33,709 nt of DNA from Lachnospiraceae bacterium. GTDB taxonomy: Bacteria; Bacillota; Clostridia; Lachnospirales; Lachnospiraceae. Where the stretch lies: the NCBI GenBank assembly GCA_017437065.1, contig JAFSBX010000072.1:1-33709 (forward strand), read 5' to 3'. The notes beneath the pieces were generated by a model. That model did no database searches, had not been told where the DNA came from, and saw only the letters and a program-made list of their open reading frames with translations. The first letter of the stretch is position 1. Every line of letters begins with the position of its first letter. Of this stretch, positions 1-33,709 are shown piece after piece. Made by a program: the position numbers and the translations under genes.

Positions 1-68
1 CTTGTTTTTGATAAAGATTTAAGATATTTTCTTTCCTCATCAGTTAATGGGAGATATGTTTGTTTCAT
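1..68 (-). CDS. 5' tip of an unidentified gene (cut by window edge)
   Basis: Only the first 22 codons are inside the window. The peptide begins MKQTYLPLTDEERKYLKSLS. An AAAGGA ribosome-binding site lies 8 nt before the ATG, and an extended -10 promoter lies further upstream. A short N-terminus with an 'LTDEER' motif is seen in the helix-turn-helix start of IS30-like transposases, but 22 residues are too few to assign it. The gene runs off the left edge. Confidence 0.45.
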   Translation of the reverse strand, partial: MKQTYLPLTDEERKYLKSLSKT

Positions 69-97
69 GATAATCATCCTTTGTATTTGATAGAAAG

Positions 98-106
98 ATT
101 ATATCA
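98..106 (-). promoter_or_regulatory. Extended -10 promoter for the left-edge gene
   Basis: On the minus strand the sequence is TG-A-TATAAT, an extended -10 element, about 30 bp before the ATG at 68. No good -35 hexamer is seen at 17 bp, which fits an extended -10 promoter. It lies downstream of the protease terminator, so the left-edge gene is probably a separate transcript. Confidence 0.4.
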
Positions 107-207
107 TATGTCACGTCAGTATTCTATAGGGTACTTATTTATTTTTCTTAGTACTAGCACCTCTCATGGATAATAATATAAAAACTGTTCATGACATAAT
201 TATACAT

Positions 208-246
208 AAAAAAATCAATCGGAAAACACTCCAATTGATTTTTTTC
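208..246 (-). terminator. Intrinsic terminator of the ATPase-protease operon
   Basis: Just after the protease stop codon the minus strand forms a stem from AATCAAT(T)GG pairing with CC(G)ATTGATT around an 8-nt loop, followed by seven T. It sits directly downstream of the S8 peptidase gene and should end that transcript. Confidence 0.7.
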
Positions 247-248
247 AT

Positions 249-2552
249 TTATTCAACAGGAACCATAACTTTGTTCACATTATGGATTTCTATCGGCAAC
301 AAGTTAGAGTATGTCTGTAGTATATTATCATACAAATTCCCTTTATACCCTTTGGCTTCAATAGTAACTGCTACAAAATACTTAATATTTTCATGCTCAT
401 ACCCATTTCTTCCAATCGCATGCAATGTTAAAAATGGGTTTAACAATGATGTTGCTCTCATAGATTTGGTTTTCTTTATAACAGTATCCCATTTTAAATC
501 TTTATTTCTAAGTGCATTCTCACTTTTATCTTTTTTTGCAGCACCACTTACAGGTAATTCCGACATTTTATATCCTTGCTCCAATAATTTTTCCATCTGC
601 TGTGCATCTTCTGTTTTTGTAAGATTTAGCTTTATTGTCTTTTTCCCTTTTTTCGAAAAGTTAAACACCGCACTGTTAGGATAAAATGTATCTTCTATAC
701 AGTTATTGGTATATGCATCCGTATCTGTTATATCCGGATTAACAATAGTTGTTATCGTCCATATAACACTCACATTTCCTATTGATTGATTAACTCCAGG
801 TGAAAAAATAGGTAATTTAACCGTACTCGCAGCAGGCAAATCTCCCGAATATAGTATTGTCACTTTATTTCCAATACATTTTAAAATATCATCAACATCC
901 TCTTTACCAAATCCATATCCACATTCATTATCCCGCACCCCAGACATAGAGGTCGCATTATGAATCAATAATGTTCGTCCCAAATGTGGAGTAATTGATG
1001 GTGAATGTGCCATCATCCGACCAATTTTTCCCGTTGCCACAGGAGTTGCCAAACTTGTCCCTGCACTAATACCAACCTTATCATTACCTCTTCCAACAAC
1101 AATGAACGGCCGTTCCTGACTGCCACCAAACTCTAACAAATCAGGTTTTGTTTTCGCTCCTTCTCTTCCAGGACCTACACTGCTATAATCTGCTCTGATT
1201 TTTTCACCAAACAAATTATATGTATATGCTCCCACCGCAAGTCCATTTACCATATCAGACGGGGTTTGAATACGGTTCAAATACTCCCCTCTATTACCAT
1301 CATTACCGACAGCAGTACAAAAAAGCGGGTTAATTTCTCCTTCCTCTACATTATATGTCAGACGATCCAATGCATATGTAAATCGACTTATATTATCATC
1401 CAAAATCGGTTCTTTAGGACCAAATGATAAGTTATATAATTTTATATCTTTACGTTCAGCTACAACAGCTTCAATTTGATCAATAGTTTCGTACATTCCA
1501 TGTACCGATTCAGCATCTCGTGTACTCGTTATCTGTGTTTCAGCTGGCAACACTCTAAATGACTCTACGAATACAGAGGGATTTTTCAATTCATCTGATG
1601 GGTTTTTTCCACCTAAGTGACCATGCAATATAGCTCCACACACTGAATTCCCATGTTGTAACGAATTTGATGTGGCCGTTGTATTTACTACATCATTTTC
1701 CTTTGCATAACCTTTTAACAGGACATGATCTTCAATTATACCACCATCAAACATTCCTACTGTTATATTAGAACGCATTTTCTTTTTTGCCGGCCTAGGA
1801 CCTTCCACTTCCTGCACCATTCGCAATGGTTCAAGATCAATATCTCCCATAGGGTGCAAAGACCTCAATGGATTAAACTTTTCAATAGCTGCTATTATTT
1901 CCCGATCGCAAACTGCACTGATAAAAGTTAAACCTTTTTCATAGCTTTTTATCTTTATTTCATTTGAAGATAAACCTGAAATTTCCATAAATGCATCTAA
2001 CATTTTCTGGACACTATTTTCCAAAGGATGAAGAACAATTTCTATTGTTCCTTTCGTCCAATCCTCTGTCAATCCCTGAACCTTCTCCTCGCTACTTAGC
2101 AGGTCTATATTCTTTATAGACTGTATCTGTCTTCTCCATTTTTCGACAGTATCCTTACTTCCATTTCTCAGTGTTTTTTCTAATTTATCTATTCCTGCAT
2201 TTTTTGTCTTGACAAAATACAATTTTGCATCTTTTTTTTCGCCATTTTCATCTACAAAGGCATATTTTCTTCCACCTATAATCTGCATGTCTTCCGATAT
2301 CATCAAAGAATCTGGAACATATGATTTTGCTTCCAATTTAGGCTCCAATCGAATACACAGAACTTTTTCATCCAAAAATATTTCTTCTTTATCTTCGATC
2401 TTCTTTTTGATATTATTCAAATCATTGCAAATATTTATTTTTGCGTCGTTATAATCATGCGGCCATTCTTTAGGTGGAAAATTCATTTTTTTACTAATCG
2501 GCTCTACATATAATTCTCCATTTGCAATAATGGGATATTTTCCTTTTTCCAT
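249..2552 (-). CDS. S8 family subtilisin-like serine peptidase, partner of the AAA+ ATPase
   Basis: A 767-residue predicted cytoplasmic serine protease with no signal peptide. The catalytic triad reads as Asp269 in VGMFDGG, His300 in QHGNSVCGA and Ser500 in SAGTSLATP, with the oxyanion Asn417 in AVGNDG. The catalytic domain covers about residues 260-540. About 260 residues of unassigned N-terminal region precede it, including an Arg/Lys-rich PAKKKMR linker, and about 220 residues follow. The start ATG has a strong AGGAG site located in the last codons of the upstream ATPase gene. The two ORFs are 4 nt apart, so they are probably translationally coupled. AAA ATPase plus S8 protease pairs have been reported as candidate anti-phage modules (I recall the IteA/IteS naming, not verified). 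The family call is seen directly; a defence role is inferred from the pairing and the mobile surroundings. Confidence 0.9.
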   Translation of the reverse strand: MEKGKYPIIANGELYVEPISKKMNFPPKEWPHDYNDAKINICNDLNNIKKKIEDKEEIFLDEKVLCIRLEPKLEAKSYVPDSLMISEDMQIIGGRKYAFVDENGEKKDAKLYFVKTKNAGIDKLEKTLRNGSKDTVEKWRRQIQSIKNIDLLSSEEKVQGLTEDWTKGTIEIVLHPLENSVQKMLDAFMEISGLSSNEIKIKSYEKGLTFISAVCDREIIAAIEKFNPLRSLHPMGDIDLEPLRMVQEVEGPRPAKKKMRSNITVGMFDGGIIEDHVLLKGYAKENDVVNTTATSNSLQHGNSVCGAILHGHLGGKNPSDELKNPSVFVESFRVLPAETQITSTRDAESVHGMYETIDQIEAVVAERKDIKLYNLSFGPKEPILDDNISRFTYALDRLTYNVEEGEINPLFCTAVGNDGNRGEYLNRIQTPSDMVNGLAVGAYTYNLFGEKIRADYSSVGPGREGAKTKPDLLEFGGSQERPFIVVGRGNDKVGISAGTSLATPVATGKIGRMMAHSPSITPHLGRTLLIHNATSMSGVRDNECGYGFGKEDVDDILKCIGNKVTILYSGDLPAASTVKLPIFSPGVNQSIGNVSVIWTITTIVNPDITDTDAYTNNCIEDTFYPNSAVFNFSKKGKKTIKLNLTKTEDAQQMEKLLEQGYKMSELPVSGAAKKDKSENALRNKDLKWDTVIKKTKSMRATSLLNPFLTLHAIGRNGYEHENIKYFVAVTIEAKGYKGNLYDNILQTYSNLLPIEIHNVNKVMVPVE

Positions 2553-2556
2553 ATCA

Positions 2557-3651
2557 TCACTCCTTTATATATCTTCCAACTGATGCCGATGAAATCATAG
2601 TAATATTTGAAATATCTCTCAACGATAATTCTGGAAATTCATTCTTTATCCTCTTACATAATTGAACTTTTTCATTTCGATCTTTTAATTCAATTATGCG
2701 GCAACACTCTCTCAAAGCAAGTATATCTGGCTTGTCATCGTGATTCATCACCATCTGACGCTTTATATGTTCACATAGTTTACAAATTTCAGAAGCAGAA
2801 ACAGTTTCTGTATTTCCAACAATGAACTTTATTGTATCACTTTTCATCTCACCGAACTTATTACCCAATGTTCTCTCAACAAGTTTCCTGCGTTCTTCCT
2901 TTCCAGGCATAGGGATTTCTATATTCCTATCGAATCGCCTCCATATTGCTTTATCCAATATCTCCGGGTGATTAGTAGCACCTACAATCACACAAGTAAC
3001 CGGACATTCTTCCAATTCTTTTAGAAGGACATTTACCAACCGTTTAAGTTCTCCTAAATCTCCCATATCATCTCTTCTTTTTGCAATAGCATCTAACTCA
3101 TCCAAAAACAAAATAACATTTTGGGATTTAGCATAGTCAAATATACTTTTTATATTTTGTCCACTTCTACCCAAGTAACTTGATATCGATGTTGCCAAAT
3201 CAACCGTCACTATTGGTAAATTAAGTTTATAAGAAAGCCATTTTGTTATATACGTTTTACCTACCCCTGGTTTTCCGCTCAATAATATACTATTAGGTGG
3301 AACAATATCCTCTTCCAAAAATCTTTTCAACAATTCGCGTTCTAGCAAAAAATCCTTTAGTTGATGCCAAACCTCTGGCGATAATATCGGTTCTTCTACC
3401 ATTATCGGTTCTTCCACCTTCACCAATTGGCTTCGAGTTTCTCTATCAACTGGAGCGGGGGTCAAATCCAATGTTCTCAATGTGTCAGCCCCCACGCTGC
3501 TATTGGCGGTTATTTGCATAATTTCCGATGCTATTTGAGGATACTCTTTTTTTATTTTTCTCCCTATCATGAGAGAAATCGATTCTACAGCCTTCTTATC
3601 ATTATTTAATGCTGCTCTTATTAATTTAGGAATCAATTCATATACTATCAT
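2557..3651 (-). CDS. AAA+ ATPase, first gene of the ATPase-protease module
   Basis: A 364-residue single-domain AAA+ protein. The Walker A motif is GKPGVGKT (126-133), Walker B is LFLDELDA (181-188, Asp184/Glu185), the sensor-1 region is GATNHPE (224-230), and there are paired arginines Arg238/Arg239 in IWRRFDR as finger candidates. Residues 1-95 are a helical region of unknown role. The last 25 residues (about 340-364) look like a small helix-turn-helix. The arrangement resembles classic AAA proteins that feed or gate a partner protease or remodel a target. The start ATG follows an AGAGGAAA site. A perfect promoter and three TTGATACA boxes lie upstream. The stop is 4 nt before the protease start. 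ATPase identity is very likely; the substrate is unknown. Confidence 0.9.
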   Translation of the reverse strand: MIVYELIPKLIRAALNNDKKAVESISLMIGRKIKKEYPQIASEIMQITANSSVGADTLRTLDLTPAPVDRETRSQLVKVEEPIMVEEPILSPEVWHQLKDFLLERELLKRFLEEDIVPPNSILLSGKPGVGKTYITKWLSYKLNLPIVTVDLATSISSYLGRSGQNIKSIFDYAKSQNVILFLDELDAIAKRRDDMGDLGELKRLVNVLLKELEECPVTCVIVGATNHPEILDKAIWRRFDRNIEIPMPGKEERRKLVERTLGNKFGEMKSDTIKFIVGNTETVSASEICKLCEHIKRQMVMNHDDKPDILALRECCRIIELKDRNEKVQLCKRIKNEFPELSLRDISNITMISSASVGRYIKE

Positions 3652-3679
3652 TTATATCATTTCCTCTTTTTTTATTTTT

Positions 3680-3761
3680 TTGATACATTGAAATTATACT
3701 GTTTTATCAACGTTTTGTCAATCTTGTTGTATCAATTTTATTTTAATTTATTTTTGATACA
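3680..3761. promoter_or_regulatory. Three TTGATACA boxes flanking the operon promoter (putative operators)
   Basis: The octamer TTGATACA occurs at 3680-3687 and 3754-3761 on the plus strand and, inverted, at 3728-3735. One copy overlaps the predicted transcription start and two lie upstream of the -35 box. Copies one and two face each other across the core promoter; copies two and three form an inverted pair with 18 bp between. This is the layout expected for a dimeric repressor or a looping operator. The cognate regulator is not identified; the ATPase C-terminus is one candidate. Confidence 0.55.
3693..3721 (-). promoter_or_regulatory. Perfect consensus sigma-A promoter of the ATPase-protease operon
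   Basis: On the minus strand TTGACA (3716-3721) and TATAAT (3693-3698) are separated by exactly 17 bp. Both hexamers match the consensus exactly. Transcription would start near 3686, about 35 nt before the ATPase ATG. A promoter this strong on a potentially toxic protease module suggests that a repressor controls it. Confidence 0.85.
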
Positions 3762-3769
3762 CTTTTAAA

Positions 3770-3799
3770 GCCGATCAGGAATCGCAACTCCCAATCGGC
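3770..3799. terminator. Likely terminator after the serine recombinase remnant
   Basis: GCCGAT at 3770-3775 pairs with ATCGGC at 3794-3799, with an inner GGA/TCC pairing and T-rich flanks on both strands. It lies just past the recombinase stop codon and upstream of the ATPase promoter, so it insulates the two units. Confidence 0.5.
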
Positions 3800-3807
3800 A
3801 TCTTTTC

Positions 3808-5227
3808 TTACTCCTCTTCATTTTTACATTCAATCTCCGTTCCGTCCAGGAACACCACCAACAATGTTCCATCCTCAAAAACCTTAATGTGGTCCAGTGT
3901 TTTCAGCATGAAGTCCGTATCCATCTCTGTCAGAGGTTCTGCTCCATCGGTGTATTCTATGAACTTCTCTGCCCGATAACCTTCTAATAGGTTCTCGCTC
4001 TGCAGATGTTCCGTCCACTGCTCCATGAAATCCTCTCGGTTCTCCACCAACGCATTCCAAGCCATAAGATATGCCTTTATCAGCGTTTCTTCCTCCACGT
4101 GGCGGTTGGCACCTCCCATGACTCCTTTGACCTTGTAGCGTTCACTGCATTGCCATACCTTACGGTCAACACCCGTGCTGCTCCGCCAGCCTTTTCGTGC
4201 AAATACCTTATTGCAGTCTCCGCAAATAATCTTGGATGCAAATGGATTGCTTTCCGGCCGGTGGGAATAGGAGTTTGTCCCAATGCTCCTCCAGATACTT
4301 TTTCCTGCGTTTTATTTCAAGCTGTACACATTCCCATATCCGCTTTGAAATGATGGCATCATGGTCATCCTCCACATAAAACATCTGAATTTCCCCTTTG
4401 TTCTGTGTACGTTTCTTGGTGAGGAAATCCACCGTATAACTTTTCTGCAGCAAGGCATCACCCTTGTATTTTTCATTTTCCAACATACTCATTAAGGTTG
4501 TGGACTGCCACTTCGTACCTCCATCCCAGTTTTTCACACCTTCCCGTTCAAAAATCCGCTTGATGTAATCGGTTGTTTTTCCGTCCAGGAATTCCTGATA
4601 CAATCGTATTACAATTGGCTCCTGTGTCCTGTTGATTACCAGCTTCCCCGTTTCATCCGTATCGTATCCAAGAAAACGCTTTGTACTCATTTTGTGTTTT
4701 CCTGTTTCAAACCTTCTGCGGATTCCCCATGTGCAGTTCTCTGAAATGGACCGGCTCTCATCCTGTGCCAGTGAGGAAAGAATGGTCAGCAGCACTTCGC
4801 CCTTTGCATCGAGGGTATTGATATTTTCCTTTTCAAAAATAATCCCTATCCCCAAATCTTTCAACTCTCGCACATAGTTCAAACAATCCAGCGTATTTCT
4901 TGCAAATCGGGAAATGGACTTAGTAATAATCATGTCTATTTTCCCCGCCCTGCAATCAGCAATCATGCGGTTGAATTCATCTCTCTTTTTGGTATTGGTT
5001 CCCGAAATTCCTTCATCCGCATAAGTCCCTGCATATTCATAGAGAGGATTATCGCTGATATAATTTGTGTAATAATTGACCTGATTCTCATAGCTTAATA
5101 ACTGTTCTTCTTGGTCGGTTGACACTCGGCAGTACGCTGCCATCTTCAATTTCTGCACTGACTGTGCTGTTCCTGATTCCGCAGTCGAAATCTGCTTTGC
5201 TGGTATAACAGTAATGCTTCTTGCCAT
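3808..5227 (-). pseudogene. Large serine recombinase, frameshifted (copy A)
   Basis: The N-terminal resolvase domain is intact: the catalytic serine lies in YCRVSTDQEEQ, with SRFARNT and FEKENINT motifs and the QDESRS helix following. The recombinase domain (FLGYD..., NEKYKGD) follows. A single extra A around 4282-4283 (after EEH) shifts the frame; without it the protein continues as GTNSYSHRPESNPFASK into a zinc ribbon. The first knuckle CGDC and the Cys of WQCSER are present, but the last zinc Cys is replaced by Gly (VMGGANRH). The coiled C-terminus runs to 3808. The start at 5227 is chosen because it has an AGGAGGTGG site; it lies inside the 3' end of copy B, a 140-bp overlap. Probably inactive, and the debris of an integrative element. 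Confidence 0.8.
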
Positions 5228-6093
5228 TTTTAACCACCTCCTCAATCACTGTCTGTTCCGTAATGTTCAAGCCTTGCAATTCGGAATCATCAATCCTTAT
5301 CCCTTTACATGCCTTGACTCCCTTTTCAATGTAGGTGCTGCAGAGCCATTGGATTTTCTTCGTGTAAACCTGTCTGCGCCGGAGCGTTTTTCCGCAATAA
5401 GGGCAAAGCAGCATTCCGCTTAAAGGATAGCGGTTTTGGAACTTCATTGTGCTGTCCTGTCCGATATTCCTGTCACGCTTTCTCTGTTCCCTGACTTCCT
5501 GCACCTTTTCCCATACCTCCGGCGATACAATTGGTTCGTGATTTTCCGAAATGTAATAACTCTGCACTTCCCCGTTGTTTTTCCTTGTATGGTTTCTTTT
5601 GTTTTCAGGGGTGTAATACTTCTGCAGATGAAAATCCCCTTTGTACTTTTCATTGCAAAGCATCCCATTGATGGTCCCGCTTTCCCATGTTGTTCCCGTC
5701 ACCGTTTTCACACCCAGGTAATCAAGCAGCTCCCCAATCCTTGACGAGCCGACATTCATTAGATACAGGTCGAAAGTCAGACTGACAATTTCCGCTTCCT
5801 TTCTGTTCACAATCAAATCTCCATATTCGTTTTTGTCATAACCGAGAAAGCGGGATGTGGTAATCATCACTTCTCCTCTCTCAAACTTCTTCCGAATGGA
5901 CCATTTATTGTTTTCACTCATGCTTCTGCTTTCTTCCTGTGCAAAAGAAGCGAGGACGGCAAGCATCATCTCACCGTCCCCTGATAGAGTGTTAATGTCC
6001 TGTTCTTCAAAAAAATACCGACACCCAGTTCCTTCAGTTCCCTTGCGAACTTTAGAACGGTGACGGTATTTCTAGCAAACCTCGATTTTCTAA
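5088..6093 (-). pseudogene. Large serine recombinase, N-terminally truncated and frameshifted (copy B)
   Basis: From SRFARNT onward this matches the large serine recombinase family: QEESRSMSENNKWSIR, FLGYDKNEYG, NEKYKGDFHLQ and the zinc ribbon CPYCGKTLRRR...WLCSTY. The first 65 or so residues, including the catalytic serine, are missing. Similarity stops at about 6088, next to a long hairpin. A run of seven A at 6009-6015 puts the frame out: eight would restore GIFFEEQDINTLSGDGEMM. The open part (293 codons, 5088-5969) still reads well. It lies upstream of and overlaps copy A, as in the tandem recombinase cassettes of clostridial integrative elements. Confidence 0.8.
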
Positions 6094-6158
6094 TAAAAGA
6101 AAAAGCAATTGTTTTCATTTCATAAAATATAAATGAAGGCAATTGCTTTTTGTCTTTT
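6094..6158. terminator. Long AT-rich hairpin at the recombinase truncation point
   Basis: AAAAAGCAATTG (6100-6111) pairs perfectly with CAATTGCTTTTT (6140-6151). The pairing continues inward through TTTCATTT/AAATGAA and outward through TAAAAGA/TCTTTTA with a 2-nt bulge. A- and T-runs flank both sides, so it can act as a bidirectional terminator, for example for the DisA_N-like gene that ends at 6293. It could also be a small inserted palindromic element. Confidence 0.6.
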
Positions 6159-6292
6159 ACTAAGTTAATGACATTGCAGAAAATCAAGGTTTCCTCGAAA
6201 GCAGACAAACGGTTTCAATATTCCCAGTAATGAGAATTTATACATACAAACCAAAATAAAAAGCACAAATAAACTTAAAACCTCATTAAATA

Positions 6293-7639
6293 TTATATTT
6301 CTTTTCCATTGCTTATTAAATTTGCATATCCATCTTCTGAAAACACCACAATTAAATTTTTCTGTTCTCTGCGGAAATAAGAATACTTTATAGCCGAATT
6401 ATATCTCGCACCTCTCGCCATATCAAACCCATTATCACTTGGCATTTCTCCATCTAATATTGTTCCTATAGCATAAACCTTTCCCTGTTTATCCATTAAT
6501 ATAGCCCCATCAATAGCAGTTATTTGTTCCACATATTTATCAATATTATCTTTTACTTTTATTCCAAATCCTGCACTATTTAATCTTCTTTTCTCTTCCT
6601 TCATGTCATCTAAAAAAACTAACATAGTACCATGCTTCTGTGATTTAGCCTTATCAACTATCTTCCAAATAACATCTATATTATCATCACACTTAAATAT
6701 TTTTTGAAAACATCTTCTAAATTTTTCTTCAAAACTATCATCATTACAAATTATCTTTAGATTTATACCACTGAACTCTATCCCTTGTCCTTTACTATAC
6801 TCACCCTCTTGACTGAATCTCCAGATTCCATTCCCCTTAAACTCTATTAAAAAATAATTGCCATAAATATTTTTAGGTGAAATAAAACCAACAATACATT
6901 CTTGATTATATAATAGATATAAACCGTCCTTATCTGCTTGATATGTAATTTGTAACAATTTTCTTATCTTCTTAGTCTCATGTAACCTTACTACAGTTTC
7001 TAAAACTATATCACACTCATTATCTAAATATTCAGAAATCACTATAAATTTTCCTATCATTTCTTCACTTTCATATGTCATCTTAGAAATTTTTTCGATT
7101 GCAGTAACACTCGAAAAATAAGACAATTGTGATAAACAAATAGTGTTTCCTGAAATCCTTTCTTCAATGAATTCTCTGCTCCACACATATATTTGATTTT
7201 TCAAATATACAACATCATCTCTATTTTCTTCTATTACAGATACAAATGTCTCAATTATACTTAAAAAACGTTGAACGATAAATTTCAAATATGTTTTTAC
7301 AAATTCTTCACATTTCTTATCGTTATATTTAAGTACAACTACAAAATCTCCATTTATATCTTTATAAGTAAATTTGTTAGAAAAATAGTAACTTTTTCCA
7401 CAGAAATTCGCTCTTTGTTTTGAATTCGCCCATTCTTGTAAGTCATTTTTTAAACTCTCATCTATATCTCTGTAATTACCTACACACATCTCATTTTTCG
7501 ACTCATCAATCGCTAAAAGCCCTATTTGATAATCCAATTCATTTTTTAAACCTAATTCATAAAAAAGTACTTTTACTAACTCTTCCAAATGTCTAGTATG
7601 ATATTTCATATGATTGTTAATATAACGAATATTTTTCAT
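6293..7639 (-). CDS. Stand-alone protein with C-terminal diadenylate-cyclase-like (DisA_N) domain
   Basis: A 448-residue protein. Residues about 330-448 resemble the DisA_N / DAC domain: HGTMLVFLDD (336-345), the DGA signature (377-379), then GARYNSA (410-416) where canonical cyclases have GTRHRAA, and VVFSEDG (431-437) in place of VSEETG. The DGA loop is intact, but the canonical Arg-His-Arg triad is Arg-Tyr-Asn, so activity cannot be assumed. Residues 1-320 match no family I recognise. Related proteins with 'probable sensor' N-terminal domains (DACNV, DACNG and others) have been described computationally in conflict-system contexts. There are no membrane segments. The ATG has an AAAGGA site 8 nt upstream. 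The gene is AT-rich with many AUA/AGA codons compared with rlmD next to it, suggesting transfer. Whether it makes c-di-AMP, another nucleotide or only binds nucleotides is open. Confidence 0.75.
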   Translation of the reverse strand: MKNIRYINNHMKYHTRHLEELVKVLFYELGLKNELDYQIGLLAIDESKNEMCVGNYRDIDESLKNDLQEWANSKQRANFCGKSYYFSNKFTYKDINGDFVVVLKYNDKKCEEFVKTYLKFIVQRFLSIIETFVSVIEENRDDVVYLKNQIYVWSREFIEERISGNTICLSQLSYFSSVTAIEKISKMTYESEEMIGKFIVISEYLDNECDIVLETVVRLHETKKIRKLLQITYQADKDGLYLLYNQECIVGFISPKNIYGNYFLIEFKGNGIWRFSQEGEYSKGQGIEFSGINLKIICNDDSFEEKFRRCFQKIFKCDDNIDVIWKIVDKAKSQKHGTMLVFLDDMKEEKRRLNSAGFGIKVKDNIDKYVEQITAIDGAILMDKQGKVYAIGTILDGEMPSDNGFDMARGARYNSAIKYSYFRREQKNLIVVFSEDGYANLISNGKEI

Positions 7640-7702
7640 TACTTCATTCCTTTCGTATATTATCTTTCGCCAAAATGTATATTTCCCGTTCCCAAAATCC
7701 TA

Positions 7703-7728
7703 TCCCCTGGGGTAAATCTCCGATTATA
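7703..7728 (-). promoter_or_regulatory. -10 box and start-site palindrome of the DisA_N-like gene
   Basis: On the minus strand TATAAT (7723-7728) lies about 85 bp before the ATG; the -35 region is weak (TTTCTG at 17 bp). Immediately downstream, at the expected start site, is the palindrome CCCC-A-GGGG within TACCCCAGGGGATA, which could be an operator. An 8-bp inverted pair TTTCGCCA / TGGCGAAA (7665-7672 and 7776-7783) brackets the region. Confidence 0.4.
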
Positions 7729-7792
7729 TCACCACTCTACGAAAACAGAAACACACATCTATTTTATTCCAAAAATGGCGAAATCCTTTGAT

Positions 7793-9253
7793 TTATTGGG
7801 CTTTTTTTGACAGAAGGCAGACTGTTTCCACATGGCTCGTAAACGGAAACATATCCACCCCTTCCGCTTTCTCAACCCTATACCCATTCTTTCCCAAATA
7901 CTTCAAATCCCTAGCCAACGTTTCCGGATTACACGACACATACACCACTCTATCCGGTTGCAGTTTCACCACAGAAGACAAAAACGCCTCATCACTTCCC
8001 GCACGCGGCGGATCCATAAACACTACATCCACATGCGCGCCCTGTTCTGCAAGCTGTACCATAAATGCTCCCGCATCTTTCTGATAAAAATCCACATTCT
8101 TAATCTGATTTCGCTTTGCATTCTGCACCGCATCTTTCACGGCATCCTTATTTAACTCCACACCCATTACTTTCTTCGCCTTATCCGCTGCAATCAGCCC
8201 AATCGTTCCGATACCGCAATACGCATCAATTACCGTCTCTTTTCCGGTCAGCCCTGCAAATTCTATCGCTTTTCCATAAAGTACTTCCGTCTGCACCGGA
8301 TTTATCTGATAGAAGGATTTTGGTGAAATTTTAAAAGTTTTTCCGCATAGTTCATCTTCTATAAACCCTTTTCCGTAAATTACCTGTTCCCTTTCACCAA
8401 GAACCATGCTTGTCCTTCGGTCGTTCACATTCAAAACAATCGTCGTGATTTCAGGATGTGCTTTTAAAAGTGCCTTTACAAAGTTATTTTTAGACGGAAA
8501 AACAGGTGACGACACTACCAGAACTACCATAAACTGACCACTTGTTTTTCCAACTCTTACCAAAACATGACGAAGAAGTCCATATCCTGTATCTTCATCA
8601 AACACTTTTATTTTAAAAGACTTCAACATCCCCCTTATTGTTCCGATAATTTCATCTGCCTTCTTATCCTCTAAAAGACACTCTTCCACCGGTACAACAT
8701 AATGCGTCCCCTCTTCATACACACCGGACAACGGATTTCCTTTTCTATCGTGGGTAAACACTGCTGAAACTTTATTCCTGTAATGCTCCGGGTGCTCCAT
8801 TCCATGCACTACTTCCAGCTTACAGAAATTCTGTAAAAGTTTTGCCGTATCTTTTTTCTTCTGCTCCAATTGCTTCTTATACGGAACATCAATAAACCGG
8901 CATCCTCCACATTTTTCAGACACCGGACAGCGACTATTTTTCTTTAATTCAACTTTGGAAAGATTATGCTCATATTTTATTTTATTTTCATCTGTCCGCT
9001 GCTTTTTCTGAACATTTTCGTATTTTTTTACCTTTTCTTTCTTTCCTTTTTCAAATTCAAAAGAATTCTTCCTTGGAGAATTGCTTATTCTTTTCCCATT
9101 TTCCTGCATTTTCTTTGTATTTTGTTGATTTTTTGTTTTTTGTTGATTTTTTGTTTTTTGTCTATTTTTTATATTTAGTATTTTTTCTGTTTTTTTTGTA
9201 TTTTCTATTTCTTTTCTATCATCTTTTTTCTTTCTGTTTTCCATCTTTATCAC
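7793..9253 (-). CDS. rlmD: 23S rRNA (uracil-5-)-methyltransferase, RlmD/RumA family
   Basis: An SAM-dependent enzyme that makes 5-methyluridine in 23S rRNA; in Firmicutes a single homologue (RlmCD) can modify two sites. The iron-sulfur cysteines are Cys109, Cys115 and Cys118 in CPVSEKCGGC. The substrate-side motif HPEHYRNKVSAVF follows, then the SAM motif DAYCGIGTIGLIA, FMDPPRAG, and the catalytic cysteine in YVSCNPETL. The first 105 residues are an unusual Lys/Gln/Asn-rich low-complexity extension with KNQQKT repeats; many family members have a short TRAM domain or nothing here. The start is GTG at 9253 with an AAGGG site 6 nt upstream; an ATG three codons later is possible. Substrate position within the TrmA family cannot be fixed by eye. 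Confidence 0.88.
   Translation of the reverse strand: MIKMENRKKKDDRKEIENTKKTEKILNIKNRQKTKNQQKTKNQQNTKKMQENGKRISNSPRKNSFEFEKGKKEKVKKYENVQKKQRTDENKIKYEHNLSKVELKKNSRCPVSEKCGGCRFIDVPYKKQLEQKKKDTAKLLQNFCKLEVVHGMEHPEHYRNKVSAVFTHDRKGNPLSGVYEEGTHYVVPVEECLLEDKKADEIIGTIRGMLKSFKIKVFDEDTGYGLLRHVLVRVGKTSGQFMVVLVVSSPVFPSKNNFVKALLKAHPEITTIVLNVNDRRTSMVLGEREQVIYGKGFIEDELCGKTFKISPKSFYQINPVQTEVLYGKAIEFAGLTGKETVIDAYCGIGTIGLIAADKAKKVMGVELNKDAVKDAVQNAKRNQIKNVDFYQKDAGAFMVQLAEQGAHVDVVFMDPPRAGSDEAFLSSVVKLQPDRVVYVSCNPETLARDLKYLGKNGYRVEKAEGVDMFPFTSHVETVCLLSKKAQ
9120..9170. repeat. Short tandem repeats in the rlmD N-terminal extension
   Basis: The plus strand repeats TGTTGATTTTTTGTTTT-like units about three times, which encode KNQQKT/KNQQNT on the minus strand. 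It is a T/G-rich low-complexity tract likely to vary in copy number by slippage. Confidence 0.6.
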
Positions 9254-9287
9254 TTTCTGCCCTTACTTTCTATTGTATTTCAATCAT

Positions 9288-9315
9288 ATTATATCTCTAT
9301 AATTTTACTACTCAA
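9288..9315 (-). promoter_or_regulatory. Candidate promoter of rlmD
   Basis: TTGAGT (9310-9315) and TATAAT (9288-9293) are 16 bp apart on the minus strand, about 35 bp before the GTG start. Confidence 0.5.
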
Positions 9316-9387
9316 CATGATTTTCTTCCATTCACTTTTCTATTACATTAATAGCCTTTCCGTACTTTTGTAGTACTCTGTTCTATC

Positions 9388-10419
9388 TTATCTTTTCTGT
9401 TCGCACCCGTCAACGATATTCCTTTGCAAAATACTTTCTGAAAAATACTTTCCAAACTCCACAGCCCCCTCCAAAACTTCTCTTCCTACATAAAGACTTT
9501 TGTCCACCCGTGTAAAAACGCTCCATTTTACTAATGTAATTTTATCACCATCAATTTCAATTGCCGTAATACACCTTGGATGTACACAACTTCCATCATT
9601 AAAATACATCCCCTCCCCGGGAAATGAAAATGCCGGTCGGTGTGTATGCCCCGCTATCAAAATAATTCCTTTCTTTTCTGCCCACTCTGAAAGTTTTTTC
9701 TCTATTTTCTTTTTCTTTTTATAATTCTTTGCCGCACTGGTTGTATCCCGAAATCCAATCCGTTCCAGTCTCCGCCAGACATGCCTTACCAAAAACCTTG
9801 ATACTCTCCACATCGTATCATTTATAAAATCTCCCTGATGTCCATGTGTCAAAAAAATTTCCCTGCCACTCTTTTCTTCTTTCAAACGGATTCCTTCTAC
9901 AATTTCAATATTCGGAAACAATTCCAGAAAATCATCACAACTGTCGCAATAATATTCCTTCATGCACCTGCCGGCATATTTTCTGCTCTTTTTTTTCATG
10001 TCATGATTCCCAAAAAGCATATGTAATCTACATTCTCTATAAAATTGTGACATCAGCCAAAAAACATCACTATGTATCTGAATAATCTGGCTTAAATCAT
10101 GATTTTCCCAAAGTTCATCCCCATCCCCCAATTCAATATAAGTATATCCGCATCTGTAATACTCCTGTAACGCTGCAAAAAATAAATTCTGATTCGGTAA
10201 AAAATTATCATTCCATGTTCCCACACCACGATGACAGTCACTCATCAATACATATTTTAATCCTTTTCCAAGCGGAAGAATCTTTGCTTTACTATAAACT
10301 TTTTCCAATCTTTTATAAGTGCTGATTTTTTTATCCTCCATATGCATGTTTCTGAACAAAATATTACTTCTGAAACTTTTGTCCAAATCATTCTCTTCTT
10401 CAACATCATTTTCTATCAT
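9388..10419 (-). CDS. Calcineurin-like metallophosphoesterase
   Basis: A 343-residue two-metal phosphoesterase. The five metal-binding blocks are visible: Asp61/His63 in MSDCHRG, GDGDELWE (98-105), GNHD (137-140), THGHQGD in the middle, and GHTHR toward the C-terminus. The layout resembles LpxH/YbbF-type UDP-diacylglucosamine hydrolases, but a Gram-positive host has no lipid A, so the substrate is unknown. A Lys-rich helix (NYKKKKKIEKKL) precedes the last metal block. There is no signal peptide, so it is probably cytoplasmic. The ATG follows a weak GGGAA site. Family is confident, substrate is not. Confidence 0.85.
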   Translation of the reverse strand: MIENDVEEENDLDKSFRSNILFRNMHMEDKKISTYKRLEKVYSKAKILPLGKGLKYVLMSDCHRGVGTWNDNFLPNQNLFFAALQEYYRCGYTYIELGDGDELWENHDLSQIIQIHSDVFWLMSQFYRECRLHMLFGNHDMKKKSRKYAGRCMKEYYCDSCDDFLELFPNIEIVEGIRLKEEKSGREIFLTHGHQGDFINDTMWRVSRFLVRHVWRRLERIGFRDTTSAAKNYKKKKKIEKKLSEWAEKKGIILIAGHTHRPAFSFPGEGMYFNDGSCVHPRCITAIEIDGDKITLVKWSVFTRVDKSLYVGREVLEGAVEFGKYFSESILQRNIVDGCEQKR

Positions 10420-10478
10420 ATCTTATTCCCGGCATTTTTATCTGTGATTAATCTGTTTGAGTTTTTCATAAAAATCAC

Positions 10479-10507
10479 TTGCTTTTCTCTTTAAAACCAT
10501 ATATAAT
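10479..10507 (+). promoter_or_regulatory. Promoter of tRNA-Pro
   Basis: TTGCTT (10479-10484) and a consensus TATAAT (10502-10507) are 17 bp apart and lie 14 bp before the mature 5' end of the tRNA. Confidence 0.7.
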
Positions 10508-10520
10508 TATCATTGCGTTT

Positions 10521-10593
10521 CGGGGTGTGGCTCAGGTGGTAGAGCGCTACTTTAGGGAAGTAGAGGCCGCAAGTTCAAGTCTTGTCACTCCGA
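10521..10593 (+). tRNA. tRNA-Pro (anticodon AGG)
   Basis: A full cloverleaf can be drawn: acceptor CGGGGTG/CACTCCG, D-arm GCTC...GAGC, anticodon stem CTACT/AGTAG with loop TTAGGGA, and T-arm GCAAG/CTTGT with loop TTCAAGT. The anticodon is AGG with G37, as expected for proline. Discriminator A; no CCA is encoded. A34 would need deamination to inosine to read more than CCU. A34 tRNAs beyond tRNA-Arg are rare in bacteria but are known in Firmicutes. Confidence 0.9.
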
Positions 10594-10596
10594 TTC

Positions 10597-10637
10597 ATGA
10601 AAAACCCCGAAAATCTAATGTTTTCGGGGTTTTTCAT
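10597..10637. terminator. Perfect 17-bp terminator hairpin after tRNA-Pro
   Basis: Arms 10597-10613 and 10621-10637 are perfectly complementary around a 7-nt loop, with a GC core ACCCCG/CGGGGT and flanking A- and T-runs, so it works in both directions. It ends the tRNA-Pro transcript. Confidence 0.85.
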
Positions 10638-10678
10638 TTCTCCATATTCCTTAACTTTTTTATAAAATATCTCTGTTC

Positions 10679-10925
10679 TTATTTTGGTTGTTTGAATTGA
10701 AAATTCACTAAGAGGCGGTGTCCTTGTTTATTACTTTCATGAAAAGAAACAATCACTTCTTCAAATTGTTTTGCATCTACTTTTATATAAACAGATACTC
10801 TATAAAGATTGTCTGTCACACAATAAAAGCTATCTACCTTTTCTTCTCTCAATCATATATGGTTGCAAATTAGATAAATATTGCTTTATAAAATCAAGAG
10901 CATCTTTATATGTTAATTCTTGCAT
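10679..10925 (-). pseudogene. Small frameshifted ORF between the two tRNA-Pro copies
   Basis: The minus strand reads MQELTYKDALDFIKQYLS and continues for about 27 codons, then is broken by one extra base near 10853. After the shift it continues as EKVDSFYCVTDNLYRVSVYI and ends in LLVNFQFKQPK at 10679, about 82 residues in all. Both halves look protein-like. No clear SD is seen. The family is not recognised. Its position between tRNA-Pro and the duplicated tRNA 3' end suggests it is cargo left by a lost element. Confidence 0.4.
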
Positions 10926-10940
10926 AATACACATCTTACC

Positions 10941-10993
10941 CGAAACTTTAGGGAAATAAAAGCCGCAAGTTCAAGTCTTGTCGCTCCGATTCT
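10941..10993 (+). repeat. Degenerate copy of the tRNA-Pro 3' half (probable attachment-site scar)
   Basis: This stretch aligns without gaps to tRNA-Pro positions 10545-10597 with seven mismatches in 53. The run GCCGCAAGTTCAAGTCTTGT is identical. It covers the anticodon loop, T-arm and acceptor 3' strand, but has no 5' half. Direct duplication of a tRNA 3' end is the usual trace of tyrosine-integrase insertion. No integrase gene remains between the copies, so this is probably an old scar. Confidence 0.65.
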
Positions 10994-11113
10994 TATAATA
11001 CTAACAGCTTTTTATTTTTTCTTTCATACCGACAGCTCTGTCGAAAACTATGTCAAAAATGTAGAAAATATTCTAAAAAAATAATAAATTTCCTACAATA
11101 TACGGCTTATTTC

Positions 11114-11142
11114 TTGACACTCTTGCCACTTAAGTATATACT
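11114..11142 (+). promoter_or_regulatory. Sigma-A promoter of the cheX-like/cheY-like pair
   Basis: TTGACA (11114-11119) and TATACT (11137-11142) are 17 bp apart. The predicted leader to the ATG at 11226 is about 75 nt. There is no sigma-D/FliA-like sequence, so control does not look flagellar. Confidence 0.75.
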
Positions 11143-11225
11143 GAAAATTAACAGAAAATATTCAAATTTTCTTATTTTTTATTATTTTAAGAAAAAAAAT
11201 CAAAATTTGATATGGGGGACACAAT

Positions 11226-12095
11226 ATGGTAGAGTACATACTGGGTAATTATCTGGTAGAAAGCGGCAAAATTACTACTGAACAATTAAAACAAACTTTA
11301 GTTAAACAAGACTCTGTCCGTGTAAAACTTGGACTTATTGCAGTTGAGGAAGGCATGATGACTTTAGAGCAGACAAATGAAGTAAACAGACTGCAGGCCC
11401 TTATGGACAAGCGTTTTGGTGATATTGCAATATCTAAAGGTTATCTGACAGATGAACAAATCGGTAAACTTTTAAAGAAACAGGGAAATAATTACCTTAC
11501 ATTTATTCAATCTCTGGTAGACTGTGAACATGTAGCCATGGAAGATATTGATGAACTTATAAATGATTTCCGTCTCGCAAATGGTTACAGCAATTCTGAA
11601 TTAGATGCACTCAAGAGTGACGAAGTTGACAGAATTGTTCCATTATTTATTCCTGATGCCGGCAGACAGTTTACTGAAATTATTGCTACCACAATACGTA
11701 CATTAATCCGGTTAATAGACAGACATACTTATATAGGTGTAGCTGAAATGGTAGACATGTTTCCTGCCACAGATCAGGTAAGTCAGGCTTTACGTGGAGA
11801 AAATGGTATTATTGACTGTTTTTCAGAAGGTGACGGTGCCTTGTTGAACATTTGCTCCGTATTCGGTCAGGAAGATTTTCCTCAATTGGATTTGGATGCC
11901 TTAGACGCAGCCGGTGAGTTTCTGAATTGTATTAATGGCTTATACGCTTCCTCAAGAAGCAGACAGGGGGACTTTGTAGAACTAATGCCACCTGACTACG
12001 AAGATGTAACTGAAAAAGCAAAATCAATCATTTGTAAAATACCTATTTTTATAGGTGACCACAGTTTTTATTTTACAGTAGCAGAACTTGTGTAG
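11226..12095 (+). CDS. CheX-like phosphatase with N-terminal MshEN/GspE-N-like region
   Basis: A 289-residue, two-part protein. Residues 1-115 hold two copies of the MshEN/GspE-N-like pattern (LGNYLVESGKITTEQL; then RFGDIAISKGYLTDEQI), a fold that in some proteins binds cyclic di-GMP. Residues about 135-289 resemble CheX, the CheY-P phosphatase. The motif D-X3-E-X2-N is seen at Asp227-Glu231-Asn234 (DAAGEFLN) with prolines at 255-256. It is soluble, with no membrane segment. The start has a GGGGGA site and the gene is followed 11 bp later by a CheY-like receiver, its likely substrate. No chemotaxis or flagellar genes are nearby, so the output may not be motility. The CheX assignment is fairly firm; the N-terminal ligand is inference. 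Confidence 0.75.
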   Translation: MVEYILGNYLVESGKITTEQLKQTLVKQDSVRVKLGLIAVEEGMMTLEQTNEVNRLQALMDKRFGDIAISKGYLTDEQIGKLLKKQGNNYLTFIQSLVDCEHVAMEDIDELINDFRLANGYSNSELDALKSDEVDRIVPLFIPDAGRQFTEIIATTIRTLIRLIDRHTYIGVAEMVDMFPATDQVSQALRGENGIIDCFSEGDGALLNICSVFGQEDFPQLDLDALDAAGEFLNCINGLYASSRSRQGDFVELMPPDYEDVTEKAKSIICKIPIFIGDHSFYFTVAELV

Positions 12096-12106
12096 GAGGA
12101 TAAAAG

Positions 12107-12478
12107 ATGGCAACAGTATTAATGGTAGATGATTCAAGAACATCCAGAAAAATATTAAGAGGCGTTTTAGAACAAGGCGGCTTTGAAGTTATAGGTGAAG
12201 CAGTTAATGGTGAAGAAGGTTACTTAAAATACAAAGAATTAAAACCCGACATTGTTACTATGGATATTACCATGCCCGTCATGGATGGCATCGAGTCCCT
12301 TAGTTTAATTAAACATGAAAACGAAAAAGCTATCGTTGTTATGATTACAGCTGCCGGACAGAAAGAAAAAATGGTAGACGCCCTAAAGCGGGGTGCAGAA
12401 GAATTCATTACAAAACCTTTTGCAGAAACTGAAGTATTAACTACCTTAAAGAAGATATGTGAACACGCCGGTTTATAA
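12107..12478 (+). CDS. CheY-like single-domain response regulator
   Basis: A 123-residue stand-alone receiver domain. The acidic pair is Asp8/Asp9, the phospho-acceptor Asp53 (IVTMDITMP), Thr81 and Lys103 (ITKPF), so all phosphorylation residues are present. There is no output domain. The AGGAGG site begins one base after the upstream stop, so the gene is coupled to the cheX-like gene. A partner histidine kinase is not in the window. Confidence 0.9.
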   Translation: MATVLMVDDSRTSRKILRGVLEQGGFEVIGEAVNGEEGYLKYKELKPDIVTMDITMPVMDGIESLSLIKHENEKAIVVMITAAGQKEKMVDALKRGAEEFITKPFAETEVLTTLKKICEHAGL

Positions 12479-12500
12479 AAAATGCAATTTATTATTACAT

Positions 12501-12552
12501 AAAAATCCCCCGATAGTAACATAAAAAATTAAGTTACTATCAGGGGATTTTT
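12501..12552. terminator. Bidirectional terminator between the cheY-like and AI-2E genes
   Basis: AAAAATCCCC-C-GATAGTAAC pairs with GTTACTATC-A-GGGGATTTTT around a 12-nt A/T loop. It has T-runs in both directions and sits exactly between convergent genes. Confidence 0.85.
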
Positions 12553-13800
12553 CTATTTCTTTTTTCGACTTGTTGTCTTTTGTTTTGTATTTACCGGCTT
12601 TGTCTCTCTCGTAACCGTCGTTTCCTGTTTTACCACATTTTCTTCTTTCACACCCGGCACTTTCCTCGATGCTCCATTTCTTGCATTTACATTATCACGC
12701 AACAACGTATACGCTGTAGAAACAAGTGGAATAAACAGAAGCATGCCCATGACTCCCATAAGACTTCCTCCGACAGTTACTGCAGCTAATACCCATATAG
12801 ATGGTAAACCTACTGAGCCACCAACCACATGCGGATAAATCAGATTTCCCTCCACCTGCTGTAATACAAGGAAAATAATGACGAAAATCAATGCCTGCAT
12901 AGGAGAATCAACTAAAATCAGAAAAGCACCTACTCCACACCCGATAAATGCACCAACAATTGGAATCAATGATGTGAAACCAATTAACACTCCAATTAAC
13001 AATGCATATGGAATCTGAAACAATGTGAGCACAATTATAAACATAGAGCCAAGTATAACCGCTTCCATACACTGTCCTGAAATAAAACTGCTGAAATTAT
13101 GACTCAAAAGTTTCAATACACGCATAATTACATTATATATTCGCTGCGGTAAATATGCTCTTAAAATCCGTTCTCCCTGATTTCCCAGTTTTTCTTTCTG
13201 TGTTAATACATATATGGAAAAAATAAATCCAATAAAAATATTTGCCACTCCACCAATAATACTACTGGTAACCAACATGGTTGAAGTCAGCATATCTCCC
13301 ATACCATTTTTCAAAAAATCGACTGTACTTCCAAAAATGCTCTTCCAATCCAAACCTGATACATCAAATTGTTCCAAATATTCAATAATTTCCTGATTTG
13401 AAGCAAACAGTTTTTCCAACTCTACTATTACATCCTGGAAAAAAATCGGCAGCTTATTTACAAGCTCCATAATTGTCCGCGCAAGCTGTGGCAATACCGT
13501 CATTATTACAAAAACGATAATGCAGACTATAAAGACAATCGACAGCACAATGCTAAGAGGCCGCTTAAACTTATCCGCATATTTTCCCTTCCAGTTTTTT
13601 AAAAAACGCTTTTCAATTCCATTTAAAGGAATATTCAACACGAATGCAATTGCTCCTCCCCAGACAAAAGGGCTGACAATGCTGACAAGGAAAGCTATTA
13701 CACTATAAGCCTCTTTAATATTAATCACAATAAGAAAAACTACTGCTATAAACAGAATAATCGACCGAATATTCCGCATAGTTTGTTTATCCAGATTCAC
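12553..13800 (-). CDS. AI-2E family transporter (PerM/UPF0118)
   Basis: A 415-residue polytopic membrane protein of the AI-2E transporter family. There are about seven to eight hydrophobic segments, the first at 11-30 and 34-56. The conserved late motif PYALLIGVLIGFTSLIPIVG is near residue 270, and QQVEGNLIYPHVVG and LPSIWVLAAV follow. The C-terminus is a Lys/Thr-rich tail. Family members export AI-2 or act in ion or osmotic homeostasis; the substrate here is unknown. The start is GTG with a GGGGGG-type SD site, 12 bp after pepD, so the two are probably co-transcribed. Confidence 0.88.
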   Translation of the reverse strand: MNLDKQTMRNIRSIILFIAVVFLIVINIKEAYSVIAFLVSIVSPFVWGGAIAFVLNIPLNGIEKRFLKNWKGKYADKFKRPLSIVLSIVFIVCIIVFVIMTVLPQLARTIMELVNKLPIFFQDVIVELEKLFASNQEIIEYLEQFDVSGLDWKSIFGSTVDFLKNGMGDMLTSTMLVTSSIIGGVANIFIGFIFSIYVLTQKEKLGNQGERILRAYLPQRIYNVIMRVLKLLSHNFSSFISGQCMEAVILGSMFIIVLTLFQIPYALLIGVLIGFTSLIPIVGAFIGCGVGAFLILVDSPMQALIFVIIFLVLQQVEGNLIYPHVVGGSVGLPSIWVLAAVTVGGSLMGVMGMLLFIPLVSTAYTLLRDNVNARNGASRKVPGVKEENVVKQETTVTRETKPVNTKQKTTSRKKK

Positions 13801-13812
13801 TTATGTTCCCCC

Positions 13813-15264
13813 CTATTTACTCTTTTGTTTCAACACTTCCAAACAGAACTCCCACACTCTTTTTACAGAAGAAATACTTAATGTTTCTTCTGTTGTATGA
13901 ATATTTTTCATATCCGGTCCTAAAGAAACACAGTCCAGATTCGGAATTTTCTCCGACAGGATTCCACATTCCAAACCGGCATGAATTGCCTGAATTTCCG
14001 GTTCCTTTCCATACATTTCCTGATATACTCTGATAATTGTATCACGAAGCGGTGAATCTTTTCTGTAAGCCCATCCCGGATATTCTCCACTTACAATAAT
14101 ACTTCCTCCACAAAGCTCTGTAACTACTCCTACTTTTTGAATTAAAGCAGCTTTTGCACTCTCTATGGAACTTCTTACAGAAATATCTATATGCATCTCC
14201 TGTTCTGTTGTTTTAACAATACCTATATTCAAGGAAGTTTCCACTAACCCATTCACGTCCAAGCTCATTGCCTGTACTCCGTTTGGCAATGCTTCCAAAA
14301 GCCAAACTGCTCTTCGGTTGGATTCTTCTGTAAGAACCTCACATTCACAAGTTTCAGATTTTTTTAATACAACATGAAACTCCGGCTCTTTTGTCTCCAG
14401 TTCCTTTTTCATTTTCTGTTCAAAAAGACGAATTTCCTCTTCAAAAACATCCTCATTTTCCCATACTAAAATCTGTGTTGTTGTTTCTCTGGGTATTGCA
14501 TTATCTGCAAGACCACCTTTCATGGAAACAATTCTGTAAGAAGTCTTTTGTCCAACCTCTGTAAGCATTCTTCCGAAGAGACTGTTTGAATTTCCTCTCT
14601 CCTTATCAATTTCACATCCGGAATGTCCTCCCTGCAAACCACCTATGGTCACTGTATATATGTTTCCTTCTTGTTTTTCTCTTTTCAATGGCAGACAACA
14701 TTCTATCTTTGCACCTCCGGCACAGCTTGTTAAGAAAATACCTTCCTCTTCCGAGTCAATATTCAACATTCTATGTCCTTTTAACATAGATAAATCAATT
14801 CCGGCAGCTCCATGCATACCTGTTTCTTCATCTACAGTAATTATAACCTCTAAACGCGGATGCTCATAAACATCTGAATCCAAAAGTGCCAGTGCATAAG
14901 CTACTGCTATTCCGTCATCACCACCAAGACTGGTTCCCTCTGCATATACATTATCCCCGTCTATAGCCAGTCGCAATGAATCTGTTTTCATATCAATATC
15001 GTAATCCGGCTTTTTCACTGCCACCATATCCATATGCCCCTGAATAATAATCGGCTCTTCCTCTTCATATCCACTGGTTGCTTCTTTAATAATAACCACG
15101 TTCTTCATTGCATCCTGATAAACTTCTAAGTTTCTCTCTTTCGCAAAATCCACAAGATAATTACTTATCTGCTCTACGTTTCCTGACCCGTGTGGAATAT
15201 TACATATTTCCTCAAAAAAATGAAACACATCATTTGGTTCTAAATTTTTCAATACATTACTCAT
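13813..15264 (-). CDS. pepD: Aminoacyl-histidine dipeptidase (Xaa-His dipeptidase, M20)
   Basis: A 483-residue cytosolic metallopeptidase that cleaves dipeptides such as carnosine. The metal and catalytic motifs are all present: QGHMDMVAV (His about 77), GTSLGGDDGIA (Asp about 116), DEETGMHGA (catalytic and metal Glu about 146-147), and GGHSG in the dimerisation lid. The C-terminal HAGLECG is also typical. The start at 15264 is preferred over the longer reading from 15285 because a GAAGGG site lies 6 nt before it. It is the first gene of a unit with the AI-2E permease. Confidence 0.92.
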   Translation of the reverse strand: MSNVLKNLEPNDVFHFFEEICNIPHGSGNVEQISNYLVDFAKERNLEVYQDAMKNVVIIKEATSGYEEEEPIIIQGHMDMVAVKKPDYDIDMKTDSLRLAIDGDNVYAEGTSLGGDDGIAVAYALALLDSDVYEHPRLEVIITVDEETGMHGAAGIDLSMLKGHRMLNIDSEEEGIFLTSCAGGAKIECCLPLKREKQEGNIYTVTIGGLQGGHSGCEIDKERGNSNSLFGRMLTEVGQKTSYRIVSMKGGLADNAIPRETTTQILVWENEDVFEEEIRLFEQKMKKELETKEPEFHVVLKKSETCECEVLTEESNRRAVWLLEALPNGVQAMSLDVNGLVETSLNIGIVKTTEQEMHIDISVRSSIESAKAALIQKVGVVTELCGGSIIVSGEYPGWAYRKDSPLRDTIIRVYQEMYGKEPEIQAIHAGLECGILSEKIPNLDCVSLGPDMKNIHTTEETLSISSVKRVWEFCLEVLKQKSK

Positions 15265-15360
15265 AGTTACCCTTCTTTCAATCACACTCCGAAAGTATGT
15301 GATTATATAATATTCTTTTCAGCCATCCTGTTATGCTTCGACGACTATTTTAACGCTTTT

Positions 15361-15389
15361 ATTGTAATAAAAAACAGATGTAAAATCAA
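15361..15389 (-). promoter_or_regulatory. Candidate promoter of pepD
   Basis: TTGATT (15384-15389) and TACAAT (15361-15366) are 17 bp apart on the minus strand, between tRNA-Asn and pepD. Confidence 0.55.
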
Positions 15390-15412
15390 TGACTTTACAC
15401 CCGCCTCTTAAA

Positions 15413-15484
15413 CTCCCTGAGTAGGGCTCGAACCTACAACACCACGGTTAACAGCCGTGTGCTCTACCATTGAGCTATCAAGGA
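15413..15484 (-). tRNA. tRNA-Asn (anticodon GTT)
   Basis: A clear cloverleaf: acceptor TCCTTGA/TCAGGGA, anticodon stem CACGG/CCGTG with loop CTGTTAA, and T-arm GTAGG/CCTAC with loop TTCGAGC. Discriminator G, no encoded CCA. It has its own strong promoter. Confidence 0.93.
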
Positions 15485-15499
15485 ATATTTTACATTTTC

Positions 15500-15528
15500 A
15501 TTATAGTAATCGCATAAAGGAATGTCAA
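15500..15528 (-). promoter_or_regulatory. Consensus promoter of tRNA-Asn
   Basis: TTGACA (15523-15528) and TATAAT (15500-15505) with a 17-bp spacer, 15 bp before the tRNA 5' end. Both hexamers match the consensus perfectly, as expected for a stable RNA. Confidence 0.85.
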
Positions 15529-15750
15529 CCGATTTTCCATAGTCTTTTCAATCTTTTTACATCGCTCGTTACTGTTCACTCCATAATCAGAAAACAACTC
15601 TTGAAAACCGCTGTTTAACTCATTCACTTTACATTTATAGAATTGCCTTTTTTTCCTGTTTTATTCATCATATTATATATTTTTTTAATTTTTCCTTGCA
15701 AGTAAATTTCTCCGGCTTTTCACTATATATGCACAATTTTCTATTATATT
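15529..15750. other. AT-rich spacer between rplT and tRNA-Asn
   Basis: Nothing certain is seen. A TTGCAA / TATAAT pair (18-bp spacing) on the minus strand near 15660-15690 and a weak 45-codon reading frame starting at GTG are present, but without an SD site or a recognisable product. Confidence 0.4.
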
Positions 15751-15783
15751 AAAAAACCGGTAGTACATCGCGTACCACCGGGT
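15751..15783 (-). terminator. Terminator of infC-rpmI-rplT
   Basis: On the minus strand CCGGTGGTAC pairs with GTACTACCGG (one G-T pair) around a 5-nt loop, followed by TTTTTT. It lies 30 bp after the rplT stop. Confidence 0.88.
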
Positions 15784-15812
15784 ATTTTAATTCATCCTGA
15801 TTCAGATAAAAA

Positions 15813-16169
15813 TTAAGCCAATTTAGATTTAGCAAGTTCTGCTAAGGAAGCAAATCCTTCTGCATCATTAACAGCCATTTCAGCTAACATTTTTCTGTTC
15901 ATGTCAACACCTGCTAATTTTAAACCGTACATAAATTTGCTGTAAGATAATCCGTTTAATCTGGCTGCTGCGTTGATACGAGCAATCCATAACTGTCTGA
16001 ACTGACGTTTTCTTTCTTTTCTTCCTGCGTAAGAAGAAGTTAACGCTCTCATTACGGACTGTTTTGCGATTCTATACTGTTTAGATCTTGCTCCTCTGTA
16101 ACCTTTCGCAAGTTTTAATACTCTGTTATGTTTCTTTTTTGCGTTCATTCCGCCTTTAATTCTTGCCAT
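15813..16169 (-). CDS. rplT: 50S ribosomal protein L20
   Basis: A 118-residue basic protein with the usual L20 length. The N-terminus [20 protein letters not shown] and the later [16 protein letters not shown] and [11 protein letters not shown] segments are diagnostic. It binds 23S rRNA early in 50S assembly and, in Firmicutes, represses its own operon through the leader. GGAGG site; 26 bp after rpmI. Confidence 0.98.
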
Positions 16170-16195
16170 TGTTTCATTTCCTCCTTCTTAACCAA

Positions 16196-16393
16196 TTATA
16201 AGTATGGTAAAATCTTCTTCATATTCTTAACATTTGTTGCATCTGTAATAGCCGGTTTTCTAAGATTTCTCTTTCTCTTTGTTGTTTTCTTTGTTAAGAT
16301 ATGGCTCTTATAAGCTTTGCTTCTTTTTAATTTACCTGTTCCTGTTACTTTAAAACGTTTTGCAGCTGCTCTGCTTGTCTTCATTTTTGGCAT
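16196..16393 (-). CDS. rpmI: 50S ribosomal protein L35
   Basis: A 65-residue highly basic protein, the usual L35 length, beginning [20 protein letters not shown] and containing [17 protein letters not shown]. It is the middle gene of the conserved infC-rpmI-rplT operon, with a GGAGGAA site 6 nt before ATG. Confidence 0.98.
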
Positions 16394-16441
16394 ATCAAGT
16401 TCCTCCTAAATCTCTCTAATTATCTATTTTAACTGTACGAA

Positions 16442-16948
16442 CTAACGCTTTTCAGTTAAAAACATTGTCATGCTGCGGCCTTCTACCTTAGGCGCTTTCT
16501 CAACTACTGCAATGTCTGCAAGCTCTGTCGCGAAATCATCCAAAATATGTTTGCTGTTTGCCATATGTGCCATTTCACGTCCACGGAAACGAAGAGTAAC
16601 TTTTACCTTGTCTCCTTTGGAAAGGAATTTTCTTGCAGCATTCATCTTTGTATTTAAGTCATTCGTATCAATATTTGGTGAAAGACGAATTTCTTTGATT
16701 TCAATTGTTTTCTGTTTCTTCTTTGCTTCTTTTTCTTTTCTGGTCTGTTCATATTTGAACTTGCCATAATCCACAATTTTACAAACAGGAGGCTTTGCCG
16801 TTGGTGCAATCTTTACCAAATCAAGCCCTGCTTCCTCTGCTAACTTCATGGCATCCCTTGAAGACATAACACCTAACTGTTCACCGTCTTCTCCAACTAC
16901 CCTTACCTCTTTGTCTCTAATCTGTTCGTTAATCATTAAATCGCTAAT
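16442..16948 (-). CDS. infC: Translation initiation factor IF-3, with an ATT start codon
   Basis: IF-3 binds the 30S subunit, keeps it apart from the 50S and checks the start codon. The N-domain INEQIRDKEVRVVGEDGEQLG and the C-domain IKEIRLSPNIDTNDLNTK and VTLRFRGREMAH are intact. The first ATG (16936) has no SD nearby, whereas a GGAGGTG site (16956-16962) lies exactly 7 nt before an in-frame ATT at 16948, giving the product (M)ISDLMINEQ, 168 residues. Bacterial infC genes commonly use ATT/ATA/ATC starts for autoregulation by IF-3, so ATT is chosen here. It heads the L35-L20 operon behind an attenuator. Confidence 0.93.
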   Translation of the reverse strand: MSDLMINEQIRDKEVRVVGEDGEQLGVMSSRDAMKLAEEAGLDLVKIAPTAKPPVCKIVDYGKFKYEQTRKEKEAKKKQKTIEIKEIRLSPNIDTNDLNTKMNAARKFLSKGDKVKVTLRFRGREMAHMANSKHILDDFATELADIAVVEKAPKVEGRSMTMFLTEKR

Positions 16949-16962
16949 TGCCGTGCACCTCC

Positions 16963-17141
16963 ATAAGAAATGTTGTACTAATAAGTACAGAAAATAAAAA
17001 AGTGGATAGCATAACTATCCACCTACACTTCAACCAAAATATTCCCGTTGGTTTTGAACTGTTAACACCTATAAGCCCGATTGCCATAGGGTGAGAGTGG
17101 ATACTCTGCTTGTTTGTTCATACGTGTATTTCTCACACGCT
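16963..17141 (-). promoter_or_regulatory. L20-type leader of the infC operon
   Basis: About 180 nt of structured 5' leader lie between the promoter and infC, matching the position and size of the Firmicutes L20 leader. In this family L20 protein binds the leader and favours a terminator, shutting off infC-rpmI-rplT. The terminator hairpin is visible near its 3' end. I infer the class from synteny and the terminator; the detailed fold was not modelled. Confidence 0.75.
16995..17023 (-). terminator. Attenuator terminator in the infC leader
   Basis: GTGGATAG pairs with CTATCCAC around a TTATG loop on the minus strand, followed by a run of six T. It lies about 45 nt before the infC start codon. 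Confidence 0.85.
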
Positions 17142-17146
17142 CATAT

Positions 17147-17175
17147 AGAATACCACTCTTTTTTATGATTGTCAA
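17147..17175 (-). promoter_or_regulatory. Promoter of the infC operon
   Basis: TTGACA (17170-17175) and TATTCT (17147-17152) are separated by 17 bp on the minus strand, upstream of the leader. Confidence 0.75.
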
Positions 17176-17211
17176 CAGCTTTTTTTGCTGACAGATTTCA
17201 TCAAATCTTTC

Positions 17212-17760
17212 CTAAAAGGAAACCTTTACATTCTCTCTGGACGCTTCGTCTGCCTTAAAATATTCCTCTTCCTTGAATCCAAACATTCCTGCCACTAAGT
17301 TCGTTGGAAACATTTCCCTTTTGTTCTGATATTTCATCACTGTGTCATTATAGAACTGTCTTGCATGGGAAATTTTATTTTCTGTGTCTGCAAGTGTTTT
17401 CTGTAATTCCATAAAATTGCCATTCGCCTTTAATTCCGGATAGTTCTCACTAACTACCATAAGACGGCTTAAAGCACTTGTAAGCTCATTGTTTGCACTT
17501 GCTGCTTCTGCAACTGAAACGGCACCCGCTGCTCTTGACCTTGCAGCCATTACTGCTTCTAATGTATCTCTTTCATGGGCTGCATAACCTTTTACTGTCT
17601 CTACTAAATTCGGAATTAAATCAAATCTTCTTTTTAACTGCACATCTACTTGTGACCACTGGTTTCTTACTCTGTTTCGCAATTCCACCAGCTTATTGTA
17701 TGTACCGATTAACCATAACACTAACAAAATCACAATCGCAATAATAATATATTTTACCAT
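17212..17760 (-). CDS. lemA: LemA family protein
   Basis: A 182-residue protein with one N-terminal membrane anchor (about 4-22) followed by a long helical domain. The family motif YNKLVELRNRVRNQWSQVDV (residues 25-44) continues into the RRFDLIPNLVETVKGY signature, and YNDTVMKYQN and FPTNLVAGMFGFKEEEYF are also typical. Its biochemical role is not established. The gene follows a DUF2207-like membrane gene by 80 bp, a pairing that recurs in Firmicutes. SD AAGGAG. Confidence 0.93.
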   Translation of the reverse strand: MVKYIIIAIVILLVLWLIGTYNKLVELRNRVRNQWSQVDVQLKRRFDLIPNLVETVKGYAAHERDTLEAVMAARSRAAGAVSVAEAASANNELTSALSRLMVVSENYPELKANGNFMELQKTLADTENKISHARQFYNDTVMKYQNKREMFPTNLVAGMFGFKEEEYFKADEASRENVKVSF

Positions 17761-17840
17761 TTTCTCCTTACGAACCCCTTCCTTCGGATTTCTTCCCTTT
17801 CCCTCATATTTAAATATTTACTGCTTATTCCACTGCTATT

Positions 17841-19058
17841 CTAGCCTAATCTGCTAAACTTTGACAAGTCCACTTTTCTTATCCGACCGATTTCTTTTAC
17901 AATGTTTTCGTTTTCTTCCAGTACTACCGCATATACAAGGAAATTGTCCCAAAGCACAAGCTGCTCCTTGTCCGCCTCTTTCAGATTACTGAAATCGTGA
18001 ATAAAGTTTCGCATACCAGCAAGCTCCTCTGTGAGAATCTTTCCTTTTTTGGTCCGCTTATATCTGGGTTTTGACAAAACATATGACAGCAAATAGGCAA
18101 TCGTCAAAATCGGCAGAATAAAAATCATAATTCCACAAATCAACTCCATAAACATTAACATGATAATAACGATTGACTGCTGCACTTCCGGTAATTCCAG
18201 CTGTTCCTGAAGAAGTGCCATTTGTTCCTGTTCTGACAAAAGTTCTGTATCTATCTCCTCATACTTGTCCATTTCCGGAGTATCTAACAATTCATCTATC
18301 TTGCTCCCCAGCCTGTCTGTATCTTCTGCTGCCCCGCTAAAAATGGAAATACATACAAAAAACATAAGGATAAACATTCCCATCTTTAACAAAAGTCTTC
18401 CCTTATCCTTGTTACTTGCCAAAAGTCCCTGTCTGACTGCTGCCTGAACAGAAGCATTTTCCCAACGTCCTAATGCGTTAGAATTCATCTTATTTGTACG
18501 AATCATATTCAAAAGCTCCTGCTCACTAAAAAGTAAAGGCTCCCCGCATCCTTCCAACGGTACAATCTGATTATTTTCAATTTTTATCCATTTTTTCTGC
18601 TCCAGACTTAAGAGTGTCGCCGTAATATCCTTTCCTCTCTCAATCTTCAAATCTGCCAATAAACTGATATCAGCCGGAGACAGTTCTTTAAATTCATCCC
18701 GAAAATAATCAATATCCTTAATTACATCATAACGTAACCTTGCCTTCTGATTTTTCCGTATGGCTCTGCTCACACCATAATAAATCCCCAGAATAGGAAA
18801 AGTAAACAATGCTGAAATTACCAACACAACTCCTACCATTAATAAGAAAAAAAACAATACTGCGATTTTTGCAGTAATCCCATGCACTTTAAAAATGAAA
18901 GCCAGCCATTTCACTGAAACAAAAAGCACTTCCGCCATATGTACTTTTCCAATTAAATACCCTAAAAAATCTGCTATTGCTATGCAGACAATCCATACAA
19001 AAATATCCGTCAGCAACCACAGATACTTATTTTTTTTGTAAAAATATTTTTTCTTCAT
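17841..19058 (-). CDS. DUF2207-like membrane protein, short form
   Basis: About 405 residues with paired hydrophobic segments near the N-terminus (about 15-35, 60-105), one near the middle and two toward the C-terminus. The late segment FLVYAVVLEENENIVKEIGRI, preceded by FIHDFSNLKEADKEQLVLWD, is the C-terminal signature of DUF2207 proteins. The usual 200-residue extracellular N-terminal domain of that family is missing. An ATG at 19058 with a GGGGAA site is preferred over a TTG ten codons earlier. It sits upstream of lemA, its usual partner. Function is unknown. Confidence 0.7.
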   Translation of the reverse strand: MKKKYFYKKNKYLWLLTDIFVWIVCIAIADFLGYLIGKVHMAEVLFVSVKWLAFIFKVHGITAKIAVLFFFLLMVGVVLVISALFTFPILGIYYGVSRAIRKNQKARLRYDVIKDIDYFRDEFKELSPADISLLADLKIERGKDITATLLSLEQKKWIKIENNQIVPLEGCGEPLLFSEQELLNMIRTNKMNSNALGRWENASVQAAVRQGLLASNKDKGRLLLKMGMFILMFFVCISIFSGAAEDTDRLGSKIDELLDTPEMDKYEEIDTELLSEQEQMALLQEQLELPEVQQSIVIIMLMFMELICGIMIFILPILTIAYLLSYVLSKPRYKRTKKGKILTEELAGMRNFIHDFSNLKEADKEQLVLWDNFLVYAVVLEENENIVKEIGRIRKVDLSKFSRLG

Positions 19059-19162
19059 TGATTTCCCCACATTCATTACATTTTTCAAATTTTACTTTCT
19101 TATTGTGCCTTTTATGATAAATAATGTCAAGATTTCTGCTCTATTGTGTAATTGAACAAACG

Positions 19163-19196
19163 AAAAGGGGCTATCTATTTACCGACAGCCCCATTT
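19163..19196 (-). terminator. Terminator of the DUF1540 gene
   Basis: GGGGCT pairs with TAGCCCC-side bases around a 13-nt loop on the minus strand, followed by TTTTCG. It is just past the DUF1540 stop. Confidence 0.7.
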
Positions 19197-19203
19197 TATC
19201 ACT

Positions 19204-19530
19204 TTATTTTTCTTTAAATGTTGCACATGCTGTTTCTCTACAGTCACTGGCACCGTTTCCTTTAATGTCTACATGTTCCGCATAACATTTATATTCTTTG
19301 TTATACACACAATTACTTGCTTCACAGTCAATACTGATTGTTCTGCATGGATTATCCATTGCATTATTGTAAGAATCCGTTTTTTGCTCACGGAAGCTTT
19401 CGCAACAGGTCTCGTCTGTTGTACAGGCACTTTTGCCACCTACTGTTATATCACCTTTACAGCAATATTTATCTTTGTTGTATCCACAGTTTGTAACTGT
19501 ACATTTTAATTCAGCCATACCACTAACCAT
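19204..19530 (-). CDS. Twin DUF1540 cysteine-rich protein
   Basis: A 108-residue protein built from two DUF1540 modules. The first has CTVTNCGYNKDKYCC and CTTDETCCESF, the second CEASNCVYNKEYKCYA and CRETACATF. The 12 or so cysteines are regularly spaced and suggest metal binding. The molecular role is unknown. The start is either ATG at 19530 (AAGG site 6 nt upstream) or the ATG four codons later, MAELKCTV. It has its own terminator and no operon partner. Confidence 0.88.
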   Translation of the reverse strand: MVSGMAELKCTVTNCGYNKDKYCCKGDITVGGKSACTTDETCCESFREQKTDSYNNAMDNPCRTISIDCEASNCVYNKEYKCYAEHVDIKGNGASDCRETACATFKEK

Positions 19531-19594
19531 TCCTTTCCTTATTTTTTATTCTTTTGTAACATGGTTAGTATCTGCTGAATTTTTTATCTTATAC

Positions 19595-19738
19595 TTAGCT
19601 TGTTAATACTTTTTCTTTCAATTCATTTATTATTTCTAAATTTGTAGAACATTCCTTTATATTAGATGACTCTTTCTCCATTACCAATCCATCAAAAGAA
19701 ATCTCAAATAATTCACTAATCCCAATTAACTTTTCCAT
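19595..19738 (-). pseudogene. Short ORF after the 54-bp repeats, possible broken 3' end
   Basis: The minus strand reads MEKLIGISELFEISFDGLVM and ends in LEIINELKEKVLTS, 47 residues, acidic and helical. It overlaps, in another frame, the end of the repeat-encoded reading frame (stop at FENGKVNWD). A single frameshift would fuse it to the repeats. No good SD is seen. Not recognised; probably the C-terminus of the same decayed protein. Confidence 0.35.
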
Positions 19739-19746
19739 TCTCAAAA

Positions 19747-20120
19747 ATAGGATTTATAAATATCCCTACTGTTTCTGTCTTTTCTCTGTTCCAGTCGGGC
19801 GGTTTCATGATAACCTTCCCAACTGTTTCTACTTTTTTTCTTTTCCAGTCGGGTGATTCTATGATACTCTTCCCAACCTTTTCTACTTTTTCTCTTTTCC
19901 AGTCGGGTGATTCTATGATACTCTTCCCAACCTTTTCTACTTTTTCTCTTTTCCAGTCGGGTGATTCTATGATACTCTTCCCGACTTTTTCTACTTTTTC
20001 TCTTTTCCAGTCGGGTGATTCTATGATACTCTTCCCAACCTTTTCTACTTTTTCTCTTTTTCAGTCGGGTGATTCTATGATACTCTTCCCGACTTTTTTC
20101 ACATTTTTTCTTTTTTGGTC
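19747..20120. repeat. Seven 54-bp tandem repeats
   Basis: The marker GTCGGG recurs with an exact 54-bp period at 19794, 19848, 19902, 19956, 20010, 20064 and 20118. The inner four units are nearly identical; the outer ones are diverged. On the minus strand each unit encodes SIIESPDWKREKVEKVGK (18 residues), but the sixth unit has TGA in place of the Trp TGG codon and no start codon is found upstream. Each unit also brings CCCGAC and GTCGGG (or GTTGGG) together as a 6-bp inverted repeat. There are no spacers, so it is not a CRISPR array. Confidence 0.85.
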
Positions 20121-20264
20121 GGGTAAGTTCCCTTTTTTATCCCCGTCTAAAAGCCTACTTTTTTTATTTAGTGGGGATTCTGTTACCTTTCTGCATGTTT
20201 TTCTTTTTTCATCTCAACAACTAAAATTTGTATGAACATCAGTTCTCGATTTATTTAATACTTT

Positions 20265-20912
20265 TCACTCAAATATTTTAATACATTCAGGTAATTCACT
20301 AATATCGGTAATAATAGCGTCCGGTGATACAGCTTCTCCAAAACCATATTTTGCATAAATAAACGGAATACCGGCAAAACGTGCCGATTTTTCATCTCCA
20401 TCGGTGTCTCCAATATAAACAGCCGATTTTATATTATTTCTTTTCATTATTAGTTTAATATTATTACCTTTATCAAGACCTGTACGTCCAGACATTTCTA
20501 TATCAAAAAAATATCTTTCTAATTTATGTGCTTGCAAGAAAGCAGAAACATATCCATCTTGACAATTACTTACAATATACAATTTATATTTTCGACTCAA
20601 TACTTTCAGTATTTCTTCAAGTCCTTCGTATAAAATTGCTCCATTTTCCGCTAAATATTTTACTTCTTCATCTCCAAATTCATCAACAATTGCATTTCTT
20701 TCTTCTTCATTAAGTTCCGGAAAAAGTATTTTACCAATATCTTCCATAGTTTTTCCCATCAACTGTTCCGCTCTTTCCTTTGTCATCCTAAAAGAAATAT
20801 TATTATGTTTTTCCAACACCCGATTCCAAATAGCACATGCACAACCTGTAGAATTCCACAGGGTTCCGTCTAAATCAAAAATAATAGCCAAATCCTTATT
20901 TTCCATATCCAT
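20265..20912 (-). CDS. HAD superfamily hydrolase, phosphoglycolate-phosphatase-like
   Basis: About 215 residues. Motif I is FDLDGTLWNS with both aspartates, motif II is IVSNCQDG, and the motif III/IV region is YIGDTDGDEKSA. A helical cap lies between motifs I and II. This is the Gph/PpaX-like branch of small-molecule phosphatases; the substrate cannot be read from sequence. The start at 20912 is chosen because GGAG lies 6 nt upstream; a longer frame to 20981 only translates the thrS terminator hairpin. Confidence 0.88.
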   Translation of the reverse strand: MDMENKDLAIIFDLDGTLWNSTGCACAIWNRVLEKHNNISFRMTKERAEQLMGKTMEDIGKILFPELNEEERNAIVDEFGDEEVKYLAENGAILYEGLEEILKVLSRKYKLYIVSNCQDGYVSAFLQAHKLERYFFDIEMSGRTGLDKGNNIKLIMKRNNIKSAVYIGDTDGDEKSARFAGIPFIYAKYGFGEAVSPDAIITDISELPECIKIFE

Positions 20913-20947
20913 CTTTATCTCCATAGAGTAAATTATTTTAACAATAA

Positions 20948-20980
20948 TGCGCCGCCGGAAATATTTTAACCGACGACGCA
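20948..20980 (-). terminator. Terminator of thrS
   Basis: An 11-bp GC-rich stem TGCGTCGTCGG / CCGGCGGCGCA (two G-T pairs) around an 11-nt A/T loop on the minus strand, followed by a T-rich stretch, 10 bp after the thrS stop. Confidence 0.75.
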
Positions 20981-20990
20981 CATACGTTGC

Positions 20991-22958
20991 TTACTTCTGC
21001 TGTTCTTCTGTTACTTCTTCTTTACGAATTTCCTTTGTACGGATTTCCTTGCAAATCTGGTCAATAAATTCTGCTAATGTCTTCTGACCTTCATCTCCTG
21101 CAAAACGGCTTCTTACGGAAACTAATCCTTCCTCCTCTTCCTTCTGTCCAACAACTAACATATAAGGAACTTTTGCAAGTCTTGTTTCACGAATCTTATA
21201 ACCGATTTTTTCAGAACGGTTATCAATTGTAGCAAGTACACCGTTTTTCTTTAATTCCGCTTCTACTTTTGCTGCATAATCTGCATATTTTTCAGAAATC
21301 GGAAGTACACGAACCTGCTCCGGACATAACCATGTAGGGAATTTTCCTGCATATTTTTCAATTAACCATGCAAGTGTTCTTTCATAACATCCCATGGATG
21401 TTCTATGGATGATGTAAGGACGTTTTTTCTCACCGTTCTGGTCGATATAATACATATCAAACTGTTCTGCCAAAAGAGCATCCCACTGAATTGTAATCAT
21501 GGTGTCTTCCTTACCATATACGTTTTTCGCATTAATATCAATCTTTGGTCCGTAAAAGGCAGCTTCTCCCACATCCTCAACGAATGGAATCTGCAATTCA
21601 TTCATAATATCACGCATATGCTGCTGTGTTTCTTCCCAAACTTCCGGCTCGCCAATATATTTTTCTTTATTATCCGGATCCCATTTAGAAAGATGATAAG
21701 TTACATCTTCTTCCACACCTAATGTTGTCAGACAGTGTTTTGCAAGTGCAAGACAGCTCTTGAACTCTTCTACCATCTGGTCAGGACGTACAATCAAATG
21801 TCCTTCGGAAATTGTAAACTGGCGTACACGAGTCAGACCATGCATTTCACCGGAATCCTCATTACGGAATAATGTAGAAGTCTCGCCATAACGAAGCGGT
21901 AAATCTCTGTAAGAATGCTGTGTTGCTTTGTATACATAATACTGGAACGGACAAGTCATCGGTCTTAAAGCAAATACTTCTTTATCTACTTCTTCATCAC
22001 CTAACACGAACATTCCTGACTGATAGTGTCCCCAGTGACCGGAAATTTTATATAAATCACTTTTTGCCATAAGCGGAGTTTTTGTTCTTACATAGCCCCA
22101 TTCATTGTCTTCCAAATCTTCAATCCAACGCTGCATTGTCTGCACCATCTTTGCACCCTTTGGCATCAAAAGCGGAAGTCCCTGACCGATAACATCAACC
22201 GTTGTGAAGAGTTCCATTTCTCTACCTAATTTGTTGTGGTCACGTCTCTTAATGTCTTCCAAATGCTCTAAGTAAGCAGCAAGGTCTTCTTTTTTATTGA
22301 AAGCAGTTCCATAAATACGCTGTAACTGAGCTCTGTTGGAATCGCCTCTCCAGTATGCCATGGAAGAGCTGATTAATTTAAATGCTTTGATTCCTTTTGT
22401 GCTCATAAGGTGTGGTCCTGCACAAAGGTCTGTAAATTCACCTTGTTTGTAGAAAGAAATTTCTGCATCTTCCGGTAAATCCTGAATCAGCTCTACCTTG
22501 TATGGCTCATTCTTTTCTTCCATAAATTTAATAGCTTCTTCTCTCGGAAGAGTAAATTTCTCTAATTTTGCACCTTCCTTGATGATTTTTTTCATTTCAG
22601 CTTCTAATTTGTCTAAATCTTCACGGCTGAATGGTTCATGCTCAAAATCATAATAAAATCCTGTATCAATGCTCGGTCCGATAGCCAGCTTTGCTTCCGG
22701 GAACACTCTTTTCACTGCTTCGGCAAGTACATGAGAAGCAGTATGACGTACTGTTCTAAGTCCTTCTTCGTCATTTGCTGTTAATATATTTAATTCACAA
22801 TCTGTATCAATTACAGTACGTAAATCCACAACTTCTCCGTTTACTTCTGCTGCCGCTGCCACTCTGGCAAGTCCTTCGCTGATGTCGGCTGCAATTTCAA
22901 TGACACTTTTTGCTTCGCTGTATTCCTTACAGGAGCCATCTTTCAATGTTACTTTCAT
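20991..22958 (-). CDS. thrS: Threonyl-tRNA synthetase
   Basis: A 655-residue class II synthetase that charges tRNA-Thr. The TGS domain is residues 1-61. The editing domain has HTASHVLAE (72-80). The catalytic core has RPMTCPFQYY (zinc Cys336), the motif II region RYGETSTLFRNEDSG with RVRQFTISEGHL (zinc His about 387), and motif 3 in HRTSMGCYERTLAWL. The anticodon-binding domain is C-terminal (PEQVRVLPISEKYADYA), followed by a Glu/Lys-rich tail. The start at 22958 has an AGGAAGAG site; the frame continues 46 codons further upstream only because it translates the T-box leader. Expression should rise when uncharged tRNA-Thr accumulates. Confidence 0.97.
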   Translation of the reverse strand: MKVTLKDGSCKEYSEAKSVIEIAADISEGLARVAAAAEVNGEVVDLRTVIDTDCELNILTANDEEGLRTVRHTASHVLAEAVKRVFPEAKLAIGPSIDTGFYYDFEHEPFSREDLDKLEAEMKKIIKEGAKLEKFTLPREEAIKFMEEKNEPYKVELIQDLPEDAEISFYKQGEFTDLCAGPHLMSTKGIKAFKLISSSMAYWRGDSNRAQLQRIYGTAFNKKEDLAAYLEHLEDIKRRDHNKLGREMELFTTVDVIGQGLPLLMPKGAKMVQTMQRWIEDLEDNEWGYVRTKTPLMAKSDLYKISGHWGHYQSGMFVLGDEEVDKEVFALRPMTCPFQYYVYKATQHSYRDLPLRYGETSTLFRNEDSGEMHGLTRVRQFTISEGHLIVRPDQMVEEFKSCLALAKHCLTTLGVEEDVTYHLSKWDPDNKEKYIGEPEVWEETQQHMRDIMNELQIPFVEDVGEAAFYGPKIDINAKNVYGKEDTMITIQWDALLAEQFDMYYIDQNGEKKRPYIIHRTSMGCYERTLAWLIEKYAGKFPTWLCPEQVRVLPISEKYADYAAKVEAELKKNGVLATIDNRSEKIGYKIRETRLAKVPYMLVVGQKEEEEGLVSVRSRFAGDEGQKTLAEFIDQICKEIRTKEIRKEEVTEEQQK

Positions 22959-23003
22959 TTTCTCTCTTCCTTTCTTCATATCCTTACTCAATGAAATATT
23001 CGC

Positions 23004-23327
23004 GAAAAAAAGTCCCCTACGCTTCCATTTCTGAATGCGTAAGGGACGATTGCTCGCGGTTCCACCCTGCTTGATTTGTGCGCCACCCACATACATCTAT
23101 GTGGATACGTCTTACCAAAACCTCTCATTATGATGATAACGGAATCACCGGACCGGATTGGGGTCACTCAGAGTTAGTTTTCGGATAGTTCCAATAAAAA
23201 CGCTCACAGCACTGTCAAAACAGGCGTTTCTCTCTGCTATCTTTCCTATCGTACTCTTCTCGTCAACGTGTTCACACCAAATGCTTCTCTACTTAATGAA
23301 GCATCCTAATTGATAAAAATTTTCTAT
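23004..23327 (-). promoter_or_regulatory. T-box riboswitch (Thr) upstream of thrS
   Basis: The T-box core AGGGTGGAACCGCG is at 23055-23068. Downstream is a strong terminator, GTCCCTTACGC / GCGTAGGGGAC plus seven T (23004-23047), which competes with the antiterminator. The upstream part contains a Stem I with GATAG/CTATC pairing and an AGAGAG segment. The likely specifier is ACU (Thr), at 23176-23178, in the Stem I loop. Uncharged tRNA-Thr would stabilise the antiterminator and switch thrS on. Confidence 0.9.
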
Positions 23328-23333
23328 GCCCTT

Positions 23334-23362
23334 ATCATATTCCAATTTTTTTAATCTGTAAA
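23334..23362 (-). promoter_or_regulatory. Promoter of the thrS T-box transcript
   Basis: TTTACA (23357-23362) and TATGAT (23334-23339) with a 17-bp spacer on the minus strand, just before the T-box leader. Confidence 0.7.
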
Positions 23363-23420
23363 GTACTTTTTCATGGAAATTTTCAACCTCTCGGTTGTAC
23401 ACACGTTCGAGCTACACCAT

Positions 23421-24095
23421 TTAAAACCGAACTTCCCCTTCATGGGTAAGAAGCGAAATCTGTTCCACTCCATTCATGTTTTCCAACTCTGCAAGTAATT
23501 CTTTCTCCTGTTTCGTTCTAACTTCCAGAATCATATCCATCCCTTTCTTTTTCCGGTTTCTGGCTTTTACTTTTCGGTAGGAAGATTTCTGCTCTACCGA
23601 CTTTACAATTGTGTCTTCATCCATCTCTTGTGTCCCATTTATAATCAAAAGATATGGTTTTTTGTTTCCCGGCAGGTATTCCAACACAAATATTCCTACC
23701 GTTGCAATCAAAGATACCATCAACGCCACTTCAAACAATCCTGCTCCACAAATGATGCCTACGCCCATAGACCAGAACAAAAACAAAAGATCCATCGGAG
23801 ATTTAACTGCTGTACGAAAACGCACAATAGAAAGCGCGCCGACCATACCTAGTGAAATTACAATATTCGATTGCATTGCCAAAATAATTCCCGCCGTAAT
23901 AACAGACATCAATGAGATAGTAATATGCAGTTCTTTATCATACATACTGCTTTTATTCACCAGCTTGTAAATAAAAAACAGATACACCGCAAACATAAGT
24001 GTTACGAACAAAATGATTGCCATCTGTGTGGTTGACATATCGCTTCTGTTAAATCCCTCCAAAATTGATTTCTTAATTACATCACCAAATTTCAT
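23421..24095 (-). CDS. DUF4956 domain membrane protein
   Basis: About 224 residues. Four hydrophobic segments lie in the N-terminal two thirds, followed by a soluble C-terminal domain with a basic stretch (KVKARNRKKKGMD). The segment VISLGMVGALSIVRFRTAVK and the following SPMDLLFLFWSMGVGI are the hallmark of DUF4956. In many Firmicutes this gene sits beside a VTC-domain gene and a CotH gene, as here. The start at 24095 is chosen for its AAAGGA site; a 12-codon longer frame has no clear site. Function is unknown; a surface-polymer or polyphosphate link is inferred from context. Confidence 0.88.
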   Translation of the reverse strand: MKFGDVIKKSILEGFNRSDMSTTQMAIILFVTLMFAVYLFFIYKLVNKSSMYDKELHITISLMSVITAGIILAMQSNIVISLGMVGALSIVRFRTAVKSPMDLLFLFWSMGVGIICGAGLFEVALMVSLIATVGIFVLEYLPGNKKPYLLIINGTQEMDEDTIVKSVEQKSSYRKVKARNRKKKGMDMILEVRTKQEKELLAELENMNGVEQISLLTHEGEVRF

Positions 24096-24172
24096 AGTTA
24101 TCCTTTCCATGCATATTGTTAAGACATTCACAATAATGCACTTTTTGTAATTTATATTATCCGACCTCTCAT

Positions 24173-24856
24173 TTATCCGATATTTCCGTTCACTCTTGTA
24201 TAATAATATTTTGAAAACGAAGTTTTCTGCAAACTTCCAATTTCCAACATATCTCTTATATAATCCGGCAGAAACTCATCATATTTTACTTCCAGTATAT
24301 GTACTCCTGCCTGCAGTGCCGGAATTGTCGGCATATATTCATCAAAAAAAGTGGATATATCCGTGGTACCACCTATATTTTTATCAAAAGTAACCCTGAC
24401 ATTACCTAAGGCTTCCACAAATGCCGTGCGCTCATATTCTACAATCTGCACCGGTTGTAACCGCCGTAAAATCCCTTGTGAATATAATTTTTTCTTTAAA
24501 AATCCATCTTCTTTTCTTAATACCGGACTTTTTCTTTGCATAAATGCAAGGCACTCTTCCTGTGTAAGCCTTTCTTTTTGTTTCTTTGTAAATCCTTTAT
24601 ATTTTTGTTTTAATTCTAAATGAATCAATGAACTGTCATTATCATAAGTTCTTATACGGAATTTTTCTCTGATATCTGTTCCCGCTTCGTTTTCTTTCAG
24701 ACAGGAATCATACATGTCATCAAAGTATAAACTGCGAATCAGATAAGATTCCCCTGCTGCATTTCCGTCATACTGCATACAATTTTCCAGTTTTTGTTTC
24801 AAATAAGCCATTCTTTCTTCTGTAATCAGATATTTTTGCTCTACACGATATTCCAT
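24173..24856 (-). CDS. VTC-domain protein (polyphosphate polymerase-like)
   Basis: A 227-residue VTC domain, the fold of the yeast vacuolar polyphosphate polymerase. Charged beta-strand motifs are in order: EYRVEQKYLI at the start, RSLYFDD, EKFRIRTYD, HLELKQK, VEYERTAFV, VRVTFDKNI and ILEVKYDEF. These Arg/Lys/Glu residues line the tunnel in the family. There are no membrane segments; the DUF4956 protein encoded next may supply the membrane part. The start at 24856 has an AAGGAG site 8 nt upstream. Whether the product is polyphosphate is not shown. Confidence 0.88.
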   Translation of the reverse strand: MEYRVEQKYLITEERMAYLKQKLENCMQYDGNAAGESYLIRSLYFDDMYDSCLKENEAGTDIREKFRIRTYDNDSSLIHLELKQKYKGFTKKQKERLTQEECLAFMQRKSPVLRKEDGFLKKKLYSQGILRRLQPVQIVEYERTAFVEALGNVRVTFDKNIGGTTDISTFFDEYMPTIPALQAGVHILEVKYDEFLPDYIRDMLEIGSLQKTSFSKYYYTRVNGNIG

Positions 24857-24894
24857 GCGAATTCTCCTTCTGCTTTGCTGTAATTCATCCCTTT

Positions 24895-26550
24895 CTATTC
24901 CAGCCATACACCATCCAGAAACTCTTTTCGCTGTGCAACAAAAGTTGTCAATTGTTCAAAACTGTCCTCACGATTTTCATAATAAGGATTTTTCGCAAGC
25001 TCCTGTGCCCATCTGACATGATTCATTTCTGCAGATGCCTGCAAAGTCACATAATATTCATTCAATTCCTCTGTCAAAAGTTTATCTAAAAATGGTTCTG
25101 CATACTCTTTATAATACTGTATTACTTTCTGATAAAAATCCTCTTTTTCATATAAAGCCGGAAACCATGACGTAGCATATGTGTGATGCGCTAATTTGCT
25201 GATTCCCTTCGGTTCTCCTGAAAATTCCTCCATCCAGTCTACATAATTTCCAAGACTCATATCATAATCCCAACCGGGGGCAGCATAAATCCGGCTGTCA
25301 ATTAAATCCGAATCTTTATAAAAATAAGAGCTTGTTACTCCGCCATCATAATTTTTGCTTATTTCTTCTGCCAGATATTTTTTCACAAAAGAATCCATAT
25401 CAATATAGTCAGTATAATACCTGTCTGTGTTCGGATTCTTTCCATCCTGTTGTAAAATTGCCTGCTCCGCTTCCTCAAAATAATCTGCCAGATATTCTAT
25501 TTGCTCCACAGAACAATATTTGGGCGACTTCACCACAAAATGCTCCTTCGTTCCCGTAATAAAACCACTGCCCATTACCTCATAATCTGCCTTATAACGC
25601 AGTCCCAATTCTCTTTCTACCAGATAACCACCGGTAATATCTTTTGGATTTACTTCCAGAATCTTTCCTTTTTTGTCTGCTGTTTCATAATTTAATGCTG
25701 AATCATAACTGTCTTTGGAATAAAAAAGCTCCATTGCAAGTTCTGTATTCGTAATATCTATCCTGTCCTCGCCAAGTTCCACTGCCGGACACAGATAATA
25801 ATTTCCCTGATATTCCTGATTCACATACAAATCCACAAATTTCCCTCTTTTTGCATAAGGAATCCCCATCGCTTCTTCCATTGCCCTCATAATATCATTC
25901 CGAATCAGTGTCGGTTCTGAGGCATTGGAAATAAATGCGTATTCCCGTCCTGCACCAAGTCCCAGAAGAGAACTTTCCGCCTGTGTAGTTACGGCAAATG
26001 GCTTTTTCTCATAATTGTTAAAAGAAGTATTTCCTCTTCCTTTCACACTGCTTAACCCTACATCTGTCTGTACATTTCCTTTTTCATCAATAATTACCAG
26101 TTCTCCACTTTCCTCATATTCTTTATCTGCCTGAATTTGTTCCAGTGTTCCTGAATTTGTATCAAGAAAAACTGCCGGCAGATTCTCAGACTTCATAATA
26201 TATAAGGAAAACTCTTCTCCTGTATGCTCGCTTACACATGAAATGGAATACTCCATCGGAAGTTGTCCCAAAAGCTCTCCCTGTTCCATCAGATAATTCC
26301 CTTCTTTTACTATGAATTCAGCTGAGTAAGAAGTCAGTCTGAGATTCTCCATTTCCGCATACGAAGGTAAGAATAAATAATAATTATCCTCTCCATCCTG
26401 CTTCCATGCTGTTATGACTTCTTTCCCTGCCACAACAGAAATCTCCAATTGTCTGCTTAACAATTCCTCTTCATTTTCCAATATAACAAGTCCAACAACT
26501 CCCATGAAAGCCAGAATACAAATTCCTGCTTTTATAATCATCTGACGCAT
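24895..26550 (-). CDS. CotH-like kinase family protein, membrane-anchored
   Basis: A 551-residue secreted or anchored protein. A hydrophobic segment at 6-24 acts as signal or anchor. The CotH-like domain begins near residue 125: VKGRGNTSF (169-177) with KKPFAV, FISNASEPTLIRNDIMRAM, KFVDLYVNQEYQGNYYL and, near 421, APGWDYDMSLGNY. These Lys/Asn/Asp sites correspond to the atypical kinase core. B. subtilis CotH phosphorylates spore-coat proteins, but here the neighbours are VTC and DUF4956 rather than coat genes, so a cell-surface target is as likely. It starts 6 bp after tcdA. Confidence 0.88.
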   Translation of the reverse strand: MRQMIIKAGICILAFMGVVGLVILENEEELLSRQLEISVVAGKEVITAWKQDGEDNYYLFLPSYAEMENLRLTSYSAEFIVKEGNYLMEQGELLGQLPMEYSISCVSEHTGEEFSLYIMKSENLPAVFLDTNSGTLEQIQADKEYEESGELVIIDEKGNVQTDVGLSSVKGRGNTSFNNYEKKPFAVTTQAESSLLGLGAGREYAFISNASEPTLIRNDIMRAMEEAMGIPYAKRGKFVDLYVNQEYQGNYYLCPAVELGEDRIDITNTELAMELFYSKDSYDSALNYETADKKGKILEVNPKDITGGYLVERELGLRYKADYEVMGSGFITGTKEHFVVKSPKYCSVEQIEYLADYFEEAEQAILQQDGKNPNTDRYYTDYIDMDSFVKKYLAEEISKNYDGGVTSSYFYKDSDLIDSRIYAAPGWDYDMSLGNYVDWMEEFSGEPKGISKLAHHTYATSWFPALYEKEDFYQKVIQYYKEYAEPFLDKLLTEELNEYYVTLQASAEMNHVRWAQELAKNPYYENREDSFEQLTTFVAQRKEFLDGVWLE

Positions 26551-26556
26551 AAACTT

Positions 26557-27267
26557 CTATTTTCCTATAACTTCTTTAATAATTTCTCCTGCAATCAAAA
26601 GTCCCGCAACTGACGGCACATAAGAAATACTTCCCGGTGTTGTTCTTCTACCCGTATTTTCTTCCACTTCTCCTACAGGCTTTATTGCTTTCTCCGTAGA
26701 ATAAACAACCTTTAATTTTTCTACTCCGCGTTTTTTCAACTCTCTGCGCATCACCTTGGCAAGCGGGCACATGGTTGTTTTGTAAATGTCTGTCACTGTA
26801 AGCTTTGTCGCATCCAGCTTATTTCCGGCACCCATACTGCTGATTACAGGAACTCCTGCTTCTTTTGCCTTCATTATAATATCAATTTTGGCTGTTACCG
26901 TATCTACGGCATCCACCACATAGGAATACTTTGAAAAATCAAACTCCGTTGCTGTTTCCGGCAAATAAAAACAATTATGCACATTTATTTGTGCTTCGGG
27001 GTTTACTGATAAAATCCTCTCCCGCATTACCTCTGTTTTATATCGGCCAATGGTATCTGTTGTTGCAATAATCTGTCTATTCAAATTACTTAAGGCTACC
27101 GTATCGTTATCAATTAAATCAAATGTACCTACGCCACTTCTTGCCAATGCTTCTACTACATAGCCTCCCACGCCGCCAATACCAAAAACCGCAACTCTCA
27201 TATTGGCAAGCTTCTGCATATTTTCTTCGCCAAGTAAAAGTCCGGTTCTTGAAAACTGTTCCAACAT
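26557..27267 (-). CDS. tcdA: tRNA threonylcarbamoyladenosine dehydratase (TcdA/CsdL)
   Basis: A 236-residue E1-like (ThiF family) enzyme that cyclises t6A37 to ct6A in ANN-decoding tRNAs using ATP. The nucleotide loop is GIGGVGG (29-35), then DLIDNDTVALSNLNRQ (50-65), VDAVDTV for the acidic ligand, and CPLAKVMRRELKKRG, a TcdA signature. The C-terminal SYVPSVAGLLIAGEII is typical. GAGG site 4 nt before ATG. It lies between ktrA and cotH in a tight co-directional run. Confidence 0.92.
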   Translation of the reverse strand: MLEQFSRTGLLLGEENMQKLANMRVAVFGIGGVGGYVVEALARSGVGTFDLIDNDTVALSNLNRQIIATTDTIGRYKTEVMRERILSVNPEAQINVHNCFYLPETATEFDFSKYSYVVDAVDTVTAKIDIIMKAKEAGVPVISSMGAGNKLDATKLTVTDIYKTTMCPLAKVMRRELKKRGVEKLKVVYSTEKAIKPVGEVEENTGRRTTPGSISYVPSVAGLLIAGEIIKEVIGK

Positions 27268-27342
27268 ACATCCTCACATTCTGCCGCCTTGTGCGACTGT
27301 CCACTAAAATATCATTCCATTTCCAAACTTCTATACTACACT

Positions 27343-28014
27343 TTATATATTTTTACAAAATCTGTCAATGTTATTTACTTTACCGATTACTACCATAATG
27401 TCCCCTTCCGTAAAGCGGTATTGCGGCATTACTTCAATATCTGTCACCGTTCCATGCTCCATTGCAATAATATTCAGATTATACTTCTTTCGAATACCAC
27501 TTTCTTCAATACTTTTCCCTGTCAGTTTATCAGGTACTTTAATCTGGCGTATTTCTATGCTGTTATCTAACGAAACATAATCCAGAAAATTATTTAACAC
27601 AAGTCGTTTTCCAAGTCGTAGTGCCATGTCTCTTTCAGGATAAACTACCTCCGCTCCTATTTTTTCCAAAACAGCTCCCTGATCCGGGCTGAGTGCTTTT
27701 GCAATTACCCGTGGAACCCCCAGACTTACTACATGCATGGTCGTCAATATACTGGTATCCATTTTTTCACCAATACATACAATCACCACATCACAGTTTT
27801 GTATCCCTGCCTGTTCCAGAGTTTCTTCACTCAAATCATCCGCCACAAACGCATGCTCCGTATAAGCGCGAAGTACCTTCACCTTGCTCTCATCCCTGTC
27901 TATTACTATCACATCTTTTCCTGCTTCTGCAAGAGATATTGCCAACGCCATTCCAAATCTGCCCAATCCGATTACCCCAAACGAAGATGCTTCTTTTCTT
28001 TTTTTCATACTCAT
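27343..28014 (-). CDS. ktrA: Potassium uptake regulator KtrA (TrkA family, RCK)
   Basis: A 223-residue cytosolic gating subunit of the KtrAB potassium transporter. The RCK_N Rossmann motif is GLGRFG (16-21) with Asp39 ending strand 2; the RCK_C domain is about 140-220 (IRQIKVPDKLTGKSIEESGI). RCK_C domains of KtrA bind c-di-AMP in other Firmicutes. ATG at 28014 and ATG at 28008 are both possible; the second has the better AAAGGG spacing. The gene follows ktrB by about 105 bp. Confidence 0.93.
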   Translation of the reverse strand: MSMKKRKEASSFGVIGLGRFGMALAISLAEAGKDVIVIDRDESKVKVLRAYTEHAFVADDLSEETLEQAGIQNCDVVIVCIGEKMDTSILTTMHVVSLGVPRVIAKALSPDQGAVLEKIGAEVVYPERDMALRLGKRLVLNNFLDYVSLDNSIEIRQIKVPDKLTGKSIEESGIRKKYNLNIIAMEHGTVTDIEVMPQYRFTEGDIMVVIGKVNNIDRFCKNI

Positions 28015-28119
28015 ATCCCTTTCTTCACACCACTTTATTAAATTCCCATTTTTTCTTTTTACTTCTGATATTCACTCAATGAATACCTGTATCTCCGTAT
28101 CTTAGCATCCTAATCGTAA

Positions 28120-29424
28120 TTATCCTATCGTAACAGGTTCTTCCGTATAACGGATATTCTGCTCCGGCCGCTCTATCCATATAGAAAGAAGTGTAAATGC
28201 CCCCAGCCTTCCGATAAACATAATTATAATAATTACCAGTTTTGCCGGCACACCAAGTACCGGTGTAATTCCCGTAGAAAGTCCTACCGTTCCAAATGCC
28301 GAAATCACTTCAAACAAAAGCTGCATAAAACTATATTCCGGTTCCAGCACACACATAAGAAATGTACCTGCACATACTACAACAAGTGAAATCGTCGTTA
28401 TCATATATGCTTTTGAGACACTTTCCTTTGATATTGTCCTTTTAAATGCTCCTATATGTCTTTTGGAAAATGCACTGCGTGCCGTCTGAACAAGTGTAAA
28501 AAATGTACTGGTCTTAATACCTCCACCTGTAGAACCGGGAGATGCCCCGATAAACATCAGAATACATAGCACAAATAACCCGGCATCCGTAAACTCTCCT
28601 ATCGGATATGTAGAAAAACCTGCTGTTCTTGCTGAAACACTATGAAAGAAAGCTCCCATCCACGAAATATTTTCCGTAGCTTTTAATAAAACGGTACCCA
28701 CAAGCAGCAATACCATACTGGTTGTAAGCACAATTTTTGAATGAAATGACAGTTTCTTAAAACTTCTGCATTTCCAAACATCCAGTATGACAAAAAAACC
28801 AATTCCACCAAATATAATCAGTCCGGCAGTCGTCAGATTTAACAGTATACTTTCCTGATAAGGAATTAAATTTCTTAATCCTCCTAAAACATCAAATCCC
28901 GAATTGTTAAATGCAGCAATCGAATGAAAAATACTGATTCCTAAAGCATGCCAAAAAGGATAATCCTGTCGAAACACCAAAAAACTTAAACATGCTCCCA
29001 CACCTTCAAAACAAAGTGTCATGAAAATTATTGATTTTACCAGACGTACTATTCCTTTACCACTGTCCATATTCAATGCTTCCTGTACAAGCAGCCTGCT
29101 TTTCATCCCAACACGTTTTCCCGCGGCCAGAATCAGTCCAACACCTACAGAGGTAACCCCAAGCCCTCCAATTTGAATTAAAGCAGCCACTACTCCCTGT
29201 CCAAAAGCCGTAAAATGGTCTGCCGTATCAATGGCAATCAGACCTGTAACACAAACAGCACTGGCAGATGTAAACAGAGCATCCACAAAAGACACATTGA
29301 CACCTTTCCTTACAGAAACAGGCAACATTAATACAAATGCCCCTAATAGGATTACCAAGGCAAATCCGCCGGCAATCAAACGACCCGGTGGCTGTTTTTT
29401 TACGAAATTTACAACAGATTCCAT
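28120..29424 (-). CDS. ktrB: Potassium transporter KtrB (TrkH family)
   Basis: A 434-residue membrane subunit with four pore repeats. The selectivity-filter loops are SAVCVTGL (55-62), AFNNSGFD, SARTAGFST and SAFGTVGLST, each with the central Gly. The membrane-gate region STGGGIKTSTF precedes repeat four. It partners KtrA encoded immediately downstream. The start follows an AAAGGG site 11 nt away. No ydaO-type c-di-AMP riboswitch was recognised upstream. Confidence 0.94.
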   Translation of the reverse strand: MESVVNFVKKQPPGRLIAGGFALVILLGAFVLMLPVSVRKGVNVSFVDALFTSASAVCVTGLIAIDTADHFTAFGQGVVAALIQIGGLGVTSVGVGLILAAGKRVGMKSRLLVQEALNMDSGKGIVRLVKSIIFMTLCFEGVGACLSFLVFRQDYPFWHALGISIFHSIAAFNNSGFDVLGGLRNLIPYQESILLNLTTAGLIIFGGIGFFVILDVWKCRSFKKLSFHSKIVLTTSMVLLLVGTVLLKATENISWMGAFFHSVSARTAGFSTYPIGEFTDAGLFVLCILMFIGASPGSTGGGIKTSTFFTLVQTARSAFSKRHIGAFKRTISKESVSKAYMITTISLVVVCAGTFLMCVLEPEYSFMQLLFEVISAFGTVGLSTGITPVLGVPAKLVIIIIMFIGRLGAFTLLSIWIERPEQNIRYTEEPVTIG

Positions 29425-29681
29425 ATTTAAATTTACCCTTTCTTTTTCAGATATTTCTTTTCTGTTCTTTAAGACAGGTAAATTCTCTTTTTCCCATCAC
29501 TCTTTGGTTGGATAAATAGTTCGCACAGATTATGTGCCGGATAATATATATAAGATTTAGATTCAGAATATTCTCTTTTCGTATAAAAGGAAAAGAGTCA
29601 ACATCATATACTAACGATTCCGAAAAGTATTTTTGTTCGTGTTCACACTCTTTTCCTCTATCTGTTCATAAGTATCTTTGA
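29425..29681. other. ktrB upstream spacer with one inverted repeat
   Basis: Between the SEC-C gene and ktrB. CTCTTTTC (29573-29580) and GAAAAGAG (29590-29597) form a perfect 8-bp stem without a T-run, so it is a weak terminator candidate at best. No ORF or riboswitch was recognised. Confidence 0.4.
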
Positions 29682-30185
29682 TTAATTTTTACCACAGCAT
29701 TTTTTATATTTTTTGCCGCTTCCGCATGGACATGGATCGTTTGGATATACCTTGTCTCCCTTTACGATGGTTGTAGAAGATTTCTGTTCTTTGTAAAGCT
29801 CTTTTCTCTTTGCTTCATCAAAAATTGTATTCCAGGCTTCTAATCCATATAACCAGTCAGCACCTGCTGCCACCATGTTTTTGTAAAGAAGTTCTTTATC
29901 AAATCCAAGATTAACTCTTGTATCCTCTTCCATTTCTTCGATTGGATTCTGATTTACAAGACTGTCATTGATACCATCTAAAAATCCTACCATTGTCATG
30001 ACAGAAACATTGTATTTTTCTGCAAGTTCTTTTACAGTTCCTTCAACAACTTCATCCGGATTTTTTAAGAGCTCTGCATAAATGTCTCTTTCTTCCTGGA
30101 AATAAGCAGTCCAAAGTCTCTGTAAATCTCCTTTGTTTGCTGTTTCGTCATATGCCATACTTCTCCATTGTTCTAATAATGCCAT
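29682..30185 (-). CDS. SEC-C zinc-motif protein
   Basis: A 167-residue helical protein ending in the SEC-C zinc motif [16 protein letters not shown] (about residues 150-165), the same motif as the SecA C-terminus. The N-terminal 140 residues are acidic and helical ([37 protein letters not shown]) and match a family common in Lachnospiraceae whose role is unknown; SecB or ribosome contact is only a guess. The start has an AGGTGG site. A promoter lies at 30263-30291 inside an upstream small ORF. Confidence 0.85.
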
Positions 30186-30226
30186 ATTTTATTACCACCT
30201 TTAATCTAAATTTAGTTTCTTTTTGG

Positions 30227-30340
30227 TTAGTCATTCGTATCTTTAGTATGACTACTTGGTATAGTATATCTCAAAATTTTAAATTCGTCCACTTTTTCTG
30301 TATAAACTCTTGAAATCCTGTACATACTGATATTAGTCAT
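30227..30340 (-). CDS. Candidate 37-residue small protein or leader peptide
   Basis: The minus strand reads MTNISMYRISRVYTEKVDEF and ends in YTIPSSHTKDTND. The ATG is preceded by AAGGAGG with 8 nt spacing, one of the best SD sites in the window. It lies between the beta-mannosidase terminator and the SEC-C gene, 41 bp before the latter. A promoter candidate for the SEC-C gene (30263-30291) lies inside it, so it may need read-through or an unseen promoter to be made. Not recognised; it could be a leader ORF or a decayed gene start. Confidence 0.4.
   Translation of the reverse strand: MTNISMYRISRVYTEKVDEFKILRYTIPSSHTKDTND
30263..30291 (-). promoter_or_regulatory. Candidate promoter of the SEC-C gene
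   Basis: TGGACG (30286-30291) and TATACT (30263-30268) are 17 bp apart on the minus strand, about 75 bp upstream of the SEC-C ATG. Confidence 0.5.
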
Positions 30341-30393
30341 TGGAACCCCCTCCTTTGACCTACTACACAAGACAAGTAATACAATCCTCCCCG

Positions 30394-30422
30394 AAAAGAG
30401 CCTGTAGCTTGCAGGCTCTTTT
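30394..30422. terminator. Terminator of the beta-mannosidase gene
   Basis: AAAAGAGCCTG (30394-30404) pairs perfectly with CAGGCTCTTTT (30412-30422) around a 7-nt loop, 25 bp after the stop. It has T-runs on both strands. Confidence 0.85.
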
Positions 30423-30447
30423 AATTATACCAACCATAAATTCATTT

Positions 30448-32901
30448 TTAATTTGCAATATCATACACACTACGAAGTTTATATGTATTTGCGTTTCCTT
30501 CCAGAATACGGACTTTCTTTTCGCCTTTATTCATATCAAAGAAGTTATCCTCCAACCATACATCACCGTCAACACCCTGAATTTCCACATTTTTAGCATA
30601 GGCATCTGCATGTACAATCAGGTAATCTCCTTCCAGTCTGTAAGAAAGATTGGGATTTTTGAACCGGAAATGTTTTGGTGCCGTAAACAGACAACTTCCT
30701 GCGGATATCATTTCCCCATTCTGCCAAAATTCATAACTGATATAATGATTGAAAATATCACAATCCGGAAATTCTTTTTTATCAAACCAGACTCCTGAAA
30801 GAGCCGGTACGGTTACATTATAGTTCTCCTGCCATATTACTTTGCTGTCTGTATCTCTCAAAAATACCCTTACTTCTCCACTTATTTCTTCTCTTGTTTC
30901 ATTTGCAACATGTATCCGTATGGATTTTTCAAATTCCTGTTTTTCCAGAATACAATGTGGACGTTCACTTAACTCACCCACCTCTTCACAAGAAATCATG
31001 ATTGGAGCAAAGAAGCGCTTCTCTGCGTAATGCAGTGCTTTCCATCTTCCGTAATAATCAATACTCGCCCAGGATGCCACCGGCCAGATATCATTCAACT
31101 GCCACACCACTGCACCCATACATCTTCCTCTATGACGTCTGAAATGCTCTACGCCATAACGAATGGCATCTGCCTGCAACAACTGCGAAGCATAGATCAG
31201 ATGGTCAAAATCCTTCGGATAAAGATACGTTGCAGAAAGATAATTTAAAATTTTACCGTTTGCTGCCAGATTTCTTTGATGCATTTCCATTACTCTGGAA
31301 AAAATATTCCTGTCCTCAGGTTCCGTAAAACTTTCTATCGTTTTTAAACAAGGGAATGACTGGAATCCAAATTCAGATAAATAACGGAATCGGAATTTTC
31401 TGTATTCCGTAAAAGGTTTATTTCCATGCCATACATCCCAATAGTGGGTATCCCCCACATTTTCATTCCACGGATTTTCAAAATTACCGCCTGCTGACGG
31501 TGAAGACGGCCAGTAAAACGTATTCGGATCCTCTTCTTTCAAAATCTTCGGAATAATATATTCAAACAATTTCAAATAATCATAAGTCTGCTTTTGCGAC
31601 GGCCTCCATGCCTTGTCTAATGTCTGGGTTTCCATTTCGTTGTTTCCGCACCAGAGTCCCAGACATGCGTGATGGCGGATTCTTCGTACATTATCAATGG
31701 TTTCCCGACGGATATTTTCCTCAAATTCATCATCTAATTCATAACTTGCACAGGCATACATAAAGTCCTGCCATACCAAAAGTCCCAATTCATCACAAAT
31801 ATCAAAGAAAAAATCATCCGGATAATAACCACCACCCCAGACACGAATGGAATTATGATGAGCCGCCACACAATCCTCCAAAAGCTTTCGTGTACGTGCC
31901 TCTGTAATCCTTGAAAAAATATTATCCTCCGGAATATAATCTGCACCCATGGCAAAGAGTTTGACTCCGTTAACTTCATGTGCAAAACATCTTCCCCACT
32001 CATCTTCTTCGGTATTCATCGTTACCGTTCTAAGTCCGATTCTCTTTACCCAACTGTCCAGTACTTCACCATTCTCAGCTTTCAAAAGTACTTCGACTTT
32101 ATATAAAGGTTGCTCTCCATAACCGTTAGGCCACCAAAGTTTCGGCTCAGAAATCACAACCTGCTCCTTTTCATCCTGCTCATAAGCTTTTCCATCCGGA
32201 GAGTACACTTTGATTTCCAACTTTGTTGTATCTTCTTCTCCAAACAATTCTATGGTTGTATCAAAATCCAACGTTACTTTATTTTCTTCATGATATTGCG
32301 TAATATAAACCTGTTCAATTCTTGCAATATCCCCGGCAATGATCTGAACACTTCTGAAAATTCCTGCATCAGGAAGTCTCGGTCCCCAATCCCATCCGAA
32401 CATGCAATGTGCTTTTCTGATATGTGGAAATCCTTCCATACATTCCGGCGAACCACCGGTATAAATTTTCTCATTTTCTTCTTTAATATAGCGTGTAGGT
32501 GAGTGTAACACAATCCGTAAACTGTTCTCCCCCGGTTTTGCCAACTCTGCTATATCAAATTCCCAGATTCGGTGCATGTTATAAGTAACTCCGACAAAGG
32601 TTTCATTCATATAAATATCGGCAAGTGTATCAATACCATCAAAACGCAAAAGCAATACATCACTTTCCAAATCTTTTTCTTCCAGTCGAAAAGTTCTGCT
32701 GTATTCAAAGTCGTTATCCATCAGCTTTGTCGCTTTTAATTCATTGTCTCTGTAATACACATCCGGAATCAGCTTCTCCTCCATCAGTGTCCCGTATACA
32801 CTTCCCGGTACCTTTGCCGGTATTTCTTCATTACCAATTCCGTATACATTTTCTCCAAGGATTTTTAACTTCCAATCTCCATCTAAACAAATGTTGTACA
32901 T
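30448..32901 (-). CDS. Beta-mannosidase, glycoside hydrolase family 2
   Basis: An 817-residue intracellular enzyme without signal peptide that should release mannose from the non-reducing ends of beta-mannosides. The sugar-binding domain is at the N-terminus (GDWKLKILGE; VPGSVYGTLM; FDGIDTLADIYMNE), followed by immunoglobulin-like domains, a TIM barrel (VWGGGYYPDDFFFDICDELG) and a C-terminal beta domain. The acid/base is Glu422 in WCGNNE and the nucleophile Glu510 in LSEFGFQS, typical of GH2 beta-mannosidases rather than beta-galactosidases. AGGAAGGG site. It is a single-gene unit with its own terminator; no sugar transporter is adjacent. Confidence 0.93.
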   Translation of the reverse strand: MYNICLDGDWKLKILGENVYGIGNEEIPAKVPGSVYGTLMEEKLIPDVYYRDNELKATKLMDNDFEYSRTFRLEEKDLESDVLLLRFDGIDTLADIYMNETFVGVTYNMHRIWEFDIAELAKPGENSLRIVLHSPTRYIKEENEKIYTGGSPECMEGFPHIRKAHCMFGWDWGPRLPDAGIFRSVQIIAGDIARIEQVYITQYHEENKVTLDFDTTIELFGEEDTTKLEIKVYSPDGKAYEQDEKEQVVISEPKLWWPNGYGEQPLYKVEVLLKAENGEVLDSWVKRIGLRTVTMNTEEDEWGRCFAHEVNGVKLFAMGADYIPEDNIFSRITEARTRKLLEDCVAAHHNSIRVWGGGYYPDDFFFDICDELGLLVWQDFMYACASYELDDEFEENIRRETIDNVRRIRHHACLGLWCGNNEMETQTLDKAWRPSQKQTYDYLKLFEYIIPKILKEEDPNTFYWPSSPSAGGNFENPWNENVGDTHYWDVWHGNKPFTEYRKFRFRYLSEFGFQSFPCLKTIESFTEPEDRNIFSRVMEMHQRNLAANGKILNYLSATYLYPKDFDHLIYASQLLQADAIRYGVEHFRRHRGRCMGAVVWQLNDIWPVASWASIDYYGRWKALHYAEKRFFAPIMISCEEVGELSERPHCILEKQEFEKSIRIHVANETREEISGEVRVFLRDTDSKVIWQENYNVTVPALSGVWFDKKEFPDCDIFNHYISYEFWQNGEMISAGSCLFTAPKHFRFKNPNLSYRLEGDYLIVHADAYAKNVEIQGVDGDVWLEDNFFDMNKGEKKVRILEGNANTYKLRSVYDIAN

Positions 32902-33134
32902 AGCATCCCTTCCTCTCTACTTTTTATACATTTCCCGATAAAAAATACCTACTTCTACCATACCATAATTTGCATTTTTTTGATATGCTTTTTGACATGT
33001 TTCATCGCATTTTTACAGCTTTTTATTGAACGTTTTTTTAGCTTCTTAGCGAGAATTGGTAGCCGATTACGACAGATTGTGTTAAACTGTCTAGAACAAT
33101 ATTTACTAAACTCAAAACGAAAGGAACTATTCTA
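32902..33134. other. Divergent promoter region between beta-mannosidase and the small membrane gene
   Basis: AT-rich, with TATGGT-like -10 boxes for the minus strand near 32955-32970 and a weak TTGTGT / TATTTA pair (17-bp spacer) for the plus strand near 33080-33108. No clear operator or catabolite (cre) site could be called. Confidence 0.35.
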
Positions 33135-33428
33135 ATGAAAAAGAAAACTCCAAAACAAATTGCAGCCATTGTCTGCTTAGCACTTATTGTTATTTCTTAT
33201 ATTGCAGCTTTTGTGGTTGCACTGATGGATTCTACAAAATCCGGAGAATTATTTCAAGCATGTCTCTTAGCCACTGTTTTTCTCCCTATTTTATGTTGGA
33301 TTTACATCTGGTTGTACGGACAGGTAAAACAAAAACATACGATTGCTGATTTGGATATTTTACAGACCGGTGAAAATGAAAAATATGTAAAGATGAAAGA
33401 AGAAATGGAAAATTCAAAAAAAAGATGA
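33135..33428 (+). CDS. Small membrane protein with two transmembrane helices
   Basis: A 97-residue protein with hydrophobic segments at about 9-30 and 40-65, a basic N-terminus (MKKKTPKQ) and a charged C-terminal tail (KMKEEMENSKKR). AAAGGA site about 9 nt before ATG. Such proteins are frequent in Lachnospiraceae; function is unknown. Its stop codon lies inside the hairpin that ends the neighbouring transposase transcript. Confidence 0.7.
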   Translation: MKKKTPKQIAAIVCLALIVISYIAAFVVALMDSTKSGELFQACLLATVFLPILCWIYIWLYGQVKQKHTIADLDILQTGENEKYVKMKEEMENSKKR

Positions 33429-33445
33429 CAGGAAAACCTGTCATC
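33415..33445 (-). terminator. Terminator of the right-edge transposase
   Basis: GATGACAGG / CCTGTCATC form a perfect 9-bp stem with a 4-nt loop at 33424-33445; on the minus strand it is followed by eight T, right after the transposase stop. Confidence 0.8.
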
Positions 33446-33709
33446 TCAGACTGTAGACAAAGCTGCTCTGGTGCGTATGCACCAGAGCCATTTTTCTGTT
33501 AATAATCGAATTGCGTCCAAAATGGAAAGTTTGAACGATTTTCCAGCCTCCAGAAGCCCCCATTTTGCTTTAATCTTTGCCAACTTTTTCAGATTCATGC
33601 AAGCAAAGGTAAGCCCGACTTTCATTTCCATTCGAGCTTTTCCAAACATTTGTGTATAGCGGAATCCATGGTTTTCTTTTGCAGTTCCAAAGATTCGTTC
33701 TATGGTTTC
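33446..33709 (-). mobile_element. 3' end of an IS1182-type transposase (cut by window edge)
   Basis: The last 88 codons of a transposase reading ETIERIFGTAKENHGFRYTQ, then MFGKARMEMKVGLTFACMNL and KKLAKIKAKWG. This C-terminal block (ERIFGTAKENHG, RYTQMFGKA, LTFACMNLKK) is characteristic of the DDE transposases of the IS1182 group. After the block the protein has a long tail to IRTRAALSTV. The start and terminal inverted repeats are outside the window, so intactness is unknown. Confidence 0.8.

Follow-up and report, generated by a model that had tools for sequence, protein, structure and literature searches.

The closest described system to the locus analysed here is IetAS, which was reportedly first described by Gao et al. 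in 2020 and which in PADLOC consists of an AAA ATPase (IetA) followed by an S8 protease (IetS), the two genes overlapping or being separated by a short gap; NCBIfam spells the same proteins IteA and IteS. The mechanism of IetAS is given as unknown in passages of PMC11878078 and PMC9958689. For the pair of the filamentous Pseudomonas phage PfAC08, the relevant text of PMC11878078 describes a statistical link to resistance, with no lysogens carrying PfAC08. A full-text literature search, with most subscription journals and all preprints outside its scope, returned no mechanistic IetAS study by title, and no phage assay of the present pair or a close relative was found in the literature searched. 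A literature search for DACNH gave nothing related.

Organization of the locus

The window, i.e. the whole stretch of DNA analysed, comprises 33,709 nucleotides of a Lachnospiraceae genome (contig JAFSBX010000072.1), the relevant features of which are collected in Table 1. An earlier note on this DNA had described an ATPase and a protease gene 4 nt apart under one perfect promoter and one terminator, and all these elements were recovered: both open reading frames were verified, with ietA directly upstream of ietS on the same strand and the spacing as claimed. The promoter is the sole 12/12 match among 27 matches in bases 1-8000, promoter-like matches overall being no commoner there than in shuffled sequences (mean 28.2). 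The terminator hairpin was found by its folding score and is absent from the output of a simple terminator scan. Since the ribosome-binding site of ietS overlaps the end of ietA, translation of ietS may be coupled to that of ietA. Searching Rfam at gathering thresholds gave nothing beyond two tRNAs.

Table 1. Features of the IetAS locus and domains of its two proteins (window coordinates for DNA, residue numbers for proteins).
Feature	Position	Strand	Detail or basis
Repeated-element end, insertion-sequence-like	1..151	.	3 places in genome; assembly breaks there
Block common to window and L002 (Clostridiales MAG contig JAAYPT010000060.1)	152..4865	.	98.2% identity, 4.7 kb, blastn
Intrinsic terminator 3' of ietS, hairpin and U-rich tail	208..245	-	17 pairs, -18 kcal/mol, z -5.8
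ietS	249..2552	-	767 aa; S8 protease; ORF list
ietA	2557..3651	-	364 aa; classic AAA ATPase; ORF list
ietS ribosome-binding site, overlapping last ietA codons	2560..2566	-	read from sequence
Sigma-70-type promoter TTGACA-17-TATAAT	3693..3721 (3721..3693)	-	12/12 match
Probable detached C-terminal remnant of downstream serine recombinase	3808..4119	-	position and L002 reading frames
Serine recombinase, resolvase and recombinase domains, related to CcrB/CcrC	4208..5245	-	PF00239, PF07508; NF047343 2.3e-29, below cut-off
Second serine recombinase, recombinase and zinc ribbon	5088..5969	-	PF07508, PF13408
N-terminal scrap of second recombinase	5966..6208	-	ORF; assigned by eye
att-like stretch, 84% identical to L002:2451-2531	6176..6256	-	blastn
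3' end of rumA/rlmD-type gene, proposed attachment site	7809..7831	-	HVETVCLLS coding sequence
IetA N-terminal three-helix stretch	residues 1-53		no fold placement
IetA AAA core and lid	residues about 76-322		
IetA C-terminal helix-turn-helix	residues about 325-363		
IetS N-domain	residues 1-160		no fold placement
IetS I9-like prodomain	residues about 166-236		predicted fold
IetS subtilisin core	residues 261-558		D269, H300, N417, S500
IetS C-terminal jelly-roll	residues about 560-735		predicted fold

Family placement

Both proteins match the PADLOC models of the system, IetA with PDLC02196 (4e-86, residues 3-363) and IetS with PDLC02197 (9.8e-51, residues 38-579 of 767), these values being quoted with no PADLOC cut-offs given, and they share with IetAS the gene order, full-length homology and the invariant catalytic residues. 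In contrast, the pair fails both narrow NCBIfam equivalog cut-offs, IetS scoring 116.2 bits (1.4e-33) against NF042956 (IteS), with a curated cut-off of 900, and IetA 233.3 bits against NF042959 (IteA), with a curated cut-off of 510. Among ten relatives compared with the IteS model, two members of the named branch reached 1002 and 998 bits, whereas the other eight scored 95 to 325; the IetS of PfAC08 reached only 95 bits although its authors name it IetAS. In the midpoint-rooted IetS tree, drawn without displayed support values, the deepest split separates the two high scorers, as well as L141, L143, L157 and L176, from the window pair, whose deep branch also includes Paenibacillus, Enterobacter and Pf phage pairs. 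The low scores are thus accounted for by a position on another deep branch than that of the models, and the pair is filed as IetAS in the broad sense, outside the narrow equivalog. Its distance from described members is considerable, identities being 20% (IetS) and 28% (IetA) to the Dongshaea member and 24% and 30%, respectively, to the PfAC08 pair, which has a 2-nt gap and differs in its carrier.

The pair therefore very probably belongs to the IetAS-type family. It is a divergent representative, moved recently, of a known anti-phage kind, and the kind itself is not new. Of the earlier reading as an AAA/S8 two-gene module, the module and its mobility stand, and it falls into a family curated as anti-phage; as a new kind it finds no support. 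Since the IteS scores of the window pair and of the phage-borne pairs of Dash, phiT5282H and PfAC08 range from 95 to 156 of the 900 bits, automatic naming will overlook such pairs, the NCBIfam model fitting one deep branch.

The ATPase IetA

Structure comparison of the predicted IetA, which like IetS was modelled as a separate single chain, placed it nearest to Rpt, PAN, FtsH, Vps4 and p97; the matches span residues 64-362, and the N-terminal residues 1-53 found no structural counterpart. IetA has a classic AAA core and shares with PAN, Rpt, FtsH and p97 the Walker, sensor-1 and arginine-finger residues as well as pore loop 1 (Y159-L160-G161). Residues K132, D184, E185, N227, R238 and R239, among which Lys132 and Glu185 had been correctly named before, are identical in 67/67 aligned IetA, and the pore-loop aromatic is Y or F in 48/67 and Leu in the remaining 19. 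It differs from these ATPases in having a subtilase as its protease partner and in its C-terminus. Proteasome-type ATPases end in a C-terminal HbYX docking tail; IetA instead ends in a helical HTH-like unit closing with RYIKE, and for that reason it was not filed as a proteasome ATPase. The HTH piece of the window's IetA gave a weak match (E 0.3), and that of L003 none. IetA is thus modelled, for the first time in this analysis, as a proteasomal-Rpt/PAN-like ATPase ring with a putative DNA-binding-type C-terminal HTH.

The protease IetS

IetS matches PF00082 (8.5e-27) and was modelled with a pLDDT of 88.6. Its triad is complete (Asp269, His300, Ser500), as previously claimed, and D269, H300, N417 and S500 are identical in 52/52 aligned IetS. 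Both invariance counts refer to near-full-length copies, the 52 IetS and 67 IetA rows being those left after de-duplication and length filters. The N-terminus has no hydrophobic stretch by Kyte-Doolittle hydropathy (best 12-residue mean 0.79 among those starting within the first 40 residues), and IetS is probably cytoplasmic, in keeping with the earlier description of a protease lacking a signal peptide and hence intracellular.

The region preceding the core is predicted to adopt a fold that aligns structurally to the pro-forms of subtilases, the alignment ranges being given by first and last residue only. In secreted subtilases an I9-like prodomain serves as a folding chaperone and then blocks the active site. 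IetS shares the predicted prodomain and the S8 core with pro-subtilisin E, Tk-SP and EpiP, and with Tk-SP also a C-terminal beta domain, whereas it differs in having no hydrophobic N-terminus, an extra N-domain, an AAA neighbour and no I9 sequence match: Pfam I9 was matched by none of 30 members, alignment-based searches found no consistent Pfam family for the N- or C-terminal regions, and neither alignment had a sequence match in the PDB up to E 1. We infer that the subtilase IetS carries an I9-like prodomain and, C-terminally, a jelly-roll, an assignment new in this analysis, and from the model the chances that the prodomain makes IetS a zymogen appear evenly balanced. The earlier note had recognised nothing in residues 1-260 and 540-767 of the protease or in residues 1-95 of the ATPase; prodomain, jelly-roll and HTH have since been placed at fold level, and the statement still holds for IetS 1-160 and IetA 1-53.

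Conservation of the pair

Pattern searching of viral contigs gave 108 matching stretches, and an IetS relative is encoded in 79. IetA lies directly upstream of IetS in 72 of these 79 loci, the gap ranging from -32 to +40 nt, which excludes chance pairing; the remaining loci are either truncated where the contig or locus ends (5) or have a broken ietS (2). Seen from the side of IetA, 80 of 145 loci were kept, and IetS is adjacent in 74 of them. Among the six others, the sequences of L111 and L142 stop no more than about 230 bases from ietA, the S8 is split in L155, and no clear replacement effector was seen by eye beside ietA in L153, L166 and L170. Across 14 aligned pairs the gap is -8 to +19 nt; these alignments leave out L011 (apparently the same protein pair as L003), G394 (broken ietS) and L020, in which transposase genes lie between ietA and ietS. 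Distances in the IetA and IetS trees are concordant (Mantel r 0.88, the highest of 999 permutations being 0.20) over the 56 pairs left when 66 near-duplicates, L002 included, were removed from 122. Where members are broken (L086, L089, L155, G394), ietA is retained and ietS is lost, which fits a costly protease and also the larger size of ietS. AAA proteins of Rhodobacter phages (11 of 24 matching records) cover, among the matches listed, only residues 74-310 or less; near the AAA gene of RcHotPocket, the one Rhodobacter phage context examined, there is no S8-annotated gene.

Distribution and mobile context

Counting its own genome, ietS was found in 3/397 genomes of the family (in one of the three, G394, split in two frames), in 1/3 genomes of the genus and in 5/398 genomes of a phylum-wide draw, the family and phylum counts being lower bounds as scoring was limited to two candidates per genome. 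A core-gene reading was rejected on the family and genus counts. The earlier note had named conserved synteny of the pair with the family's core genes as evidence against a defence module; the same scarcity, and the different DNA 3' of the rlmD-type gene in the two other members of the genus, argue against such synteny. Relatives occur in 28/72,556 plasmid records and in 8/50,697 phage records, some of the latter being duplicates of one phage; among the named phage carriers are the Paenibacillus phages Dash, Callan and Yyerffej, Enterobacter phage phiT5282H and the Pseudomonas phage PfAC08. The pair is mobile.

The window shares a block with contig L002, and the DNA directly flanking it differs on both sides. 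Within the block the identity is 99.5% for ietS, 99.0% for ietA, 100% for the terminator stretch and 94.3% for the recombinase remnant. The ietS gene differs from that of L002 by seven nonsynonymous and four synonymous codons, which does not demonstrate recent purifying selection on it. The block's lower boundary falls at the end of the repeated element, inside which the window's contig ends and which has 99% matches at two further contig ends of the same genome; no transposase of this element was identified.

On the other side, the chromosomal part of the window (ribosomal protein L20, IF-3, threonyl-tRNA synthetase) has as its last gene a RumA/RlmD-type rRNA uracil-5 methyltransferase gene (PF05958; the gene name is our reading). 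Between this gene and the pair lie the two serine recombinases that the earlier note had called dead: according to Pfam the first, an annotated relative of which has 522 aa, lacks a zinc ribbon and the second a resolvase domain. The ORF taken as the probable detached remnant belongs to no NCBIfam family and gives only a sub-threshold DUF6188 match in Pfam. The sequence coding for HVETVCLLS at the methyltransferase gene end matches L002:743-765 and 16172-16194 with 5 mismatches in 23, and recurs, altered, in the att-like stretch of the window, which, translated by eye, gives IETVCLLSRKP-stop and so resembles the end of the rlmD-type gene, and three times in L002. Two of the three L002 copies make up a perfect 34-bp direct repeat, at 740-773 and 16169-16202, with the IetAS pair and the block shared with the window lying in between. 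Streptococcal rumA is, according to the text of PMC4701971 on this gene, a known site of serine-integrase elements that exchange its 3' part. The island resembles those elements, as far as that text describes them, in its site at the 3' part of a 23S rRNA (uracil-5-)methyltransferase gene, the serine recombinases and the direct repeats, whereas its recombinases are in tandem and broken, and its repeats measure 34 bp (L002) against the 2-21 bp reported there. From the HVETVCLLS copies, the L002 repeat and this precedent we conclude that IetAS apparently arrived as cargo of serine-recombinase elements, now decayed, that piled up at the 3' end of this methyltransferase gene. No conjugation gene was identified in window positions 1-7700.

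Possible function and mechanism

On balance we favour reading the locus as a divergent anti-phage pair of the IetAS type that travelled as cargo on serine-recombinase elements, now decayed, at the rumA/rlmD-type 3' end and that possibly works by a zymogen mechanism. A real anti-phage function is likely. An intracellular subtilase requires restraint. As proposed, IetS would be produced as a self-inhibited cytoplasmic zymogen, and IetA would recognise an infection signal, for which its HTH makes a nucleic-acid or nucleoprotein signal thinkable. The IetA ring would then pull on the prodomain or feed substrates to IetS, and freed IetS would destroy phage or host proteins, so that the phage is stopped or the cell killed. 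That IetA turns IetS on is suggested by the prodomain preceding the core and by an unfoldase-type ATPase adjoining ietS in each of the 72 viral-contig loci that are uncut and have ietS unbroken; activation or feeding of IetS by IetA falls a little short of an even chance. Abortive infection is plausible, a cell-killing outcome is rather doubtful, and the HTH is unlikely to be the sensor. The complete version, in which infection would prompt a DNA-reading AAA ring with an HTH tail to strip a cytoplasmic subtilase of its I9-like inhibitory prodomain, gating immunity by ATP, is on the whole an unlikely combination.

It is improbable, too, that the pair serves superinfection exclusion or housekeeping, IetA unfolding specific phage or element proteins for degradation by IetS much as a small FtsH or proteasome would, and with no cell death. 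The nearest folds of IetA, the mostly aromatic pore loop and the carriage of the pair by phages would agree with this, whereas the aromatic is missing in 19/67 IetA and subtilases are not known to form a closed chamber. Quite improbable is a toxin-antitoxin-like or addiction module, in which IetA restrains the toxin IetS and the pair mainly stabilises mobile elements. Mobility is in its favour, as are the retention of ietA where ietS is broken and the grouping of IetAS under toxin-antitoxin systems in PMC11878078, yet ietS is twice as long and more breaks are expected there; the ATPase catalytic residues, invariant throughout, presumably exceed what a mere antitoxin would need. That the pair is a passenger, intact by chance and idle on a dying island, is very unlikely: the adjacent recombinases are broken, an insertion-sequence-like end starts 56 bases past the terminator hairpin and the ietS differences to L002 are mostly nonsynonymous, but the two frames are unbroken and no catalytic residue is lost, and divergence from L002 is 0.5 to 1.0% for the pair against 5.7% for the recombinase remnant.

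The fold predictions supply the named system with specific testable parts, namely the prodomain, the pore loop and the HTH. If ATP-gated zymogen activation were true, IetAS would parallel in bacteria the gated activation of protease zymogens in immunity, and the branch of the window would be a large half of the IetAS family.

Proposed integration history and divergence of the IetAS locus

The Clostridiales contig JAAYPT010000060.1 (L002), which has one block in common with the window (152–4865 of the window), carries an exact 34-bp direct repeat with copies at 740–773 and 16169–16202, similar to the 3′ end of a rumA/rlmD-type gene. Between the two copies lie the IetAS pair, a partial relaxase and a gene encoding a ParB-type HTH. 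The repeat and what it encloses read as integrative elements stacked at one site. Within the shared block, the IetAS pair differs by 0.5–1.0% between the two contigs, whereas the broken serine recombinase beside it differs by 5.7%, and this uneven divergence may reflect either unequal constraint or a patch of recombination. In L002, the recombinase remnant is adjoined by genes for a BlaR1 (M56) and transpeptidase-type protein and a BlaI-type repressor (4293–6483).

IetA and IetS relatives at other loci

The IetA-type ATPases at three loci (L153, L166 and L170) have no adjoining protease and may be either orphans or paired with some other partner. Transposase genes separate ietA from ietS on plasmid pTC1 (L020), and transposase-type genes interrupt ietS at locus L089. 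On the Rhizobium sp. 007 plasmid (L019), IetAS lies beside multiubiquitin genes and genes of the ThiF family, which together form a ubiquitin-like set linked with defence.

A possible second defence gene on the island

Location of the DACNH-domain gene in the window
Feature	Position	Strand	Product	Assignment
DACNH-domain gene	6293–7639	−	448 aa	DACNH sensor domain; NCBIfam NF053872 match

The product is matched by NF053872, the anti-phage model DS2_3 (1e-50, 172.7/630 bits), and its C-terminus, judged by eye, is similar to a diadenylate cyclase domain whose active-site motif is altered. Among the genus genomes compared, the gene is missing from both other members. It is possibly a second defence gene on the island that carries IetAS.
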